NCBI GenBank assembly: GCA_022226955.1
Contig: CP092079.1
Location: 537,217-601,216, forward strand
Direction: 5' to 3'
DNA from: Nitrospira sp.
Lineage (GTDB): Bacteria > Nitrospirota > Nitrospiria > Nitrospirales > Nitrospiraceae
DNA length: 64,000 nt
Part shown: positions 1 through 64,000 of the stretch, piece after piece
Position numbering within the stretch: the stretch's first letter is position 1
Layout: every line of letters begins with the position of its first letter
Program-made: the position numbers and the translations under genes
The notes under the pieces: model-generated
What the model saw: the letters and a program-made list of their open reading frames with translations, nothing else
Databases searched by the model: none
What the model was told of the DNA's origin: nothing

Positions 1-1
1 C

Positions 2-757
2 AATGGCCTGATGCTGCAAGCCGGTCTTTTCAACAGCTTCATCGGGTACGACTCGCTCTATGCCAAGGATAATTTCAACTACACCCGCTCGTGGATCGCA
101 GATTATTCGCCCTACCTGATGTTCGGCGCGAATGCGCAGTACACCTTCAACGACCGGTGGACGGGAGTATTCTTCATCGTCAATGACTACTTTCATCTTC
201 AGAACGCGAACCACGTCCCGAGTTATGGCGCGCAAGTCGCCTACAAACCCAGCGCCTCCTGGCTCTTCAAGGAAACGATCTACTACGGTCCCGATCAGTC
301 GGACACGTCGCTCAAGTATTGGCGGTCGTTCTCGGATACGATTGTGGAATGGAAAGTTAATGACGATATCACTCTTGCCGGCGACTATCAGGTCGGAACC
401 CAGGAAATGGCTGTGCCGGGAAGCCCTCGCGTGTTCTATATGGGGGCGGCATTCCCGATGCGATGGCACATCGGAGGGCCCTGGAGCCTGGCGCTCAGGC
501 CGGAAGTCTATTGGGACAGAAGCGGCCTGATAACTGGTTCAGAGCAGTTCATCAAAGCGGTCACGACGACTGCCGAATATAAGCTGCCGTATAAGTGGAC
601 GAACATGATCGCAAGGCTCGAATACCGCTACGACGACTCGACTGGTTCGGGAGGGGGCTTCTTCAAGGGCAACGCAATTGCTCCTGGAGTCATCGGGTTG
701 ACGCCGGCGCAGCAGATGGTGATCTTCGGCCTGATCTGGACGATGGATTCGCCGTAA
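2..757 (+). CDS. Outer-membrane beta-barrel porin (OmpL-like, bbp2 type), 5'-truncated
   Basis: The reading frame is open to the left edge, so this is the C-terminal part (about 251 codons) of a longer protein. The sequence alternates aromatic and polar residues in amphipathic strands, for example the segments around YRYDDS and FGLIWTMDSP near the end. This pattern fits the putative beta-barrel porin-2 (OmpL-like) family, and I recall such porins upstream of kdp genes in related genomes. It probably forms a passive outer-membrane channel. The kdp leader follows about 170 bases downstream on the same strand, so a functional link to potassium or osmotic response is possible but only inferred. 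The family call rests on pattern recognition. The signal peptide lies outside the window. Confidence 0.65.
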   Translation, partial: NGLMLQAGLFNSFIGYDSLYAKDNFNYTRSWIADYSPYLMFGANAQYTFNDRWTGVFFIVNDYFHLQNANHVPSYGAQVAYKPSASWLFKETIYYGPDQSDTSLKYWRSFSDTIVEWKVNDDITLAGDYQVGTQEMAVPGSPRVFYMGAAFPMRWHIGGPWSLALRPEVYWDRSGLITGSEQFIKAVTTTAEYKLPYKWTNMIARLEYRYDDSTGSGGGFFKGNAIAPGVIGLTPAQQMVIFGLIWTMDSP

Positions 758-824
758 TCCTCCTGCCCAGACCCCTTCGCTCGCCGCTCGAATCACAGAA
801 AATTGCTCCCCCAATCCCTCGCAG

Positions 825-842
825 TTTTTACACCGTTTTTAC
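825..842 (+). promoter_or_regulatory. Direct repeat TTTTTAC-N4-TTTTTAC, candidate KdpE operator
   Basis: Two identical heptamers TTTTTAC start 11 bases apart (825-831 and 836-842), one helical turn, in the leader between the porin gene and the kdp operon. OmpR/PhoB-class regulators such as KdpE bind tandem half-sites with this spacing, and the E. coli kdp operator is also T-rich with TTTACA-like half-sites. The window encodes its own KdpD/KdpE, so autoregulation is likely. Binding is inferred from sequence only. Confidence 0.4.
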
Positions 843-926
843 GTTCCTCGGTCTAAGGTACCTACACAAAAATAGAAAAAGACATGCTGGATCGCCGTCT
901 CTTTCCCGGCAAGTGAGGAGCCTGCC

Positions 927-1007
927 ATGGATTTTCTCTATCTGGCCGCTGTCGTTTTGTTTCTCCTGCTGTCCGTCTGGCTCATATCGGCGCTGAGGCG
1001 GCTATGA
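927..1007 (+). CDS. 26-residue single-membrane-span microprotein at head of kdp operon
   Basis: A 26-codon frame starts with ATG behind a good ribosome site (GAGGAG, 8 bases upstream). It encodes Met-Asp-Phe-Leu-Tyr followed by a hydrophobic helix and a basic tail (ALRRL), so it should be one N-out/C-in membrane span. Its TGA overlaps the kdpF ATG by four bases (ATGA). It looks like a second KdpF-like peptide, but it is not the canonical one, which follows. I recall short ORFs of this kind ahead of kdpF in other genomes, usually left unannotated. A role in Kdp complex stability or in KdpD sensing is speculation. Confidence 0.5.
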   Translation: MDFLYLAAVVLFLLLSVWLISALRRL

Positions 1008-1093
1008 ATGCGATGTATGTGCTCGGGGGAATTCTATCCCTGGGATTGTTGGTGTATCTCATGGTCGCGCTGCTGAAACCGGAGTGGTTCTGA
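1004..1093 (+). CDS. kdpF: KdpF, small membrane subunit of K+-transporting ATPase
   Basis: The 29-residue product has a single hydrophobic helix and ends KPEWF, matching E. coli KdpF in length (29 residues) and in layout (GxLLxxLxxYLxxAL, then a short acidic/aromatic tail). KdpF sits against KdpA in the inner membrane and stabilises the KdpFABC complex. Its start overlaps the preceding microprotein by four bases. Its stop TGA overlaps the kdpA ATG by one base, so the three are translationally coupled. Too short for most gene callers, but position and pattern make it secure. Confidence 0.85.
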   Translation: MNAMYVLGGILSLGLLVYLMVALLKPEWF

Positions 1094-2898
1094 TGACGCT
1101 CAGCGGACTGGCGCAAATCGCGCTCTACTTCGCCGCGCTGCTCGCGCTGGTCAAACCGCTGGGATGGTACATGGCGCGGGTGTATACAGGCCAAGCCTGC
1201 GGGCTCGACCGAGTCGTGGGTCCGTTCGAGCGGCTGCTGTATCGTGTGTGCGGCCTGCGTGAATCCGAGGAAATGGATTGGAAGACCTACGGGATTGCCA
1301 TGCTGGCCTTCAACGGCACGGGGCTGGTCCTGCTGTATGGACTGTTGCGACTCCAGGCATGGCTTCCGCTGAACCCGGCTGGGCTGGGCGCGGTCCCGCC
1401 GGACCTCGCGTTCAATACGGCGGCAAGCTTCGTGACCAATACGAACTGGCAGGCCTACGGCGGCGAAACGACGCTGAGCCATCTGACTCAAATGGCGGGA
1501 CTCACCGTGCAGAACTTTGTGTCCGCTGCGACCGGGATGGCGATTCTGGCCGCCTTGATCAGAGGGCTCGCGCGGCGCGGGGCCCAGACTATCGGCAACT
1601 TTTGGACAGATCTTGTCCGGGGCACACTCTACATTCTTCTGCCGCTGGCCCTGCTCTTCTCCCTGCTGTTGGTGTGGCAAGGCGTCGTTCAGACGTCCGT
1701 GTCTTCCCAGACCGTCCCCCTGCTACAGCCAGCCGGCTATGCCAAGCCTGTGCTGGATGCGGGCGGCCAGCCGGCGCTGGATGAACAGGGGCAGCCGAAA
1801 ACAGAACCGGCAACGGTAATCGAACAGGTCTTGGCGGTTGGGCCAGTTGCGTCTCAGATCGCCATCAAGCAGCTCGGGACCAACGGCGGCGGTTTCTTCA
1901 ACGTTAATTCGGCCCATCCATTCGAGAACCCGACGTCGTTGAGCAACTTCTTGGAGATGCTGGCGATCCTGCTGATTCCCGCCTCCCTCTGTTATACGTT
2001 TGGAGTCATGGTCGGAGATACGCGCCAGGGCTGGGCGCTTCTTGCGGCGATGACTATTCTCTTGCTCTGCTTTATTCCCCTGGGCCTGTGGGCCGAGCAA
2101 AACGGCAATCCGGCCTTAACGGCGATGGGGATCGATCAGGCGTCCGGTGCGGGACAATCCGGCGGCAACATGGAAGGCAAAGAGACGCGATTCGGCATCG
2201 CCAACTCCGTTCTGTGGGCGGCCGCCACCACGGCGGCTTCAAACGGCGCGGTCAATTCGATGCACGATTCCTACATGCCGCTGGGCGGGCTAATGCCGCT
2301 TGTCCTGATGCAGTTTGGCGAAGTGGTGTTCGGCGGGGCCGGCTCGGGTCTCTACGGGATGATCGTCTTTGCCATCATTGCCGTATTCGTCGCAGGATTG
2401 ATGGTCGGGAGAACGCCGGAATATCTGGGGAAGAAAATCGAGCCCTATGAAATAAAGATGGCGGCCTTGCTGATCTTGATCATGCCCATGACCGTGCTTG
2501 GACTGACGGCGCTCGCGGTCAGCCTCGATGCCGGCACCTCGTCGGTATTGAATCCGGGGCCGCATGGCTTCAGCGAAGTGCTGTACGCCTATACCTCGCA
2601 AGGCAACAATAATGGCAGTGCGTTCGGCGGACTGAATGCCAACAGCCCGTTTTACAATCTCACTGGGGGGATTGCGATGCTGATCTCCCGCTTCTGGCTG
2701 GCGATTCCCACGCTGGCCCTGGCCGGCGCGCTGGCGAGAAAAACTCCCATCCCGGCCGGCCCTGGGACCTTGCCGACCGATACGCCGCTGTTTGTTGTCT
2801 TGCTGATCGGAGTCGTTGTGTTCGTGGGGGCGCTGACGTTCGTGCCCGCACTGGCTCTGGGGCCAGTCATAGAACATATTGTGATGGTAAGCCGGTGA
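1093..2898 (+). CDS. kdpA: KdpA, potassium-binding and translocating subunit
   Basis: The product is 601 residues and strongly hydrophobic, with about ten membrane helices. It is the potassium-channel-like subunit of the high-affinity KdpFABC pump. The four-fold repeated selectivity filters are visible, for example VTNTNWQAY near residue 120 and GTNGGGFFN at about 262-270. ATG 1093 was chosen over an in-frame GTG at 1084, because it overlaps the kdpF stop and gives an N-terminus like the family. kdpB follows after 25 bases. Length matches the usual 550-600 residues. Expression is expected under potassium limitation through KdpDE. Confidence 0.97.
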
Positions 2899-2923
2899 CC
2901 GCGCGGGCGGGGAGGATGTCGAT

Positions 2924-5005
2924 ATGACAACGCCAGTCAAGAAACGGCGAGTCGATCCGCAGATTGTGCGGCGAGCCCTGGTGGAATCTGTCCGGAAGCT
3001 GCACCCGCGCCATCAATTTCGCAATCCGGTTATGTTCGTGGTGACGGTCGGGAGCTTGCTGACGACCGTTCTGTTTGTCCAGGCGCTGGTTGGGGCCGGC
3101 GATGCGCCGGTCTGGTTCATCCTCGCCATCGCGCTCTGGCTCTGGTTCACCGTGCTGTTCGCAAACTTTGCCGAAGCCATGGCGGAAGGCCGTGGAAAAG
3201 CGCAGGCGGAATCGTTGCGCGCGTCCCGGTGCGACTTGAGCGCAAAGAAATTGGAGAAGCAGGAGTCAGGAGGGCAGTATCTCAGAGAGCCATCCGCCAT
3301 CGTCCCCGCGAGCGCTTTGAAGCGGGGCGATGTCGTGCTGGCGGAGGCCGGCGATTTTATTCCGTGCGATGGAGAGGTCATTCAAGGCATCGCGTCGGTG
3401 AACGAAAGCGCCATCACCGGTGAAAGCGCTCCCGTCATTCGAGAGAGCGGCGATCGCAGCGCCGTGACGGGCGGCACCCGCGTGTTGTCGGACTGGCTGG
3501 TCATACGGATTACGGCCAGCCCGGGCGAGACCTTCTTGGACCGGATGATTGCGATGGTCGAAGGGGCTAAGCGGCAAAAGACGCCGAATGAAATCGCCCT
3601 CAATATTCTGCTGGCGGCATTGACGGTCATCTTTCTCCTGGCCACGGCCACGCTCCTCCCCTTTTCCCTCTACAGCGTGCAATCGGCTGGGCAGGGAGCC
3701 CCGGTTACGGTGACAGTGTTAGTCGCGCTGCTGGTCTGCCTGATTCCGACGACGATTGGAGGATTGCTCTCCGCCATCGGGATTGCGGGCATGGACAGAA
3801 TGGTGCAGGCGAACGTCATTGCCATGTCCGGCAAGGCCGTGGAAGCGGCCGGCGATGTGGACGTGCTGCTGCTCGATAAAACCGGCACCATTACATTGGG
3901 GAACCGGCAAGCGACCGAGTTCTTTCCGGCCGATGGCGTGGGCGAGCAGGCGCTGGCCGATGCGGCGCAGCTCTCGTCGCTGGCGGATGAAACGCCGGAG
4001 GGGCGCAGCATCGTGGTTCTGGCCAAGGAGAAGTATGGGTTGCGCGCGCGCGATCTTCGCGAGCTTGGCGCGACCTTCATTCCATTTACGGCGCAAACCA
4101 GCATGAGCGGAGTCAATGTGAACGGACGGGAAATCCGCAAGGGATCCGATCGCGCGATCGAAGCCTATGTGAAGCAGCAGGGCGGACACTTTTCTCACGC
4201 GGTCCGGATGCATGTGGAAGCCATTGCGAAGCAGGGCGGCACGCCACTGGTCGTGGCGGAGGGGCCCAAAGTGTTGGGCGCGATTTACCTCAAAGATATC
4301 GTCAAGGGCGGCATCAAAGAACGGTTTGCCGAATTGCGGCGCATGGGCATCAAGACGGTGATGATCACCGGAGACAATCCGCAGACTGCCGCGGCCGTGG
4401 CCGCGGAAGCCGGCGTCGACGACTTCCTGGCGCAGGCCACACCTGAAGCCAAGCTCAAGATGATTCGTGAAATGCAAGCCGGCGGACGGCTGGTCGCCAT
4501 GACGGGGGACGGCACGAACGACGCGCCGGCGCTGGCGCAGGCCGATGTGGCCGTCGCGATGAACAGCGGGACGCAAGCGGCGAAAGAGGCGGGCAACCTG
4601 GTCGACCTGGATTCCAATCCAACCAAGCTGATCGAGATCGTGGAAATCGGAAAACAGCTGCTCATGACGCGCGGCGCCTTGACTACGTTCAGCATCGCCA
4701 ACGATGTGGCGAAATATTTTGCGATCGTTCCCGCCGCCTTCGCTTCGACCTATCCCGCGCTCAACGGGCTCAACGTCATGGGACTGGCAACGCCGGCCAG
4801 CGCCGTGTTGTCGGCGGTGATCTTCAACGCGTTGATTATTGTCGCGCTTATTCCGCTCGCCCTCCGTGGCATCCCCTATCAACCGATCGGCGCCGCGCTG
4901 TTGCTGCGCCGGCATCTCCTGATGTACGGGCTGGGAGGGATCGTCGTGCCCTTCGTGGGCATCAAGCTCATCGATTTGCTGCTTGTTGCGCTGCATTTAG
5001 TCTGA
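2924..5005 (+). CDS. kdpB: KdpB, P-type ATPase catalytic subunit
   Basis: The 693-residue P-type ATPase hydrolyses ATP to drive potassium import through KdpA. Diagnostic motifs are present: TGES (165-168) in the actuator domain, DKTGT with the phosphorylated Asp318, KGSD in the nucleotide domain, and [12 protein letters not shown] (526 onward) with the hinge Asp residues. Ser residues in the [19 protein letters not shown] stretch resemble the family. ATG is preceded by a GGGAGG ribosome site. The TGA stop is part of the ribosome site of kdpC. All key residues seem intact, so the pump should be active. Confidence 0.98.
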
Positions 5006-5015
5006 GGAGGTTCGC

Positions 5016-5648
5016 GTGCTGACCCAGCTTCGCCCGGCATTGACGGCCTTCGCGGCCCTGACCCTGATCACTGGGTTTCTGTATCCGCTCGCGATCACGG
5101 GGATTGCGCAGGCGCTGTTTCCGTGGCAAGCCAATGGCAGCCTGATCTTGAACGGGGGTCGGCCAGTCGGCTCTTCACTGATTGGTCAGCCGTTCGACGA
5201 ACCGGAGTATTTTTGGAGCCGCCCTTCCGCCACGAGTCCGTTTCCCTACCATGCCGCTGCTTCATCCGGGTCCAACCTTGGCCCGACCAATGCTGCGCTG
5301 ATGCGGGCTGTGCAGGCTCGCATCGACGCGCTCCAGGCCGCCGATCCCGGCAATCCGCTTCCTCTTCCGGTCGACTTGGTCACGGCTTCGGGGAGCGGGC
5401 TGGACCCACATATCAGTCCTGCCGCGGCCGAGTATCAGGTTCGCCGGATTGCCCGCGCGCGACGATTAGACGAAGCGGTCGTTCGAGGGCTTGTGGCGCA
5501 GCATATGGAAGGACGCCAGTTTGGAATTTTCGGGGAGCCTCGGGTGAACGTGCTGGCGCTGAATCTCGCCCTGGACCGTCATGTGCAAGAGACTCGCGCG
5601 CGCCAGTATTTTCTGAACCAACGCCCGCCAGTGCCTGGTGTGTCGTGA
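5016..5648 (+). CDS. kdpC: KdpC, chaperone-like subunit of K+-transporting ATPase
   Basis: The 210-residue protein has one N-terminal membrane helix (about residues 8-30) followed by a periplasmic domain with the family signatures GSx[15 protein letters not shown] and NLGPTN. KdpC helps ATP binding and stabilises KdpB. Translation starts with GTG behind a strong TGAGGAGG site that overlaps the kdpB stop. A C-terminal ALNLALD segment is also typical. It is slightly longer than E. coli KdpC (190 residues). The kdpD frame is open from within its last codons. Confidence 0.95.
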
Positions 5649-5751
5649 TGAGACGGCCCGCACGCTCGTTGACCGGGTTGGACATCTCTTCTACACTGCG
5701 GCGACGGTTCCGATCCTCGCAGTACTCCCTGTTGCCAATCTCATACCTCTG

Positions 5752-8454
5752 ATGGAAGAACCACGTCTCGATCCAGATGCTTTGCTGAGGCGCGTGCAGG
5801 CTGAAGAAGCCGCGCAGGCGAACGGCACGCTCAAGGTTTTTTTCGGCGCTACGGCCGGCGTCGGGAAAACCTATGCGATGCTCAGGGCGGCGCGCGACCA
5901 GCAGCGTGATGGCGTGGACGTGATGATCGGGTGGGTTGAAACGCATGGGCGCGTGGAAACCGAAGCGCAGCTGGAAGGGCTGGCGATTCTGCCTCCCCGC
6001 GTGGTCGAGCATCGCGGGACTACCTTGCGGGAATTCGATCTCGATGCGGCGCTCTCCCGCCGCCCCCAGCTCATTCTCATGGACGAACTGGCCCACACCA
6101 ACGCGCCCGGCTTCCGGCATCCGAAACGATGGCAGGATGTGAAGGAGCTGTTGAATGCGGGTATCGATGTCTATACGACGGTCAACGTGCAGCACTTGGA
6201 ATGTCTGAACGATGTGGTGGCGCAGATCACCGGCGTGCGGGTGAATGAAACGGTGCCGGATTCGCTGTTTGAACGGGCCGACGATGTCGAGCTGATCGAT
6301 CTTCCCCCGGACGACTTATTGCAACGGCTGAAAGACGGCAAAGTCTACATGCCGGAGCAAGCGCAACAAGCGCTGCAGAGTTTCTTCCGCAAGGGGAATT
6401 TGATTGCCTTGCGCGAAATGGCTCTCCGGCGGACCGCCGAACGGGTCGATCAGCAGATGGAGGTCTATCGCCGAGACCATGCCGTGGTCCAAACATGGCC
6501 GGCCGCCGAGACGATCATGGTCTGCGTGAACATGAAGCCCCGAGGGCCTCGCTTGGTGAGAGCCGCCAGAACGATGGCGACAGGGCTGCATGCCAAATGG
6601 ATTGCCGTGTATGTCCAGACTCCCCGGCATCTCCGCATGCCTCAAGCCGATCGCGACCGGGTGAATCAGACGCTCCGGCTCGCTGAGCTGCTGGGCGCCG
6701 AGACGGCCGTGCTCAGCGGGGCCAATGTCGCGCAGGAACTGCTGTCCTATGCCCGCGCGAGGAACGCGGCGAAGATCATTGTGGGAAAGCCGGTCCGCGC
6801 CCGATGGAAAGAGTGGGTGTTCGGCTCGGTGGTGGCGGAGCTCGTGCAGCACAGTGGGGAGACCGACATCTATGTCATTGCCGGTGAGGCCGGTGAAGGG
6901 CAGCCGCCGGAGGACCGGCCGCGGCGGCGGACCAGCGAGTTGCCGGGCTATGCCGTGGCGTCTCTCGGCGTGCTGGCGGCGACGGCGGTCGCCTGGCCGA
7001 TGTTCCCGTATTTCGCCGCGGCGAATTTGATCATGATGTATCTCATCGCGGTGATCGTCATCGCGATCCGCCTCGGGCGCGGACCGTCGGTGTTCGCGTC
7101 GGTGCTGAGCGTGGCCTGCTTCGATTTTTTCTTCGTCACGCCCTACTATTCCTTCGCCGTCTCCGACCTGCAATATCTGCTGACGTTCGGGGTCATGCTG
7201 GTCGTGGCCTTGGTCATCAGCAATCTTGCCGTGCGGTTGCATCAGCAAGCTGAATTGGCCCGCTATCGGGAGCGCCGCACCGGCGTGCTCTATGCGCTGA
7301 GCCGCGATCTCGCCACCCACCGAGGGACTGGCGTGCTGGCGCAGCTGGCGGCGAAGCATCTTCGAGACGTGTTTAACGGGCAGGTCGCGATTTTTCTGGC
7401 GGATGCCGACAAGCGGGTGCAAGTGCAACGGGGGGAGCTGCTGCATTTTGAATTCGATCCCAAGGAGTCGGGCGTGGCTCAATGGGTGTTCGACCATGGC
7501 GAGCGAGCTGGGTTGGGAACCGATACGCTGCCGGGCACGAGCGCGCTCTACCTGCCGCTGACCGGTTCCGCCGGCGCGATCGGAGTGGTGGCCGTGCGGC
7601 CGGCCGAACACAGCCAGCTCTTGGACTCCGATCAGCTGCTGTTGCTGGAAACGTTGGTCAATCAAGTGGCCTTGGCGATCGAGCGCACGCGCCTATCCGA
7701 GGCGGCGCAGCAAGCGCAGGTGAACGTAGAAACGGAACGCATGCGGAACGCCATTCTCAGTTCCGTCTCCCACGATTTGCGGACTCCGCTGGCCACGATT
7801 ACCGGCGCGGCCAGTAGCTTGCTGGACGGCCAGGGGCACCTCGATCCGACTGCCGGCCTGGAGCTCGCGCGCTCTATTTATCGAGAGGCGGATCGCCTGG
7901 ATCGCTTGCTCCGGAACCTGCTGGACATGATGCGGATCGAAGCTGGGGCGGTGCAACTCAACAAGGAGTGGCATCCCGTGGATGAAGTGGTCGGCGCGGC
8001 TCTGGCCAGGTTAGAGGGGCGGTTGCGCGATCATACCGTCAACACGGCGTTTCCAGCCGATCTGCCGCTGGCGCTGGTCGATGGGGTGCTTCTTGAGCAG
8101 GTGGTGATCAATCTCGTGGAGAATGCCGTGAAGTACGCGCCTGCGGGAAGCGCGATCGATTTGTCCGCGTCGGCGAGCGAGCGTGAAATAATCGTCGAAG
8201 TGGCAGATCGAGGCCCGGGAATTCCGGCCGGCGAGGAGGCTCGTATCTTCGACAAATTCTATCGCGCCAAACCCGCGCGAGAAGGGGGCGTCGGCCTTGG
8301 GCTGACCATTTGCCGAGGGGTTATCGACGCGCATGGCGGGCGCATCTGGGCCGAGAACAGACCAGGCGGCGGAGCGGTCTTCCGCTTCGCGATCCCGCTG
8401 TCGGAACGTCAGCCCTCTGTTGAATTGGAGCCAGCCGAACCGAAATCGGCCTAA
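5752..8454 (+). CDS. kdpD: KdpD, sensor histidine kinase for potassium/turgor
   Basis: The product (900 residues from this ATG) contains the KdpD N-terminal domain with a Walker [10 protein letters not shown] at 32-40 and the DELAHTNAP signature. Then come a UspA-like domain, four membrane helices around residues 400-495, a GAF-like region, and a histidine kinase core with phospho-acceptor His674 in [12 protein letters not shown]1 and G2 boxes follow ([26 protein letters not shown]). The frame is open from a GTG at 5638 inside kdpC, but the ATG at 5752 gives an N-terminus aligned with E. coli KdpD ([12 protein letters not shown] versus EPLRPDPDRLL). It senses low potassium or ionic stress and phosphorylates KdpE. 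Confidence 0.95.
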
Positions 8455-8459
8455 TCGAC

Positions 8460-9158
8460 ATGGCAGGGCAAGACGTCACCGTGCTGCTTATCGAAGATGA
8501 ACCGGAGATTCGCCGGTTTCTGCGGACGACTCTGCCCGCGCATGGCTTTCGGCTGTACGAAGCCTCGGCGGGAAAAGACGGCCTGGCGGAAGCCCAGGCA
8601 AGAAACCCGGATCTCATCCTGCTGGACCTTGGCTTGCCGGACCTCGATGGAAGCGAGGTCATTCGCCAATTGCGGGCATGGACCTCCACGCCGATCATCG
8701 TGCTGTCGGCCCGCGAGCAGGAGCAGGTCAAGGTGGCGGCATTCGATCTCGGCGCCGACGATTATGTCACCAAGCCGTTCGGCGTCAACGAGTTGCTCGC
8801 GCGCATGCGCGCGGCGCTTCGCCATATCGCCGGGCCGCCGGGAGGACCGGCCGAGCCGGTATTTACACTCGGCGAGCTCACGGTGGATCTCGGGCGGCGC
8901 CAGGTGTTTGTCTCGAAGAAAGAAACCCATCTCACGCCGATCGAGTACAAACTGCTGACGACGTTGATTCGGTATGCCGGGAAGGTACTGACTCACCGGC
9001 AGCTCCTGAAAGAGGTCTGGGGGCCGCTGCATGTGGACGAAGGGCATTATCTCAGGGTCTACATGCGGCAGTTGCGGAACAAGCTGGAACAGAATCCGGC
9101 CCATCCGCGCTATCTGGTGACCGAGCTGGGTGTTGGGTACCGGCTTCGGGTGGAATAA
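8460..9158 (+). CDS. kdpE: KdpE, OmpR-family response regulator of the kdp operon
   Basis: The 232-residue protein has a receiver domain with the acidic pair near residues 12-14 (EDEPE), phospho-acceptor Asp56 in LLDLGLPDLDG and the conserved KPF (TKPFG) near 106. A winged-helix DNA-binding domain ends in YLRVYMRQLRNKLE and GVGYRL. It starts five bases after the kdpD stop, so sensor and regulator are co-transcribed with their targets. The likely target is the direct repeat in the kdp leader. Confidence 0.95.
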   Translation: MAGQDVTVLLIEDEPEIRRFLRTTLPAHGFRLYEASAGKDGLAEAQARNPDLILLDLGLPDLDGSEVIRQLRAWTSTPIIVLSAREQEQVKVAAFDLGADDYVTKPFGVNELLARMRAALRHIAGPPGGPAEPVFTLGELTVDLGRRQVFVSKKETHLTPIEYKLLTTLIRYAGKVLTHRQLLKEVWGPLHVDEGHYLRVYMRQLRNKLEQNPAHPRYLVTELGVGYRLRVE

Positions 9159-9232
9159 TCGCTCCGCCGCAAGACCCGTAGGATCGATCTCTGTGCAGCA
9201 TCTGCCGCGGAGTCTTCGCCGGATCGATGGGA

Positions 9233-9988
9233 TTATCGCAGAGGAGAGGAGTCGCCGGATGGCTTGCCGGCAAGCGACCGCAGCCGCGCCACTAGCTTTT
9301 CCCCGAAGGCGTCTATCGCCAGACCTTTTGCGTCCTTCAGGGGCCCCGCATCTTCTACCAAGACCGCGGCTCCGGTGCGCTGAGCCTGCCCTTCGGCTGT
9401 GTACCGGTCGAGCACGGTGCCGGTCCGCAGATCCAAGAGCGCGCCGTCGATTACAAACAAGGCATCGCTGATTGTGCCGGGCGCCAGCCAGGCGCCGAGT
9501 ATTGTCGGATAGAGCAGGGCATAATTGTTGTTGTATCGATCCACTGCGCCGACTCCGTCGATCAGCAAGAGGATATCGATGCCATATCGACCAGCGGTTT
9601 GGCGTAATTCCTGGATGGAGAGAGTCCGTACGGTCGGCTCTGCAAGGACCACGACGTCGCGAAGAATCCGCTCGTCACGCAACGACGCGAGCCGATGCGC
9701 CAGCCGGTCTTGCTCCGCGCTCAGCCACTCTCCGGATTGCACCGATTGACGGGTTGGAAACTCCGACCGAATGAAATAGATGCCGAGGCGGAATGGTCCT
9801 GTGAAGGAGAGGCGGCTTCCTGCCGCATTCGTGGCCGCGGCGGTATTGGCCTCAGATGTGCCGCTGAGAAGAGGCATCCGCTGGTGCAAGGTGTCTTGCA
9901 TCGCGACCCGGTCGAATCCCTGGCTGGTCGAGCAAGCGGAGAGGGCGATGAAGAGGAGTGGCAGCAGCCGGTGCAGGTGTCGAGTCAT
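9233..9988 (-). CDS. Predicted lipoprotein, possibly rhombotarget-lipoprotein-like
   Basis: The 251-residue product starts with a basic, hydrophobic leader and a lipobox (IALSAC, Cys about residue 19), so it should be lipidated and exported. The middle part (GPFRLGIYFIRSE, then YGIDILLLIDGVGAVDRYNNN) recalls the pattern of rhombotarget-type lipoproteins, in which a segment reading like YGVDVxALVSYDQ is conserved. That match is from memory and tentative, and no rhombosortase gene was seen nearby. Its ATG overlaps the stop of the upstream dehydrogenase gene by four bases, making it the third gene of a minus-strand operon. It converges on kdpE, with 74 bases between the two stops. Confidence 0.55.
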   Translation of the reverse strand: MTRHLHRLLPLLFIALSACSTSQGFDRVAMQDTLHQRMPLLSGTSEANTAAATNAAGSRLSFTGPFRLGIYFIRSEFPTRQSVQSGEWLSAEQDRLAHRLASLRDERILRDVVVLAEPTVRTLSIQELRQTAGRYGIDILLLIDGVGAVDRYNNNYALLYPTILGAWLAPGTISDALFVIDGALLDLRTGTVLDRYTAEGQAQRTGAAVLVEDAGPLKDAKGLAIDAFGEKLVARLRSLAGKPSGDSSPLR

Positions 9989-10917
9989 GAGGGCGTTCCT
10001 GATGCAGGAGTTGTGAGAGCAGTGTGAGACAGTTCTTCCAGCGCGAGCATGAGCGCATGGGTCCCGCTGCGGCCATGGCCAAGCGTCTGCACCCGCTGAT
10101 AGAGCGTATGGACGAGGGCCAGTCCAGGCAGCGTGAGGCGCCTTCGGCTCGCCTCATCCAGCGCGATGCCCATGTCTTTGACAAAATGTTCGACGAAGAA
10201 TCCCGGATCGAAGTTCCTCTGTAAGATCCTCGGTGCGAGGTTCTCCAATGTCCAGCAAGCGGCGGCGCCGCCCCGGATCGATTCGAGCATCTGCGTCAGA
10301 TCGAGTCCCGCCTTGAATCCGTACAGCAGGCTTTCGCAGACTCCCACCATCGTTCCGGCGATCACGATTTGATTGCACAGCTTCGCATGTTGCCCGGCTC
10401 CCGGCCCGCCCTGGTAGACCATCTTTTTTCCCAGGCGTTCAAACAGCGGGCGCACGGATTCAACCGTTTCGCGTTCTCCACCGGCCATGATGGAGAGCGT
10501 GGCGTTCCTGGCGCCGATGTCCCCTCCCGACACCGGCGCGTCGATCGCGTGCAGGCCCGCGGCCGACGCGGCGGCGGCGATCTCCTGGCTCAGGGCCGGT
10601 TCGGTCGTCGTCATGTCGATGAGAATCGAGCCAGGCGTTGCGCCAGAGAGAATTCCCTCGGGCTCAAAATAGATCTCCCGCACGTCGCGGGGGAATCCGA
10701 CCATCGTGACGATGACGGTCGATCGTGCGGCAACGGCGCGAGGACTGTCCGCCCAGGCGGCGCCGCGCGCGACGAGCGATTGGGCTTTGGACTTGGTGCG
10801 CGTGTAGAGCGTGACGGGATAGCCGGCTTGCAGGAGATGTCCGCACATGGAGAGGCCCATGACGCCGGTGCCGATCCAGCCGATGGTGGTATGAGAGGGA
10901 TGGACAGGGTGTGGCAT
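9985..10917 (-). CDS. 3-hydroxyisobutyrate dehydrogenase-family NAD(P)-dependent oxidoreductase
   Basis: The 310-residue protein has an N-terminal Rossmann motif (GWIGTGVMGLSMCGHLL, about residues 13-29), the substrate-binding signature DAPVSGGDIGARNATLSIMAGG, and the GPGAGQHAKLCNQ segment with the catalytic Lys typical of beta-hydroxyacid dehydrogenases (3-hydroxyisobutyrate, tartronate semialdehyde or glyoxylate/succinic-semialdehyde reductases). The substrate cannot be told from the sequence. It lies four bases after the upstream gene's stop and overlaps the downstream lipoprotein by four bases. Length fits the family (290-310 residues). Confidence 0.85.
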   Translation of the reverse strand: MPHPVHPSHTTIGWIGTGVMGLSMCGHLLQAGYPVTLYTRTKSKAQSLVARGAAWADSPRAVAARSTVIVTMVGFPRDVREIYFEPEGILSGATPGSILIDMTTTEPALSQEIAAAASAAGLHAIDAPVSGGDIGARNATLSIMAGGERETVESVRPLFERLGKKMVYQGGPGAGQHAKLCNQIVIAGTMVGVCESLLYGFKAGLDLTQMLESIRGGAAACWTLENLAPRILQRNFDPGFFVEHFVKDMGIALDEASRRRLTLPGLALVHTLYQRVQTLGHGRSGTHALMLALEELSHTALTTPASGTPS

Positions 10918-10921
10918 GGGG

Positions 10922-11407
10922 CTACTCGATGATCGGGAGAATGCGTGTGGCGACCGCTTGCACGAAGCCTTCTTCTTCAGCGATGACTTTGAGCCCCTGA
11001 AAGCTCAGGTAGTAGCCGCCGTGACTGGGCGCTTGAATGGTCGCGCTCACTTCGATGCGCTGGCCGTCTTCGATTTCAGGATCGCGGATGAGCGGTCTGC
11101 CGCACAAGCCGAGCACCGCTACGGACAGGACGGCGGTATCGTCTTCGAGTTTGAAGAGATAGGCCCCATAGCACACCATTTCGTTGGCTAATTTATAGGG
11201 ATCGAGCGGCTGCACGTCTCGCGCGGTGCCTTGGAGCGTGACCTGGCGCAGATGATAGATTCTGGGGTCTTCAAGGATCTGCTGAATGGGAATCGGTTCT
11301 TCGGCCAGGAGCGCGCCTGGGAACGCCATTGCGGCGAGCGCGATGGCGGCGCTCAGTCGAGCGATGCGTGGTCCGATCGTTGAGGCAATGGAACGGGCGA
11401 ATCTCAT
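10922..11407 (-). CDS. Hypothetical exported protein, possible OB-fold-like domain
   Basis: The product is 161 residues from the chosen ATG, with a signal peptide (hydrophobic run AAIALAAMAFPGALLAEE). The mature part reads like a compact beta protein: QILEDPRIYHLRQVTLQGTAR, then the KLEDDTAVLSVAV strand and DGQRIEVSATI. This resembles the OB-fold pattern of a thickened-strand barrel seen in periplasmic DUF proteins, but no family is recognised with confidence. The frame is open upstream to 11467. The downstream ATG was preferred because it places a basic N-region directly before the hydrophobic core. It heads the three-gene minus-strand unit, four bases before the dehydrogenase gene. Confidence 0.55.
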   Translation of the reverse strand: MRFARSIASTIGPRIARLSAAIALAAMAFPGALLAEEPIPIQQILEDPRIYHLRQVTLQGTARDVQPLDPYKLANEMVCYGAYLFKLEDDTAVLSVAVLGLCGRPLIRDPEIEDGQRIEVSATIQAPSHGGYYLSFQGLKVIAEEEGFVQAVATRILPIIE

Positions 11408-11478
11408 GCGCGCGCATTCTACCATTGTTTGCTCATGACGCGCCCCGCGCCCTTCTTTCGCTTCCACCCGTCGGCCGT

Positions 11479-11484
11479 TATAAT
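11479..11484 (+). promoter_or_regulatory. Candidate -10 box TATAAT upstream of M20 peptidase gene
   Basis: A perfect TATAAT lies 27 bases before the peptidase ATG at 11512, in a 104-base divergent spacer. No good -35 hexamer is found at 16-18 bases upstream, so the assignment is weak. Confidence 0.3.
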
Positions 11485-11511
11485 TCGCGCTCAGAACATG
11501 GAGAGGGATGT

Positions 11512-12882
11512 ATGACAGTCAATAAGCAGCAGCTCAAGAAGTATATTGCGGACAGCCGGACGCAGTTCGAAGATCTGCTGGGGCAATTGGTGGAGGTGCC
11601 GTCGATCAGCATGGACCCGGCCAAGGCGGGAGAGATGCCGCGCGCCGCCACGCTGGCCGTGCAATATTTGAAGAGTCTTGGCGCCGACGCGCATATCGTC
11701 GACACCGGCGGCTACCCGATCATTTCCGGAGGCTGGACGGCCGGAGCCCAGTACCCGACTGTCACGATTTACAACCACCTGGATGTGCAGCCGGCGCAGG
11801 AGCCGGAATGGAAAGAATCGCCGTTCGCCTTTCGCAAAGATGGCGGGATCTATCATGGGCGCGGCGCGACGGACGATAAAGGCCCGGCGTTGTCGGCATT
11901 GCTCGGAGCGCGCTATGCCATCGAACAGGGGTTTCCTCTCAACATTCGCTTTCTGTGGGAGTTGGAAGAAGAGATCGGCAGTCCGCATTTCGCCGCGGGT
12001 CTCAAGAATCGCGCGGCCATCCCACGGCCCGACTCGGTCGTCGTATCGGATACGATTTGGATCGCCAAAGGCAAGCCGGCCATGCCCTACGGGCTGCGCG
12101 GGCTGATCGGCGCGCGGCTGACTCTCAAGACGGGAACGAAAGACGCCCATTCGGGTGTCACGGGCGGAGCCGCGCGGAATCCGCTCGCGGAATTGATGGA
12201 TGTGGCGCAGGCCTGCGTGGATGCCAAAACCGGCAAGGTGAAGATTCCCGGATTCTACAAGGATGTGGTCGAGCCGACAAAGGCGGAGATCAAAAGTTTT
12301 CTCAAATCGGGGTTTCAAGTTTCGCGATTCAAAGCCGCCTATGGCTTTCAGACGCTGCGCACGCAAGATCCGGCCGAGATCATGCGCCGGATTTGGGCGG
12401 CGCCGACATTCGAAGTGCATGGCCTGACTGGCGGCTATCAGGGGCCCGGTGTGAAGACCGTTGTGCCGGGACATGGCGAATTGAAAGTCAGCATGCGGTT
12501 GGTGCCCAACCAGACGCCCGAGAAGGCGTTTGCCTTGCTGAAGACATTCGTCGCCAAGCTGAATCCTGATATCAAAGTCGAGGCGGAAGGCATGTTGCAG
12601 CCGTTCCAGGGTTTATTTGAAGGGCCGTACGTTGACGCGGTGAAGCGGGCGGCGAGAGCGGGATTCGGCAAAGAGCCGTCCTTCATTCGCGAAGGCGGCT
12701 CGATCGGCGCGGTGGTGACCATGCAAAAAGCCTGGAAGGTGCCGATTCTCTTTATGGGTCTCAGCCTTCCCGAGCACGGCTACCACGCGCCGAACGAATA
12801 CTTCGATTGGGGCCAGGCTTCCAGCGGCATGACGGCCTTCGCGCATTATTTCGAAGAGCTGGCAAAGATGGGAAAGAGGTAG
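11512..12882 (+). CDS. M20-family zinc dipeptidase
   Basis: The 456-residue product is a cytosolic M20 metallopeptidase or dipeptidase. Metal ligands are visible: YNHLDVQ (His89, with Asp91 as the catalytic partner), GRGATDDKGP with the bridging Asp, the ELEEEIGS pair of glutamates, and the C-terminal HGYHAPNE His. The residues EPEWKESPFAF match the M20A/M20F dipeptidase subgroup (CNDP-like). The longest frame begins at 11329, but the ATG at 11512 has a GGAGAGGG ribosome site and gives the family's usual N-terminus. Substrate specificity is unknown. Confidence 0.9.
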   Translation: MTVNKQQLKKYIADSRTQFEDLLGQLVEVPSISMDPAKAGEMPRAATLAVQYLKSLGADAHIVDTGGYPIISGGWTAGAQYPTVTIYNHLDVQPAQEPEWKESPFAFRKDGGIYHGRGATDDKGPALSALLGARYAIEQGFPLNIRFLWELEEEIGSPHFAAGLKNRAAIPRPDSVVVSDTIWIAKGKPAMPYGLRGLIGARLTLKTGTKDAHSGVTGGAARNPLAELMDVAQACVDAKTGKVKIPGFYKDVVEPTKAEIKSFLKSGFQVSRFKAAYGFQTLRTQDPAEIMRRIWAAPTFEVHGLTGGYQGPGVKTVVPGHGELKVSMRLVPNQTPEKAFALLKTFVAKLNPDIKVEAEGMLQPFQGLFEGPYVDAVKRAARAGFGKEPSFIREGGSIGAVVTMQKAWKVPILFMGLSLPEHGYHAPNEYFDWGQASSGMTAFAHYFEELAKMGKR

Positions 12883-13028
12883 AGAGGAGAGAGCGGCCGG
12901 ATTGCTCTTCTTGCTCGCTGAGGCCCCACGATGAAGCGGTGGTCCCTCAATGCGCGCAGTGAAGGCCGATCCGGACGCTCCCTTGGGTATGTGAGTAGAG
13001 GAGCGGAGCGTTGGGATGAGTGTCGGAG

Positions 13029-13058
13029 AGCATGCGTTGCATCGATGCAACGCATGCT
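13029..13058. terminator. Perfect 30-bp palindrome between convergent genes, probable bidirectional terminator
   Basis: The 30 bases are identical to their own reverse complement (half-site AGCATGCGTTGCATC), and the pairing continues outward for four more pairs (CGGA/TCCG) if one G at 13028 is bulged. It sits in the 193-base gap between the stop of the M20 peptidase and the stop of the minus-strand gene ending at 13076. That position fits a two-way terminator, although no long T-tract follows. A protein-binding or replication-related palindrome is the alternative. Confidence 0.45.
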
Positions 13059-13075
13059 TCCGATAAGGTGGCGCG

Positions 13076-14800
13076 CTAGTTTTTCTTTTCTTCCGCCGTG
13101 GCTAGGATCGGTTGAAAGATCGGATCGGCGTCGAGCACGGCTTTCAGCAGTTCGGAGTGAAGGAAGTAGCGCCAGACTTCGTCGGTCTTTCCCGGCACTT
13201 CGTCGAACCAGCGCTTGGCTTCCGTGACGTGGCGCAGCAGGGTGTTCTTGTCTCCGTAGTTAGGCATGAAGATCATGCTGTAGGCCATCGTGTACTCCGC
13301 CAGGAATTTGTCGAGGGGCAGATCGGCGATGGCCAGTGAGGCCTCTGCATCGGCATAGGCTCGGTTGATTTCAGGATCGTGCAGAATTCGGTTCCAGGCG
13401 GACTTGTGCAGGCGAGACCAGGCCAGTTGCAGCAGGGCTTCGGCCTTGGCGGATCTGCGCGCATCCGGAATCTCTTTGACCAAGGCCTCGTGCGTTTCAA
13501 TAGCGGCCTGCTGGTCGTTATTCCAGCGATAGGCGACGCCCAGTCGGAACCGGTTGTCGAGTTGTTCCGGTCTGACTTTGGCCAGCGCTTCCATCGCCGG
13601 CAACATGCGGAACAGGAAATCGGCCGGCGTCGGCTGGGAGAAGCCGCCCATTTCCATTCCGTTCGACAGGTCGGTCCGGGTGGATTGCGCGTAGACGTTC
13701 CAATAAAACTCATTAACGGTCAGGGACAGGGCCGGGTTTCTGATCGTGAGCTTGTGCCCGTCGCTTGCCTCGTTCAGCAGGACTGCGTAGAGATTTCGCG
13801 TGAGGACGGTCAGCGCGTCCGGTTGATTGGGGTCGATGATCAGGATGCGGTTGAGCAGGGCCACCCGGTCGCGCAATTCTGGAAACGTGGCGGCTCGCGC
13901 CGCCGCTGCCGTGAGCGTTCCCGGTTGATCGTTCGGTCCCCACCACACCATGGATTCAGGTAGCGGCCGGCTGATCTCCGTCGTGAACGGAATTTTCTCC
14001 GCGACCATGCCTGGGACAGAGGGTTCGGTCACTACCGGCAGATTGAAGACGGCGGCATCGCCCGGGAAGCCATGTTTCTTCAATCCTGTGAAGACGATCC
14101 ATTGGGTCGTGATGGACTTCAGCGATTTGCGCGCCCGCTTGATGGTGTTCGTCCACTTGACCGTCCCTTCGGCATAGGTGACCGGCGAGGCCAGAGGGTC
14201 CTGGTATTGTACGTCCAATGAGACGCGCGTCGTGGGCACGGCCAGGATCTTTCCATTGGCATTCAACCGGAAGGAGCCGGAGGGCAGGGATTGGCTCTTG
14301 GTCACGGCGACGCGGAGGCCGCTGCCAGGAGGAGAGATGCCTAGCTCTTCCATGACGAAGGCCGATGCCGGCCTGTTTGCGAGTTCGTCTCTGAAGAAGA
14401 CCAGCGGGCCGGCGCTCGGCCAGAGCACCGTCATGCCCACATCCTCGCGTTTCAACACGGGAGCATGGGCGGCTTTCAAGTTTTCCCAACAGGATTCGTA
14501 GGAAGAGTCGGTGGCCGGCGGGTAGGCTTTCAATTTCGACGGCGAGGCCGCCAGCAGGCGAAATTGGCAGGCAAAGTCCAATTGCCCGACAGTCACACGA
14601 TCTCCCTTGGCGAGGGCTTCGGCATAGCGCCGCGCGGCATCGGCGGCCGGGTTCTTCGCTTGGCCGGCCGGTTTGGATTTATGCGGCGTCGCCGCGAACG
14701 CGGCCTCTATTCCGAACCCTCCTGCCAGCAGGGCGGTCATCAATGTGAGCAGGATGGGCGCGCGAAAGTTGTTATGGGTACGACGAATCATCATCATCAC
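13076..14800 (-). CDS. Large exported hypothetical protein with TPR-like C-terminal half
   Basis: The 574-residue protein begins with a signal peptide (APILLTLMTALLAGGFGIEAAFA, cut after about residue 36). The middle region is rich in beta-type segments, and the C-terminal half is helical. It includes RFRLGVAYRWNNDQQAAIETHEALVKEIPDA and AEALLQLAWSRLHKSAWN, whose A/G/L/Y spacing resembles tetratricopeptide or sel1-like helices. No catalytic motif is apparent. It is probably periplasmic. A run of four Met codons at the start makes the exact start uncertain. It is the only gene between the palindrome at 13.0 kb and the anti-sigma gene. Confidence 0.55.
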   Translation of the reverse strand: MMMMIRRTHNNFRAPILLTLMTALLAGGFGIEAAFAATPHKSKPAGQAKNPAADAARRYAEALAKGDRVTVGQLDFACQFRLLAASPSKLKAYPPATDSSYESCWENLKAAHAPVLKREDVGMTVLWPSAGPLVFFRDELANRPASAFVMEELGISPPGSGLRVAVTKSQSLPSGSFRLNANGKILAVPTTRVSLDVQYQDPLASPVTYAEGTVKWTNTIKRARKSLKSITTQWIVFTGLKKHGFPGDAAVFNLPVVTEPSVPGMVAEKIPFTTEISRPLPESMVWWGPNDQPGTLTAAAARAATFPELRDRVALLNRILIIDPNQPDALTVLTRNLYAVLLNEASDGHKLTIRNPALSLTVNEFYWNVYAQSTRTDLSNGMEMGGFSQPTPADFLFRMLPAMEALAKVRPEQLDNRFRLGVAYRWNNDQQAAIETHEALVKEIPDARRSAKAEALLQLAWSRLHKSAWNRILHDPEINRAYADAEASLAIADLPLDKFLAEYTMAYSMIFMPNYGDKNTLLRHVTEAKRWFDEVPGKTDEVWRYFLHSELLKAVLDADPIFQPILATAEEKKN

Positions 14801-14980
14801 CTATTTTCTGAACGAACATAAATAAGGGCTAAAGGACAGTACTGTAGCACGGTGTCTGACGAATCTGAAAGAGGCCAGGAGAGCGGACTTGCCGATCTTC
14901 AGTGGGGACGGCGGCCTGCGGAGGGCGGTTCGGAAGGGCCAGGTTAGCAGGGGCGGGAAGTCGCGAACCGGGTGAAGCCG

Positions 14981-15286
14981 TTAGCGCAGGCGCGCGGCTC
15001 GGAGAATATCGTTGCGCATGCGGGCTCGTTCGGCCTGCGAGAGGGCCGGCGCCGGCCGGTGCCGGCAGAGAGCGACGGTGTGCCTGAGCGATAGGACGAA
15101 TTCTTCGCAGTTGGGGCAGTCGCCAAGGTGCTTGCGCAACTCATCGCACAGCGCGCCGGGCAATTCATCGTCGATGTAGGCGGAGAGCTTTTTTAAGACG
15201 GCCACGCAGCGCTCTTTCCCATGCCCATGGCGGCGTGCGCGGGTGGGTTTCCGTTGGACGGAGCGGGTCGTTGTCCGTTTGGCCAT
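14981..15286 (-). CDS. Zinc-finger (zf-HC2) anti-sigma factor
   Basis: The 101-residue product contains the zinc anti-sigma signature H-x3-C-x2-C (His53, Cys57, Cys60 in RKHLGDCPNC) after a YIDDELP helix, typical of the ZAS domain that clamps ECF sigma factors. It has no membrane span, so it is a soluble anti-sigma and may respond to redox or metal state. It starts two bases after the stop of the sigma gene, which fits a cognate pair. The basic N-terminus (RTTTRSVQRKPTRARRH) is unusual. Confidence 0.85.
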   Translation of the reverse strand: MAKRTTTRSVQRKPTRARRHGHGKERCVAVLKKLSAYIDDELPGALCDELRKHLGDCPNCEEFVLSLRHTVALCRHRPAPALSQAERARMRNDILRAARLR

Positions 15287-15288
15287 GG

Positions 15289-15948
15289 CTAGCGTCCTCC
15301 TTGCGTGAACGGGTGGCCGTTGTGCGCGCGGTGCGCGCCGCGCGATGGTTCGGATGCGGCAAGCCCCTGAGCGCTGAGCTCGCGCCGGACGAACAAGCGT
15401 GCCCGATGCAGCCGGGATTTCACGGCGCGCTCGTTGAGCCCCACGATGCCGCCCACTTCTTTGGCGCTCAGCCCTTCCATGTCGCGCAGGACCAGCACCA
15501 TGCGATATTTCTTGGGCAGTGCGGCAATCGCCCGATCGAGCGCCTGGCGAAGCTCTTTATTCTGCAACGCCTCTTCCGGGCTGAGTCCGTCTACCGGAAT
15601 CTGCAGGCGAAACTCCCCTTCCGAGGTCGGGATGAATTCTTCCAGCGACAGCTCCCGGTCTGGCGCCCCTTTCCGTTTGCGCCGCATGCGCGAACAGGCG
15701 CGCGCCGCAATGGCATAGAGCCAGGTTGAGACCTGCGCCTCTCCACGGAAGGCCTGATAGCCTCGATAGGCATTGAGAAACGTTTCTTGGACCAGATCCT
15801 TCGCCGCTTCAGGTTCTCCGCAGAGCCTGGTTGCGAAGCGATACATCTGGTCGACATGGTCTCGATACAAGGCATCGAAGCTCGCAGCGGTGCGTGCCTC
15901 GCCGTGCGGGACCGGTGCGGGACGTTTGGTGGAAGTCGAAGATTTCAT
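15289..15948 (-). CDS. ECF-family RNA polymerase sigma factor (RpoE-like)
   Basis: The 219-residue sigma factor has region 2 (FDALYRDHVDQMYRFATRLCG, DLVQETFLNAYRGY, STWLYAIAARAC) and region 4 (ALPKKYRMVLVLRDMEGLSAKEVGGIVGLNERAVKSRLHRAR). The C-terminal 25 residues are an extra low-complexity tail. It is followed at once by its zf-HC2 anti-sigma and preceded (39 bases) by a gene for an exported protein, so the three probably form one unit. The target regulon cannot be read from the window. Confidence 0.92.
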   Translation of the reverse strand: MKSSTSTKRPAPVPHGEARTAASFDALYRDHVDQMYRFATRLCGEPEAAKDLVQETFLNAYRGYQAFRGEAQVSTWLYAIAARACSRMRRKRKGAPDRELSLEEFIPTSEGEFRLQIPVDGLSPEEALQNKELRQALDRAIAALPKKYRMVLVLRDMEGLSAKEVGGIVGLNERAVKSRLHRARLFVRRELSAQGLAASEPSRGAHRAHNGHPFTQGGR

Positions 15949-15986
15949 GCCTATGCAGAGAGTCTACGAAGCGGTCGAAAACTCTG

Positions 15987-16982
15987 TCAAGGAGCCGGAC
16001 GGCTAGGCTGGTCGTTCAAGTGATGAAAGTCGACGACGGTCCCGTCGCCAGTGAGCTCCACCGTGATGGTATGGCCCTCTTTGGTTCCGGCCAGCATGGA
16101 TTTCCCGCGATCGGCCGGGAAGGTTTGTTCGCCGGCAGGGGTCCAAAGTTTCACCTCGGCGTGGTCTGGAGACGAGAATTCGAGCGGGCCGGTGATGAAT
16201 CGGCGTATCGGCGCCGTTCCATTGGCCGGGGTCAAGTCGGCCACGACCGAGTGGTGGTGAACGTGGAGCGTCATGGTCTGGCCGACCTTGGCGTTTTTGA
16301 TGCCGATCTTGGCGTTGACGTTAATAACGCCGACAGGAGTTCTGAAAAAAATGAAATTCGATTTGAGCTTGGACACCGTGCCGCTCAAGAGCACATGCGC
16401 GTCCGATCCGCTGGGGGGCACTTGTCCGATCTGCAAGTCGAACTGAAGGTCATGCAGGCCGATCACGGTGCCGCCAGCGTCGACTTCCACGGTGATGGGG
16501 TCGCCGCCATGGAGCGCGGAAAGCTGGGCGTCATGTGCCCCGTAATGAAACGATGCCTCGCCCTCAGGAGTCCAGCGGACCAGTTCTTTCGTGTCTTCCG
16601 AGCTTTTCACAACAGGGCCGGCCAGGTAGCGATGAACGAGAGAATCGTCGGTTCGCTTGCGGATCTCCACGACCATATTGGACCCGTGAATCCAAAACGA
16701 GACGCTCTGCGAGGCGCGCATATCCTTGAGCGTGGTTTTCGAGCTGAGCGTGAGCAATCCCACGGGGGTCTTGAGAAAGACGATGCCGGGCTTCGCTCTC
16801 CAGACCGATCCCTTGAGGGCGATGGATGGGCCGGTCTCGTCGAGACCGGGCGCGGCGGTCTGATCCGCTTGGGCTTCGGGAAGCGTTTGCGCGGCACTCG
16901 CTGCGGGGAACCCGTGCAGCAAGAGTCCGCTCAGCGTAGCGCAGAGGAGTGCGAGGCGGAAGGTTGTCGATGGTGGCGTCAT
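15987..16982 (-). CDS. Exported hypothetical protein with two tandem copies of one domain
   Basis: The 331-residue product has a signal peptide (LALLCATLSGLLLHGFPAASA). The mature part holds two homologous halves, about residues 54-181 and 197-324. Matching landmarks are FLKTPVGLLTL / FFRTPVGVINV, RYLAGPVV / RFITGPLE, WTPEGEASF / WTPAGEQTF and ITVEVDAGGTVIGLHDL / ITVELTGDGTVVDFHHL. The fold is probably all-beta and periplasmic. No named family is recognised. The ATG at 16982 was preferred over one at 17021 because it directly precedes the signal peptide. It lies immediately upstream of the sigma/anti-sigma pair and may be the sensed or regulated envelope protein (inference). Confidence 0.6.
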   Translation of the reverse strand: MTPPSTTFRLALLCATLSGLLLHGFPAASAAQTLPEAQADQTAAPGLDETGPSIALKGSVWRAKPGIVFLKTPVGLLTLSSKTTLKDMRASQSVSFWIHGSNMVVEIRKRTDDSLVHRYLAGPVVKSSEDTKELVRWTPEGEASFHYGAHDAQLSALHGGDPITVEVDAGGTVIGLHDLQFDLQIGQVPPSGSDAHVLLSGTVSKLKSNFIFFRTPVGVINVNAKIGIKNAKVGQTMTLHVHHHSVVADLTPANGTAPIRRFITGPLEFSSPDHAEVKLWTPAGEQTFPADRGKSMLAGTKEGHTITVELTGDGTVVDFHHLNDQPSRPAP

Positions 16983-17137
16983 GATCGTAGGGTGATTTGG
17001 TTCAGACAATGAGCCGTTCAAGTTTCGATCCAGCTAGTCTGCGAATAACATGAGGTGGGAGTTGAGTCAAGCGCAAACCCCTTCGCCTCGCTGTGCGACG
17101 AGGAAGACCGCTTGAAGAAAATCCGTGAGCGAGGCGG

Positions 17138-18514
17138 TTATTTCTTGCGGATGAGCAGGCGCAACGGCGTGCCGGAAAATCCGTAGGCCTCCCGGAGCTG
17201 CCGCTCGAGGAATCCGGTATACGCGGGCCCGACATCTTGCGGGTGTCCGCAAAATAAAGCGAAGGCGGGCGGCTTCGTGGCCACTTGAGTCATGAAGGCC
17301 GCTTTCGACGTTTTGGAGGGTTTGCCTTTTCGGACGGGGAGCGGATGCGTTTCCAGGATTTTTTGCAGCCATTGGTTGAGCGCTCCGGTCGGGACGCGCT
17401 TGTTGAATGACGCATAGACGCTCTTGATGGTCGGGAACAGCTGATTGAGCGAGTCCGGCTGAGCTGCGGCTCCGAATAAGACCGGCGCCCAGGTGAGGAA
17501 GGGAAAGCGCCGATGCAGCTCCCGTTCATATTCTTCTCGGGCTTCGGCGTCGTTGGCGCGGAGATCCCATTTATTCACGAGCAGCATGCAGGCGCGTCCC
17601 TGTTTGAGTACCGCCCCGGCAATTTTCGTGTCCTGTTCCGTCACGCCTTCCACTGCGTCGAGCAGCAGGACGGCGACATCGGAGCGGCCGATGGCGCGCA
17701 GTGAGCGCATGACGCTGTAGCCTTCAAGCCCTGGTTCAATGCGGCCCCGGCGCCTGATGCCGGCCGTATCCGTGAAAATATAGTGGTGCCCGTCATGCAC
17801 GACGAGCGAATCGATCGGATCGCGCGTGGTTCCTGGCACATCGCTGACGACCACGCGTTCCTCGCCCAGGACCGCATTGGTCAGCGTCGATTTGCCCACA
17901 TTCGGACGGCCGACAAGCGCGATCCGCGGCAGGTGCGCCGGCTCAGCGGCCTCATCGGCGGGGGGCAGCAGCGGGTAGAGGTCGTCCAGCAATTCGGACA
18001 CCCCGATGCCATGTTCGGCGGAGACGGCATGGAGATCGGCCTTTCCCAGCTGATAAAAGTCCGCGACGAGCGGCTCGGCTTTGGGCGTATCGATTTTATT
18101 GATGACATAGAAGATGGGCTTGGTCACGCCGCGCAGGAGCTTCACGACCTCGTGATCCGGCGGTGTCAAACCGGCCCGGCCGTCCAGGATGAACATGAGA
18201 ATATCGGCTTCGGCGATGGCCAGCTCGGATTGCCGACGAATCAAAGTCAGCATGCCGTCCGATGCGGAGAGATCGAGCCCGCCGGTATCGACCAGCCGGA
18301 ATTTACGGTCGCGATAGGTGGCATCCGCATAGTTGCGGTCGCGGGTAACACCGGGCACGTCGTCTACGATAGCGGTTTTCACTCCCAGGATTTTGTTGAA
18401 GAGCGTGGATTTCCCCACGTTCGGCCGGCCGATGATGGCGACGAGCGGCATCGGAGCGTCGGAGCTAAAGGGGAGGCTTTTGGCCTTGGCTGGGGAATCG
18501 CGCATCTTTTTCAT
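17138..18514 (-). CDS. der: Der (EngA), double-GTPase ribosome assembly factor
   Basis: The 458-residue protein has two tandem G domains, each with a P-loop (GRPNVGKST twice), G3 (DTGG, DTAG) and G4 (NKID, NKWD). A C-terminal KH-like domain ends in GTPLRLLIRKK. Der acts in 50S subunit maturation and is usually essential. The frame starts at 18514; an internal ATG at 18451 (MPLVAIIGRPNVGKS) matches the usual Der N-terminus better, and neither start has a clear ribosome site. It diverges from the HAD gene with 65 bases between the starts. Confidence 0.95.
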   Translation of the reverse strand: MKKMRDSPAKAKSLPFSSDAPMPLVAIIGRPNVGKSTLFNKILGVKTAIVDDVPGVTRDRNYADATYRDRKFRLVDTGGLDLSASDGMLTLIRRQSELAIAEADILMFILDGRAGLTPPDHEVVKLLRGVTKPIFYVINKIDTPKAEPLVADFYQLGKADLHAVSAEHGIGVSELLDDLYPLLPPADEAAEPAHLPRIALVGRPNVGKSTLTNAVLGEERVVVSDVPGTTRDPIDSLVVHDGHHYIFTDTAGIRRRGRIEPGLEGYSVMRSLRAIGRSDVAVLLLDAVEGVTEQDTKIAGAVLKQGRACMLLVNKWDLRANDAEAREEYERELHRRFPFLTWAPVLFGAAAQPDSLNQLFPTIKSVYASFNKRVPTGALNQWLQKILETHPLPVRKGKPSKTSKAAFMTQVATKPPAFALFCGHPQDVGPAYTGFLERQLREAYGFSGTPLRLLIRKK

Positions 18515-18540
18515 AGGGGAGCGACCGTATCACATGAATT

Positions 18541-18570
18541 TTGGCAAACACAACCGACCTCAGGTACACT
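18541..18570 (+). promoter_or_regulatory. Sigma-70-type promoter TTGGCA-N18-TACACT for the HAD gene
   Basis: The -35 hexamer TTGGCA (18541-18546) and the -10 hexamer TACACT (18565-18570) are spaced 18 bases apart. The expected start of transcription is near 18577, only about three bases before the ATG at 18580, so the mRNA would be leaderless or nearly so. Confidence 0.45.
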
Positions 18571-18579
18571 CCGCGGACC

Positions 18580-19266
18580 ATGAAACCATTGAGCGTTAAC
18601 TGGGCCGGGATCGACGACGTCTTGCTCGACATGGACGGCACGCTGCTCGACCGGCATTTCGACAACTTCTTTTTCGAAGAAGAGCTGCCGCGCCGCTATG
18701 CGGCCATCCACGGGATTCCATTCGAAGAGTCCCGCGCGCGCTTAATGGCCATGTACCGGTCGGTGAAAGGGGAACTGGCCTGGACCGATCTCCGCTATTG
18801 GACCGAACGGGTGGGCATCGATGTGGTCGCCATGCATCGGGAACTGGACCATATGATCGGCTTCCTGCCTGGCGCGGAGCCCTTTCTTACGGAGCTTCGC
18901 CGGCGCGGGAAGCGGATTACGATTCTCACCAACGCGGACACCTCAGGGGTTGAGGTTAAAACGGCCAAGACCGGCCTGGACGGTTATGTGGACCGGATCG
19001 TCGATGCTCGTGAAGTGGGCTATCTGAAGATGCGTCAGGAATACTGGCCCATCTGTCAGCGACTCGTTGGGTTCGATCCGGCGCGCGCGCTCTTTGTGGA
19101 CGATGATGAAGGGTGTCTTCAGGCTGCGCAGCGATTCGGCCTGGCTCAGATCGTCCACAGCGCCAAGTCCAGCTCGCAATTGCCGGCCGAAGCGTCGAGC
19201 GCGTTCGCCTCGATTGAGCGCATGACGGCGCTGCTCAACGGCGCTCCGTTTTCGGCGGAACGCTGA
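18580..19266 (+). CDS. HAD-family hydrolase, YrfG-like (GMP/IMP nucleotidase type)
   Basis: The 228-residue product carries HAD motif I DMDGTLLD (nucleophile Asp17, general acid Asp19), motif II ILTNAD and motif IV FVDDDEGCL. The sequence after motif I (FDNFFFEEELPRRY, then TDLRYWTERVGIDVVAMHREL) follows E. coli YrfG almost step by step, so a nucleotide 5'-phosphatase acting on GMP/IMP is the best guess. The longest frame begins at 18541, but that start would lie inside the promoter. ATG 18580 is the reasonable start. Its 3' end overlaps the convergent methyltransferase gene by 32 bases. Confidence 0.82.
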   Translation: MKPLSVNWAGIDDVLLDMDGTLLDRHFDNFFFEEELPRRYAAIHGIPFEESRARLMAMYRSVKGELAWTDLRYWTERVGIDVVAMHRELDHMIGFLPGAEPFLTELRRRGKRITILTNADTSGVEVKTAKTGLDGYVDRIVDAREVGYLKMRQEYWPICQRLVGFDPARALFVDDDEGCLQAAQRFGLAQIVHSAKSSSQLPAEASSAFASIERMTALLNGAPFSAER

Positions 19267-19891
19267 CGTCAGTCTGGTTTGGCGTGGCGATGCCACGGTA
19301 GAGCTCTCCCCCGATACGCGGCACTCCTTCCATCGCGAAGCGATCGAGTTTCAATATGCACAGCCCTGCTTCGCTAATAAATTGATCGATACGCCGGTTC
19401 AAGTTGCATCCGCAGCCAATTACGTTCTGAATCGGGTTCAGCCGGTCCTGCCAGGCGGCGATCCGGGCATCGTCGCTTCGGCCATGCTCCAGAAAGAGGA
19501 GCTGTCCGTTGGGTTTGAGGACTCGACGGACTTCTCGTAAAGCTTGTCCTGCGTCAAGAATGGTGCAGAGGGTCCAGGTGCTCACGACGCAATCGAAGGA
19601 TCGATCTTCGTAGGGGAGCCGTTCGGCGCTGGTGCGGGAAAGCTCAACGGGGAAAGAGACGGTCGTGGCTCGTTCCGTCACGCGATCGGGGAGCAGGGGG
19701 GCGGGATCGACCGCCCGCAGCCGCGAGACCCCGTCGGGGTAATGGGAAAGGTTCAATCCCGTTCCCAGCCCGATTTCCAGCACCTCGCCTTGTGCCGCTT
19801 GCAGCACCTCGCTCCGAAGGCGCTGAAAACCGGCTCCGCTCATGATCCGGTCCATCAAGCGTGGAAATATGTAGGTGGAATAGAGTCCCAT
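19235..19891 (-). CDS. Class I SAM-dependent methyltransferase
   Basis: The 218-residue protein has SAM-binding motif I VLEIGLGTGLNLSHYP (about residues 37-52), an acidic motif II (RAVDPAP), and motif III region CVVSTWTLCTILDAGQALREVRRVLKPNGQLLFLEHG, typical of Methyltransf_11/UbiE-type enzymes. The substrate is not evident. A GGGGGAG ribosome site precedes the ATG. The C-terminal codons overlap the convergent HAD gene. Confidence 0.85.
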   Translation of the reverse strand: MGLYSTYIFPRLMDRIMSGAGFQRLRSEVLQAAQGEVLEIGLGTGLNLSHYPDGVSRLRAVDPAPLLPDRVTERATTVSFPVELSRTSAERLPYEDRSFDCVVSTWTLCTILDAGQALREVRRVLKPNGQLLFLEHGRSDDARIAAWQDRLNPIQNVIGCGCNLNRRIDQFISEAGLCILKLDRFAMEGVPRIGGELYRGIATPNQTDVSVPPKTERR

Positions 19892-20063
19892 TGTGGCTTC
19901 GACTCCCCCTTTGTAGGGTGCCTCCCCCTTCCTCTGAACAATATTCAGATCGTGCCTGCTCCCGTATTCTTACACCATACGGCGATGGGAATGACGGTTT
20001 TGGTTGGACGGAAGTTCATCGAGATAGATAATCGCCATAGACAATCGATAAAGGGGAGGGAAT

Positions 20064-20789
20064 ATGGAACGTCACAGGGTGCAATGGGCTTCGATTAAGA
20101 TCGGGCGGTGGCTGGGGGGGATGCTACTGCTGGCCGTAATTCCCTTCAATACGGCCTACGCGGAAACCTATGTGGCTGGGCAGATCGGCTACACTCTCGC
20201 ACAGGATACGTCACGGACGCGACCGAATGATCCTACCTATTCCGGCCTGCCGGTTGGGACGACCATGTCGAACATCGATCTTAATAATGCGCTGATGTAT
20301 GGGCTCAAACTCGGCCATTACTTTGAAACGCTGCCCTGGTTGGGCGTCGAGCTGGAAGGCTTTGTCACGAATCCGCATCGTCCGCAACAGCGGCTGACTC
20401 TGGGGGTTCCGGGAACGGGGACTGTGGTGCAGGACGAAGGAGGCGCAACCAACCGCCTGGTCATTGTCTCACCGCTCCTGATGGTACGGTATCAGGCCGG
20501 CGCATTTGAGCCCTATGCCGGCATTGGGCCCGGCGTGTTTTTCTTGCATCAGCAGCAACTCACGTCTTCTGCTTCTGGGCAAGCCTACTCCCAATCGAAT
20601 ACGGGAGTCGGTTTGAATACGCAAGTCGGCCTGCGTTATCGGATAACCGATCATGTGTCGTTGTTTGGCGAATGGAAGTTTAATTATGCGCGGCTCGATT
20701 TGTCCGGGCAGGCGAATGTCAATCATTTTGGCGTCAACGCCATCGCGACGCTCCATCACTTTGTCTTCGGTGTCGGCTACCACTTTTAG
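20064..20789 (+). CDS. Outer-membrane beta-barrel protein (OmpA/OmpW-like)
   Basis: The 241-residue protein has a signal peptide (LGGMLLLAVIPFNTAYAE). The mature part is made of alternating beta strands, starting with TYVAGQIGYTLAQD and ending with HHFVFGVGYHF. The terminal Phe is the classical BAM-recognition signal. The strand count fits an eight-stranded barrel. A GGGGAGGG ribosome site supports this ATG. Function is unknown. A hairpin follows the stop. Confidence 0.75.
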   Translation: MERHRVQWASIKIGRWLGGMLLLAVIPFNTAYAETYVAGQIGYTLAQDTSRTRPNDPTYSGLPVGTTMSNIDLNNALMYGLKLGHYFETLPWLGVELEGFVTNPHRPQQRLTLGVPGTGTVVQDEGGATNRLVIVSPLLMVRYQAGAFEPYAGIGPGVFFLHQQQLTSSASGQAYSQSNTGVGLNTQVGLRYRITDHVSLFGEWKFNYARLDLSGQANVNHFGVNAIATLHHFVFGVGYHF

Positions 20790-20799
20790 GCTTTCTTCG

Positions 20800-20829
20800 G
20801 GGGCTGGCCAATCGGTTCCGGCCGGCCCC
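20800..20829 (+). terminator. GC-rich hairpin after beta-barrel gene
   Basis: Arms GGGGCTGGCC (20800-20809) and GGCCGGCCCC (20820-20829) pair over ten positions with one U-G pair and a ten-base loop, 11 bases past the stop at 20789. There is no T-tract, so its efficiency as an intrinsic terminator is uncertain. Confidence 0.4.
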
Positions 20830-20916
20830 TACCCGCTTCATGCTCCCCTCCTCGTTGTTGTTGCCCCTGCCGGTCTGTGTTAGAGTTCCACGATTTTTTA
20901 ATCCCCCCGGAGAGTC

Positions 20917-23352
20917 ATGGCAAAAGGGTACGATCATCACGCCATTGAGGTGAAGTGGCAGGCCTATTGGGAAGAACATCGCCCGTTCCGGGCCATGAAC
21001 GATCCTTCGAAGCCCAAGTTCTATTGCCTCGACATGTTTCCCTATCCATCCGGATCCGGCCTCCACGTCGGACATCTGGAAGGGTACACCGCCACCGATA
21101 TTGTCTCCCGGTATAAGCGCATGAAGGGCTTCAATGTCCTCCATCCGATGGGGTGGGATGCCTTCGGTCTGCCGGCCGAACAGTATGCGGTGAAGACCGG
21201 CGTGCATCCGGCCCTTACCACGGCGCAAAACATTGCCACGTTCAAGCGGCAGATGAAGCGGGTGGGATTGTCCTACGATTGGGAACGGGAGCTGAGCACC
21301 ACCGATCCCGGCTACTATCGCTGGACGCAGTGGATTTTCCTCCAACTTTATAAGCGCGGCCTGGCCTATGTGGCTGAGGTCCCGGTCAATTGGTGTCCGG
21401 CGCTTGGGACGGTGCTGGCAAACGAAGAAATCGTCGATGGCAAGAGCGAGGTCGGCGGGTTCGACGTCATTCGCAAGCCGATGCGCCAGTGGGTCTTGAA
21501 GATCACCGCTTATGCCGACCGGCTGCTCGAAGATTTGAAGCTGGTCGAATGGCCCGCCAGCACGCTCGAAATGCAAAAGAATTGGATCGGCCGCTCGATC
21601 GGCGCGGAAGTCGATTTCGCGCTGGCCGATGCTAAAGGCGCCATTCGGGTCTTCACTACGAGGCCGGATACGCTCTTCGGTGCGACCTATATGGTGCTGG
21701 CGCCCGAGCATCCACTGGTCGATGTCGTGACCGGCGCTGCTCAGAAGGCCGCTGTTGGAGCCTATCGAGAAGCGGCTGCGCGGAAGAGCGATCTGCAGCG
21801 GCAGGAATTGGACAAGGAAAAGACCGGCGTCTTCACGGGCGGATACGCGATCAATCCCGTGAACGGCGAACGGCTGCCGGTCTGGCTGGCCGATTACGTC
21901 CTCATGAGCTACGGCACCGGTGCGATCATGGCGGTCCCGGCGCATGACGAGCGCGATTGGGCCTTTGCCAAGACCTACCAGTTGCCGATTCGTGAAGTGA
22001 TTCAAGGCGGTCAGGTTCAGGAGGAGGCCTTCGTCGCGACGGATCGTGGGACCGTTGTGAACTCGGCTATGCCGGATGGGTCATTGTCTCTGAACGGCAT
22101 GAAACCGGCTGAGGCGATTCCGGCGATCACGGCCTGGCTCGAGCAGAAGGGCAAAGGAAAGAAGGCGATCAACTATAAGTTGCGTGATTGGCTCTTTGCC
22201 CGGCAGCGCTATTGGGGCGAGCCGTTCCCGATCGTGTGGGTCGATGGGGAGTCCCGCCCATTGCCCGAGGAACAGTTGCCATTGATCCTGCCCGAGACCA
22301 GCAATTTCAAGCCGTCGGGCAGTGGAGAAAGTCCGCTCGCGAATCTCGAAGAGTGGCTGGCCACAACTGACCCCGCGACCGGGACACCGGCTCGACGCGA
22401 AACGAATACGATGCCGCAGTGGGCTGGTTCCTGCTGGTACTACCTTCGTTTTATCGATCCGAAGAATCAGGCACAGCTTGTCGATCCGGCGATGGAACGC
22501 TATTGGATGCCGGTGGATCTCTACGTCGGCGGCAGCGAACATGCCGTGCTGCACCTGCTCTATTCACGATTTTGGCACAAGGTGCTCTACGATATTGGGG
22601 TGGTGACCACACCGGAGCCGTTCAAAAAACTCGTGCATCAGGGCATCGTGCTGGGCGAGGACAATCAGAAGATGTCCAAGTCGCGCGGAAATGTGGTGAA
22701 TCCCGACGATATGATGGATCAATTCGGCGCCGATGCCGTGCGGCTCTACGAAATGTTCATGGGGCCGCTGGAGGCGATGAAGCCCTGGAGTACGCGTGGG
22801 GTCGAAGGGGTCACCAGATTTTTGGAGCGGACCTGGCGATTGATGGTGACGGAAGAAGGTGGGCTGTCTGCGGCCGTGGTATCGGCCCCGCCCAGTCTTG
22901 AGCAACAGCGTCTGTTGCATCAGACCATCAAGAAAGTGTCGGAGGACATAGAGGAACTCCGTTTCAATACGGCGATCGCGCAAATGATGGTCTTCACCAA
23001 TGAGATGACGAAGCTGGACCAACGTCCACGCAAGTTGCTTGAGCCTTTTGTGTTGTTGTTGGCTCCCTTCGCGCCGCATCTCTGCGAGCAGCTGTGGGAG
23101 AAGCTGGGTTACCCCCCGAGCGTGTCTCAGCAACCTTGGCCGGTCTTCGACCCAGCGCTGATTGTCAGCGACCGGTTGACGATCCCAGTCCAGGTGAACG
23201 GCAAGTTGCGTGGGAAGATCGAGGTCGCGGCGGACGCCGCGCGCGATCTGGTGGAACGGGCCGCGCGCGACACGGTGGCGGAATGGCTGCAAGGCGGCGA
23301 ACCAAAAAAAATCATCTACGTCGAGAAGAAACTCGTGAATTTCGTCATATGA
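20917..23352 (+). CDS. leuS: Leucyl-tRNA synthetase
   Basis: The 811-residue class I synthetase charges tRNA-Leu. The HIGH-type signature is [10 protein letters not shown] (residues about 49-58), the KMSKS loop is at 585-589, and the editing (CP1) domain lies between, with the [21 protein letters not shown] motif. The C-terminal anticodon-binding part ends [17 protein letters not shown] site precedes the ATG. The stop overlaps the lptE start by four bases, giving the leuS-lptE-holA order found in many Gram-negative genomes. Confidence 0.98.
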
Positions 23353-24002
23353 CGCAATTCCGTACCATAACGCGATGGGGGGCGCCGCTGGCATCGGCGG
23401 CCTGTCTGCTGCTGCTGGCCGGGTGCGGCTACCAGTTTCGAGTGGAGGGAGCTGGGCCGACCATCGGTGGAACGCATGCCGCTTCGTCAGATCAGCCAAT
23501 CCCGCGGCTGGTCATCCGCACGCTGGAGAATAAAAGCTTCGAGCCGAATCTGGAGACCCGGTACACGAATTATTTACGGAAAGAATTTTCGTCCGGCAGC
23601 GGCGCGCAAGTGGTTCCAGACAGTGAGGCGGCGGATCTGGTGCTGACCGGGCAGATCCTGTCGGTCAGCGTGCCGACGTTGAGTTTTTCGCTGACGCCGA
23701 CGCCGGGCAATCAGACAGGATCGGCCACGACGCTGGAAAGCCGGGCCGACGTGACGGTCGTTGTGAAGGTCGAAGAGTCGCGCACGAAAAAGCTGGTCTG
23801 GTCGCAGATCGCCAAAGGTTCTTCCGAGTTCTATATCACCCCCGATCTCCAGTTTAACCGGGCGCTCCAGAACCGCGCACTGGAACAGGCCGGCCGGTTT
23901 GTGGCGGAAGATTTGGCGTCACGGTTTCTGTTGCATATCGAAACCGGCGGGTTGGCGAAGCCCGCGGCGGAGGCATCCCCCGCAGTGCCGTCCGCCAAGT
24001 AG
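23349..24002 (+). CDS. lptE: LptE, LPS-assembly lipoprotein
   Basis: The 217-residue protein has a lipoprotein signal ([18 protein letters not shown], lipidated Cys about 26). The mature start GYQFR, the [15 protein letters not shown] strand, and [14 protein letters not shown] and [11 protein letters not shown] segments match the LptE/RlpB family. LptE plugs LptD in the outer membrane for LPS delivery. The gene is coupled to leuS by ATGA overlap and followed by holA 18 bases later. The longest frame starts at 23094 within leuS and is not used. Confidence 0.9.
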
Positions 24003-24020
24003 CGTATTGCCGAGGACGTG

Positions 24021-25130
24021 ATGGGAACCGCGCTGAGCCCAATGCAACTCCATGCCGCCTTGAAGCAGCAGCCTCCTGCGCCGGTGTATCTGGTGACGGG
24101 AGAAGAGGATCTTCTGCGCGATGAAGCCGTCGCCACTCTCAAGGCTGCGCTGCTCGGCGAGGGTGGAGATTTTAATTTCGATGTCTTTTACGGCGATGAG
24201 GCGGCCGGGGCCGACATCCTGACCTGTGCGTTGGAAGTGCCGGTGTTTGCCGAACGTCGGGTCGTCTTGGTGAAAGGCGCCGAGAAAATCTCCGCCCGTG
24301 AAGCGGACGCGCTCTTGCCGTATCTCGCTGCTCCAGTGCAGACGACCACTCTGATTTTCGTCAGCGTCAAACTGGATGGACGGTTGAAGTTTTCTCAGGC
24401 GCTTGCGCGCGCCGCGGTGACCATCGACTGTTCGCCGTTGCGCGATAATCAATTAGGGCCCTGGGTGAGCCGGGATGCGCAACGGCTTGGCGTGAAACTG
24501 GACGAGAAGGCGGTGGGCGTGCTCAAGGAAACGTCCGGCGGCTCCTTGTATGCTGTCCGGCGTGAACTCGAAAAACTCGCGTCCTATATCACCTCCGATC
24601 GTCCGGCTACGGAAACCGATGTCTATCAGCTGCGAGGGGTTGAGCCGGGCGCCTCGGTATTCGATCTCACGCTAGCCATCGCCGAGGCTCAGCGCGGGCG
24701 GGTGCTGTCGATTCTAGCTAGGAATCTGGAGGCCGGCGAGGCGCCGCTGCGCATCCTCGGCTCCCTGGCCTGGCAGTATCGGCGGATCTGGAAAATGAAG
24801 GAACTGCTTCGCGAGGGGGGCCGCGAGGGCGAGGCTGCGCGGACTTTGCGCATGGACCCAATGCAGGTGAAGGCGTTCCTAGGCCGTCTGTCGGATGGAC
24901 ATGTGCGGGACGCGCTGCGATTATTTTTGGAAGCCGACGGGCAGCTCAAAGGAGGCAGCAGCGGCCAGCCCAAAATGATCATGGAGCGGGTGCTGCTGCA
25001 GCTGTGCCAGTCTGTGCAGCGGCCGCAGCCCGACGCACCCCGGCGACCGCCAGCCAAAGCCGTGCGGGGTGCGTCGCGAGTCGTCTCGAACGTGAGAACG
25101 ATTACGAGCGGGAAGCGGACAGGTCGTTGA
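24021..25130 (+). CDS. holA: HolA, DNA polymerase III delta subunit
   Basis: The 369-residue product fits the clamp-loader delta subunit: PVYLVTGEEDLLRDEAVATLK at the N-terminus, DVFYGDEA, and the TTLIFVSVKLDGRLKF and ETSGGSLYAVRRELEKLASY segments, then the C-terminal collar domain. A GTG at 24018 and an ATG at 24021 are both possible; the GAGG site at 24012-24015 is better spaced for the ATG. The last 29 bases overlap the convergent rpsT gene. Confidence 0.93.
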   Translation: MGTALSPMQLHAALKQQPPAPVYLVTGEEDLLRDEAVATLKAALLGEGGDFNFDVFYGDEAAGADILTCALEVPVFAERRVVLVKGAEKISAREADALLPYLAAPVQTTTLIFVSVKLDGRLKFSQALARAAVTIDCSPLRDNQLGPWVSRDAQRLGVKLDEKAVGVLKETSGGSLYAVRRELEKLASYITSDRPATETDVYQLRGVEPGASVFDLTLAIAEAQRGRVLSILARNLEAGEAPLRILGSLAWQYRRIWKMKELLREGGREGEAARTLRMDPMQVKAFLGRLSDGHVRDALRLFLEADGQLKGGSSGQPKMIMERVLLQLCQSVQRPQPDAPRRPPAKAVRGASRVVSNVRTITSGKRTGR

Positions 25131-25380
25131 CGTGCTGGGTCAAGCGAGAGATGCGGCGGGATGCGGTGTTGGGCTTCAAAGCTCCCTTGGTTACGGCTTT
25201 GCTGAGGGCCGAAGCGGCTGCGCGCAACGCGGTTTTGGCGTCATCCGCCTTCTTGTCGGCCACGGCCGATTGCACCTTCTTGACCAGGGTCTTAACTGCG
25301 CTCAACGTGGCTTTGTTCCGATCACGGCGGCGTTCGGCCTGACGGGCGCTGCGCAGAGTGGACTTGTGGATTACAGGCAT
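25102..25380 (-). CDS. rpsT: Ribosomal protein S20
   Basis: The 92-residue, strongly basic and helical protein shows the S20 pattern HKSTLRSARQAERRRDRNKATLSAVKT, followed by the Ala/Lys-rich helices and GALKPNTASRRISRL. It binds 16S rRNA in the body of the 30S subunit. A GGGAGGAA ribosome site precedes the ATG. It is divergent from pyrF, and its end overlaps holA. Confidence 0.97.
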   Translation of the reverse strand: MPVIHKSTLRSARQAERRRDRNKATLSAVKTLVKKVQSAVADKKADDAKTALRAAASALSKAVTKGALKPNTASRRISRLTQHVNDLSASRS

Positions 25381-25469
25381 TGTCTATTCCTCCCAAAAAA
25401 GAGCAAACTATGTAGCATAGGGGACGGTGAGCCGTCAACCAATCTGGCGACCTCTTCAAAAGGAATCCG

Positions 25470-26183
25470 ATGGCAAAAATCATTGCGCGCGACCGGTTGA
25501 TATTCGCTCTCGACGTTCCGTCGGTCGCCGAGGCCGAGCGGTTGTTGGACCGGCTCCAGGGACAGATCTCCTTCGTCAAGATCGGACTCGAACTCTATAC
25601 CGCCGCTGGGCCGGACATGATTCAGCGCGTGCTCGATCGAAAGATGCGGGTGTTTCTCGACCTGAAGTTTCTCGATATTGAAGAGACGGTTCGCCGGGCG
25701 ACGGCCAAGGTCGCGGCCATGGGTGTCGATTTCCTCACGGTGCATGCCAATCGCAAGGCCTTGGCAGCGGCGGTGCAGGGGCGGGAAGGGTCGGATTTGA
25801 AATTGCTGGCGGTTACCGTGCTGACAAATTTCGACAGTCACGATCTCCGCGATATGGGGATACAGCGAACCGTGCAGGATCTTGTCACCGCCCGCGCGCT
25901 GTTGGCCTCCGAAGTCGGCTGCGACGGAGTGGTGGCATCCGGAGAGGAACCGGCGGCGATCCGGCAGAAGGTCGGTCCGCGGTTTCTCATCGTCACGCCC
26001 GGCGTGCGCCCGGCGGGAAAGGGCGTAGATGACCATGCCCGGGCGACGACGCCGACTCAGACGATTGCCGCTGGAGCCGATTATCTCGTGATCGGCCGGC
26101 CGATTCGGGACGCTGTCGACCCTGCCGCCACGGTGACGGAAATTGTGAATGAGATGCAAGTCGCATTCGATGCCCGTCCGTAG
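25470..26183 (+). CDS. pyrF: Orotidine 5'-phosphate decarboxylase
   Basis: The 237-residue TIM-barrel enzyme makes UMP from OMP. The N-terminal strand IFALDVPSVAEA, the catalytic DLKFLDIEETV (Asp-x-Lys-x-x-Asp type tetrad), TVHANRKAL, VTPGVRPAG and the phosphate-binding YLVIGRPIRDA are all present. Length is standard. The tRNA-His gene follows 82 bases downstream. Confidence 0.97.
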   Translation: MAKIIARDRLIFALDVPSVAEAERLLDRLQGQISFVKIGLELYTAAGPDMIQRVLDRKMRVFLDLKFLDIEETVRRATAKVAAMGVDFLTVHANRKALAAAVQGREGSDLKLLAVTVLTNFDSHDLRDMGIQRTVQDLVTARALLASEVGCDGVVASGEEPAAIRQKVGPRFLIVTPGVRPAGKGVDDHARATTPTQTIAAGADYLVIGRPIRDAVDPAATVTEIVNEMQVAFDARP

Positions 26184-26199
26184 GCTTGGCCGGGTCGAG

Positions 26200-26229
26200 T
26201 TGCGGCGCGTCGCTGCTCTTTGCTAAGAT
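26200..26229 (+). promoter_or_regulatory. Candidate promoter TTGCGG-N18-TAAGAT for tRNA-His
   Basis: The -35 TTGCGG (26200-26205) and -10 TAAGAT (26224-26229) are 18 bases apart, and the predicted start near 26236 leaves a 30-base leader before the tRNA. It lies in the gap after pyrF. Match to consensus is fair, not strong. Confidence 0.4.
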
Positions 26230-26265
26230 CCTCGCTCCGCGCGTGAGAGTCGTTTCCTTCCTGAT

Positions 26266-26343
26266 GGTGGGTGTAGCTCAGTTGGTTAGAGCGCTGGATT
26301 GTGGATCCGGAGGTCGCGGGTTCGAAACCCGTCACTCACCCCA
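26266..26343 (+). tRNA. tRNA-His (anticodon GTG)
   Basis: A full cloverleaf can be drawn: an acceptor GGTGGGTG pairing with CACTCACC (eight pairs including the extra G-1:C73 pair that marks tRNA-His), a D-arm AGCTCAGTTGGTTAGAGC, an anticodon loop with GTG at 26301-26303, and a T-arm GCGGGTTCGAAACCCGT. CCA is encoded at 26341-26343. A T-run (CTTTTTT) follows at once and may end transcription. No integrase gene or duplicated 3' end is seen nearby. Confidence 0.97.
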
Positions 26344-26445
26344 TCTTTTTTCACGATAACGTCCGGCTCGATGGAGATCTGTTGCGATCTCGTTCGCGCC
26401 GGCTCATGCGCGATGCCACACATACGCAAAGGACGAATCGCAACG

Positions 26446-26688
26446 ATGGGCAAAGAAGTCGCATACAAAGGGTACACGATTCGATCCGCGCTCCGTCAGC
26501 TTCCAGACAGCGGGCAGTGGGAACTGAGTGTCTTCATTTCGTGGCAGATCGATGGCGATGACGACGAAGAAAGCCGGCACTTCTACACGACCGGCCGGTA
26601 TGCGACGGAAGAGGAAGCCGCGATCCAGTGCATCGCCTATGGACAACGTATCATTGACGGCAAGGTGCCCGGCTCGTCGGTGGGGTGA
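26446..26688 (+). CDS. Small hypothetical protein (80 residues)
   Basis: The frame is open from within the tRNA gene, so the start must lie downstream. ATG 26446 (MGKEVAYKGYTIRSALRQ) has an AAAGGACG site about 12 bases upstream; an ATG at 26413 is the alternative. The protein alternates short strands (YKGYTIRSALRQL, WELSVFISWQI) with a C-terminal helix (EEEAAIQCIAYGQRIIDG), suggesting a compact alpha/beta domain like small cytosolic proteins in which a strand pair is followed by a TREEA-type helix. I cannot name the family. Confidence 0.5.
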   Translation: MGKEVAYKGYTIRSALRQLPDSGQWELSVFISWQIDGDDDEESRHFYTTGRYATEEEAAIQCIAYGQRIIDGKVPGSSVG

Positions 26689-26896
26689 TGTGAGCCGATG
26701 AGTTGGATCGGTTGGCTGCGGTACTCCCCTCTGTTCTCTTCCTTCTCGTTCTTCAGCATCCCATGAACGTGAGCGATTCGCATGGCTCTCTGCGGTGTCT
26801 GATCGTCTGCTTCTGAAGGTTGACTCTTTTCTCGCCGAAACGTAGCTTCTTCTCAATTCAGCGGGATCGAGCGTATTCACCGAGTAGAGAGCGGTC

Positions 26897-27442
26897 ATGG
26901 ATTGGTTCTGGTTGGTTGGGTTCCTCCTGCTGTTTCTTGCAGGCGGCGGTGCGTATTATTTGTGGCAGGTCGTTGCGGCGCAAACGCAGGATGATTTTCG
27001 CGCACAGCAACCCATGCTTCGTGTCACCAACCTGTCCGCGATGCATGCCGGGGCGATGCTCACGCTCATGCCGCAACTTGAGAATGTGGGGCGCGGGGTG
27101 GCTTACGATTGCGTCCTTCATCTCGGCGGATGGGAAGGCAGTTTTGCCGTGAAGAAAATGTATCCGCCTGGTCCGCGCTCTCAGAAGCACACGGCCTCGC
27201 TCGTCTTGGGGCCGGAGACCCCGCTTCGGGTGAAGCAGCAGAGCAACGGGTATCTTCGCGTGAGCTATCGGGACCAGTGGGGGCTCAAGTACGATTGCTG
27301 GTACCCGGTCACACAATCACCTGGCAGTCAGCCGCCGCTCTATAACATTCACATCGATTTGGAACATCCCGACGTCAACGAGCCGGCTCCCTCGTTCTGG
27401 GAAATGCGCAGGCTGCTTCGAAAGCGCGGAGTGCAGGATTAA
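26897..27442 (+). CDS. Membrane-anchored hypothetical protein
   Basis: The 181-residue product has one N-terminal membrane helix (FWLVGFLLLFLAGGGAYYLW, residues about 4-23) and a soluble domain of beta character (AMLTLMPQLENVGRGVAYDCVLHL, TPLRVKQQSNGYLRVSYRD). The segment LENVGRGVAYDC resembles the strand patterns of Ig-like or CARDB-type domains that hold an N-G-R-G turn. No function is assigned. It converges on the glycosyltransferase gene with 53 bases between the two ends. Confidence 0.5.
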   Translation: MDWFWLVGFLLLFLAGGGAYYLWQVVAAQTQDDFRAQQPMLRVTNLSAMHAGAMLTLMPQLENVGRGVAYDCVLHLGGWEGSFAVKKMYPPGPRSQKHTASLVLGPETPLRVKQQSNGYLRVSYRDQWGLKYDCWYPVTQSPGSQPPLYNIHIDLEHPDVNEPAPSFWEMRRLLRKRGVQD

Positions 27443-27495
27443 GACGGCACCCGCGAAGATTCCGCCATGCGGTGCGCATGGCTGCGTTGGCTGGA

Positions 27496-28500
27496 TCAAT
27501 AGTCGTCCAAGGGAAATCTTCCCAGCAAGATCCACGCAACGGCGAGACGGCATTGTCGCAAGGCAATTTTCCCTGGTACGCCGCTGAGACCGATTCGGCG
27601 GTGCCCGTGCTTTTCGAGCCATTCCCGGCAGATCTCGTTCCGTCCCCGGAGCCGCGCGTCGCTTAAAATAGCCGGTAAGTTTGGCCAGTATTTTCGAAGC
27701 CGATTGAGCCCGAGCAGCGCTCGGCTGATCCAGTACTGAAATCGCACCATGCGCAGTACATCGCGTTGCGGATAGTGCTTTCCCCAAAACACGGCGCTGC
27801 CTTTGAACAGGCGCCGGGCGTACTCATACTCGGACAGCTCACGCTGACTTTGTCGATGGAGATGCTGGACAGAGGCCGTCTCCGTGTAGCCGATTTGGTA
27901 ACCGGCTTGGCGAGCCCGGAAACAAAGATCCGTCTCGTCTTGGTAGAGAAAGTAATCGGCATCGAATCCGCCGAGTTGCTCGAACACCTCTCGGCGGATC
28001 ATGAGGCAGCAGCCGTTCAGCCACGCGATGCTGCGCCCGCGCAGCCCTGGTTCCAGGGCGATCATTCCTTCGCCGGGATAAAAGTGACGCGGCGGAAATG
28101 GCTGCCTGGCTGCCCCTTCGAGAATTCGGGGCCCTGCAAGAGCTTGCTCGGGATGGTTCTCAAGATACCGCAGCAGTTCCGCGAACAGGCCAGGACCGAA
28201 TTCCAGATCGGGATTTAGGATGAGAAGATAAGCCCCTTGGCATTGGGCGGCGCTGCGGTTGTGCGCGCGGCCGAAGCCGATGTTCTCATCGTTGACAATT
28301 AACGTTCCCATCGCCGCTTGTTGCAGGAGTGCGGCTGTTCCGTCCTGGCTGGCATTGTCGAAGAAGACCAGCTCCCATCTCACGTCCGTCTGCTGCCGCA
28401 GAGAGTCCAGAAAACCAGGCAGGCAATGCTCGTTGTTGTAGGTAACGACGCTCACCGAGATCTGTGGATCGAATGATGCCCCGGACATTCCGGCGGTCAT
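27496..28500 (-). CDS. Family 2 glycosyltransferase (rhamnosyltransferase-like)
   Basis: The 334-residue GT-A enzyme has SVSVVTYNN at the nucleotide-binding strand, FFDNASQDGT, NIGFGRAHNRS, the metal-binding NPDLEF and GGFDADYFLYQDETDLCFRARQAGY acceptor motif. These are typical of GT2 enzymes making cell-surface polysaccharide, often rhamnosyltransferases. The frame begins at 28515, but ATG 28500 overlaps the upstream gene's stop by four bases and is the likely coupled start. It probably works with the deacetylase-like protein before it. Confidence 0.85.
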   Translation of the reverse strand: MTAGMSGASFDPQISVSVVTYNNEHCLPGFLDSLRQQTDVRWELVFFDNASQDGTAALLQQAAMGTLIVNDENIGFGRAHNRSAAQCQGAYLLILNPDLEFGPGLFAELLRYLENHPEQALAGPRILEGAARQPFPPRHFYPGEGMIALEPGLRGRSIAWLNGCCLMIRREVFEQLGGFDADYFLYQDETDLCFRARQAGYQIGYTETASVQHLHRQSQRELSEYEYARRLFKGSAVFWGKHYPQRDVLRMVRFQYWISRALLGLNRLRKYWPNLPAILSDARLRGRNEICREWLEKHGHRRIGLSGVPGKIALRQCRLAVAWILLGRFPLDDY

Positions 28501-29462
28501 CGCAAGGCACGCCATTTTGCAATGGCTGTGGCTGGGTTTGTGAATTCGCAGGCTGGCAGCGCAGGATGTTTCACGAAGTGGCGGGCCGTCTGGAGAAAGT
28601 TGTTGAGGAAATGGCCTGCCGCTAGATCGCCGCTACGGACTACCATCGTCAGTGGAACGTCTGTCGCGATGTTCAGCTGTGCGCGCAGGTGGGGCCAGAC
28701 GTAGGTGGAGCGGAGCGACAGATTGGGAGAGCGGCTTGCCTTCCGCACATATGGCGGCGTGCGCATCGGTCGCCACGTTGGTGGCGTGGTGGTAAGCGGG
28801 AGCATCCATAGTGAGTGCTGGTTCGCCTTGCCAGGGGCCGGGACCATGAAGTTGCCGGGGAGGGGTTGGTAGGGTTCCCGCGGCACGTTTCGGTAGTCCG
28901 GCAACCGGCCGGTGGCATGGGAGTCATCGAAGATCTTTTCCTCGGGAAATCCTGGCTCGATCGTCAGATCGTAGCGGATACCGGACGTCTGCATGAGATC
29001 GACGGCATGCTGATTCAACCAGCGATCGCCGAATCTGCAGGCGTCGGGTGGCCGGTGAAAAATTTTCTGGAACGCCTCGATTGAAGCGTGCAAACATTCT
29101 TTCGTCCACGCGGGGTCATCCAGGTCGTTAAACCATTCCCTCCGCCGCGCATTCCAGCGCCAAAGGTGCGGGTGAATGCCGCAAGAGTCGCCGTGGTCTT
29201 CTATTGTTTTCAAGAGCTGCGGGCAGGCTTCCGCCACCCAGTGCGCCGTCCCCCACGTTTTCTCGATCTGCGGGTCGGCGCGCAAGAACCAGTTGAACTC
29301 AACCCGGACTCTTGTTTGGTCTTCGAGTTGTCTCCTGAAAAGTTGGAGGTGTTCCAGACCGATCCGGGATCCCTCCCACCCTCCCGCACCGGCATGTGTT
29401 TTACGGTCATCCGGTTCGACGTCAATCAAGAACAGAATGGACCGCCGCTGAGTGTTTTTCAA
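28497..29462 (-). CDS. Polysaccharide deacetylase-like (NodB-fold) protein
   Basis: The 321-residue protein shows FLIDVEPDDR near residues 11-20 (the Asp pair expected at strand 1), GIHPHLWRW near 95 (the His-x-His metal pair), CRFGDRWLNQHAVDLMQTSGIRYDLTIEPG and a C-terminal MVVRSGD segment. This layout matches divergent polysaccharide deacetylases found beside glycosyltransferases in surface-polysaccharide clusters. Activity cannot be confirmed from the sequence alone. It is coupled to the GT2 gene by an ATGA overlap. Confidence 0.6.
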   Translation of the reverse strand: MKNTQRRSILFLIDVEPDDRKTHAGAGGWEGSRIGLEHLQLFRRQLEDQTRVRVEFNWFLRADPQIEKTWGTAHWVAEACPQLLKTIEDHGDSCGIHPHLWRWNARRREWFNDLDDPAWTKECLHASIEAFQKIFHRPPDACRFGDRWLNQHAVDLMQTSGIRYDLTIEPGFPEEKIFDDSHATGRLPDYRNVPREPYQPLPGNFMVPAPGKANQHSLWMLPLTTTPPTWRPMRTPPYVRKASRSPNLSLRSTYVWPHLRAQLNIATDVPLTMVVRSGDLAAGHFLNNFLQTARHFVKHPALPACEFTNPATAIAKWRALR

Positions 29463-29752
29463 AGTGCGTTCCTTCAGTACTGGCTTGAATCAAGCGTACA
29501 AATGCGGGACGTTGTTGTCAAACAAATGAGCGATGTAAAAATGCAGACTTGTGTATACTGCTCAAATTGCACACAGGGTTGCGTTGTGCAAGAGGTGTCT
29601 TATCTCGGTCCTGCCAGTAGTCTGACCATTTTGTGAGCGCATCGGCCCACCCGGTTTATGTCGGAGGAAAAACCGGCTTGTTCTTCCTGCGTCTCCGCAG
29701 TAGGATGGCGCGGCTATTTCTTCCAGCTCTTTTCATATTGAGGAGGTGCGGT

Positions 29753-30031
29753 ATGGTAGATCGGTCATGGAGCATGGGCAGTGTGTTGATGCTGATGGGG
29801 CTGTTACTCGGGGGCTGCGCGAGCGACGGGGCAATGGGAACATCCGGAGGCGGGTCGTCGTCAGGGAGCGGCGCGTCGTTCGGCACGACGAAGAACATTG
29901 AGCGGGTTGCCGCCGGCGCGGTCGAAGATAATCTAAAGGCCTGTATGGCGCGCATTCCCAAGGATGCGTCAGGCGGTCAGCGGATGCTGGCCGAGGAAAG
30001 CTGCAGTCGCGATCAGGCCAATCGTCGCTAG
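29753..30031 (+). CDS. Small predicted lipoprotein
   Basis: The 92-residue product starts with ATG behind a near-perfect GAGGAGGTG ribosome site, while the longer frame from 29633 has none. A hydrophobic leader (VLMLMGLLLGGCAS) carries the lipobox Cys at about residue 22. A Gly/Ser-rich spacer follows, then a short helical domain with Cys residues (NLKACMARIPKD, EESCSRDQ), which could form one disulphide. No family is recognised. Confidence 0.6.
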   Translation: MVDRSWSMGSVLMLMGLLLGGCASDGAMGTSGGGSSSGSGASFGTTKNIERVAAGAVEDNLKACMARIPKDASGGQRMLAEESCSRDQANRR

Positions 30032-30054
30032 ATGCGTTCGATGTAGATGTAGTG

Positions 30055-30080
30055 GGGCGGCGCGCGTAGAGGCGCCGCCC
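30055..30080. terminator. GC-rich hairpin between convergent genes
   Basis: GGGCGGCG (30055-30062) pairs with CGCCGCCC (30073-30080) across a ten-base loop. It lies between the lipoprotein stop (30031) and the debranching-enzyme stop (30121), so it could serve both strands. No T-tract is present. Confidence 0.4.
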
Positions 30081-30120
30081 AGCTCCGTCCGTTCGCCGCC
30101 TCCGCTGCAGGGCGTCACGC

Positions 30121-32169
30121 TCAGGGCGATTTTTTCCGCCGCACGATGATGGCCTTGACGGGGTTGCGGGTCGGTTTCTCGGACGGACTGAGGTCTTCGA
30201 TCAGTGCCCGCAAGGGTTCGGCGACCGACCAGGCTTGGGCACAGCACCCGCGTGGATTATGCGGGGCTTCGGCATCGAAGATTTCCGATACTTGCCCGAG
30301 ACAGGCTTCGGCCAGATGGGCCTCAAGGCCGTTCAACAATCCTCTCGCCACCTTGCGTGCTGCGGCATTTCTGCCGAAGCTTTTGATCCAGGCCGTTACC
30401 ATGGGCCCCAGGAGGAAAGGCCAGGCGGTGCCTTGATGATAGGCGCTGTCCCGTTCTGGCACGCTTCCTTCGTAGCGGGGACGGTAACGTGGGTCGTCCG
30501 GGGACAGCGTGCGAAGTCCGACTGGGGTTACGAGTTGTTGCTTCACAAGCCGGAGAATCTGCTGCGCGCGCTCGCGCGAGACCAGGTTATTGACCAACGA
30601 GATGGCGTAGAGTTGATTGGGCCTCAGTGAGGTGTCGTCGCCCTCCGGTCCGTCGACGACGTCATATAGATAGCCGCCCGCTTCGTACCAGAAGCGTTGC
30701 TGGAATGAAGCTACGGCTCGTATTCGGTCAGCCCGGCATTGATCGGCGTAGGAAGCCTCGCCGAACTGGCGCGCGAGGCGGTCACCAACTTCTAAGGCGC
30801 GCACCCACAGGGCCTGAATTTCCACCGGTTTCCCGTGACGCGGTGTGACGACCCATTCGCCGATTTTCGCGTCCATCCAGGTCAATTGCGCGCCGGGAAC
30901 GCCTCCGGCGATCAGGCCATCCTGGTCCATGCGAATGCCATAGCGCGTGCCGCGCCGGTAGCCATCGAGAATTTGTTTGACGGCCGGCCAGGCGGTGGCG
31001 CGAACGCGAGATTCATCCTGCGTCGTAGCGAGGTAGCGGTCGATGGCATGGATGAACCAGAGTGAGGCGTCGATGGTGTTGTACTCCGGCTGCTCGTTAG
31101 CGCCGGGGAAGCGATTGGGGATCATGCCTTCCGAGATATGTGCGGCAAATGCCGCGATGATTTGCCAGGCGGTCTCGAATCGTCCGGTGGCCAGACAGAG
31201 ACCCGGCAACGCGATGAACGTATCGCGCCCCCAATCGGTGAACCAGGGATAGCCGGCGATCACGGTCTGCTGCTCGCCTCGTTCGGACAGATAGGCGTCC
31301 GTCGCACACCAGAGGGCATTGGTCAGAGTATCCTCGTCCGGGGCAGCTTGCGCGAGCCTGGTCCGTCTCGCCCGTTCACGCCTAGTCAGGGCAGGGATAT
31401 CGAGCGTATCGATGGGTTCGCTGGTGAAGGCAATGGTGTGGGCCGATCCTGAGGCGAGGTCTATCGTGAACTCTCCCGGCGACCACCAATCTTCCGTATG
31501 GTCGAGCCCCCGTTGTTGCTCAAGAGGGAATTCGACCTGTCGATACCATTCTGGAGCGTGGCGATAGTCGCCGGCATGGAAGGCGCGTACTGGGGGAAGA
31601 GTTGGGTAGGGGTGCCAGGTGACGAGGCCTGTTCCGATCGAGACATCCGCCGAAAGGCGTTCGTTCTCGTGATGGGTTGCGTGGTCATCGCGTCCAGTGA
31701 GTTTCGGTCTCACGCGAAGGATTGCCCGTCGGTTTTTCTTGCCCAGCAGGCGCCATCGAACGATGACGAGATCGCGTTCATGGATGGCGAAGATCTCGCG
31801 TTGGACGATGGTGTTATCGCAGGTGAAGGTCCAGGTCGGCCAGGGATCTGTTGAAAAGCCGGTGCAGTATTCGTATCCGGACGGATAGACCGCTCCGGGA
31901 TAGCAGTTGGTGGAGAGCGGGAAGGATTGCCCGTCGAGGTCGAGCCACTCTTCCAGCTGATTCACCAGGACGACCCGCCCGCCCGGCGGTGTGCGCGCGG
32001 TCAGCAAGAGGGCGTGATACCGGCGGATATTGGCGCCGGCGACGGTGCCGGATGAGAATCCGCCACGCCCGTTGGTCTCGAGCCATTCGAGGCGCAGGGC
32101 GCGTTCGAGGTCCTGTCCCCCTGATGCCAGTACGTTCATAACGCCACTCGCGGTTCGGTTCTCAGCCAT
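30121..32169 (-). CDS. Amylo-alpha-1,6-glucosidase (glycogen debranching enzyme, GH133-type)
   Basis: The 682-residue enzyme has an N-terminal beta-rich domain (LEWLETNGRGGFSSGTVAGANIRRYHALLL, typical of bacterial GDE_N) and an (alpha/alpha)6 catalytic domain with YPWFTDWGRDTFIALPGLCLATGRFETA, GMIPNRFPG, and the ending segment AYHQGTAWPFLLGPMV. It should hydrolyse alpha-1,6 branches in glycogen-like polymers. The ribosome site (GGGAGA) lies in the last codons of the upstream hydrolase gene, one base separating the two genes. The two form an operon for storage-glucan use. Confidence 0.85.
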   Translation of the reverse strand: MAENRTASGVMNVLASGGQDLERALRLEWLETNGRGGFSSGTVAGANIRRYHALLLTARTPPGGRVVLVNQLEEWLDLDGQSFPLSTNCYPGAVYPSGYEYCTGFSTDPWPTWTFTCDNTIVQREIFAIHERDLVIVRWRLLGKKNRRAILRVRPKLTGRDDHATHHENERLSADVSIGTGLVTWHPYPTLPPVRAFHAGDYRHAPEWYRQVEFPLEQQRGLDHTEDWWSPGEFTIDLASGSAHTIAFTSEPIDTLDIPALTRRERARRTRLAQAAPDEDTLTNALWCATDAYLSERGEQQTVIAGYPWFTDWGRDTFIALPGLCLATGRFETAWQIIAAFAAHISEGMIPNRFPGANEQPEYNTIDASLWFIHAIDRYLATTQDESRVRATAWPAVKQILDGYRRGTRYGIRMDQDGLIAGGVPGAQLTWMDAKIGEWVVTPRHGKPVEIQALWVRALEVGDRLARQFGEASYADQCRADRIRAVASFQQRFWYEAGGYLYDVVDGPEGDDTSLRPNQLYAISLVNNLVSRERAQQILRLVKQQLVTPVGLRTLSPDDPRYRPRYEGSVPERDSAYHQGTAWPFLLGPMVTAWIKSFGRNAAARKVARGLLNGLEAHLAEACLGQVSEIFDAEAPHNPRGCCAQAWSVAEPLRALIEDLSPSEKPTRNPVKAIIVRRKKSP

Positions 32170-32170
32170 T

Positions 32171-34852
32171 TTATTCTCCCGACTGTTGAATCAATTTCGC
32201 CACCAATCCCGTCCAACCTGCCTGATGGCTTGCGCCGATGCCGGCGCCGTTGTCGCCATGGAAATATTCATAGAAGAGGATGTGGTTTTGCCAATGCGGG
32301 TCGTGTTGGAACATCGCGGTCTTGCCGAACACGGGGCGCTGGCCTGTGGCATCTTTGAGGAAGACATGTGTAAGCCGGCGCGAGAGTTCCGCCGCCACTT
32401 GCCAGAGCGTCATCTGGTTGCCGGATCCAGTCGGATATTCGACCTTGTACTGGTCGCCGAGGAAATAGTGAAACTTCTGCAAGGATTCAATCAAGAGATA
32501 ATTCACGGGGAACCAGACTGGCCCGCGCCAGTTCGAGTTGCCGCCGAAGAATCCGGTGCTCGATTCGGCGGGCTCGTAGTCCACGCGATGTTCATGGCCC
32601 ATCACATGCAGCACGTAGGGATGGTCCTTGTGATAGCGGGAAAGGGCGCGGATGCCGTGGGGCGAAAGAAATTCCTGTTCGTCGAGCATGTACCGGAGCA
32701 CCGATCGCAACCGGTCGCGATGCACGAGCGCAAGAAAGCGCCGGACGCCACCCTCGTAGGACTGGATTTCGATGTGCTGGGCAAAATCCGGCCGGTTCTC
32801 GATAAACCACTGCATGCGGTGCTTGAACCGCGGCAGGCTGTCGATCAACTCCGAATCGAGCGTTTCCACGGCGAACAGCGGAATCAGGCCGACCATCGAC
32901 CGGACTTTCATGTGTTTGTTTTCGCCGTTCGAAAGATGCAGCACGTCATAGAAGAAGCCGTCTTCACGGTCCCAGAGCTCGATCTTTTCTCCGCCGATGT
33001 TGTTCATGGCGCGGCAGATATAGACGAAGTGCTCGAAGAATTTGCTGGCTACGTCTTCATAGGCGGGGTTGTCCCTGGCGAGTTCCAGGGCGATCGTCAG
33101 CATGTTCAGGCAGTACATGCCCATCCAGCTGGTGGCGTCCGATTGCTCGATGTGGCCGCCGGTCGGCAGCGGCGCGCTGCGGTCGAAGACGCCGATATTG
33201 TCGAGGCCGAGAAAGCCGCCCTGAAAGATGTTCTTCCCGTCGGCATCCTTGCGATTCACCCACCAGGTGAAATTCAGCAGCAGTTTGTGGAAACAGCGCT
33301 CTAAAAAACGCCGATCGCCGGTGCCGTGGCGCTTCTTGTCGATTTTATACACGCGCCAGGTGGCCCAGGCATGGACCGGCGGATTCACGTCGCCCAGGGC
33401 CCATTCGTAGGCTGGGATCTGTCCGTTGGGATGCATGTACCATTCGCGGAGCATCAGTACGAGCTGCTCTTTGGCGAAGGTTGGATCGACCAGCGCCAGC
33501 GGGATGCAATGGAACGCGAGGTCCCAGGCGGCATACCAGGGATATTCCCATTTGTCCGGCATCGAGACGACGTCGGCGTTGAAGAGATGGGTCCAGTCGG
33601 CATTGCGGTTCCTGAGCCGGTCGCGCGGCGGTTCCGGCATGCCGGGGTCGCCCTTGAGCCAGCGACTCACGTCGTAATGGTAGAACTGTTTATTCCATAA
33701 CAGGCCGGCGAACGCCTGGCGTTGGACTCGGCGCGCGTCTTCCGAGAGGGGCGCTGGCGCGAGACGGTCGTAGAACTCATTCGCTTCTTGAATCCGCTGG
33801 TCGAACACGGCATCGCAACCCTGCCGGGTGAATTCCGGAATGTCTTCTTCGTTCGTAAAACGCAGGCGAATTGTTTCCGTTGCGCCGGGGGCGAGCGCGA
33901 GCGCGTAATGGGCGGCGGCTTTGGTGCCGATACAGTCGGGATTCACGGCGTCCTTCTTGCCATGTACGACATAGTTGTGGAATCCGTCTTTCACATATTT
34001 GGCGCCATCCTCATCGCCATAAAGGCGTGTGGTATTGGTGTCGTTTTCGGTGAAGAGCAGTGTGGGCTGTCCCTCGCATAGCAAGCGGCGTTTGCCATAG
34101 TAGTCGTGATTGGTCTCGATCGCTTGCATCCGAGCGGCCGGGTTGCCCTGTCTCAGGCGCGGGCGCCGGATATCCGTGCCCCAGGACCAGGTATTGCGAA
34201 ACCAGATAGTTGGCAGCAGGGTGAGTTCCGCCGGTTCGGGGCCTCGATTGATCACTTGGATTCTGATGCAAAGATCCTCCGAGGTCGCTTTGGCATATTC
34301 CACAAACACGTCGAAGTAGCGGTTCTCGTCGAAGACGCCGCTATCGATCAGCTCATATTCAGGATCCTGGCGCGTTCTGCGGCGATTCTCTTTCACCAGC
34401 TGTTCGTAGGGAAACGCCGCCTGCGGATACTTATAGAGATATTTCATGTAGGAATGTGTCGGCGTGGAATCGAGATAGAAGTAGCATTCTTTGACGTCTT
34501 CGCCGTGGTTGCCTTCGTTGCCGGTGAGGCCAAATAGGCGTTCCTTCAATATGGGATCGCGTCCGTTCCAGAGCGCGATGGCGAAACAGATCATCTGGTG
34601 TCGATCGCAGATGCCGGCGATCCCATCTTCGTTCCAGCGGTAGGCTCGCGATCGAGCCTGATCGTGCGGAAAGGCTTCCCACGCAGTGCCGTGCGGACTG
34701 TAATCTTCGCGGACGGTGCCCCAGGCGCGTTCGCTCAGATAGGGTCCCCAGCGTTTCCAATGGCGCTGACGCCGGGTATCCTCTTCCAATCGCTGTTGTT
34801 CAGCGAGCAGTGGCAGCTGGGCGGCGGGTGGGGTCTGACGAGATGAGGCCAT
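32171..34852 (-). CDS. MGH1-like / GH63-related glucosidase
   Basis: The 893-residue protein has an N-terminal region with [24 protein letters not shown] and a catalytic half with [25 protein letters not shown] and [21 protein letters not shown]. These signatures mark the MGH1-type glycoside hydrolase group related to GH63 glucosidases. The substrate (mannosylglycerate, glucosylglycerate or an alpha-glucan) cannot be decided from the sequence. The ATG at 34852 has an AAGGAG site. The frame is open to 34975. It is followed directly by the debranching-enzyme gene. Confidence 0.75.
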
Positions 34853-35040
34853 ACGACTCCTTCGGTCAAACGAGATGCAGCGAGAGTTGGCCGAATGCCA
34901 ATAGGGTGATAGCAGGCTAGCCCGAGCGCCAAGTGGAGTCAATCCTCCCCGGTCAGTCGCGCCGACTGCCGGCATCGTTTCGACGGAAAGCGGCGGACAT
35001 TTGTACGGCAGGCAATGTCTTGATGGACGGGCGGGAATAT

Positions 35041-35074
35041 GAACGAGAGTCGGTTGTCTAGCCGGCTCTCGTTC
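35041..35074 (-). terminator. 13-bp stem-loop downstream of MOSC gene
   Basis: Arms 35041-35053 (GAACGAGAGTCGG) and 35062-35074 (CCGGCTCTCGTTC) pair with one U-G pair and an eight-base loop. The hairpin sits just past the stop of the minus-strand MOSC gene (35093) and is the likely end of its transcript, although the T-tract is missing. Confidence 0.5.
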
Positions 35075-35092
35075 AGTCAGGACTCGCCAGGG

Positions 35093-35923
35093 TTATGTCG
35101 TGAGATGGAGCTGGTGGCCCAGGCGGACGACGCCGGGATTCAGCACCGTGGCATACACACCGACAGCGGCGCGGTTGTGTTTCACCGCTGTGCGGAGGAT
35201 GCCGGTATCTTCAGGCAACTCGCGTTGAGGCAAGGTGGTCATGACGCAGCGCGCGCAGGGCCCGGTAATGCGCAACTGTACCTGGTCGCCGATGGCGATG
35301 GTGCGCCCGATCCACTCGTTCTCGGCAAATCCCGCTGTGCCTGGCGCGGTGCGCACGACAAGATTGGGGCGAAACCGACGGGTTTCGAACTGCCCTGTGG
35401 GGTACGCGGCGCGCAGGGCGTCGAGGGTGGCGGTGGTGATGAGATGCACAATGGCAGCGTCGAAAAATGTGCCTGGTGGGAGGGCTTCATCGGTTGTGGC
35501 ATTCTGATGCGCTCGCCCATCGACTTCCGGCCAATACTCTTCCAGCTTGGCCTGTTCCGGGACTGATCTGGTGACATCCACGGGCCGTCCTAAGAGCACC
35601 GAGAGCAAGGCTGGAAGGTCCGGTTCGCCTGCGGTGAGCAGACGGCCGTCCGGGAGGGTGATGTGAACCGGTTGCTGGTCGGGCGACGTCTGAGGATCGG
35701 ATCCGAACCGCGCCAGGCATTCGAACAGCCGGCCCCATTTTTTCGGATGTTTCGCGCTGGCGACTTTGCCGGTCTCCCGGTCGATAACGGCGAAGGCGCG
35801 GTCGCCGGCAAGTCCATGCCTTGTAATATCGGCGGCATTGAGCTCTTCTCCCAACATTGATTTGACCGGATATCGCCAAATGCTTGCGATGGATCCGGCG
35901 GCATCAGCGTGCAGTGTCGTCAT
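35093..35923 (-). CDS. MOSC-domain protein
   Basis: The 276-residue protein has an N-terminal MOSC_N domain (SIWRYPVKSMLGEELNAADITRHGLAGDRAFAV) and a C-terminal MOSC domain with RFRPNLVV, the PCARCVMTT segment holding the conserved Cys that binds molybdenum cofactor, and TGILRTAVKHN. Family members are mARC/YcbX/YiiM-like proteins acting with the molybdenum cofactor, for example in reduction of N-hydroxylated compounds. Substrate is unknown. It is divergent from a LysR-type regulator, which may control it. Confidence 0.85.
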   Translation of the reverse strand: MTTLHADAAGSIASIWRYPVKSMLGEELNAADITRHGLAGDRAFAVIDRETGKVASAKHPKKWGRLFECLARFGSDPQTSPDQQPVHITLPDGRLLTAGEPDLPALLSVLLGRPVDVTRSVPEQAKLEEYWPEVDGRAHQNATTDEALPPGTFFDAAIVHLITTATLDALRAAYPTGQFETRRFRPNLVVRTAPGTAGFAENEWIGRTIAIGDQVQLRITGPCARCVMTTLPQRELPEDTGILRTAVKHNRAAVGVYATVLNPGVVRLGHQLHLTT

Positions 35924-36008
35924 GTGCGTTCTCCAGGTTGCAGAATAATAGCGCGTATCATGGTGGCGCGCTCGGCGGCGGGTCCAATCGTTTGTTCTGA
36001 CTGGAACG

Positions 36009-36023
36009 ATAAGCGATGCTTAT
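36009..36023 (+). promoter_or_regulatory. Inverted repeat ATAAGC-GAT-GCTTAT before the LysR gene
   Basis: Perfect six-base arms around a three-base spacer lie in the 114-base divergent spacer, 15 bases before the GTG start. LysR-type regulators bind inverted repeats of this size near their own promoters, so it could be the regulatory box shared by the regulator and the MOSC gene. Confidence 0.35.
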
Positions 36024-36037
36024 GCTATGTCCCTCCC

Positions 36038-36934
36038 GTGGAACTACGACATTTACGATATTTTCTCGCGGCCGCCGATGCGTTGCATTTCACGAAGGCC
36101 GCGGCGCAGGCCCATGTCTCTCAGCCCGCGCTCTCCGCGCAGATCAAGCAACTGGAAGAAGAAGTTGCGACGCCGTTGTTCGAGCGCGTGGGCCGGTCGG
36201 TGCGGCTTACGCGGGCCGGTGAGATTTTTCGCGGACACGCCACTCGCGCTTTGCGCGAAATAGAGGCGGCGCTTACGGCCATTGCCGAAGAAGAAGAGTT
36301 GCATCGTGGCGCGGTGACGGTGGGAGTCTTGCAAACGGTCCATGCCTATTTGGCTCCGAACATCGTCGCGAGTTTTTCAGCGCGGCATCCGCACATTTCG
36401 CTCAAGCTGGAAGAGCTATCCGGCCCGGAGATCGAACAAGGCGTACTTGACGGTTTGTTGGATGTGGGAGTTGGGTTCAGCCCGCCGGCCGCCGAGGGCT
36501 TAGAGACCCAGCTACTCTTTGAAGACGATTTTGTCTTGATCGCATCACGCCGGCATCGCCTCGCGAGACGCAAGCGCATTGCATTTGCCGCATTGGCTGG
36601 CGAGCCGTTGGTGTTGCTGTCGCCTGCATATTGTGTGCGGCAACTGGTGGACGGCAGCTTTCGCGCGGCCAATACCGCGCCGAAGATCGCTATTGAAATG
36701 AATTCCATCGAAGGGATTCTTGCCACCGTTCGCTCTGGCGCGATGGCCACGATTTTGCCGCGTTTTTCCCTCGGGCGTGGCCGGGATGCGACGCTTAGCG
36801 TCATCGGGCTGACCCATCCGAGGCTCAAGCGGGGAGTTGGGCTTCTGTGGAGGCGAGGCGGCTATCGCAGTGCCGCTTCGAAGGCGTTGGCTGAACAAGT
36901 TCGCGCCACGGTCGATCAATATTGGCGTTCGTGA
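36038..36934 (+). CDS. LysR-family transcriptional regulator (CynR-like)
   Basis: The 298-residue protein opens with the classical LysR helix-turn-helix (ELRHLRYFLAAADALHFTKAAAQAHVSQPALSAQIKQLEEEV, residues 2-43) and has an effector-binding domain whose segments (LLDVGVGFSPPAAEGLE, IAIEMNSIEGILATVRSGAMATILP) track E. coli CynR. No cyanate genes are in the window, so the effector is not claimed. GTG 36038 was chosen because the helix-turn-helix starts directly after it; the frame is open upstream to 35909. The start lacks a clear ribosome site. The 3' end overlaps the PilZ gene by 19 bases. Confidence 0.85.
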   Translation: MELRHLRYFLAAADALHFTKAAAQAHVSQPALSAQIKQLEEEVATPLFERVGRSVRLTRAGEIFRGHATRALREIEAALTAIAEEEELHRGAVTVGVLQTVHAYLAPNIVASFSARHPHISLKLEELSGPEIEQGVLDGLLDVGVGFSPPAAEGLETQLLFEDDFVLIASRRHRLARRKRIAFAALAGEPLVLLSPAYCVRQLVDGSFRAANTAPKIAIEMNSIEGILATVRSGAMATILPRFSLGRGRDATLSVIGLTHPRLKRGVGLLWRRGGYRSAASKALAEQVRATVDQYWRS

Positions 36935-37299
36935 GGCGGCTCTGGCGCGAGGTTGGCCGTCGACGGGCGGCCAAGGGAGCGGACGAAGCGGGTCCAGATG
37001 ACCCGGTCGAGCTGCTGGCGGGCGACGGTGGGGAGGCGGATAAATTCGACGCCGAAGACTCGTCCGCAGACCCAGCGGATCTTGCCGAGTTCAATTGCAA
37101 GGGAGGGCGACTGATCGGGCATCAAGACGTTCAGCCGCACATAACTGCCGGAGAGCACCGTTCGATCGCAGGCGATCGCGCAACCGGAGGTCGACAAGTC
37201 TGTCAACGCGCCTTCGCCGACAAACGGCGCGCCACCAAACACGACAGGGTAGGTGACGGGAAAGCGATCGGTGGACCGTGCCTGTTGTTGGTTGGTCAT
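36916..37299 (-). CDS. PilZ-domain c-di-GMP-binding protein
   Basis: The 127-residue protein contains both halves of the PilZ c-di-GMP site: R-x3-R (Arg8 and Arg12) and D-x-S-x-x-G (Asp34, Ser36, Gly39). The rest is the expected six-stranded barrel (YVRLNVLMP, GKIRWVCGRVFGVEF). It should be a soluble receptor for c-di-GMP. The target cannot be seen from the sequence. It lies between the LysR gene and the secretin gene on the minus strand. Confidence 0.85.
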   Translation of the reverse strand: MTNQQQARSTDRFPVTYPVVFGGAPFVGEGALTDLSTSGCAIACDRTVLSGSYVRLNVLMPDQSPSLAIELGKIRWVCGRVFGVEFIRLPTVARQQLDRVIWTRFVRSLGRPSTANLAPEPPHERQY

Positions 37300-37403
37300 G
37301 TGTGCCCCAAGTGAATGGGAATAGCGTAGCTGGCCGGTGCGTTGCGCGACTATCCCTCGGAGGAGGGGGGCGTGAGGGACGTGCCTACTTTGTTAGGTGG
37401 CTG

Positions 37404-38963
37404 TTAGGGAGTTGAGGATGCAGGTTCGATAGGGGCCGGCGTCGGTCGCTCGAGATGTTCGAAGACATCTTGTCTCAAACGTGTGGGTTCCTCGATTCGG
37501 TTGTCACGCTGCAGGGTATTGACTTCTTTCGCTTTCCGATGACTCAGTTCGGCGACATCGCTTTCGTCGCGGATCAGGTGCGGGGTGAGGAAGACAAGGA
37601 GATTGAGTTTCTCGGTCTGTTTGCTTTGATAGCGGAAGAGCCAACCGAGCCACGGAATGTCTCCTAGGAAGGGCACCTTCCGTTCGCTGAGCGTGACGTT
37701 GTCTCGAACGAGTCCTCCCACCACGATGGTTTGATCGTCCCTTGCGATAGTAGTGGTTTCCATCGACCGTTTGGTCGTCGTGGGACCGACCGGAATAGAG
37801 GAGGTGCCCGATCCGATCGTTTGGGCCACGTTCTCGGCGATAGCGGTGATTTCTTGCTTGATCTCCAGGCGAATCAGGTCGTCTTCCAGGACTTGCGGAG
37901 TCAGCTCCAGCGTGACGCCCACGTCTTTGCGTTCGATGGTCACCAGCGTGCCGCCGGTGATGCCTTGAGCTTGCCCGGTGGGGAATGGCCGATTTTCGCC
38001 GACGACGATTTTCGCTTTCTGGTTATCGGCGGCTAACACTTGCGGCGTCGATAAGATGTTGGTGTCCGTGAGATTCATCAAGAGATTCAGAAACGCCCGG
38101 ATGTTGACCGTGTTAAGAACGGGGAGGGCGCCGCCTGAGGCTACGCCGCTGATGCTTTGGGCAATAGTAGCCAGGTCTTCCGGAGCGCGATTGAACCCCG
38201 CGAGGCCTTGAATGGCGCCCGATTTTCCGGCGCCGATGACTTGCACGGGATCGGTGCCGATCTGCCGGAGACGGTCGACCTGCACTTCTAGGATCACCGC
38301 CTCAACGAAGACCTGTTTCCTGCGGCTGTCCAAATCGCGAATGACCGATTGAATCCGGTTATAGGCCGATTTTGTGGCGCTGACCACAATGGAATTGGTG
38401 GCTTTGTCGGCAAACACTTGGACGGGCGCTTCGAATTCTGTCAGCGGCCGCAGCGGCGGCCTGACCCCAGGGGCGGTTTGCGCGACCGTTTGGGATCGGG
38501 CGACAAGGTTGGTCAGGACGGCTGCCAGATCGGTCGCATTGGCATGCTTGAGTTTATAGACATAGACACCGCGCTCCGGAGGAAGCTCTCCCATCGGTAC
38601 GATCTGATAAACGCTGCCTTTGGGGACGACGGCAATCCGACTGACTTCCAGCGCGGCCACAAACATATTGTAGGCCTGGTCCGTCGTGACTTTGGTGGGA
38701 GAGAACACGGAGATTTTCCCGCCAAGTTTCTTGATCGTCTCATCGAGCACGAAATTCTTGCCGGTCAATTCACTGATGAAACGAACGAAGACGGGGATCT
38801 CGACTTCATTGAAGTCGAGGGTGATTTTATTGGATGCGGACGCAGCCGTTTCCGCATGGCTTGCCGATGGGAGGGGCCAAGCTGAGAGCGCCGCTACCAA
38901 CAGGAGCCAGACATATTTGGAGGGAATGCGCCGGTGGGTATTCGGCAATCGGTCAGTCAGCAC
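37404..38963 (-). CDS. GspD-like secretin, short form
   Basis: The 519-residue protein has a signal peptide (WLLLVAALSAWPLPSASHAE), an N0 domain (ITLDFNEVEIPVFVRFISELTGKNFVLDE), an N1-type ring domain (VYVYKLKHANATDLAAVLTNLV, ADKATNSIVVSATKSAYNRIQSVIRDLD) and the C-terminal secretin barrel (VGGLVRDNVTLSERKVPFLGDIPWLGWLFR, NLLVFLTPHLIRD). GspD proteins usually have N0-N1-N2-N3 and 650-700 residues, so some ring domains are missing. No gspC, E, F or pilus genes lie next to it. It should form an outer-membrane gate for a type II-like or type IV pilus-like machine encoded elsewhere. Confidence 0.9.
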   Translation of the reverse strand: MLTDRLPNTHRRIPSKYVWLLLVAALSAWPLPSASHAETAASASNKITLDFNEVEIPVFVRFISELTGKNFVLDETIKKLGGKISVFSPTKVTTDQAYNMFVAALEVSRIAVVPKGSVYQIVPMGELPPERGVYVYKLKHANATDLAAVLTNLVARSQTVAQTAPGVRPPLRPLTEFEAPVQVFADKATNSIVVSATKSAYNRIQSVIRDLDSRRKQVFVEAVILEVQVDRLRQIGTDPVQVIGAGKSGAIQGLAGFNRAPEDLATIAQSISGVASGGALPVLNTVNIRAFLNLLMNLTDTNILSTPQVLAADNQKAKIVVGENRPFPTGQAQGITGGTLVTIERKDVGVTLELTPQVLEDDLIRLEIKQEITAIAENVAQTIGSGTSSIPVGPTTTKRSMETTTIARDDQTIVVGGLVRDNVTLSERKVPFLGDIPWLGWLFRYQSKQTEKLNLLVFLTPHLIRDESDVAELSHRKAKEVNTLQRDNRIEEPTRLRQDVFEHLERPTPAPIEPASSTP

Positions 38964-39164
38964 GCAGCCTCAATTAAGATCGTGAATTGCTGGAGCGGAG
39001 GATCCCTGTCACCCGCAAGCTATCATACGAAGGCGGATGAGACAACCTGAGCAGGTATTTTGAGCGGCAAGACCGTCGGTGCAATGCAGATCTGCATGAG
39101 GCCATTCGCTAAGGAAGGCATGAGAGAGATGGTTGTCAGGCTCGCGATGGCCGGCGCGCGAGCG

Positions 39165-39905
39165 TCAGCGAGGCCCGCTTTCTCCGTCGGTGAAGACGGC
39201 CGGTGCCACAGGAATTTTTATTTCGTTGCGAAACTCATCCGGCTGGTGTTCGGGGTTCATCCGCGTGGGCGAGGGGCAGAGTTTGCCTCGTGCCGCGCTC
39301 ATCGCTAACGATTTTCCGAAGTTTTCAGCCACGGCATGTTTGAGCAAGAGCCAGAGGTCGTCGTCGAGGTCGTCGTATCCTTCGGTGAGTGTCAGGAGCT
39401 CGGCAAAAGGATGGCGCCCTTGGGCCAGTGCTGCGACGTCCTGGTGGAGCTCAGGGCCGGCGTGGTCGTGAATCGCTTCACGCAAGGCGCGGGATTTTGT
39501 CTGGCATTCGCTGAGCGGCGCGAAGTCCGGCTGGTCGCGATGCACGAGCGACAACAACTGGTCGAGCACGGTCAATGCGCGCATGCGCGTTTTCTCTTGT
39601 TGCGCGTGTTTTCGCTGGGCTTCTGTGGCGACGTGCAGCAGCGCCTCAAGCTCCTTCATCGACCCGATTTCTTCTGCGGCGGCGTTCGGGGTTTCCGACA
39701 TCAGCCCAACTAATTCGATGGTCCGAGCTCTGAGGTCTGTGAAGTTCCGGCGGGAAGTGGCGATCTCTTCGATCAAGCTTTCGGACGGAAGCGCACCGGT
39801 GGTCCGAACTTGCTCCGCCACCTCCGAAAGCCGTTGCCCTAGATGTTCAAAGTTTTTTGTGATGAGAGAAAAATCCTGTAGGAGATCAGTGTGCGATGTG
39901 TCCAT
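39165..39905 (-). CDS. Hypothetical helical protein
   Basis: The 246-residue protein is predicted cytoplasmic. Long heptad-like helices fill the first half (LLQDFSLITKNFEHLGQRLSEVAEQV, SRRNFTDLRARTIELVGLM, MKELEALLHVATEAQRKHAQQEKTRMRALTVLDQLLSLV), compatible with a coiled coil or four-helix bundle. The C-terminal tail is Pro/Glu-rich. A GGAGG site precedes the ATG. No family is recognised. Coiled-coil partner or signalling accessory proteins can look like this, and the surrounding c-di-GMP genes make that plausible. Confidence 0.55.
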   Translation of the reverse strand: MDTSHTDLLQDFSLITKNFEHLGQRLSEVAEQVRTTGALPSESLIEEIATSRRNFTDLRARTIELVGLMSETPNAAAEEIGSMKELEALLHVATEAQRKHAQQEKTRMRALTVLDQLLSLVHRDQPDFAPLSECQTKSRALREAIHDHAGPELHQDVAALAQGRHPFAELLTLTEGYDDLDDDLWLLLKHAVAENFGKSLAMSAARGKLCPSPTRMNPEHQPDEFRNEIKIPVAPAVFTDGESGPR

Positions 39906-40536
39906 GGATGTCCTCCCTCGGGTAAAGAGTCAATGGGGTAAGCGGTTGCGAGGTGCGGTATTCCTGACCTCGGAAGCCACATATTGTGCATCGATGTGGA
40001 TTAATGGGATTGCCTGAGCCTGGTCGCGCCGGAGAGCCAAGAATTGCGAACCAAGTGTCCGAATAGGAACAACAGAAGGAGCCACGGAGTGATCAAGCCA
40101 ATCGGCTGAGTAACGCAATCTACTGGAGTGATCAGACATGCAGGTGTGCCATATGAAGATGAAAAGCACACTACTCGTAGCGACACCACGTCATCATTGT
40201 CCATATGCGCTGGCCAGTCAATACATCTCTTTGATTATTATGGCTCTATCGTGCATCCCAAACGACCCTAGCGATGCAAGGCATTGAGTGTGGACGAATA
40301 TGACGGCGTTTTCGTTTCGGTAGAGGTTGCCTTAGGCCTTCGGTTGGAAAAGCGAATGAGTGATTGGGGCGTTCGAGTGATCGGGTTACCTCCATGAACG
40401 AGTGGCACGGAACCTGCGAACTTGTGCTCGCGGGAATATTTTCGCCTGGATGGCGTGCTCAGATGATATCGATCTCATGGATTTTCCGGAATTACCCGAT
40501 AGAGTGAAGAGCATGGGAAATAGGAAGGCCTAACAC
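39906..40536. other. 631-base gene-free stretch
   Basis: No convincing coding frame is seen; short frames here lack ribosome sites and protein-like composition. A ten-base direct repeat GGAGTGATCA occurs at 40087-40096 and 40126-40135, 39 bases apart. A sigma-54-type element is annotated separately at 40403-40417. The rest shows nothing I can interpret. Confidence 0.5.
40403..40417 (+). promoter_or_regulatory. Candidate sigma-54 promoter (TGGCAC-N5-CTGC)
   Basis: TGGCACGGAACCTGC keeps the invariant GG and GC with exactly ten bases between, and it matches the -24/-12 consensus TGGCAC-N5-TTGC in all but one base. It points at the gene starting 120 bases downstream (40537), in a long gene-free stretch where an enhancer-binding protein could sit. 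Confidence 0.5.
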
Positions 40537-40926
40537 ATGGACTCTCATCGGCTTCACACAAAAGTTCAGGCGTTTGCCCACCGGCTTCTTGAAGAAGCCA
40601 ATGGCGATCCTGTTCGAGCGCTCGGACTTTTAGTCCTGGTATTGGAAGATTCCGAGCTGGAGTCGGCAGATCATGCCCATCGGCTGGTTGCGGAAGTTCG
40701 CAAGGTGCTTCTTCCTCAAAACTTCGCCGAAGTCGGTCAGCCGATTCAGCATCTCGCCGGACATCCCTCCTGGGAAGGCGTTCAGCACTGTCTGCGTTGC
40801 GGAAAGGTATTGAGCAAACGCACCGCAAGTCATGAGGACGGGATAACCTATCCATCCGGGTATGTCTACGAAGTCGGTCCGCGATTTACCACAGACGATT
40901 GTGACGATTTCGATCTTTGTCAGTAA
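40537..40926 (+). CDS. Hypothetical protein with CxxC motif
   Basis: The 129-residue protein has an N-terminal helical part (KVQAFAHRLLEEANGDPVRALGLLVLVLED) and a C-terminal part with HCLRCGKVLSKR (Cys-x2-Cys, a possible rubredoxin-like or zinc half-site) and GYVYEVGPRF. Another Cys pair appears near the end (DDCDDFDLC). No named family is recognised. A sigma-54-like element lies upstream. Confidence 0.5.
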   Translation: MDSHRLHTKVQAFAHRLLEEANGDPVRALGLLVLVLEDSELESADHAHRLVAEVRKVLLPQNFAEVGQPIQHLAGHPSWEGVQHCLRCGKVLSKRTASHEDGITYPSGYVYEVGPRFTTDDCDDFDLCQ

Positions 40927-41007
40927 CGCTGTCGCGGGACCTTCCTGATCATTGCCACGATCCCATCATGATTCTCGAAGATCGGCTGTCAATCTGCCTG
41001 ATTCGAG

Positions 41008-41976
41008 CTAGGCGGCTTCATCCTTCGCGGTGTTTTCAGTCCCACGCTGGTCTTTTATAAACACGCTCCCCTTATGGGCCTTGGCCAGCTTCTTTAGCTC
41101 AGACGCGATCCTGCTGACATCGCCTGGATGATCGATCGGCTGATGGCTGTTCGTCACGACCGCAATCGATAAGCTCATCATGGGAAATCGTTCGCGGTTT
41201 CCTTTTCGATCGACAGAATCGATGTAGCCTTGCAGCCGGTCGTCGCGATCGTAAAAATCAGGAATCACCAGGTCGAACCGCTTAATCACAGTTTCGCAAA
41301 TCGCGTCGATGTGATCGGGGTGACTCATAAAGACAAAATCGTCGCCGCCCACATGGCCGACAAACCCTTCTATTCCGGCGAGTTCTCCGACGACGGTCGT
41401 GAGAATACGGCAGGCGACCACCAGCACCTCGTCACCCCGGCCATATCCATACCGGTCGTTAAACGACTTGAAATTATCGACATCGAGATATGCCAGCGCG
41501 AAGGGTTTTCCGCTTTCGATACGGGCTGTCGTCTCAAACAAGATACTGGTGTTACCGGGAAGCCGGGTGAGCGGGTTGGCGTCCAGCGACCGGGTCAACC
41601 GGCTTAGGCAGAGGCGCACACGATGGACGATTTCATCCGGGCGATACGGGAGGCAGATATAGTCATCGACATCGACACTGCCCCAGTCGACATCATTGAG
41701 GCGGATGTCGCGGATCAGCACGATCAACGGCAGTCGTCCAAAAAAGGGATCGTTCTTGAGATGTCTGGTGAGCGATTCTACCGATCGACCGCTCGTTCCT
41801 TCAGCGGCCACGATGATGTGAGGAGGATTGTGAACAAGCTCGTGCAACGCGATGGTGCTCAGATCTCCGCCAACGACCTGAAAGCCGGCTTTCGTGAGAA
41901 TGCCGGAGAGGGCGGCGATTTCGCCGGGGTCGTTATGAAGGATCAGAGCCCGCTGAGCCGTGGTGGATTTGGTCAT
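41008..41976 (-). CDS. Diguanylate cyclase-type protein with degenerate receiver and GGDDF motif
   Basis: The 322-residue protein has a receiver-like domain whose phospho-acceptor position reads PHIIVAAEGTSG, so the Asp is lost, and whose usual KP pair reads LP. A GGDEF-type domain follows with DPLTRLPGNTSILF, YLDVDNFKSFNDRYGYGRGDEVL and signature GGDDF in place of GGDEF. The RxxD inhibitory site is absent. It may still make c-di-GMP, or act as a GTP or c-di-GMP sensor. It starts with an ATGA overlap behind the HDOD gene, the last member of a three-gene operon. Confidence 0.85.
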   Translation of the reverse strand: MTKSTTAQRALILHNDPGEIAALSGILTKAGFQVVGGDLSTIALHELVHNPPHIIVAAEGTSGRSVESLTRHLKNDPFFGRLPLIVLIRDIRLNDVDWGSVDVDDYICLPYRPDEIVHRVRLCLSRLTRSLDANPLTRLPGNTSILFETTARIESGKPFALAYLDVDNFKSFNDRYGYGRGDEVLVVACRILTTVVGELAGIEGFVGHVGGDDFVFMSHPDHIDAICETVIKRFDLVIPDFYDRDDRLQGYIDSVDRKGNRERFPMMSLSIAVVTNSHQPIDHPGDVSRIASELKKLAKAHKGSVFIKDQRGTENTAKDEAA

Positions 41977-42809
41977 AGATAGTCGTCGATCGCAAGGAAT
42001 TCTTCAGAGGCTCTGGAGATGCATCCGGCCAGCGATTCCGCATCGAGTCCGACCAAATCCCAGGCCTGACGGGAGAGGGGGGGAACCCATTGATCGCCAG
42101 GATTTCCGCAAGCCATGCCTTTGACCAGCACATCCGCGACATGCACGACGGCTGTTTGCAGTTGGGCGTCCTGTGCCGCTCCCGGCTGGTGGTGGAAGAG
42201 AATCGGCTCGCGTAGCGAGGCCGGCAGATGCCATGCGTTGGCCAGCCAGCCGCCGACCTCGGCGTGAGACACTTCGTACAGATCTTGTTCAACCTGTATC
42301 ATCGGGCGGTCGCTGGATGGATTAGCAGCCTTGATTTTTTTCCCGACATCCGGCCATTTCACATACAGAAGAACTTTCCCGATGTCATGCAGCAATCCAG
42401 CGACAAAGACTTCTTCGACGTTCTTCATTTCCAGCCGTTTCCCCAGAAGCTGCGCGGTAATGGCGACGCCCAATGAATGCCGCCAGAGCTGGTCTAGTCC
42501 AGCATCTTTCATGATGTCGTGCGCCGTCGCGCAGAGGGTCAACCCTTTAACAACGTTGAGTCCTAGCACGACAACGGCATGGGGAACCGATGCGATGCGA
42601 GAAGGGAATCCGTAAAAGGGAGAATTAGCCAGGCGCAGCACCTTTGCCGCAAGGACCTGGTCCTTTTCAATCAAGGAGCCGATCTCCTCTGCGGACACAT
42701 TCGGCCGTCCGATCATGGAGGCGAGCTTTTGCACCACATGCGGTAACGTCGGCAAGTCGCCAAGTTGTTCAATGCGGTTTCGAAAGTCGGTTGCCGCTGA
42801 TGGACTCAT
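41973..42809 (-). CDS. HDOD-domain signalling protein
   Basis: The 278-residue protein is a single HDOD domain: LPTLPHVVQKLASMIGRPNVSAEEIGSLIEKDQVLAAKVLRLANSPFYGF, then AVVVLGLNVVKGL, HSLGVAITAQLLGKRL and VFVAGLLHDIGKVLLY. The HD dipeptide is present (LLHDIGK), but HDOD domains are usually non-catalytic and serve in signalling. It overlaps the genes on both sides by four bases, so it is made together with the GGDEF protein. Confidence 0.88.
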   Translation of the reverse strand: MSPSAATDFRNRIEQLGDLPTLPHVVQKLASMIGRPNVSAEEIGSLIEKDQVLAAKVLRLANSPFYGFPSRIASVPHAVVVLGLNVVKGLTLCATAHDIMKDAGLDQLWRHSLGVAITAQLLGKRLEMKNVEEVFVAGLLHDIGKVLLYVKWPDVGKKIKAANPSSDRPMIQVEQDLYEVSHAEVGGWLANAWHLPASLREPILFHHQPGAAQDAQLQTAVVHVADVLVKGMACGNPGDQWVPPLSRQAWDLVGLDAESLAGCISRASEEFLAIDDYL

Positions 42810-43141
42810 GACGCAGATGCCCCTTTCTCGATGTCGGCCGTTCCATGGGTGCTGTGAAGGTATTCTCGCAGCGCTGTGAGAATGGTCTGTTGAAGCGGAT
42901 CCTGGCAGACGTGCCGAAATCGATGCTCCAGTTCGACTTCCAGTTCAGCCAAAGTTTTTCCGCCGGCCGTTTCTGCCTCTCCCTCAACATACACGGAGGC
43001 TAACGACAGCTTTTTGAATCGCGCGATCATCATGTCGTCGAGGATTGCCCCTTCCGCCACCACCGGCAATCCGGCTGAGTTCGTGACCGGCTTGGCGAGG
43101 ACCATTCCCGGCAACAGTTCAGTCAATATCACTCGTTTCAT
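42806..43141 (-). CDS. Small protein with HD-GYP-accessory-like N-domain
   Basis: The 111-residue product begins MKRVILTELLPGMVLAKPVTNSAGLPVVAEGAILDD, a pattern found at the N-terminus of HD-GYP and other c-di-GMP proteins (GMVLAKPVxNxxGxxLLxxGxxL). The second half is helical. ATG 43141 has a GGAG site; a longer frame reaches 43156. It is the first gene of the operon with the HDOD and GGDEF genes and could be a regulatory or binding partner. Confidence 0.6.
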   Translation of the reverse strand: MKRVILTELLPGMVLAKPVTNSAGLPVVAEGAILDDMMIARFKKLSLASVYVEGEAETAGGKTLAELEVELEHRFRHVCQDPLQQTILTALREYLHSTHGTADIEKGASAS

Positions 43142-43641
43142 CAGAATATTCTCCATGTTCCGGCGTCGTCACAACACTCCCGTCTTCCCAGGATAAGGGA
43201 ACAAGAGAGAGAAATGGGATACACCCACTCCGTGCCTCTCTTATCGGAGCTTCTGCTCCATTTCTAAAGGTTTGCGGAGCTTCTGTTCTATTGGCGTTTC
43301 AGTGGAGACAATGTGCGGATGACAGATCACGCATGATGCGATGCATGATTCGATGATGGAGCAGATGTGGATTAGTTGCAGAGATTGGTCTTAGCAGAAT
43401 TCCGCCCTTCTGTTCAAAAATGGAAAATAGATTAAGGCTGCGTTGAAAAGCGCGTGACGAGCATATTAGCAATTCAACAGGTTGCACAGAGGGTCTTAGG
43501 GAGCGGAGAGGGCATCTTGCTTGCAGGCTCGTGGGCGGTTTGGCCTCTATGTATGGAACGATCGCCGAAATATCCTCGATCGGCACAAATCGGCCACTGG
43601 CACGGCCTGTAACCCTGTTGTGATCTGCTAGAGTTATTATC
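43142..43641. other. About 500-base gene-free spacer with a 30-base-spaced direct repeat
   Basis: The spacer separates divergent genes. It holds two copies of a 16-base motif, CGGAGCTTCTGCTCCA (43245-43260) and CGGAGCTTCTGTTCTA (43275-43290), 30 bases apart, each able to form a small GGAGC/GCTCC-type stem. A further GCATGAT repeat lies near 43331-43349. These look like operator sites for one of the flanking genes. No coding frame is convincing. Confidence 0.45.
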
Positions 43642-46600
43642 GTGCGTGCTGATAAGAAAATTCCACTCAAAGCCGACAAGAAGGTTCCGCCCCGTGGCCA
43701 CAAGCGGGGTGTGATCGGATATAGCAAGAAGTCCGCCCTTCTCGAAGACGCCATTACCCAAATGAATGCGGGGAAGTATGGGCGGTCGTCTGCCGCGCTG
43801 AAAGAGTTACTGGCGCTCGATCCTGCGAATATGGAGGCGCGCCGGCTATTTGCTACGCTCCACCTTCGGCTCGGAAGCCGTTTGCCGGCGAGGCAGGCCT
43901 TCGAATCGCTGGCCAACGAGGCGCTTGAACGGCAAGATTACTGGCTGGCTGAATCGTTGCTTCGTGAGTATCTTGCCGCTGGTCCTCGATGCGTTCCTTT
44001 CATTGAGAAACTGGGGTTGGTATACCAGGAAAAGGGAGATGCCCTCGCTGCGTCAGAAGAGTTTGCCAAGGCCATCGACATTCTCGTCGAAGACCCTGAC
44101 CCCGATCGCCCCGCCTTGCCGGCTGAATTGTATGCCAAGATTCGAGAGCTCGCTCCGGCGAGTCCTCCCGCGTTTCGTCTCGCCTCGCTCTTCGATGCGC
44201 AGACAGGAGAGTTGATTGCTCGCCCGGCGACTGCGCTGAGCCCGGATCAGGATGACATCTCGGCCCCGTTTGTGGCGGTTGAGCCGCTGGAGCCCATAGC
44301 GGAGAGTCTCTCGACCCTGCCAGCCGATCCAGTATCCGGCGTGATGCCGTGGGATGACGTGTCTCCGAATCCGTCGGAATTGCTAGCCCGGAGTTCTCCG
44401 TCTGAGACGCCGGATCAATTTGTCTCATCGCCAGAGGCACTGTTTGAGCCGCCGGTCGAGGTAGCTGTAGCGCCAATCGCTCCTCCGCTTGTGGAGGAGT
44501 CACTTGTGACGCAGACCGCCCTCAATGAGCAATCGCCGGTTGAGCAGAATTCCAGTCCGCCCCCTCAATACTCAGGTGATGACAATTCGTCGCCGAGTGC
44601 TGTTCACGACAGAGAATCCTCTCGTCTCCAGCCAATGCATGAGGATTTCACGGATACGACTGGCGCCCTGCCGGCGTCGGAGTGGGGCGCGGCTTCATTG
44701 CCAGTGCCGCAAGATCTTGAGAGCGTTGCTGCGAACAAGGCGACTTGCGTGACTGAAGCGGTGCAGGCTCCTCAATCGGATGTGTCCAATACGTTGCTGA
44801 GCCCTACATCGGAGATTCCCTCTGATCCGTTGCCTTGGGAGCAGGTTCAGGAAGCAACGGTTGCAATTCCTCAATCAAATGAGGAATCCCTCTCCGTGAC
44901 CGTTCAGAGCGCGGAGGCCATCTCTGTGCCCTCGCCAGAAACCTTGCCAGTCAATGCGGTGGTTTCTGAGCCGTCAGAAGAAAAGCGAGAAGAAGAGCCA
45001 TCGCTATTGGCCGGGCCGCCGCTGTCGTTAGCCACAACCGAAGAATGTTCGCCAGATGTGACATGGTCGGCACCGGATGTAGCGGTGACTGAGCCAGCGA
45101 GTTCTTATTCTCCGCCACCGGAACCATCGCAGGCGAGTTCAGTTTTGGAGGAACAGATATCGGATAGGCCGGCTGAGTTCGTGCGCTTGCCTATGCCATG
45201 GGAACAGGTGCAGGAATCGTCGATCAGTATTGAAGGAGTCACTCAAGAGCCTATCGATCTGGCAACAGCGCCGCCGGAACCACTTCTGGCTCAGCTTCAG
45301 GAGACAGTTCCTGCTGAAACTAGCGATAGGGGTATACCTGAGGCTGTTGAAACGCCGTCAGCGTTTAGCGGCCTCGCGTTGAACGAGGCGGCGTCCGTCC
45401 CAATAGACGAGGTGGTGTCGCCACCGGAGCGTCCCCCCGTTTCCGAGCCGAGCCCAGAGATCGGGAAGTTTTCGTGGGCCTCAATTTTCAACAGTGCTTG
45501 GAACTTCGGCTCATCGTCTCCAGCACCGCACGACTCTCTGGCTCATGTTTCGCCGCTAGAGACCGCCGTGCCGGCAGAGGCAGTGTTGCCTCACGAGGCT
45601 GTGAGCCTTTCGGTTCCCCCGGAAGGGCTGGCGACCGATGCTGTTTCTGATGCGGTGGAAGAACCGGCACCAGTCTTGTCCCCCATGCCCTGGGATCAGA
45701 TTCAGGAGACAGCACCCGTTTCGACTTCATCTACGGATAGTGTTCTGAGCCAAGAGGTCGAGTTTCCTGAGGCGGTTTCTGTTTCACCCGTTGAGATTGC
45801 TGAGAAAGCCGTCGGCCAGGATGCAACCGAGGTCACTCCTGTATTTCAGGAAGAACAAACGGTACGTGTCCCGGCGGATGAACGTCTAGATGCGGATCCT
45901 GGATTTGCCAGTTCGGCAATGCCGGATGTATCCCCAATGCCTTGGGAGCAAACTCAGGAGATATCCGTTGCGATTCCATCCGAGGAGGTGGCTCCGCAGC
46001 CAGTCGTCGAGCCACTCGCGGAAGCTCCTGCCGAGCCGGTTGTGTCGTCCGATATGCCTGTCCAAGAGGTTATTCAGGACGTGATGCGGGTTATGGCGGT
46101 TGACGAAGCGTCGGCCGAATCCGCGGGTGTTCACATTGAAGAAGCTCCGCATAACGATGTCGCTCCGGTCGAGCCCGCGGAACCATTGTTCCGTTTCCTA
46201 GATCCCGAGAAGATTGACGAGAATGGTGAGGTGCACGCGCGTCTCTCCGAAGCGGAAGCGCAGTCCGATAATACGACGTTGCCGAGTGAAACGTCGGCGG
46301 AGACGTCACCGGTCATGAGCTCTGCGCCAGTCGATGGCGATTCACCGGCTCAGGCCGAGGAGTTTCACCTCGTCCAGCAAGCAGAGCCGGAGCCTGTCGC
46401 TCCAGAGTTCACCAGGCCAGCTGAACCGGCCGAGAGCGTGGAGCCGGCTTCCGTGGCTTCCGTTTCAGCGCCGCCGGCCCCGCCTCTCTTGCCGCATGAA
46501 TTGCTACCGGTTCTTCAGACGCTGGTCGACCAGTTGTCGGTGGCGACCAAGGTCATTCCTGCGATCTCTGCTGAAGCGAAACCTCGTGATCAAGAGATCG

Positions 46601-48597
46601 TTCAGGAGGCCGCATTCTTACAAGAGCCATCGACGGCATCGATTTCCGCGGAGCTTGCTGCAAGTCCATCAGCGGCGCAGATGCCTTCGGTTGAAGAGGA
46701 TTCCCTCTTGCAGGGGAAGACCGGCGAAGTGGCGGGTCACACGCATCGCCTTTTGGCCGAGAAACAAGAAGATTTGATCGAGCCGGCTTCCGAAGCCCCG
46801 GTCGTCATTCCGCCAGTCGACGATCCGCTAGCAGTTCCCGCCGATGCGGTTTCTCAATTGGTTTCGCCGGCCGTTGAGACAGCGATGCCGACTCCCTCAG
46901 CTGCGCAGGATAAAGAGGCGTGGGTTAAGACCAGTGAGACAATTCGCTTTATTGATCCGAAACTGGCCGCGGCGGCACATCTGTCGCCGCCGCCTCCAGA
47001 GATTCAAGAAGAATGGCCGACGGGTTCGCTTTCGCAGTCGCCAGCGGCGTCGGCCGTCGATGTGCTTTTTCAATCATCGGGAGCGCCGGCACGGACTCAG
47101 ACGATTGAGCGAACGGCTGTTCCCAAGCCACGTCCACGGTTGAGTGCGAAACTGGCCCGCGTCCGTATTGGCCTGTGGTTGTTCATCAGTTCCTGCTTCT
47201 CGACGACGCACACAGTGGTGACATCGATTGTGGGGCTGGCGGTGTTGTCCGTGTCGGTCGTGGCGATGGCCATTGGAGTTGTGGGTTTGATTTGGTTGGT
47301 GATGGAAGAAAAGCCGAGCCCAGCGTTTCAAAGTCTGACGACGCCTCCGCAACGCGCCATGATGGATTCCGGTAAAAACGGATACTTGCTGTTGCTCGGA
47401 TTCGAGGCGGATGCGACGGCGGATCCGGTGCAGGCGGGGCACGAACGAAAGCCGGATGCTAAGGATGGAGAGATGGCCGCAGTCTGCCAAGGCGGAGACG
47501 AAGGCCAGACCGGATCCAATCAGAAAAATGCGTCCGCGAGTGTGGCACAGGGCTGGTATCGGTCGGCGGATCCGTCCGGACAGTTCACAGCACAAGCGAA
47601 CAGCTTGAAAGACTGGGCAGGTCAGGCGAATGTGCCCCTCGGCCGTTACCGGCAATGGCTCAAGATGCCGTTTGAGGATTGGGGGCATGGCCAAGCGGTG
47701 ACCCCACCCTGCGCGGCGATTCTTTTTGCGCATCGGTTGCACGTGGCGGAAGGGTTTAGCCAAGGGGGCGGCGCGGAGGCCGGAGTCGAGCGACTGGAAG
47801 GCGACATGGAAGCCTGGCGGACCACGTTGGGCCAGGCGAAGACGCTCCCGGTCAAAATGATGGCGCTGCAAGCGATCAACGACGATATTGCGGTCGCGTC
47901 AGGATTACTGGTCAATCCGGACTTCGATGGGAAGGCCCTCCCTCGGATCACCAAGATGCTTCGTCCGCTCGATCCGGTTGAGTCGTCGATGCGCTGGCCG
48001 ATGCAGAGTCAGTTGGTCTTGGCAGTGGAGTCATATGAGTCGCAACTCGATGCCGATCGGGGCGACGAGGTGCCGCTTCATGTCCGGGTGGCCGGCATGC
48101 TTCCGCTGCCGAAACAACGGCGGTTCAACGACTACGCCGAGTACTACGAAGCGTCCTATAAGGCGGCCGGGGAAGGCCGGTATAGTGCCATGCCGAAGCG
48201 CGCTACATACATCAAATATCCGGCGGCCGGCGTCATGGACTATGTGACGAATCCAGTGGAGAACATCATCGGGATTGCCCCGCTCCCAGCCTGGGACCGC
48301 TACAACGGCTTGGTGATCGATCTTGACGCGCGTCTCCGTTTGGTGAGTCTGCAAGCCTGGTTGCGCCGCAGCCCGCAGGACGACGATCTGCTGGCGCGGA
48401 TCGCCAAGGCCGGTCAACGCTTTTATGACCCCTATACAGGCCTGCCGATGCTGGTCAATCTCAAGAGAGGGGTTCTCTATAGCGTGGGTCACGATGGTAA
48501 GGACCAAGATGCGGACCCTGAACAGGATGTTGTCGTGACTATCCCCGCCAATCAACCTGCGGCTGTTCCTGCCAAACCTGTTTCAAAGTCGAAGTAA
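43642..48597 (+). CDS. Giant bitopic protein: TPR head, low-complexity PWEQ-repeat linker, periplasmic tail
   Basis: The 1651-codon frame encodes an N-terminal TPR-type region (about 29-175, e.g. KYGRSSAALKELLALDPANMEARRLFATLHLRLG). A roughly 970-residue linker rich in Pro, Ala, Ser, Glu and Val follows. It contains five related motifs around Trp237, 399, 520, 684 and 768: MPWDDV once, then PW[ED]QxQE four times. A basic stretch, one membrane span (about 1190-1222) and a 430-residue C-terminal domain rich in Trp/Tyr follow. The basic segment before the span predicts a cytoplasmic N-terminus and a periplasmic C-terminus. The tail start NGYLLLLGFEADATADPV recalls a hypothetical domain in other Gram-negatives. 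No enzyme motif is seen. GTG 43642 is the longest start; GTG 43711 is an alternative. Both lack a good ribosome site. Confidence 0.7.
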   Translation: MRADKKIPLKADKKVPPRGHKRGVIGYSKKSALLEDAITQMNAGKYGRSSAALKELLALDPANMEARRLFATLHLRLGSRLPARQAFESLANEALERQDYWLAESLLREYLAAGPRCVPFIEKLGLVYQEKGDALAASEEFAKAIDILVEDPDPDRPALPAELYAKIRELAPASPPAFRLASLFDAQTGELIARPATALSPDQDDISAPFVAVEPLEPIAESLSTLPADPVSGVMPWDDVSPNPSELLARSSPSETPDQFVSSPEALFEPPVEVAVAPIAPPLVEESLVTQTALNEQSPVEQNSSPPPQYSGDDNSSPSAVHDRESSRLQPMHEDFTDTTGALPASEWGAASLPVPQDLESVAANKATCVTEAVQAPQSDVSNTLLSPTSEIPSDPLPWEQVQEATVAIPQSNEESLSVTVQSAEAISVPSPETLPVNAVVSEPSEEKREEEPSLLAGPPLSLATTEECSPDVTWSAPDVAVTEPASSYSPPPEPSQASSVLEEQISDRPAEFVRLPMPWEQVQESSISIEGVTQEPIDLATAPPEPLLAQLQETVPAETSDRGIPEAVETPSAFSGLALNEAASVPIDEVVSPPERPPVSEPSPEIGKFSWASIFNSAWNFGSSSPAPHDSLAHVSPLETAVPAEAVLPHEAVSLSVPPEGLATDAVSDAVEEPAPVLSPMPWDQIQETAPVSTSSTDSVLSQEVEFPEAVSVSPVEIAEKAVGQDATEVTPVFQEEQTVRVPADERLDADPGFASSAMPDVSPMPWEQTQEISVAIPSEEVAPQPVVEPLAEAPAEPVVSSDMPVQEVIQDVMRVMAVDEASAESAGVHIEEAPHNDVAPVEPAEPLFRFLDPEKIDENGEVHARLSEAEAQSDNTTLPSETSAETSPVMSSAPVDGDSPAQAEEFHLVQQAEPEPVAPEFTRPAEPAESVEPASVASVSAPPAPPLLPHELLPVLQTLVDQLSVATKVIPAISAEAKPRDQEIVQEAAFLQEPSTASISAELAASPSAAQMPSVEEDSLLQGKTGEVAGHTHRLLAEKQEDLIEPASEAPVVIPPVDDPLAVPADAVSQLVSPAVETAMPTPSAAQDKEAWVKTSETIRFIDPKLAAAAHLSPPPPEIQEEWPTGSLSQSPAASAVDVLFQSSGAPARTQTIERTAVPKPRPRLSAKLARVRIGLWLFISSCFSTTHTVVTSIVGLAVLSVSVVAMAIGVVGLIWLVMEEKPSPAFQSLTTPPQRAMMDSGKNGYLLLLGFEADATADPVQAGHERKPDAKDGEMAAVCQGGDEGQTGSNQKNASASVAQGWYRSADPSGQFTAQANSLKDWAGQANVPLGRYRQWLKMPFEDWGHGQAVTPPCAAILFAHRLHVAEGFSQGGGAEAGVERLEGDMEAWRTTLGQAKTLPVKMMALQAINDDIAVASGLLVNPDFDGKALPRITKMLRPLDPVESSMRWPMQSQLVLAVESYESQLDADRGDEVPLHVRVAGMLPLPKQRRFNDYAEYYEASYKAAGEGRYSAMPKRATYIKYPAAGVMDYVTNPVENIIGIAPLPAWDRYNGLVIDLDARLRLVSLQAWLRRSPQDDDLLARIAKAGQRFYDPYTGLPMLVNLKRGVLYSVGHDGKDQDADPEQDVVVTIPANQPAAVPAKPVSKSK

Positions 48598-48825
48598 TCT
48601 CGTTGGGTGTACGTATCATCGCACAGTTGGGGCTCGGTTGACTGCCACCGTCGCATCGTCGGCGGTGTCAACGCATGGCCTCTCAAAACGTTCAGAGATA
48701 TATGGACAGTTCTCTCAGGAGAGAAATTGAGTGGAACCGGTGTCTTGACCCAGCGCCAAGATCTCATGACAATCGGGCATACAGGGTAGGATCCTGTGTG
48801 GCTGGCTCGAAATGAGGAGGTGTCT

Positions 48826-49437
48826 ATGGCACTTTCTCATAGAGTGATACCGGCCCGCAGCGGTCACTGCTATCAGGGTGGGAGGAGCGCAACTCTGGAG
48901 GAGACGCGGGCGCTTGATCGATTTTTGGCCGGGATCGAACGCCGCGCGTTTCGGATGGCGCAGCTTGCCACGGGACAGGATGATGAGGCGCTCGATCTTG
49001 TGCAGGAGGCCATGCTTAAGCTGGTCGAACGGTACGGTACGCGCGACGAAGCGGAATGGGGGCCGCTGTTTCACAGGATTTTACAATCGAAGATTCGCGA
49101 TTGGTATCGGCGGACAAAAGTCCGCAACCGCTGGCGCCTCTGGTTGAAGGCTGACGAAGACGGCGAAGCAACCGACGATCCATTGGCGGCGATTGCCGAT
49201 ACGGCGACCCCGGCGGCAGACCATCAACTGAAGACGAAAGAGGCTGCGGCGGCGCTCGATGCGGCTTTGCGCGCGCTGCCGCTTCGGCAGCAACAAGCCT
49301 TCTTGCTGCGAGCCTGGGAGGAGCTGGATGTGGCACAGACGGCGGCGGCCATGGACTGTTCCGAGGGGAGCGTGAAGACGCATTATTTTCGAGCGATTCA
49401 CACGCTTCGAACGCGGTTGGGGAATCATTGGCCATGA
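48826..49437 (+). CDS. ECF-family sigma factor (second system)
   Basis: The 203-residue sigma factor has region 2 (LDRFLAGIERRAFRMAQLATGQDDEALDLVQEAMLKLVERY) and region 4 (ALPLRQQQAFLLRAWEELDVAQTAAAMDCSEGSVKTHYFRAIHTLR). The ATG at 48826 has a strong GAGGAGG site; a longer frame starts at 48796. It overlaps the next gene by ATGA and heads a four-gene unit with DUF3619, a small exported protein and a DUF3106 protein, an arrangement I recall from Proteobacteria. Confidence 0.92.
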   Translation: MALSHRVIPARSGHCYQGGRSATLEETRALDRFLAGIERRAFRMAQLATGQDDEALDLVQEAMLKLVERYGTRDEAEWGPLFHRILQSKIRDWYRRTKVRNRWRLWLKADEDGEATDDPLAAIADTATPAADHQLKTKEAAAALDAALRALPLRQQQAFLLRAWEELDVAQTAAAMDCSEGSVKTHYFRAIHTLRTRLGNHWP

Positions 49438-49787
49438 GTCAAGATTTGCCGCGCGACGATCGGGAATTTGTCCAGCAGGCCAAAGAGGTATTGGATCGTG
49501 CTGTCGGCGAGGTGGACCATGCGGCAGTCCTTCGCCTCCAGCAGGGACGGCTGGCCGCGTTGGATGCGCGGGCGCGCCGGTTTTCGTGGCGGCCTTGGGC
49601 GTCCGGTCTGGCGATCGCTTCGCTTGCGGCGCTGGCCGTATTGCTCTGGATGCAACCGGCGCCGCCTCTTCAGCAGGCGGCGGTGCCGTTGGACGATTTC
49701 GAGCTCGTCACATCTGTCGAGAATGTCGAGCTAGCCGAAGATCTCGAATTTTTCCATTGGCTGGCCGGCGATGATCAGGCAGGGTAG
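49434..49787 (+). CDS. DUF3619-family membrane protein, probable anti-sigma factor
   Basis: The 117-residue protein has a short cytoplasmic N-terminal part (REFVQQAKEVLDRAVGEVDHAAVLRLQQGRLAALDAR), one membrane helix (WASGLAIASLAALAVLLWM) and a short periplasmic tail ending in an acidic DDFELVTSVENVELAEDLEFFHWL. This is the DUF3619 layout, and its place directly behind an ECF sigma gene suggests an anti-sigma role (inference). It overlaps the sigma stop by four bases and the next gene by 17. Confidence 0.75.
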   Translation: MSQDLPRDDREFVQQAKEVLDRAVGEVDHAAVLRLQQGRLAALDARARRFSWRPWASGLAIASLAALAVLLWMQPAPPLQQAAVPLDDFELVTSVENVELAEDLEFFHWLAGDDQAG

Positions 49788-50106
49788 CAGGTCTGTCTGT
49801 GCAGGATTGGCAGGCGGCGCGCTGCTGTGGATGGCGGTATCGGCGGCTGCCGCGCCGCCCGAGGCCACGCCGATTCCAGATGCCGACTTCCTGGAATTTT
49901 TAGGAAGCTGGCACACGGGCGATGGCCGGTGGGTCGATCCGTTTCATGCCGCTGAATTATCGGGTGCCGAAACGGGGGCTCCTCAGAAACGTCAGCGGAC
50001 CGAACCGGCGCAGGAACCACCGCGAACGAATCGACGGGAAACCCGTGAAGGGTCTGATCAGCAAAGTGTTTGGCCAATCGATCCCACGCGAGAGATGACG
50101 CGATGA
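49771..50106 (+). CDS. Small exported hypothetical protein in the ECF operon
   Basis: The 111-residue protein has a signal peptide (AGLAGGALLWMAVSAAAAPPE) and the motif DADFLEFLGSWHTGDGRWVDP, which I recall from the third gene of sigma/DUF3619/DUF3106 clusters. The rest is Arg/Glu/Gln-rich and probably disordered. It overlaps both neighbours, by 17 and by 4 bases, so it is coupled to them. Confidence 0.6.
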   Translation: MIRQGSRSVCAGLAGGALLWMAVSAAAAPPEATPIPDADFLEFLGSWHTGDGRWVDPFHAAELSGAETGAPQKRQRTEPAQEPPRTNRRETREGSDQQSVWPIDPTREMTR

Positions 50107-50633
50107 GAGGATTTGTACTCAATATTCTTCTGCTGTGTGGCTGGAGTCTCGCGGCATGGGCTCAAGCCGAATCCCCGGGTGTGCCGTGGAGCCAGCTGAA
50201 TCAGCAGGAACAGCAGCTGTTGCAGAAATTCAATCAGGACTGGGATCGGCTGACGGCGGACCGTCAGGAACGTTTGCGCAACGGCGCGCAACAGTGGTCG
50301 AGCATGAATCCCGATGAACGGACCGAGGCGCGGCAGCGGTTCCAGGAGTGGCGGCAAATGTCTCCGGACGATCAACAGCGCTTGCGAGACCGGTTCCAGC
50401 GATTTCGGGAGTTGCCGCCGGAAAAGCGCGAGGCCATTCGCAACGCGCGGCAGTGGTTTCGGTCACTGCCGCCCGACGAGCGTCATGAGATGCGCCAGCG
50501 CTGGAAAAACATGACGCCCGATGAACGGCGCGCCTTTCGCCGGCAGTTCCGAAAGGACTTCGATGGCGAGAGGTCTGTTCCATCGGGGAATCAGTTTCCG
50601 CGCCGCGACCGGCCGTTCCGTCCCAACCGGTAG
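50103..50633 (+). CDS. DUF3106-family exported repeat protein
   Basis: The 176-residue protein has a signal peptide (FVLNILLLCGWSLAAWAQA) and about seven repeats of some 19-20 residues, each built on a W/F-x-x-[ML]-x-P-[DE]-[DEK]-[RQ] turn (MNPDERTEARQRFQEW, MSPDDQQRLRDRF, LPPEKREAIRNA, LPPDERHEMRQRW, MTPDERRAFRRQF). This is the DUF3106 pattern. It is highly charged, likely helical, and periplasmic. It is the last gene of the sigma unit. Confidence 0.82.
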   Translation: MRGFVLNILLLCGWSLAAWAQAESPGVPWSQLNQQEQQLLQKFNQDWDRLTADRQERLRNGAQQWSSMNPDERTEARQRFQEWRQMSPDDQQRLRDRFQRFRELPPEKREAIRNARQWFRSLPPDERHEMRQRWKNMTPDERRAFRRQFRKDFDGERSVPSGNQFPRRDRPFRPNR

Positions 50634-50651
50634 ACGGCTTGCGACGGTTGC

Positions 50652-50680
50652 TTGACAGCGCGGGCGGTATTCCACAAAAT
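50652..50680 (+). promoter_or_regulatory. Promoter TTGACA-N17-CAAAAT
   Basis: A perfect -35 hexamer TTGACA (50652-50657) is followed 17 bases later by CAAAAT (50675-50680). The expected transcript starts about 45 bases before the AIM24-like gene at 50734. Confidence 0.5.
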
Positions 50681-50733
50681 CACCGCACAGAGTTTCTTGG
50701 TCTGACAGAGCACGTATCTCAGGAGATCAATCG

Positions 50734-51417
50734 ATGAAAAGCGAAATACTGTATCCGGGGGCCTTTCCAATGGTGCGCATTGAGTTGGCGGCAGGGGAAC
50801 ACCTCAAAGCCGAATCGGGCGCAATGGTCGCTTCTTCGCCGACGGTAGACGTCGAAAGCAAGATGGAGGGCGGTTTTCTTGGCGCGCTCTCGCGCAAACT
50901 TCTGACGGGAGAAAAATTCTTCTTTCAGACATTGCGGGCGAGTCGTGGGCCTGGTGAAGTGTTGCTGGCGCCGACGGTGCCGGGTGAAGTTGTCCTTCTT
51001 GATCTCGACGGTGTGAATGAATACATGGTGCAGAAGGACGGCTTTCTGGCGGGCGCCGAGGGCATTAACATCGAAAGCAAGATGCAGAGTTTGAGCCGCG
51101 GACTCTTGGGGGGCGAAGGATTTTTCATTCTGAAGATTGGCGGCAAAGGGATGCTGGCGCTGAACAGTTTCGGCGCGATCCATAAGATCGAACTCAGGCC
51201 GGATCAAGAATACATCGTCGACAACAGCCATCTCGTGGCCTGGTCGGCGACGACGTCGTACAACATCGAGAAAGCCTCTTCCGGTTGGGTCGCCAGCTTC
51301 ACGTCGGGCGAAGGGCTGGTCTGCCGATTCCGTGGGCCGGGGATTGTCTACATCCAAAGCCGCAATCCAGGCAGTTTTGGATCGTGGATCAGGCAATTCA
51401 TCCCGGTGTCGGAGTAG
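50734..51417 (+). CDS. TIGR00266/AIM24-family protein
   Basis: The 227-residue protein is a repeated beta-rich domain: EILYPGAFPMVRIELAAGEHLKAESGAMVASSPTVDVE, GGFLGALSRKLLTGEKFFFQTLRA, and a second copy LSRGLLGGEGFFILKIGGKG. This matches the TIGR00266/AIM24 family, whose structure is a trimeric TRAP-like barrel of unknown role. The N-terminal ESGAM and the C-terminal RNPGSFGSWIRQF are typical. A repeat-like element begins at the last base of its stop codon. Confidence 0.88.
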   Translation: MKSEILYPGAFPMVRIELAAGEHLKAESGAMVASSPTVDVESKMEGGFLGALSRKLLTGEKFFFQTLRASRGPGEVLLAPTVPGEVVLLDLDGVNEYMVQKDGFLAGAEGINIESKMQSLSRGLLGGEGFFILKIGGKGMLALNSFGAIHKIELRPDQEYIVDNSHLVAWSATTSYNIEKASSGWVASFTSGEGLVCRFRGPGIVYIQSRNPGSFGSWIRQFIPVSE

Positions 51418-51539
51418 CGGATGCTGAAAACGTCAGCGAACTGCGTTCTCGGCTCGATTCAATCCTCAACGTACCTCAAGGGTACGCCTGCGGTTGTCTC
51501 TCGCCTGCGGCCTTGTTGGCCGCCGTTTTGAGCATCCGC
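51417..51539. repeat. 123-bp inverted-repeat element (REP/MITE-like)
   Basis: Terminal arms GCGGATGCTGAAAAC (51417-51431) and GTTTTGAGCATCCGC (51525-51539) match in 14 of 15 pairs. The interior holds a CGTACC-TCAAG-GGTACG hairpin (51470-51486), two copies of CGCCTGCGG, and a GGCC-TTGTT-GGCC hairpin. It carries no gene and fills the gap between the AIM24-like and M48 genes. The shape fits a non-autonomous palindromic repeat family, and I recall similar sequences in Nitrospira intergenic DNA. No second copy was found by eye in this window. Confidence 0.6.
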
Positions 51540-51576
51540 CAAGAGCGTTGCCTTTAATCAGTCAATCGATCCTACG

Positions 51577-52719
51577 ATGACTCAATTTTCTCCCAATGCC
51601 CTCTGCTTCGGTGAGGAGTTTCCTGCCGCCGGGGCTCCTTGCCTGGTGCAGATTGAAGGCGATGGACTGACGATGACGTATGAGCTGGCAGGCGCATCTG
51701 CTATCTCGGAGCGCGTGCTGTTTACTGGGCTGTCGGTATCCGCCGGGGGGCTCGACCATGACCATCTCGTGTTGAAATGGGGGACGGGCGCGCAGGCCCG
51801 CACGCTCTACCTCAAGCACCCCGATCTTATTCGGGCGTTCCGGGAAGCGGCGCCGGATCACTTAAGCCAGCCCTTTGAGCAGGCGGCGGAGCGCGTGCGG
51901 CAGGTGCGCCGACGGCATCGCGCCACATGGGGGGTTGTTGCCGGTTCGATCCTGGCGGTGGCGCTGGGGCTGTGGTTTGGAGCCGATCTATTGGTCGAGA
52001 TGGCGGTGAGCCGCATGCCGGTGGAGTGGGAGCAGAAATTGGGCGAAGCGGCCTACAAGGATTTTCTCAGCCATCAAGACGTGATGAAAGAGGGTCCTGC
52101 CGTCAAGGCGGTCGAAGAGATGACGCAGCGCCTGGTCGAGCAGATCCCAGACAATCCCTACAAGTTTCAGGTGACTGTGGTGAAGAGCGATGTCGTCAAT
52201 GCGTTTGCGCTGCCGGGCGGCTACGTCGTCGTGTTCACCGGCTTGATGAAAAAAGCGGACAACGGAGAAGAAGTGGCGGGCGTGTTGGGCCATGAGCTTA
52301 ACCATGTGTTGCAGCGCCATGGGCTTGAGCGGATTGTGAAAAGTATGGGCGTGATGGCGGCGGTCGCGATCATTGTCGGCGATCAGCAGGGGCTCATCGG
52401 ATTAATGCGGCAAGTCGGCGTCGAATTGCTGACACTGAAGTTCGGCCGCGCGCAGGAAACGGAAGCCGATCTTACGGGGTTGCAGTTAGTCTATCGCGCC
52501 AAGATCGATCCCAACGGCATGGTCACGTTCTTTCAGAAACTGGCTGAAAAAGACGAGGGGCGGGTCGAGTGGCTCTCAACGCATCCGATGAGCAGCGCGC
52601 GGGCTGAGCGGTTGAAGGCCGAGTTGGCGGCCCTTCCCAAACGGTCCCCCGAACCGTTTACCTTTGAGTGGAGTGCCGTGCAGAGCGCGCTGGGCGTTCA
52701 GCCGGTGGCGGCACCGTAA
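51577..52719 (+). CDS. M48-family membrane metallopeptidase
   Basis: The 380-residue protein has one membrane helix (WGVVAGSILAVALGLWFGADLL, about 115-136) and the zinc site HELNH (His239-Glu240-x-x-His243) followed by ETEADLTGLQLV with the third ligand Glu. The VTVVKSDVVNAFALPGGYVVVFTGL strand pair precedes it. This is the HtpX/Ste24/BepA-type M48 layout, with an N-terminal extra domain of unknown role. It likely acts in envelope protein quality control. Confidence 0.85.
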   Translation: MTQFSPNALCFGEEFPAAGAPCLVQIEGDGLTMTYELAGASAISERVLFTGLSVSAGGLDHDHLVLKWGTGAQARTLYLKHPDLIRAFREAAPDHLSQPFEQAAERVRQVRRRHRATWGVVAGSILAVALGLWFGADLLVEMAVSRMPVEWEQKLGEAAYKDFLSHQDVMKEGPAVKAVEEMTQRLVEQIPDNPYKFQVTVVKSDVVNAFALPGGYVVVFTGLMKKADNGEEVAGVLGHELNHVLQRHGLERIVKSMGVMAAVAIIVGDQQGLIGLMRQVGVELLTLKFGRAQETEADLTGLQLVYRAKIDPNGMVTFFQKLAEKDEGRVEWLSTHPMSSARAERLKAELAALPKRSPEPFTFEWSAVQSALGVQPVAAP

Positions 52720-52779
52720 GAGCGCGGATAGGACATTAATTAGATGGATTATTTGAATCAGGTGTTTCCCACTGATTTG

Positions 52780-52808
52780 TTGACAATGTAAGTCGTGCTC
52801 ACTATATT
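52780..52808 (+). promoter_or_regulatory. Strong sigma-70 promoter TTGACA-N17-TATATT
   Basis: TTGACA (52780-52785) and TATATT (52803-52808) with the ideal 17-base spacer. The predicted start near 52815 gives about 78 bases of leader before the TRL-like lipoprotein gene. It is one of the best matches to consensus in the window. Confidence 0.7.
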
Positions 52809-52892
52809 CCGCCATAATCGCCCTCGATAGCGTAAGCGGTCGTGAGGTGTTGCGTCGGCAAGGGATCATTTCTTAACCGTGGGAGGAATGTT

Positions 52893-53234
52893 ATGAAGAG
52901 AATGTTGTTGTCCGTCGGTGTGCTGGCGTTTGCGGCAATGGCGACCGGTTGCGGGAGTGTCGGCGGGTATACGCAGCCGGCTGGTATAGCCCCAACGGCG
53001 TGGATATTCTCTGAAACGACGTCTGGCGGCATCCTCCATGACAATGGCGTGGCCCCGACCAAGGTCGGCAAGGCCTGTGGAACGAGCATCATGGGCATCG
53101 TTGCAACAGGCGATACGTCTGTAGAGACTGCGATGAACCAAGGTGGCATCAAGAAGGCGGTCTATACGGAACAGTACATCAAGAACATTATGGGATTCTT
53201 CGTCGAAGTGTGCACCATCGTCAAGGGAAACTAG
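52893..53234 (+). CDS. TRL-like family lipoprotein
   Basis: The 113-residue product has a lipobox leader (LLSVGVLAFAAMATGCGSV, Cys about 20). The mature part (GVAPTKVGKACGTSIMGIVATGDTSVETAMNQGGIKKAVYTE) follows the TRL-like family pattern, where K-x-G-x-A-C and G-D-x-S are conserved. Family members are small outer-membrane-linked lipoproteins of unknown role. A GGGAGGAA site precedes the ATG; the frame starts earlier at 52842. A strong terminator follows. Confidence 0.82.
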   Translation: MKRMLLSVGVLAFAAMATGCGSVGGYTQPAGIAPTAWIFSETTSGGILHDNGVAPTKVGKACGTSIMGIVATGDTSVETAMNQGGIKKAVYTEQYIKNIMGFFVEVCTIVKGN

Positions 53235-53275
53235 GCAGCGAAGACCGCAGGTCTCAGCTGTATGGAAACCGGAAG

Positions 53276-53310
53276 AGCGGGGATGGCCATGTGCCATCTC
53301 CGCTTTTTTA
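53276..53310 (+). terminator. Rho-independent terminator after TRL-like gene
   Basis: AGCGGGGATGGC (53276-53287) pairs with GCCATCTCCGCT (53293-53304) across a five-base loop with one G-U pair, then a run of six T. It sits 41 bases past the stop. It also covers the first in-frame ATG codons of the next open frame, showing that those starts are not used. Confidence 0.88.
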
Positions 53311-53351
53311 TTTGCAGAGAGCCCAAGCCAGCAATGACTAAGGGCGATGAC

Positions 53352-54074
53352 ATGGCAAAGCAGGTCCATCCTTGGTTAAGGGGATCAACTCCCTGCCGTA
53401 CTTGGCAGCGCCTGGTCTCCATGGCGTTGGCCGGAGTCAGGGCGATGATCGGCGCGGTGCTCATCGGCGGGCTCATCACTCTGGTGCCATTGGGAAAGGA
53501 GCCTCTCGCATTGGCTGCTGAATCGGCGGACATCTATATCGGTACCGCAATTGTCGGAGGATTTCCGCAGGTTCGCGATATGAGCCTCGGCGGGCGGAGT
53601 GTCAGCCGCGCGCATGTCGACAATGGGGTGGGAGCCGCGGTGAAAGTTGGCCTGTTTCCTCAGTGGACTCAGCGAGCGTTGGGCATCGAGCTGGAGTATT
53701 TCGGCACAACGGGGAAAGTCTCCGCCGTGACGACGGCCAATGGCAGTGGCAAAGCGAGTTTGACGGTGCTCAACAGCATGGTCAATCTCATCCTCCGACA
53801 ACCAACGGGTCTGTTTCGACCGTACGCCGGTGTCGGGATTGGCTACTCGGGAGGGATCTTGTACCGAGCGGACTTCCCGGACCGATCAAATCGAGAATTC
53901 GAATCGACTCCGGGACTGACCTATCAGTTGATGGGCGGACTCCAATGGCAAGTCGGCACGCGCGCGTACCTGTTTGCGGAATATAAACATCTTGTCACCG
54001 CGTTTCATTGGAAAGCGGTGTCCTTCGACTATCGAGGCGATTACGCGCTGATCGGCGTGGGCTGGATGTTTTAG
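53352..54074 (+). CDS. Outer-membrane beta-barrel protein
   Basis: The frame is open from 53262, but its first Met codons lie in the terminator, so ATG 53352 (or ATG 53334) is the likely start, giving about 240 residues. A long signal-anchor region (MALAGVRAMIGAVLIGGLITLVPLGKEPLALAAES) precedes the mature chain of amphipathic strands (DIYIGTAIVGGF, YAGVGIGYSGGILY, RAYLFAEYKHLVT), ending GDYALIGVGWMF with the terminal Phe of barrel proteins. It resembles OmpA-like or acyloxyacyl-hydrolase-type barrels; no closer name is possible. Confidence 0.65.
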   Translation: MAKQVHPWLRGSTPCRTWQRLVSMALAGVRAMIGAVLIGGLITLVPLGKEPLALAAESADIYIGTAIVGGFPQVRDMSLGGRSVSRAHVDNGVGAAVKVGLFPQWTQRALGIELEYFGTTGKVSAVTTANGSGKASLTVLNSMVNLILRQPTGLFRPYAGVGIGYSGGILYRADFPDRSNREFESTPGLTYQLMGGLQWQVGTRAYLFAEYKHLVTAFHWKAVSFDYRGDYALIGVGWMF

Positions 54075-54187
54075 TTGGAGCGCGGCGGCGCCATGCGAGG
54101 GTTTGCCCTGGCGATACCCCAAGCCTCATGTGCTGTTCGAATGCCGTCGGTGCGTCTGCTTCAGCGGCATAACTAGATGGAAATCGC

Positions 54188-54218
54188 TTGCCGCATTGGC
54201 CGAAAGGTGCGCTATAAT
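54188..54218 (+). promoter_or_regulatory. Candidate promoter TTGCCG-N19-TATAAT
   Basis: A perfect -10 TATAAT (54213-54218) with TTGCCG 19 bases upstream. It gives a leader of about 47 bases before the DUF3015 gene. The spacer is long, so strength is uncertain. Confidence 0.45.
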
Positions 54219-54271
54219 CGCGCAGGCATCTCGTTCCATCGTACTCACTATTATTACATGGAGGAGGCGGT

Positions 54272-54781
54272 ATGAAAAAAGCAGTGATGCTCGCAGTCGT
54301 TGGAATATTCATGGCCATGCAAGGCGGCCTCGCTATGGCGGCGAATCCGGACACCGGACCGGGCTGCGGTTTGGGCAAGCTTGCCTGGCAGAACTATCCG
54401 AATCAGAAGACCATCGGCGTACAGACGATGGAAGCAACCACGAACGGGTCATTTGGCACGCAGACGTTTGGGATCAGCAGTGGAACATCGGGTTGCACCA
54501 ATGACGGCAAGTTCTGGACGCAGGAGAAGGTCAATGTCTTCGCGGCGCTGAATTTTGACAATCTGGCGCAGGATATGGCTCAGGGGCAGGGTGAACACCT
54601 GGCCTCCTTGGCAACATTGATGGGGATTCCGGCGGCGCAGCAGCCGGCGTTCTTTGCGATGACCCAAGAAAAATACGCCTCGCTCATGGCGGCCGGGGAG
54701 ACTTCCCCTGTTGCACTCGTGAAGGCGCTGAACGACGCGGTAGCCACGCATCCGATGCTGGCTCAAGTGTCAGCCAAGTAA
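54272..54781 (+). CDS. DUF3015-family exported protein
   Basis: The 169-residue protein has a signal peptide (AVMLAVVGIFMAMQGGLAMAAN) and the family start DTGPGCGLGKLAWQNYPN, with GFGTQTFGISSGTSGC-type strand (SFGTQTFGISSGTSGCTN) holding the paired Cys. The C-terminal part is helical. It is likely periplasmic. GGAGG precedes the ATG. It is followed after five bases by the DUF4105 gene, a pairing I recall as common. Confidence 0.85.
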   Translation: MKKAVMLAVVGIFMAMQGGLAMAANPDTGPGCGLGKLAWQNYPNQKTIGVQTMEATTNGSFGTQTFGISSGTSGCTNDGKFWTQEKVNVFAALNFDNLAQDMAQGQGEHLASLATLMGIPAAQQPAFFAMTQEKYASLMAAGETSPVALVKALNDAVATHPMLAQVSAK

Positions 54782-54786
54782 TTGTT

Positions 54787-56745
54787 GTGTTCGTGGGGTT
54801 CTGGTTGCAACGACTGGGACCCCACGGCGTTTTAAGAGTCCTTCCGGTATTTCTCCTTCTTATCTTCTTCTTCGGCCTCGCTCCGCCGCCAGGATTCAGC
54901 GGTCCGCTCGGTGAACCGTCCTATTTGAATGAGCTGGTGAGCCGGGCAACAATCCTGCGCCTTGCCGACGAACGGGAGTGGCAGGTACTGCTTCATTATC
55001 GGCGCACGTGGCTTGGCGGCGTCGAGAGCATGCAGGACGATCCAGGGTTTTTCATGGACCCACAGGGGAAAACCGATCCGCAGGCAGAATTAGCAGCCAC
55101 ATTACGCCAGTTCTTCTCAGACGATCTTGTCGGCCGTTCCAAACAGCCAGCGCAATGCGCGTTCGTGGCCCGCTATCACTGGTTGCAGGAACGGCTCCAG
55201 TTTGATGGCGCGCGCCTACCCCAGCTGCCTTGCGAGCGGTTCAGGCAATGGTTCGATGAGTTCAACGCCGAGGCCATCAGCCTGATTTTCCCGACGGGGT
55301 TCATGAACAATCCCTCTTCCATGTTTGGGCATACGTTTCTTCGTGTGGATGGAAAAGATCAGACTCCGCAGACGCGAATCCTGGCCTACACGATCAACTA
55401 TGCGGCGCAGCTTCCGCCTGGTGCGGGCATCGAGTATGCCTATAAAGGTCTTGTCGGATCCTACCCCGGCTATTTTTCCACAATTCCGTACTACCTCAAG
55501 GTGCAGGAGTATCGGGATATCGACAATCGGGATATTTGGGAATATCGATTGAATCTGACCGAGCCGCAGGTGGCCCGCCTTCTGATGCATACCTGGGAAT
55601 TAGGGAATGCTTATTTCGACTATTATTTCTTCGGCGAAAACTGCGCCTACCACATCCTATCCCTGATAGAGGCCGCTGAGCCGTCGGTCCATCTCCTCGA
55701 TGCATTTCCTGCCTACACGATTCCGGTCGACACCGTCCGGCGGTTGCGGGAGTCGGGCCTTGTCGGAGATGTGATCCCCAGGTCCTCTCGCAGCACACTC
55801 GTCCGCCGAAAGCGCGCGGCGATGACCGGCGATGAGCGAGAGTGGCTCGACCGCTTAATCAGGAACCCCTCAGGGTTGAAAGAGGACGGATTTCAAGCGC
55901 TACAACTCGATCGGCAAGCGTTTGTTCTGGAGACCGCGTCTGATTATCTGTTGCAGCACAGCGCGGGGGCAGGGGAGGAGGGGGCTCCGTATCGCGAGAG
56001 AAACCGAAGCATCCTCAGAGCCCGAAGCGAATTAAAAGTTACTCCACCAGAGCTACCTATTCAGCCCTACGTCAAGCAGCCGGACCTCGGCCACGGGACC
56101 AGCCGGCTTGGTGTGGGTGTGGGATGGCGTAACCAGCGGGCGTTTGAGGAGGTCAACCTGCGTGCGGCCTATCATGACCTTCTGGATCCTGAGCCGGGAT
56201 TTACTCCGGATGCACAGATTGAGGCCCTGTCGATCGGGATTCGTCACTATCACGACCAGTCGCAGGCCCGCATCGAGCGGTTTGGGCTTATCAACATTAC
56301 TTCGCTCTCGCCGATCGATGCGCTTTCGCAAGCGCCCTCCTGGAAAGTGAATATCGGCATGAACACAATCCGGCATCGCGGTTGCCAGCTGTGCAGCAAC
56401 GGGGTTGCCAGTGGCGGCATCGGGGGGGCGTTTGAATCGCAGTTGCTAAAACGCGAGGTGTATTTTGCGTTTGCCGAAGCAGAAGCCAATTACAGCAAGG
56501 CCTATGACGAACGGCATCGAGTCGGCGGGGGCGGGACCATGGGGATGCTGGCAGACCTGACCGACGACTGGAAGCTGATGTTGTCGGGGTCCTATCTCCG
56601 CTACGCGCTCGGCGACAAGTCGGAAGATATCCGCTGGTTTGTCGGGTCGCGCTATACCCTGAGCCAGAATTGGGCGGTGCGTATCGAATACAACCATCGG
56701 GATCGGGATAACGATGTAGTGTTCTCGATTCACGCGTTCTTTTGA
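54787..56745 (+). CDS. DUF4105-family (Lnb-like) membrane/periplasmic protein
   Basis: The 652-residue product starts with GTG, carries a hydrophobic leader (LRVLPVFLLLIFFFGLAPPPGF) and the DUF4105 domain: LVSRATILRLADEREWQVLLHYRR, SLIFPTGFMNNPSSMFGHTFLRVD (with the conserved Ser/His), ENCAYHILSLIEAAEP and a beta-rich C-terminal half ending in HAFF. Family members are related to Lnb (lacto-N-biosidase-N) periplasmic domains and to possible outer-membrane thiol proteases. The C-terminus could be a beta-barrel. Its role is unknown. Confidence 0.82.
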   Translation: MFVGFWLQRLGPHGVLRVLPVFLLLIFFFGLAPPPGFSGPLGEPSYLNELVSRATILRLADEREWQVLLHYRRTWLGGVESMQDDPGFFMDPQGKTDPQAELAATLRQFFSDDLVGRSKQPAQCAFVARYHWLQERLQFDGARLPQLPCERFRQWFDEFNAEAISLIFPTGFMNNPSSMFGHTFLRVDGKDQTPQTRILAYTINYAAQLPPGAGIEYAYKGLVGSYPGYFSTIPYYLKVQEYRDIDNRDIWEYRLNLTEPQVARLLMHTWELGNAYFDYYFFGENCAYHILSLIEAAEPSVHLLDAFPAYTIPVDTVRRLRESGLVGDVIPRSSRSTLVRRKRAAMTGDEREWLDRLIRNPSGLKEDGFQALQLDRQAFVLETASDYLLQHSAGAGEEGAPYRERNRSILRARSELKVTPPELPIQPYVKQPDLGHGTSRLGVGVGWRNQRAFEEVNLRAAYHDLLDPEPGFTPDAQIEALSIGIRHYHDQSQARIERFGLINITSLSPIDALSQAPSWKVNIGMNTIRHRGCQLCSNGVASGGIGGAFESQLLKREVYFAFAEAEANYSKAYDERHRVGGGGTMGMLADLTDDWKLMLSGSYLRYALGDKSEDIRWFVGSRYTLSQNWAVRIEYNHRDRDNDVVFSIHAFF

Positions 56746-56823
56746 GAGGGGCTGTGGCTTCCCCCTTGCCCACCCGAAATAGTCCTGCTACAAGGAAGTT
56801 TGGGAGAGGATTACAGACCCGCT

Positions 56824-57630
56824 ATGTCTTCCACGATAGAAGAGCCACAGGGTAAGCTGTCCGTTGCCCGCGTGCCGATGGTGCCGGTGGCGCCGCATCC
56901 GCCGTTGCGCCGGTACTATGCTGAGAACGATGAACGGCAAGTCTTTTTGAACGAGCTGTTCAATCGCACGGCCTATCAGTATCGCAATATCGACAAAGCG
57001 ACTGGGTTCGGGTCCGGCCTGTGGTATCGGGCCAAGGCGCTCCGTGAAGCCGGGCTCAAGCCCGGCATGCGGGTGCTGGATGTCGCCTGCGGACCAGGGC
57101 TCGTCTCGCAATGCGCGCGCGACATCGTCGGTCATTCCGGTTCGGTGATCGGGCTCGACCCCAGTCTCGGCATGCTGCGCGAAGCGCAAAAGGGGCCTTG
57201 CCGGACGTTTGTGCGAGGCATCGGCGAGCAATTGCCGTTTCCCGACCGGACCTTCGATTTTTTGAGCATGGGCTACGCTCTCCGGCATGTCTCCGATCTC
57301 GCGACGGCGTTTTCTGAGTATCGCCGGGTGTTAAAGCCCGGCGGGATCGTGTTGCTATTGGACATCTGCCGTCCCCGGTCGCCGTTCCTTTTGTCGCTAT
57401 CCCGGTTCTATATCAAGACCGTGATGGGTGTTGCCTTCGCCCTATCGACCGGCAACCGCGATATGAAAACGTTGATGGAATACTGGTGGGATACCACAGA
57501 ATATTGCGTGCCGCCGGAGACGATCCTGGCCGCGCTGGATGCAGCGGGGTTTGTCGATAGCTCGTTGCACGAAATCTTCAATGGGCTCTTGCGAGACTAT
57601 CGCGCCGTGAAAGGTGAGACGCACGCATGA
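56824..57630 (+). CDS. UbiE-like SAM methyltransferase, head of polyene-type cluster
   Basis: The 268-residue enzyme has motif I VLDVACGPGLVSQCA (about residues 82-96), a GLDPSLGMLREA acidic loop, FDFLSMGYALRHV and the RVLKPGGIVLLLDICRP segment, which fits C/O-methyltransferases of the UbiE/COQ5 type. The ATG at 56824 is preferred over a TTG at 56800. It overlaps the next gene (ACP) by four bases. In aryl polyene clusters such an enzyme methylates the aryl head, and that is its likely role here. Confidence 0.8.
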   Translation: MSSTIEEPQGKLSVARVPMVPVAPHPPLRRYYAENDERQVFLNELFNRTAYQYRNIDKATGFGSGLWYRAKALREAGLKPGMRVLDVACGPGLVSQCARDIVGHSGSVIGLDPSLGMLREAQKGPCRTFVRGIGEQLPFPDRTFDFLSMGYALRHVSDLATAFSEYRRVLKPGGIVLLLDICRPRSPFLLSLSRFYIKTVMGVAFALSTGNRDMKTLMEYWWDTTEYCVPPETILAALDAAGFVDSSLHEIFNGLLRDYRAVKGETHA

Positions 57631-57899
57631 CTGATTCAAGCTTTTCATCATTGGAACGGGATTTAGCCGCACTGATCGTCCAAACCCTGAAGTTGAAGGT
57701 CGATCCTGCCACGATCGATCCCACGCAGGCGTTGTTCGGCGATGGGCTTGGCCTCGATTCCATCGATGCGCTGGAGCTCTCGCTGGCCATTTCCCAAACG
57801 TACGGCTATCAGCTCAAGTCGAGCGATCCGGAGATCAAGGCGATCTTCTCCTCCCTGCGCGCGCTCTCGAACGCCATCGAGAAGAATCGCACAAAGTGA
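57627..57899 (+). CDS. Acyl carrier protein
   Basis: The 90-residue protein has the phosphopantetheine attachment site GLGLDSIDALEL with Ser45, acidic helix 2 and an overall ACP length. It carries the growing chain or the aryl starter in the neighbouring pathway. It overlaps the methyltransferase by ATGA. The ligase gene follows 13 bases downstream. Polyene clusters often have two ACPs; only this one is in the window. Confidence 0.92.
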   Translation: MTDSSFSSLERDLAALIVQTLKLKVDPATIDPTQALFGDGLGLDSIDALELSLAISQTYGYQLKSSDPEIKAIFSSLRALSNAIEKNRTK

Positions 57900-57912
57900 A
57901 TGGTGCGGTGTT

Positions 57913-59301
57913 ATGCCAGACGCGCCACTGATCGGCCCCTACCATCCGGACGATGTGCTGGCCAGGGAAACGGACGGCCCGCGCACCGCCCGCCAATTCC
58001 TTTCCGATGTCTCGCGCCTGGCCGATTCGCTGCCCGACCGCCCAGCCGTTCTGAATCTATTGTCCAGCCGGTATGAGTTTTTTGTCGGGTTCGCTGCAGC
58101 GATGCTGCGGGGGCAGTTGACCTTGCTGCCCCAGAGCCGGGCACCCCAGACGCTGCGCCGGATTGCCGGCGACTATCGCGAGAGTTATTGTTTGACGAAT
58201 CAGGGTGAGGCGATTGAGGGGATCGAGTCCTTGGTCTTGCCGCGCCCTGGCCGTCTTACCGGATGGCCGCAGCGGATTCCGCAGGTCCCGCTCGACCGGG
58301 TTGCGGCGATCGCGTTTACATCGGGCAGCACTGGGCAGCCGATGCCGAACAAGAAAACGTGGGGGGCGCTGACGGCCGTCGCTTGTGCAACGGGAGCCAG
58401 ATTGGGTCTGAAGGCCGGCGAGCCGGTGTCGGTAGTGGCGACCGTGCCGCATCAGCATATGTTCGGGCTGGAAGCTTCCGTCATGTTGCCCGTCATGCAT
58501 GGCTTGGTCATGCATGCTGGGCGGCCGCTGTTTCCTGCCGATATTCGCGACGCTTTGGCTGAAGTGGAAGGGACGCGCATTCTTGTGACGACTCCGTTGC
58601 ACCTCCGGGCCTGTGTGACTGAAGGCTTGCGCGTGCCGCCTGTCGGATTGATTCTTTCCGCGACCGCGCCGCTGTCTCGAAGTCTGGCGCAGGAAGCTGA
58701 GCGGCATTTCCAGACCGAGGTGCATGAAATCTTCGGATTTGCCGAAGCGGGCAGCGTGGCGGAACGGCGGACGGTTGCAGGCGATCACTGGCGGTTATTG
58801 GATGGCGTGCGCCTCGTGCGGGATCAACAGAGCCAGCAAGAGCCGCAAGACCAGCAGGGTCAGATAGCATGGAAGGCGCAAGCGAGCTATTTGCCAGCGC
58901 CGGTTCGTGTGCCGGACCGCATCACGGTCGATGCCGATGGCCGGTTTATCGTGCATGGCCGGGAAGCCGACCAGGTCAATATCGCGGGCTATCGGGTGTC
59001 CCTCGGCGATCTGAATCAGAAACTGTTGGACATCGACGGCGTGCGGGACGGGGTCTTTTTCCTGCCCGATGAAGGCGCTGAATTTGTGACTAGGCTGATG
59101 GCCTGTGCGGTCGCGCCAGGAAAAACAGTGGAGGAGCTTCAGCAGGCGTTAAGGACGCGCATCGATCCCGTGTTTCTCCCTCGTCCGTTGCTGCTGGTGC
59201 CGCGGCTGCCTCGCAACGAGACGGGGAAGTTGCCGCGCGAGGCCTTGTTGAAACTGGTTGCGCAGCAGGGGCAAGACAGTGGGATGCCGCATGGCGCATG
59301 A
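57913..59301 (+). CDS. AMP-dependent acyl ligase (ApeH-like)
   Basis: The 462-residue adenylating enzyme has the P-loop TSGSTGQPMPNKKTWG (from Thr136), the VVATVPHQHMFGLEASVMLP motif, HEIFGFAEAGSVAERR and the C-terminal catalytic Lys in RNETGKLPREAL. It is shorter than most acyl-CoA ligases but the right size for the ApeH-type ligase that loads an aryl acid on ACP in aryl polyene synthesis. The frame is open to 57742 in another gene's sequence; ATG 57913 is used. It overlaps the dehydratase gene by 11 bases. Confidence 0.85.
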   Translation: MPDAPLIGPYHPDDVLARETDGPRTARQFLSDVSRLADSLPDRPAVLNLLSSRYEFFVGFAAAMLRGQLTLLPQSRAPQTLRRIAGDYRESYCLTNQGEAIEGIESLVLPRPGRLTGWPQRIPQVPLDRVAAIAFTSGSTGQPMPNKKTWGALTAVACATGARLGLKAGEPVSVVATVPHQHMFGLEASVMLPVMHGLVMHAGRPLFPADIRDALAEVEGTRILVTTPLHLRACVTEGLRVPPVGLILSATAPLSRSLAQEAERHFQTEVHEIFGFAEAGSVAERRTVAGDHWRLLDGVRLVRDQQSQQEPQDQQGQIAWKAQASYLPAPVRVPDRITVDADGRFIVHGREADQVNIAGYRVSLGDLNQKLLDIDGVRDGVFFLPDEGAEFVTRLMACAVAPGKTVEELQQALRTRIDPVFLPRPLLLVPRLPRNETGKLPREALLKLVAQQGQDSGMPHGA

Positions 59302-59617
59302 GCGTGTCGTCTCGATCAGCCCGGATCATCCGGCCCTGCCTGGTCACTTTCCCGGCCATCCGGTCGTACCCGGCGTGCTGGTAATGGACGAAGTCATCGA
59401 GACGCTGCGGGAACAATTCGGACGGGATTTGGTCGTTACCGGGCTGCCGTCGATCAAGCTGTCGTCGCCGCTGTTGCCGGGCGAACGGCTGACGATCGGC
59501 ATCGTACCGGAGGGTGTCGATACCGTTGCGTTTACCTGCCGAGTCGATCAGCGGATCGTGGCTGCTGGGTCGATTCGGTATCGACCTCCCGGAGAGAGCC
59601 GGACGCTCGCGCGATGA
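59291..59617 (+). CDS. FabZ/ApeI-like 3-hydroxyacyl-ACP dehydratase
   Basis: The 108-residue hot-dog-fold protein has the active-site motif GHFPGHPVVPGVLVMDEV with catalytic His19. This is the FabZ/FabA fold in the short, single-domain form found as ApeI in aryl polyene clusters. It would remove water after each ketoreduction to build the conjugated chain. The ATG overlaps the ligase gene, and the stop overlaps the acyltransferase by four bases. Confidence 0.82.
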   Translation: MAHERVVSISPDHPALPGHFPGHPVVPGVLVMDEVIETLREQFGRDLVVTGLPSIKLSSPLLPGERLTIGIVPEGVDTVAFTCRVDQRIVAAGSIRYRPPGESRTLAR

Positions 59618-60510
59618 GCCTAGCTTGGAAGCAGCAGCAAGAGCGCGGCAGCCGCCTGGCGATTCGCCTTATGGCCTGGGTGGCGCAGGTGTTGGGGAGA
59701 CCGCTGGCCCGGGTGTTGCTCTATCCGATTTGCCTCTACTACCTCGTTGTCTCGCGGCAGGCGAACGGCGCGCTGCGCCGGTATTATCAACAGCTCCAGG
59801 ACCGGCCCGCTAGCTGGCCGACGCTGTTCCGTCATTATCACTCATTTGCCTCGACCCTTCTGGACCGGGTGTTTTTTCTGCGGGGCCGGTTCGATCTGTT
59901 CGATATCCGCATGCATGGGCTTGAGGTGCTCGATAAGGCCTTGGCGGATGGTCGTGGCTGTCTTCTCTTGGGCTCGCATCTTGGCAGCTTCGAAGTTGTG
60001 CGAGCGGTCGGACTCTCGCGTCAACAGATTGCCGTGAAGGTATTGATGGACGAGCAGAATGCGCCGCTGATTCGCGCGCTCATTCAGGAGCTCAATCCTG
60101 CCGTTGCCGAGACGGTCATTCAAGTCGGTGGGGTGGATACGATGCTGCAAGTTCAGGAATGTTTGACTCATGGCGGAGTCGTCGGGATTATGGGTGACCG
60201 GCTGATGACGGACGGTCAATCGGTGCGCTGCGAGTTCCTTGGTGGCGAGGCGGCCTTTCCGAGCGGATCGATCAGGCTGGCGCATGCCGTGCGCGCGCCG
60301 GTGGTCCTTTTTTTCGGGCTCTACCGGGGAGGCAACCGGTACGATATCCATTTAGAATTATTGAGCAAGTCCATTCAATTGTCCGCTGACCACCGGCAGG
60401 ACGATGTGCGGCGATGGACGCAGCGCTATGCGGACCGGCTGGCCCATTACAGCCGAGAAGCGCCGGACAACTGGTTCAACTTCTATGATTTTTGGCAGGC
60501 CTCTTCGTAA
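59614..60510 (+). CDS. LpxL/HtrB-like acyltransferase
   Basis: The 298-residue protein belongs to the lysophospholipid acyltransferase superfamily, lauroyl/myristoyl (LpxL/HtrB) branch: the H-x4-E catalytic motif is HLGSFE (His122, Glu127), with GVVGIMGDRLM and FPSGSIRLAHAVRAPVVLFF further on. An N-terminal hydrophobic stretch anchors it to the membrane. In polyene clusters this enzyme transfers the polyene to a membrane anchor. Unlike the E. coli ApeJ-type protein there is no glycosyltransferase half. Confidence 0.82.
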   Translation: MSLAWKQQQERGSRLAIRLMAWVAQVLGRPLARVLLYPICLYYLVVSRQANGALRRYYQQLQDRPASWPTLFRHYHSFASTLLDRVFFLRGRFDLFDIRMHGLEVLDKALADGRGCLLLGSHLGSFEVVRAVGLSRQQIAVKVLMDEQNAPLIRALIQELNPAVAETVIQVGGVDTMLQVQECLTHGGVVGIMGDRLMTDGQSVRCEFLGGEAAFPSGSIRLAHAVRAPVVLFFGLYRGGNRYDIHLELLSKSIQLSADHRQDDVRRWTQRYADRLAHYSREAPDNWFNFYDFWQASS

Positions 60511-61111
60511 AGCCCTCACCGGCGTCTTGTTTGTGCTTCTGCTCGACAGCGCCACCCTGGCAGCGGTTGATATGCCTTCCGCGCCTTGGACGGTCGAAGC
60601 GCTGGTGGCGCTGCTGAAGGAGCAGCGTGAGCCCTCCATGGCCTTTGAAGAAGCCACCTATTCCTCTCTCTTGACCGAGCCATTGAAAGTGCGGGGCCAG
60701 TTGCGGTTCACGCCGCCGGCGACGATGGAGAAAGCCATCACCGATCCCTTTCGCGAGCGCTATGTGATCGAAGGGGAGCGGGTGTTATTTGAAAGCGAGC
60801 GGAAAAAGATCAAGCGGACGATCTCGCTCGAAGACTATCCCGCGCTCCGCAGTTTCGTCGCGGCGTTCCGTGCCAGTTTTACCGGCGACGCCGCGCAGCT
60901 TCAGAAGGTCTACGAGACGACGCTGGATGGCACTCGCCGTCAGTGGACGCTCTTGTTGCGTCCTCGCGAAAAGACGGGACAGTCGATGGTGGACTACATT
61001 CTGTTCACCGGCTCGGAAGGCCGCGTTGCCACGATTGCCATTCGCTCGCCGGACGGCGATCGGTCGGTGATGACGCTATTGCCCGGCGCTTCGCCTGGAG
61101 CGGTGCGATGA
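60485..61111 (+). CDS. LolA-like lipoprotein carrier / outer-membrane export factor
   Basis: The 208-residue protein has a signal peptide (RKALTGVLFVLLLDSATLAA) and a LolA-type sheet: EEATYSSLLTEPLKVRGQLRFTPPATMEKAI, YVIEGERVLFESERKKIKRTISLEDYP, YETTLDGTRRQWTLLLRP and VDYILFTGSEGRVATIAIRSPDGDRSVMTLL. It likely ferries the lipid-linked product across the periplasm. ATG 60485 was chosen because the signal peptide starts there; it lies 26 bases inside the acyltransferase gene. Confidence 0.75.
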   Translation: MIFGRPLRKALTGVLFVLLLDSATLAAVDMPSAPWTVEALVALLKEQREPSMAFEEATYSSLLTEPLKVRGQLRFTPPATMEKAITDPFRERYVIEGERVLFESERKKIKRTISLEDYPALRSFVAAFRASFTGDAAQLQKVYETTLDGTRRQWTLLLRPREKTGQSMVDYILFTGSEGRVATIAIRSPDGDRSVMTLLPGASPGAVR

Positions 61112-63429
61112 TCCAGCGGCTTGGAGTGGTCGCCCTGTGGGCTGCGGCAATGGCCTGCGGCCTGTGGCTGGTGACGACCAAGGTGTCTGTGCATAGCGAG
61201 CTGGCGGATCTGTTGCCGGAAGGCACGACGGCGACTCAGCGATTGCTGCTCACGCAAGTGCGCACCGGAATCGCCGGCCGGATCCTCTTGCTGGCCATCG
61301 AAGGGGGAGAGCCGGACGCGCTGGTTCAGGCCAGCCGGGAATTCGGCCAGCAGCTGCGTGCGACCGGACAGTTCGATGTGGTGGGGAACGGCGAGCAGGC
61401 GTTGGCGAAACTGGACAAAGAGTTGCTGTTCCGGTCCCGCTATCTCTTGAGCCGGCGCGTCAGTCTGGATGCGTTTTCGGCCGATGCGCTTCGCCATGGC
61501 CTGGAGCAGCGGCTGGACGATCTTCGCTCTCCTCTGGCATCGCTCGTCAAAGAAACGATCCCTGGCGATCCGACCGGGGAATTCCTGGATATCCTTGCAG
61601 GCTGGTCGGGGCAGGAGGGGGCGGAGAAATATCGCGGTGTCTGGATGTCGGGAGACCATGCGCGGGCGCTCCTCGTCGTCGAAACGCGGGCAGCGGGATT
61701 CGATGCCGATGCGCAGGCGGCGATTCAGCAGGATATCCGCAAGACGTTCGAGGCGTTGCCAGACCGGCCGGCCTCCCTTCGATTGCTCATGAGCGGACCA
61801 GGCGTATTTGCCGTGAAGACCAAGCATCGGATCGAAGCCGAGGTCTGGTGGCTCTCGACCGCCGCATCGACGCTGGTGCTCTTGTTCCTGTTCGCGAGTT
61901 ACCGGTCGGTCACGCTGGTCTTGCTGAGTCTGATTCCGCTCTCGACCGGCATTGTGGCCGGCATCGTGGCCGTCAACGGCTGGTTTGGATTTATTCACGG
62001 CATCACCCTCGGCTTCGGCATTACCCTGCTGGGCATCGTGGACGATTACCCGATTCATTTGTTCAGCCATCTTCATGCGCGCGGCTCGGCGCCGGTGGCG
62101 ATGCGGGCTATCTGGCCGACCATGCGGCTCGGCGTGCTCACGACGGTGATGGGGTTTTCCTCGCTGCTGCTGGCCGGATTTCCGGCGCTGGCGCAACTGG
62201 GGCTCTTTGCGGTGGCCGGGCTGATTGCGGCGGCGCTGGTGACGCGCTGGGTGCTTCCCCTGTGCGTGCCGGCGGCATTCACGCCGCGGGCGGTGCCGCG
62301 TGGGATTGTTCCAACATTGGCGCAACTGAGCAAAGCCAGGTGGCTGGTACCGGCGGCGGCCATCCTTGCGACATTCGCACTATTGTGGTCTGATACGCCT
62401 CTGTGGCAAACGGATCTCGCGAGCTTGAGCCCGGTGTCGGAAGCCGGGAAGCGGCTGGACCAGCAGCTCCGCGGGGAGTTAGGCGCGCCGGATGTCCGCG
62501 ATCTGCTCGTCATCGAAGGGCCGACGGCCGAGGATGTGCTGCAACGTGGTGAAGCCGTGATGGCGCAACTGGAGCAACTGCGAGCGGAGGGACTGGTGGC
62601 CGGCTATGACCTGGTCTCCACCTATCTGCCGAGCCGCCGCAGTCAACAAGCCAGGCAGCAGTCCCTTCCTGAGCGGAGCGTCTTAGCATCCAATCTTCAG
62701 ATTGCGCTGGCGGGATTGCCATTTGCGCCAGGCCTCTTCGCGCCGTTTCTCGATGCCGTCGAATCGGCGCGGACGCAATCGGTTCTTGACCGCGAGGCCT
62801 TCCGCGGCACCGCCCTAGGTCTGAAGCTGGCCACGTTGCTGGTGGAACAGCAGGGGCGCTGGACTGCGGTGGTGCCGCTCAGGGGGGTGGCGGACCGGCC
62901 GCGTCTCGGCGAAGCCGTGGTTGCATGGCAGGCTTCCGGTGTGGCCTACGTGGACCTCAAAGAAGAGTCGAATCGGCTGATGACGGCCTATCGGGACCGG
63001 ACCGTGGCGGTTGCCGCCTGGGGGCTCCTGGCGATTGCCGTCGTGCTGGCGGTTGGATTGCGGTCGGTCGCAGTGCTGTGGCCGGTGCTGATGCCGATGC
63101 TGAGCGCGTTGCTTGTGGTTGCGGCGCTCCTCAATGCGATGGGTGAATCGCTCTCGCTCTTTCATGTTGCCACGTTTTTATTGGTGATCGGATTGGGACT
63201 CGATTACGCGCTGTTTTTCAACCGGCCGGAAGGGGCGGACGACGACCGCGCGCGGACGCTGTACGGCTTGCTGGTCTGCAGCATGACGACGATCCTCGTT
63301 TTCGGAGTGCTGGCCTGTTCGATGATTCCCCTGTTGCACGCCATTGGAATAACAGCCGCCGCCGGGTCGTTCTGCTGCCTGTTGTTCGGCGGCATGATGG
63401 CGGGGAGGGAGCTTTCCCCGAATGGCTAG
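61108..63429 (+). CDS. MMPL/RND-family exporter (ApeM-like)
   Basis: The 773-residue transporter has about twelve predicted membrane helices in two halves, each with a proton-relay type motif: GFGITLLGIVDDYPIHLFSH in the first half and GLGLDYALFFNRPEG in the second. A large periplasmic loop follows the first helix in each half. This is the MMPL layout. In aryl polyene clusters the exporter moves the product from the inner to the outer membrane. It is coupled to the LolA-like gene by ATGA. Confidence 0.85.
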   Translation: MIQRLGVVALWAAAMACGLWLVTTKVSVHSELADLLPEGTTATQRLLLTQVRTGIAGRILLLAIEGGEPDALVQASREFGQQLRATGQFDVVGNGEQALAKLDKELLFRSRYLLSRRVSLDAFSADALRHGLEQRLDDLRSPLASLVKETIPGDPTGEFLDILAGWSGQEGAEKYRGVWMSGDHARALLVVETRAAGFDADAQAAIQQDIRKTFEALPDRPASLRLLMSGPGVFAVKTKHRIEAEVWWLSTAASTLVLLFLFASYRSVTLVLLSLIPLSTGIVAGIVAVNGWFGFIHGITLGFGITLLGIVDDYPIHLFSHLHARGSAPVAMRAIWPTMRLGVLTTVMGFSSLLLAGFPALAQLGLFAVAGLIAAALVTRWVLPLCVPAAFTPRAVPRGIVPTLAQLSKARWLVPAAAILATFALLWSDTPLWQTDLASLSPVSEAGKRLDQQLRGELGAPDVRDLLVIEGPTAEDVLQRGEAVMAQLEQLRAEGLVAGYDLVSTYLPSRRSQQARQQSLPERSVLASNLQIALAGLPFAPGLFAPFLDAVESARTQSVLDREAFRGTALGLKLATLLVEQQGRWTAVVPLRGVADRPRLGEAVVAWQASGVAYVDLKEESNRLMTAYRDRTVAVAAWGLLAIAVVLAVGLRSVAVLWPVLMPMLSALLVVAALLNAMGESLSLFHVATFLLVIGLGLDYALFFNRPEGADDDRARTLYGLLVCSMTTILVFGVLACSMIPLLHAIGITAAAGSFCCLLFGGMMAGRELSPNG

Positions 63430-64000
63430 TCGGCCGATGACACCATTGACGCTTTCGGCCTATACGCTGGTCACGGCGAATGGCCGTGGCATCGGTGCTG
63501 TGTCCCAAGCCTTGCGAGAGCGGCGCTCCGGCCTGACGCCGTGCGATTTTGAAGATGCGTTGCTCAAAACCTATATTGGGCGTGTCGTGGGGCTGGAGGA
63601 TTTTTCACTCGGCGAGCAGCTCGCGCCATTCGATTGCCGGAATAACCGGCTGGCCTGGCTGGGGCTGCAACAGGACGGATTCATGGTGGCGGTGGCGGAA
63701 GCCATTCAACGCTACGGCGCCGATCGGATTGCCGTCGTCATGGGGACGAGCACCTCTGGCATTCTAGAGACCGAGCATGCCTACCGGAATCGCGATCCTC
63801 TGACCGGTGCCTTGCCGCCGAGGTATACCTCGCATTATCGCTATACGCATAACATGTATTCGCTGGGCCATTTCGTGCGGGCCTATTTGGGGTTGAAGGG
63901 ACCGGCGATGGTCATCTCGACCGCCTGTTCGTCGAGCGCAAAAGTGTTTGCGACGGCCGCACGTTTTTTGCAGACAGGTCTCTGCGATGCAGCCATCGTC
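63422..64000 (+). CDS. Beta-ketoacyl-ACP synthase, 3'-truncated by window end
   Basis: The frame opens at ATG 63422, eight bases inside the exporter gene, and runs off the window after 193 codons. The translation (TLSAYTLVTANGRGIG, VVMGTSTSGILETEH, and STACSSSAKVF with active-site Cys169) is a KAS I/II-type ketosynthase. Family members in aryl polyene clusters extend the chain with malonyl units. The cluster should continue right of the window (other KS, KR, DH, thioesterase expected). Confidence 0.9.
   Translation, partial: MASRPMTPLTLSAYTLVTANGRGIGAVSQALRERRSGLTPCDFEDALLKTYIGRVVGLEDFSLGEQLAPFDCRNNRLAWLGLQQDGFMVAVAEAIQRYGADRIAVVMGTSTSGILETEHAYRNRDPLTGALPPRYTSHYRYTHNMYSLGHFVRAYLGLKGPAMVISTACSSSAKVFATAARFLQTGLCDAAIV

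Follow-up and report, generated by a model that had tools for sequence, protein, structure and literature searches.

A large bitopic protein of the Nitrospiraceae with conserved tryptophan-acidic linker motifs: a candidate membrane-anchored docking scaffold

PodJ, the polar scaffold of Caulobacter, combines a cytoplasmic N-terminus and a disordered client-binding region with one transmembrane span and a periplasmic C-terminus that holds a helical-repeat domain (PMC8980812). The polar landmarks HubP and FimV likewise have one span, a long cytoplasmic region and a TPR-type domain, and they recruit several clients (PMC11236974). In this study, we analysed a 1651-aa bitopic protein of Nitrospira sp. 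whose overall layout invites comparison with these systems. Nitrospira carry out nitrite oxidation and complete ammonia oxidation; to our knowledge, little is known of how their envelope is organised. A limited search of the Nitrospira literature returned an unrelated paper only and no description of this protein. Coordinates refer to the window, that is, the whole 64-kb stretch of DNA analysed (positions 537,217-601,216 of a complete 3.635-Mb genome). The protein is best read as a membrane-anchored docking scaffold, or tether, of the Nitrospiraceae, to which we assign a probability of roughly 0.55.

Architecture, reading frame and topology

43642..48597, + strand: gene of the 1651-aa bitopic protein, GTG start, single open frame
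43726..44211, + strand: TPR-type head, residues 29-190, AF2 pLDDT about 94
44230..47136, + strand: low-complexity acidic linker rich in P, A, S, E and V, residues 197-1165, delimited by composition
47215..47301, + strand: single transmembrane span, about residues 1192-1220, from hydropathy and flanking charge, predicted N-in/C-out
47311..48561, + strand: predicted extracytoplasmic helical tail, residues 1224-1640, from ortholog alignment and AF2

A preliminary description of this DNA had proposed that one gene joins a TPR-like head, a linker of about 970 residues, one span and a 430-aa tail, and this arrangement was borne out. The GTG at 43642 is probably the right start because the orthologs keep the N-terminal VRxxKK... 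in the alignment; inspection by eye shows no obvious strong Shine-Dalgarno sequence. Orthologs of 1213-1745 aa were found in about 50 Nitrospira genomes, and the protein is present in at least nine genera of the Nitrospiraceae. A phylum-wide search of 296 Nitrospirota genomes detected the tail in 76, of which all except one belong to the same family. Two contigs labelled Anaerolineales and Nitrosospira (L065, L068) also hold Nitrospira-like sequence; these records are probably mislabelled or mixed.

When the window gene was compared with four close relatives, the head had a dN/dS of 0.04-0.05 and the linker one of 0.34-0.45. Within the linker, the PW motifs gave 0.11-0.28 and a second motif, FSW, gave 0.06-0.20; the value for span and tail together was 0.08-0.13. 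The PW motifs are thus about two to four times more constrained than the surrounding linker. These values indicate that the linker is translated and that its motifs are selectively kept. A frame error in 43642-48597, which the preliminary description had named as a possible objection, is ruled out by the orthologs and by dN/dS below 1, the linker being under purifying selection.

By its model, the head is a helix-turn-helix TPR fold. It matched TPR proteins with a Foldseek E value of 2.8e-5 and VIA Z scores of up to 13.3, with many matches tied, and the Pfam TPR models scored below their cut-offs on it (the best, TPR_16, at 19.6 bits vs 32.7). The tail is predicted to lie outside the inner membrane, on the grounds of positive-inside charges and an invariant cysteine pair: the mean net charge in 37 orthologs is +5.2 before the span and -1.8 after it, and all 37 tails contain exactly two cysteines, both invariant (1282 and 1357). 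The periplasmic location suggested earlier is therefore favoured, and the periplasmic function suggested with it stays putative. AF2 modelled the tail as a helical domain (pLDDT 79, pTM 0.83). Searches of Pfam, NCBIfam and PDB sequences gave no match for the tail, which leaves no known domain as a candidate from these sources and agrees with the earlier remark that no described family is known to have this design. When the tail fold was compared with the PDB, only generic helical repeats were retrieved, with Z at most 7.2 and none convincing.

Motifs of the disordered linker

In the AF2 model of residues 1-640, pLDDT is below 50 almost throughout the first 440 linker residues. Seven short motif sites were located in the linker.

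44344..44367, + strand: motif site 1, MPWDDVSP (Trp 237), conserved as MPW[DE]
44830..44853, + strand: motif copy 2, LPWEQVQE (Trp 399), followed by VAIP
45193..45216, + strand: motif copy 3, MPWEQVQE (Trp 520)
45463..45510, + strand: second conserved linker motif, GKFSWASIFNSAWNFG, residues 608-623, with a predicted short helix at 612-619
45685..45708, + strand: motif copy 4, MPWDQIQE (Trp 684)
45937..45960, + strand: motif copy 5, MPWEQTQE (Trp 768), followed by VAIP
47050..47079, + strand: third conserved linker motif, SAVDVLFQSS, residues 1137-1146

The five PW dipeptides begin at residues 236, 398, 519, 683 and 767, which confirms the tryptophan positions reported earlier. VAIP directly follows the copies at Trp 399 and Trp 768. 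Four of the five sites fit [LM]PW[DE]QxQE. The first, previously described as a degenerate copy, does depart from the octamer, but it is not just degenerate, since MPW[DE] occurs at residues 200-300 in 39 of 54 orthologs. A shuffled linker is expected to contain PW[DE]Q 0.015 times, and the octamer appeared in none of 20,000 shuffles vs four copies observed. A degenerate DNA pattern for the motif had three sites in the 3.6-Mb genome, all inside this gene (the fourth octamer, with Thr at the variable site, falls outside the pattern), and a reversed control pattern had none. Synonymous positions differ between the copies, and no tandem DNA repeat was found where they lie; together these observations indicate that selection acts on the peptide, and they rule out recent duplication of the DNA as the source of the motif.

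Among the orthologs, the motif broadens to a consensus of PMPW[DE]QxxE, after which there is often a stretch ending in I or V. Of 54 orthologs, five have four copies under the strict pattern and most have a single one; under a looser pattern, members of genus g10 mostly have four or five. Arrays of four to five copies are thus found in the window's clade and in g10, with mostly one copy elsewhere, which indicates that long arrays exist in separate lineages. Copy number ranges from zero to five, and the tryptophan has been lost from some copies in L031 and L032. Two genomes, G114 and G307, keep the head, span and tail and have no PW motif, so the core role of the protein does not depend on the motif. 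The preliminary description had viewed the octamers as binding sites for a cytoplasmic partner. The selection on them is as expected of short binding motifs, and both the partner and the binding remain putative.

The second and third linker motifs listed above, conserved in the orthologs as FSWxxxFxxAWK and AVDxLFxS, had been missed in that first reading. FSW was seen only in genera g1, g12, g15 and g17, some g12 members being without it. Genus g10 (L101, L153, L155) has a conserved Trp-acidic stretch of its own before the span, LRILWD[DN]xSS...TGNMLTRWL.

Genomic neighbourhood and relatives of the two halves

36916..37299, - strand: PilZ-domain protein beside the secretin, from Pfam PilZ (40.5 bits) and synteny
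37404..38963, - strand: GspD-type secretin, with Pfam N0, Secretin_N and Secretin; TIGR02517 at 350.8 bits vs a cut-off of 351.35

At most Nitrospira loci, a divergent GspD-type secretin gene and a PilZ gene adjoin the gene of the 1651-aa protein; in the window, a block of HDOD and GGDEF genes now lies between them. The divergent gspD neighbour is kept in g1, g12, g15 and g17, the same four genera in which FSW was seen, and this conserved placement suggests a common function or joint regulation. The operon of the type II secretion system (T2SS), from which gspD is detached in Nitrospira and three other genera, lies 300 kb away (G000:C1 877.8-888.4 kb, L103) and contains no secretin; its C, E, G, K, L/PilM-like and M genes were recognised by family models and the rest by order and appearance. 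In order-mates, gspD is found inside the T2SS operon, and in G159, G243, G268 and G272 it lies about 8-15 kb from gspK, away from the gene studied here. The GspE of the T2SS operon gave a match to an MshE-type c-di-GMP domain just over the cut-off. An AIM24-family gene (50734-51417 in the window) follows downstream at almost every Nitrospira locus, and also in g10, g12 and g19. In the window's clade, the interval between the two genes (48796-50633) codes for an ECF-type sigma factor, a DUF3106 protein and a small protein with one span; of these, the genes for the sigma factor and the DUF3106 protein also occur close to the large gene in g10 (L101).

Both halves of the protein have relatives in the same genome. 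The relative of the head is a TPR protein of 631 aa, which it matches at residues 239-390 (41% identity over 152 aa), and the tail is homologous over its full length to a standalone one-span protein of 492 aa (G000:C1:1208996; 33% identity). The tail is also homologous to a 473-aa one-span protein of a distant Nitrospirota family (G079; hhalign probability 97, E 2.8e-11). Like the 1651-aa protein, these standalone proteins have a span and a colinear tail; unlike it, they are without TPR head and linker, and they have no described function. A search for plasmid-borne relatives of the tail returned none; standalone proteins similar to the tail may occur in Proteobacteria as well. The fused forms make up one group in the trees of each half (support 93/100 and 100/99), and the standalone tail gene and the 631-aa TPR gene are about 25-45 kb apart in most genomes checked. 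We infer a single origin by fusion as the simplest reading: one joining event would have combined a copy of a cytoplasmic TPR protein with one of a single-span tail protein. By extension from the fusion, the two standalone proteins may also interact. In two genera, the standalone tail gene (L021 8901-10379; L102 8868-10316) is divergent from a cluster resembling cobalamin uptake (BtuF/C/D/B-like by eye).

Candidate roles and comparison with known systems

The gspD neighbour raises the candidate role of a dedicated T2SS accessory factor that would act on the adjacent secretin. The location of the other T2SS genes elsewhere is consistent with it, as is the presence of gspD inside the T2SS operon of order-mates. 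In one set of genomes, AVDxLF is missing from all 15 that are without T2SS and present in 15 of the 17 that have it, and G114, a g12 genome without T2SS, encodes a shrunken 974-aa version (L145) with no PW, FSW or AVDxLF motif. However, a Nitrospira sublineage with a retained gspD neighbour has a degenerate AVDxLF too, so the correlation is only suggestive, and since the clades are few, it is not built from independent events. Moreover, 16 genomes have the protein and neither a GspK over the cut-off nor a close secretin ortholog (G114, G307 and 14 of g10: G056, G093, G130, G148, G154, G156, G161, G171, G175, G198, G207, G233, G247 and G281), whereas G243 has a T2SS and no copy of the protein. 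These 16 genomes contradict a strict dependence on T2SS and make a dedicated role unlikely; the protein itself matched no T2SS-component family in Pfam or NCBIfam. A pilus-related polarity factor is an equally improbable alternative, taken from the resemblance of the head's relative to the N-terminus of SgmX. SgmX, a protein with 14 TPRs that MglA recruits, localises the PilB ATPase to the leading cell pole of Myxococcus (PMC11580455). The 631-aa TPR protein matches NF052243 (SgmX) with an E value of 9e-38, but it reaches 130 bits where the cut-off is 1800, the TPRs that match form an N-terminal block different from the one shared with the head, and neither the head nor the whole 1651-aa protein gives an NF052243 match. 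A PilQ-like secretin match accompanies the protein in every protein-bearing genome of two secretin tables, and the protein is missing from three small genomes in which no secretin was matched; against this, six genomes with a PilQ-like match do not have it. Polarity control of the MglA/MglB type was rejected, as no Roadblock (MglB-type) gene was found in the genome.

The remaining alternatives concern the motifs themselves. Tryptophan-acidic cargo motifs bind the TPRs of kinesin light chain (KLC; PMC6224480), and the PW-acidic sites, which resemble them by eye, stand in one chain with a TPR head. They might bind that head, or that of the 631-aa relative, and the linker would then fold back on itself or tie separate copies of the protein together. 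In the VIA comparison, the best-ranking matches of the head model include TPR structures of KLC, and head and motif are both strongly constrained in dN/dS. Many other TPRs, however, score as well as those of KLC (Z about 11-13). In the AF2 model of residues 1-640, the motifs have pLDDT values around or under 50 and are not confidently docked on the head, and G307 and G114 keep the head without the motif. We thus regard such self-docking as doubtful. Still more speculative is the proposal of an undescribed bacterial form of TPR/Trp-acidic recognition, in which the protein's own TPR or that of its relative reads the tandem PW[DE]QxQE motifs, so that cytoplasmic complexes are connected across the membrane with a helical domain in the periplasm that represents a new family; we hold it to be quite improbable. 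That the copies are leftovers of linker growth with no function of their own is consistent with their variable number and with the tryptophans lost in L031 and L032, but it is hard to reconcile with a dN/dS well below that of the linker, with the synonymous divergence between copies and with a core conserved across genera, and we give it very little credence.

Under the preferred scaffold reading, the nearly invariant TPR head would bind one cytoplasmic partner, and the flexible acidic linker would dock one or more soluble partners through its one to five PW[DE]QxQE sites, FSW and AVDxLF, with a gain in avidity wherever the copies are numerous. The span and helical tail would bind a periplasmic component and so hold the assembly in place at an envelope site. 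That it serves envelope machines such as type IV pili or T2SS is a guess. This large protein is conserved family-wide and has no named domain in its tail, and its motif arrays make the partner directly searchable.

In sum, the design is comparable to that of PodJ or HubP/FimV. As in PodJ, the N-terminus is predicted inside and the C-terminus outside, with a disordered region and a single span; however, the cytoplasmic part of PodJ consists of coiled coils, whereas the head here is TPR, and the TPR and peptidoglycan-binding domains of the PodJ periplasmic part have no Pfam or NCBIfam counterpart in this tail, for which the structure comparison is weak. The one span, the long cytoplasmic region and the TPR-type domain are shared with HubP/FimV. 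In HubP, an N-terminal LysM comes first and the cytoplasmic region follows the span; the order here is the reverse, with no LysM in the Pfam scan and a charge pattern of the N-in/C-out type. Because the defining domains are absent, differently ordered or without a clear counterpart in the features compared, membership in either family is not claimed. If the scaffold reading is true, PodJ/HubP-like tethers would have arisen again in the Nitrospiraceae, by a different gene fusion.

Follow-up and report, generated by a model that had tools for sequence, protein, structure and literature searches.

Examination of a 64,000-nucleotide stretch of a Nitrospira sp. genome (this whole stretch being called the window here) reveals a compound hairpin of about 120 bp that lies in intergenic DNA between an AIM24-like gene upstream and an M48 peptidase gene downstream, both on the + strand. 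Comparative sequence analysis of this hairpin, its relatives and their flanks indicates that, in identity and origin, it is very probably an IS5-type MITE. Its parts and neighbors in the window are:

50734-51417, + strand: gene for an AIM24-like protein, 227 aa (ORF; Pfam PF01987 AIM24, E 4e-72)
51414-51417, + strand: GTAG at the left edge, the YTAR-type target position, which includes the stop codon (from the sequence and the YTAR flanks of the family)
51418-51538, + strand: the element, in all likelihood an IS5-type MITE in its 120-bp hairpin form (124.5 bits with the covariance model, matched at 51416-51539)
51418-51432, + strand: left arm and left terminal inverted repeat, CGGATGCTGAAAACG; the family form is CAGGATGCTGAAAAA
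51470-51486, + strand: apical hairpin, CGTACC (51470-51475) with GGTACG (51481-51486) (from the fold; kept in the 30-copy alignment)
51485-51493 and 51502-51510, + strand: internal direct repeat of 9 bases, CGCCTGCGG (from the sequence)
51507-51523, + strand: second small hairpin, GCGGCC (51507-51512), TTGTT, GGCCGC (51518-51523) (from the sequence and fold)
51524-51538, + strand: right arm, CGTTTTGAGCATCCG, pairing with the left arm except at G51426·G51530 (from the sequence, fold and alignment)
51577-52719, + strand: gene for an M48 peptidase, in the same direction as AIM24 (ORF; Pfam PF01435)

The window copy and its family

The TAG stop of the AIM24-like gene (51415-51417) directly abuts the element. 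The terminal 15-base inverted repeats reported in the first-pass annotation are paired at 14 of 15 positions, G51426·G51530 being the exception, and the two inner hairpins and the internal direct repeat that it described are all present in an element that, as it also stated, contains no gene. The extent that it gave, 51417-51539, does hold the hairpin, but the stop codon ends on 51417, and the element proper spans 51418-51538. A longer inverted repeat of 25 nt (arms 51417-51441 and 51515-51539) is 84% complementary, and the fold of this copy, at -58.6 kcal/mol (z -4.3), is equaled by 0 of 200 shuffled sequences. In the family consensus the pairing partner of the stretch 51507-51523 is the left side and not its own small hairpin. 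Of the full-length structure, the window copy retains the left end and the right hairpin arm; its tail and right-hand terminal repeat are not recognisable. The edges are those of an old copy whose right end is gone, with GTAG at the left and no YTAR at the right, and no target duplication is detectable around it. A consensus scan scored no intrinsic terminator in 51300-51700, even though the inner stem leads into a short run of T, and the element has no Rfam match at the gathering score or at E≤1. The sole Rfam match within the window is a tRNA gene (26267-26340).

The suggestion that a family of such elements is scattered through this genome, a single contig of 3,635,119 bases, was amply confirmed, and the element is not single-copy. 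A DNA similarity search places it at no fewer than 42 sites, the window's own included, this being a lower bound as 40 of the 54 first-look candidates were scored. A covariance model trained on 30 own-genome copies, which had been fetched with their flanks and are alignable over their full length, gives at least 69 matches at E≤0.01, or 65 distinct ones after removal of four antisense duplicates; this too is a lower bound, from 150 scored candidates out of 1,671. Within the window the model matches this copy alone, on both strands.

Beyond this genome, copies are present in 54 of 59 genomes of the genus, and a phylum-wide query with the consensus matched 139 of 395 genomes, of which 105 belong to the family, a further 26 to the order and 7 to the class, with 1 outside it. 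First-look candidates, which are unscored, number 184-335 per genome in twelve g4 genomes and 39 and 68 in two other g4 genomes. A profile built from the 30 copies yielded 257 hits in 192 loci, and 312 in 214 loci at a looser cut-off. Among named records holding the repeat, all 80 listed of at least 119 stretches belong to Nitrospira and other Nitrospirota. Members of the family may already have been counted, undescribed, by RepRanger, whose table of species with REP counts includes Nitrospira moscoviensis (PMC12306157). We also observed a subfamily that has diverged and differs in its interior, around GGTCGT..CTCCCTGCGACGTACC, represented by L361-L363 (G000:C1 1560972, 1291216 and 1292309) and L347, with three of the four detected by the covariance model alone.

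Ends, target sites and a probable IS5-family partner

Full-length members of the family, found mostly in relatives, measure about 200 bp and consist of the 120-bp hairpin and a tail of about 76 nt; they start with CAGGATGCTGAAAAA, finish with TTTTTCCGCAGCCTG and have no coding capacity. The ends were analyzed in 170 rows from the looser profile search that had the whole hairpin and enough flank, of which 114 had a parsable left end and 56 were dropped. The right terminal repeat TTTTTCCGCAGCCTG was found in 38 of the 114 parsed copies, at 74-77 nt past the right arm in 32 of them; the 38 include two own-genome members (L007 and L020) and L168, whose right end, lying at 153 nt, probably matches by chance. 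A YTAR 4-mer stands at the left of 22 and at the right of 26 of these tailed copies, the left 4-mers being CTAG (15), CTAA (4), GTAG (2), TTAG (2) and others. The left and right 4-mers are identical in 12 of the 38, as against a shuffled mean of 6.8 (13 of 2,000 shuffles reach 12), copies from different genomes not being independent. Where the left 4-mer is TTAG or CTAA (six copies), the right-hand 4-mer is a direct repeat of it in four, CTAG in two and an inverted form in none. Full-length copies in the genome G109 show TTAG/TTAG and CTAA/CTAA flanks, with unequal flanks in some (CTAG/TTAG at L292 and CTAG/CTAA at L293).

Tail-less copies have matching 4-mers in 1 of 76 cases, no more than the shuffled mean of 1.7. 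At that one locus, L008, a single TTAG is found in the empty site of the relative G029 and two surround the copy in our genome. The empty sites L022/G029, L027/G024 and L017/G043 retain the TAG at the point where the element begins. This comparison covered 16 of the 30 fetched own copies in three relatives, and 8 of the 48 site-genome combinations spanned the junction, of which L221 was unreadable and L005/G043 looks like a deletion and not an empty site. Given the ends, the direct 4-mer repeats and the G109 flanks, we interpret the unit as a MITE with a YTAR duplication. An HUH/IS200-like insertion without duplication had been entertained while CTAG seemed to be left-only, and was dropped after the tail and right end were found.

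To find a partner, 98 genomes of the family were searched with the right-hand end as a pattern, and 70 had matches. G109 carries an IS that measures 1,324 bp when its duplications are counted; TTAG flanks it at either end, and its terminal repeats are the same for 16 bases. Its 342-aa transposase scores 278.9 bits with the IS5 family model NF033581 (IS5_4; cut-off 140) and contains the Pfam domains DUF772 and DDE_Tnp_1. The right end is common to the MITE and this IS, being identical over 15 bases, and the usual MITE left end, CAGGATGCTGAAAAA, is 2 of 15 bases off the G109 IS ends and one base off the ends of the IS in G287. The latter (L303, L325) represents a second IS5-type lineage, with a 56% identical transposase, the ends CAGGATGTTGAAAAAGCC and CTAG on both sides. 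The left end of the MITE is thus nearer to the G287 ends than to the G109 ends, so that more than one IS is a candidate for the exact partner.

Relatives of the G109 transposase are present in 28 of the 98 family genomes, and at eight loci they are 80-100% identical over most of the protein. At seven of these loci (L296-L301, L324) the ends are the same, apart from a single mismatch in 16 at most, and a YTAR 4-mer stands at left and right, though the two differ at L297 and L300; the flanks of the eighth, L302 in G012, are not YTAR. IS copies with the same ends and YTAR flanks occur in G013, G143, G283, G396 and G170, and among more distant IS relatives, those with both ends visible end in, for example, CAGGATGTTGAAAAAGCC or CAGGCTGTTGACAAAC and are mostly flanked by NTAR. 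Duplication of a YTAR target has been described for IS5 (PMC10359306, PMC5493358). Together the ends, the duplication and the partner argue strongly that the MITE was mobilised by an IS5-type transposase, which would cut at the MITE ends and insert it into YTAR. A search with the G109 protein found no matching transposase in this genome at E≤1e-30, and mobilisation here therefore belongs to history. The fetched loci, when examined for gene-carrying copies, gave partial-hit pairs 0.65-4.5 kb apart at L089, L117, L121, L146 and L157; at L117, the sole one of these inspected, the ORFs judged by eye are not transposase-like.

The label REP/MITE in the first-pass annotation is thus upheld in its second half, by the terminal repeats, YTAR duplications, empty sites and IS5-family partner, but not as REP/RAYT. 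Likewise, of the matching RAYT or transposase gene that it envisaged, the RAYT is unlinked and a matching IS5-type gene was not found in this genome, but a relative supplies an IS5-family match. Movement of a REP/REPIN element by a RAYT (Y1 HUH) transposase might be read from the palindromic, extragenic and dispersed nature of the element, from the CTAG before many copies and GTAG before some, and from the six Y1 genes of this genome; we nevertheless consider it most improbable, as no copy was detected within 1.5 kb of any of these six loci, and the copies near 3 of 22 Y1 loci in the 12 g4 genomes were judged near chance given the 184-335 candidates per genome. Moreover, G052, G130, G199 and G357 are rich in copies or candidates, yet have no Y1 match at E≤0.001, and direct 4-base duplications with terminal repeats fit a DDE element and not an HUH insertion. 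A REP unit has been defined as a palindrome of 20-40 bp with a GTAG or CGTC tag (PMC3733652), whereas the unit here is 120-200 bp and its left 4-mers are mostly not GTAG. Just as little credence attaches to a structured cis-RNA or terminator inherited vertically without ever having been mobile: it would explain why 34 of 50 genomes (by a loose criterion) have the element at the AIM24-M48 position and why the fold is well kept among own copies, but is contradicted by the empty sites in close relatives and disfavored by the dozens of unlinked sites in the genome, the target duplications, the matching IS and the lack of an Rfam match. As a separate observation, three own Y1 genes (L031, L032 and L033) each lie between inverted repeats of their own, 20-25 bp long and some 0.7 kb from one another, for which no match to the MITE was detected.

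Position at stop codons and gene context

Docking at stop codons, defined as a stop within 1 base of the left end, or, at the right, no more than 2 bases or else 70-82 nt beyond the hairpin, was seen in 15 of 32 own-genome copies and 41 of 117 copies in other genomes. The baseline is 159 of 1,365 harmless YTAR sites, namely those that are at a stop codon or in intergenic DNA, and the excess persists when the comparison is made with CTAG alone (64 of 408 at stops; p = 2e-7 and 3e-5). Docking favors the left, hairpin end over the right by 34 to 7 in other genomes (p = 3e-5) and stands at 11 versus 4 in the own genome (p = 0.12), counts in which right-docked copies with decayed tails could be under-represented. 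As element-free relatives have the stop at the same place, it is the target of the insertion and not a gift of the element, and a stop codon supplied by the element was rejected at the examined sites. YTAR contains TAA or TAG, so that an insertion can leave the stop codon and the gene intact, and insertions behind intact stop codons would survive. This offers a simple reason for the position of the element: the target holds the stop codon and its duplication spares the gene.

The docking and gene-context counts come from a simple codon-usage gene caller, not a standard annotator, and from copies that are not independent between related genomes. By this measure 1 of 35 copies in the own genome and 5 of 124 elsewhere lie inside called genes. 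In other genomes convergent gaps are over-represented (28 of 100 classified copies versus 37 of 272 other long gaps) and divergent gaps under-represented (8 of 100 versus 53 of 272); the own genome displays no orientation contrast, with 19 copies between codirectional, 5 between convergent and 5 between divergent genes.

Seven copies, all on the minus strand, form a 10.5-kb cluster (L366:2147-12632; G000:C1 about 1285746-1296231), and random placement of 65 copies never produced more than five together in 5,000 trials. The cluster has five apparently consecutive codirectional ORFs, each with a copy at its stop or no more than 6 bases from it, which code for two radical-SAM/B12 proteins, one protein without a Pfam match, a PhzF-like protein and a zinc dehydrogenase. 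This chain of genes and elements at 1.29 Mb raised the idea of integron attC sites, which was set aside as the core-site motifs of attC were not seen at the ends.

Pairing in the fold and comparison with known elements

Across the 30 own copies 93.0% of 1,077 cells are paired, as against 81.0% in shuffles, and two-sided changes number 115 cells against 33.5; 0 of 500 shuffles reach either observed value and sliding the partners destroys the signal, with the qualification that shuffling does not remove relatedness among the copies. The long stem of 18 pairs has 75 left and 74 right changes in these copies, with 59 compensated and 23 broken of 539 cells, where independence of the arms would predict about 128 broken. 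Another six copies, detected by DNA similarity and left out of the model, have 11 compensated and 4 broken cells (22.9 expected), and fourteen model-only copies, a biased set, have 42 and 22 (86.6 expected). The central G·G mismatch is retained in 28 of 30, 6 of 6 and 14 of 14 copies of these three sets (48 of 50), and the TGAAA/TTTGA core around it is exact in 27 of the 30 and varies in a few further copies.

The AIM24-M48 site could be compared across 50 genomes of the genus, in which both arms are seen in 34 (by the loose criterion), a left arm-like stretch only in 3 and neither in 13. A midpoint-rooted tree was made for 30 of these genomes, 21 of which have both arms, and copies fall on both sides of its deepest split; hence the insertion at this site is old, unless it happened twice. 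The insertion of the window copy downstream of AIM24 would accordingly date from early in the genus, and its tail and right end would have been lost since. The arms at this site vary by compensated changes (for instance GGATGCTG/GAGCATCC, GGCTGCTG/GAGCAGCC and GGCAGCTG/GAGCTGCC), and G029 has a mosaic of arms. Pairing reaches 426 cells, above all 2,000 shuffles (mean 388, maximum 411), and 50 of 476 cells are broken versus 18 compensated, with 127 broken expected under independence. Several species additionally have extra small hairpin modules inside the MITE loops, at the AIM24-M48 site (L046, L047, L048, L050 and L073) and at L293-L295, an example being GAGCTGCCAAGACAGCTC with a CCAAGA loop; these look like a second, nested repeat.

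The paired substitutions and the kept mismatch suggest that the folded form is under selection, maybe as a 3'-UTR hairpin. A neutral, decaying MITE, in which the paired changes predate insertion (in co-varying lineages) or stem from template-switch correction, is a rival to be taken seriously, even if we rate it as somewhat improbable. The differing ends of the IS relatives (CAGGCTGCGG, CAGGATGTTG and CAGGCTGTTG) might have given rise to co-varying subfamilies, a number of orthologous sites lack the element, and at the AIM24 site broken pairs exceed compensated ones. Neutral decay fits poorly, however, with the several two-sided changes that are confined to single copies and with the small number of broken pairs in the long stem of the own-genome copies; template-switch correction, for its part, would be expected to repair the G·G as well, yet the mismatch is kept. 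We lean to selection on the fold because plain palindrome repair should have removed this mismatch.

Selection could have kept the transcribed hairpin as the structured 3' end of the upstream mRNA, a proposal to which we give slightly less than an even chance. Against it stand the lack of a scored terminator-like site and, at the AIM24 site, the 50 broken of 476 cells, the mosaic in G029 and the 16 of 50 genomes in which the element is missing or cannot be recognised by two arms. For the window element such a 3'-UTR role is reasonable but unproven, and the hairpin could there influence how the message between AIM24 and M48 is terminated, processed or stabilised. We think it unlikely, though worth stating, that the family serves across Nitrospira as a domesticated and portable hairpin of 3'-UTRs, a view that would bring together YTAR delivery behind stops with the hairpin end first, the compensation, the near-fixed UGAAA/UUUGA core with its G·G, and gene runs acting as expression modules. 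The core with its mismatch might then be what an RNA-binding or processing protein recognises, and in gene runs, such as that of five at 1.29-1.30 Mb, each gene might have its own copy as an expression module. If the fold is truly selected, each genome would offer about 65 natural replicates of the passage from a transposon remnant to an RNA control element.

The above observations account for a repeat that each genome carries dozens of times, in a group of environmental importance most of which is uncultured, and tie it to an IS5-family partner. REP, BIME and REPIN elements are short, extragenic and palindromic, and often lie at the 3' ends of genes. The Nitrospira element resembles them in all these respects, but differs in its DDE-type ends and duplication, its lack of a RAYT link and its longer unit. 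With the IS5 family it shares the YTAR duplication (as described in PMC10359306 and PMC5493358) and a partner IS whose transposase scores above the IS5_4 cut-off; unlike IS5 elements, the MITE has no gene, and no copy of that transposase was found in this genome. Another point of comparison is MITEPsy1 of Pseudomonas syringae, a 100-nt MITE with 18-nt terminal repeats containing CTGAAAAAGCC, which is thought to derive from an IS, ISPsy2 (PMC3189936). As characterized there, it is likewise a short MITE with terminal repeats, whereas the Nitrospira MITE is 120 to about 200 bp long, forms a compound hairpin with a conserved mismatch, has spread through a bacterial family and keeps its pairing in old copies. 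Finally, the enterobacterial RU and the pneumococcal BOX, RUP and SPRITE are small, structured, intergenic mobile elements, some nested in one another and with suspected effects on mRNA (PMC2759123, PMC2229807, PMC10969869); going by these descriptions, the Nitrospira MITE is akin to them in character and inhabits different hosts.
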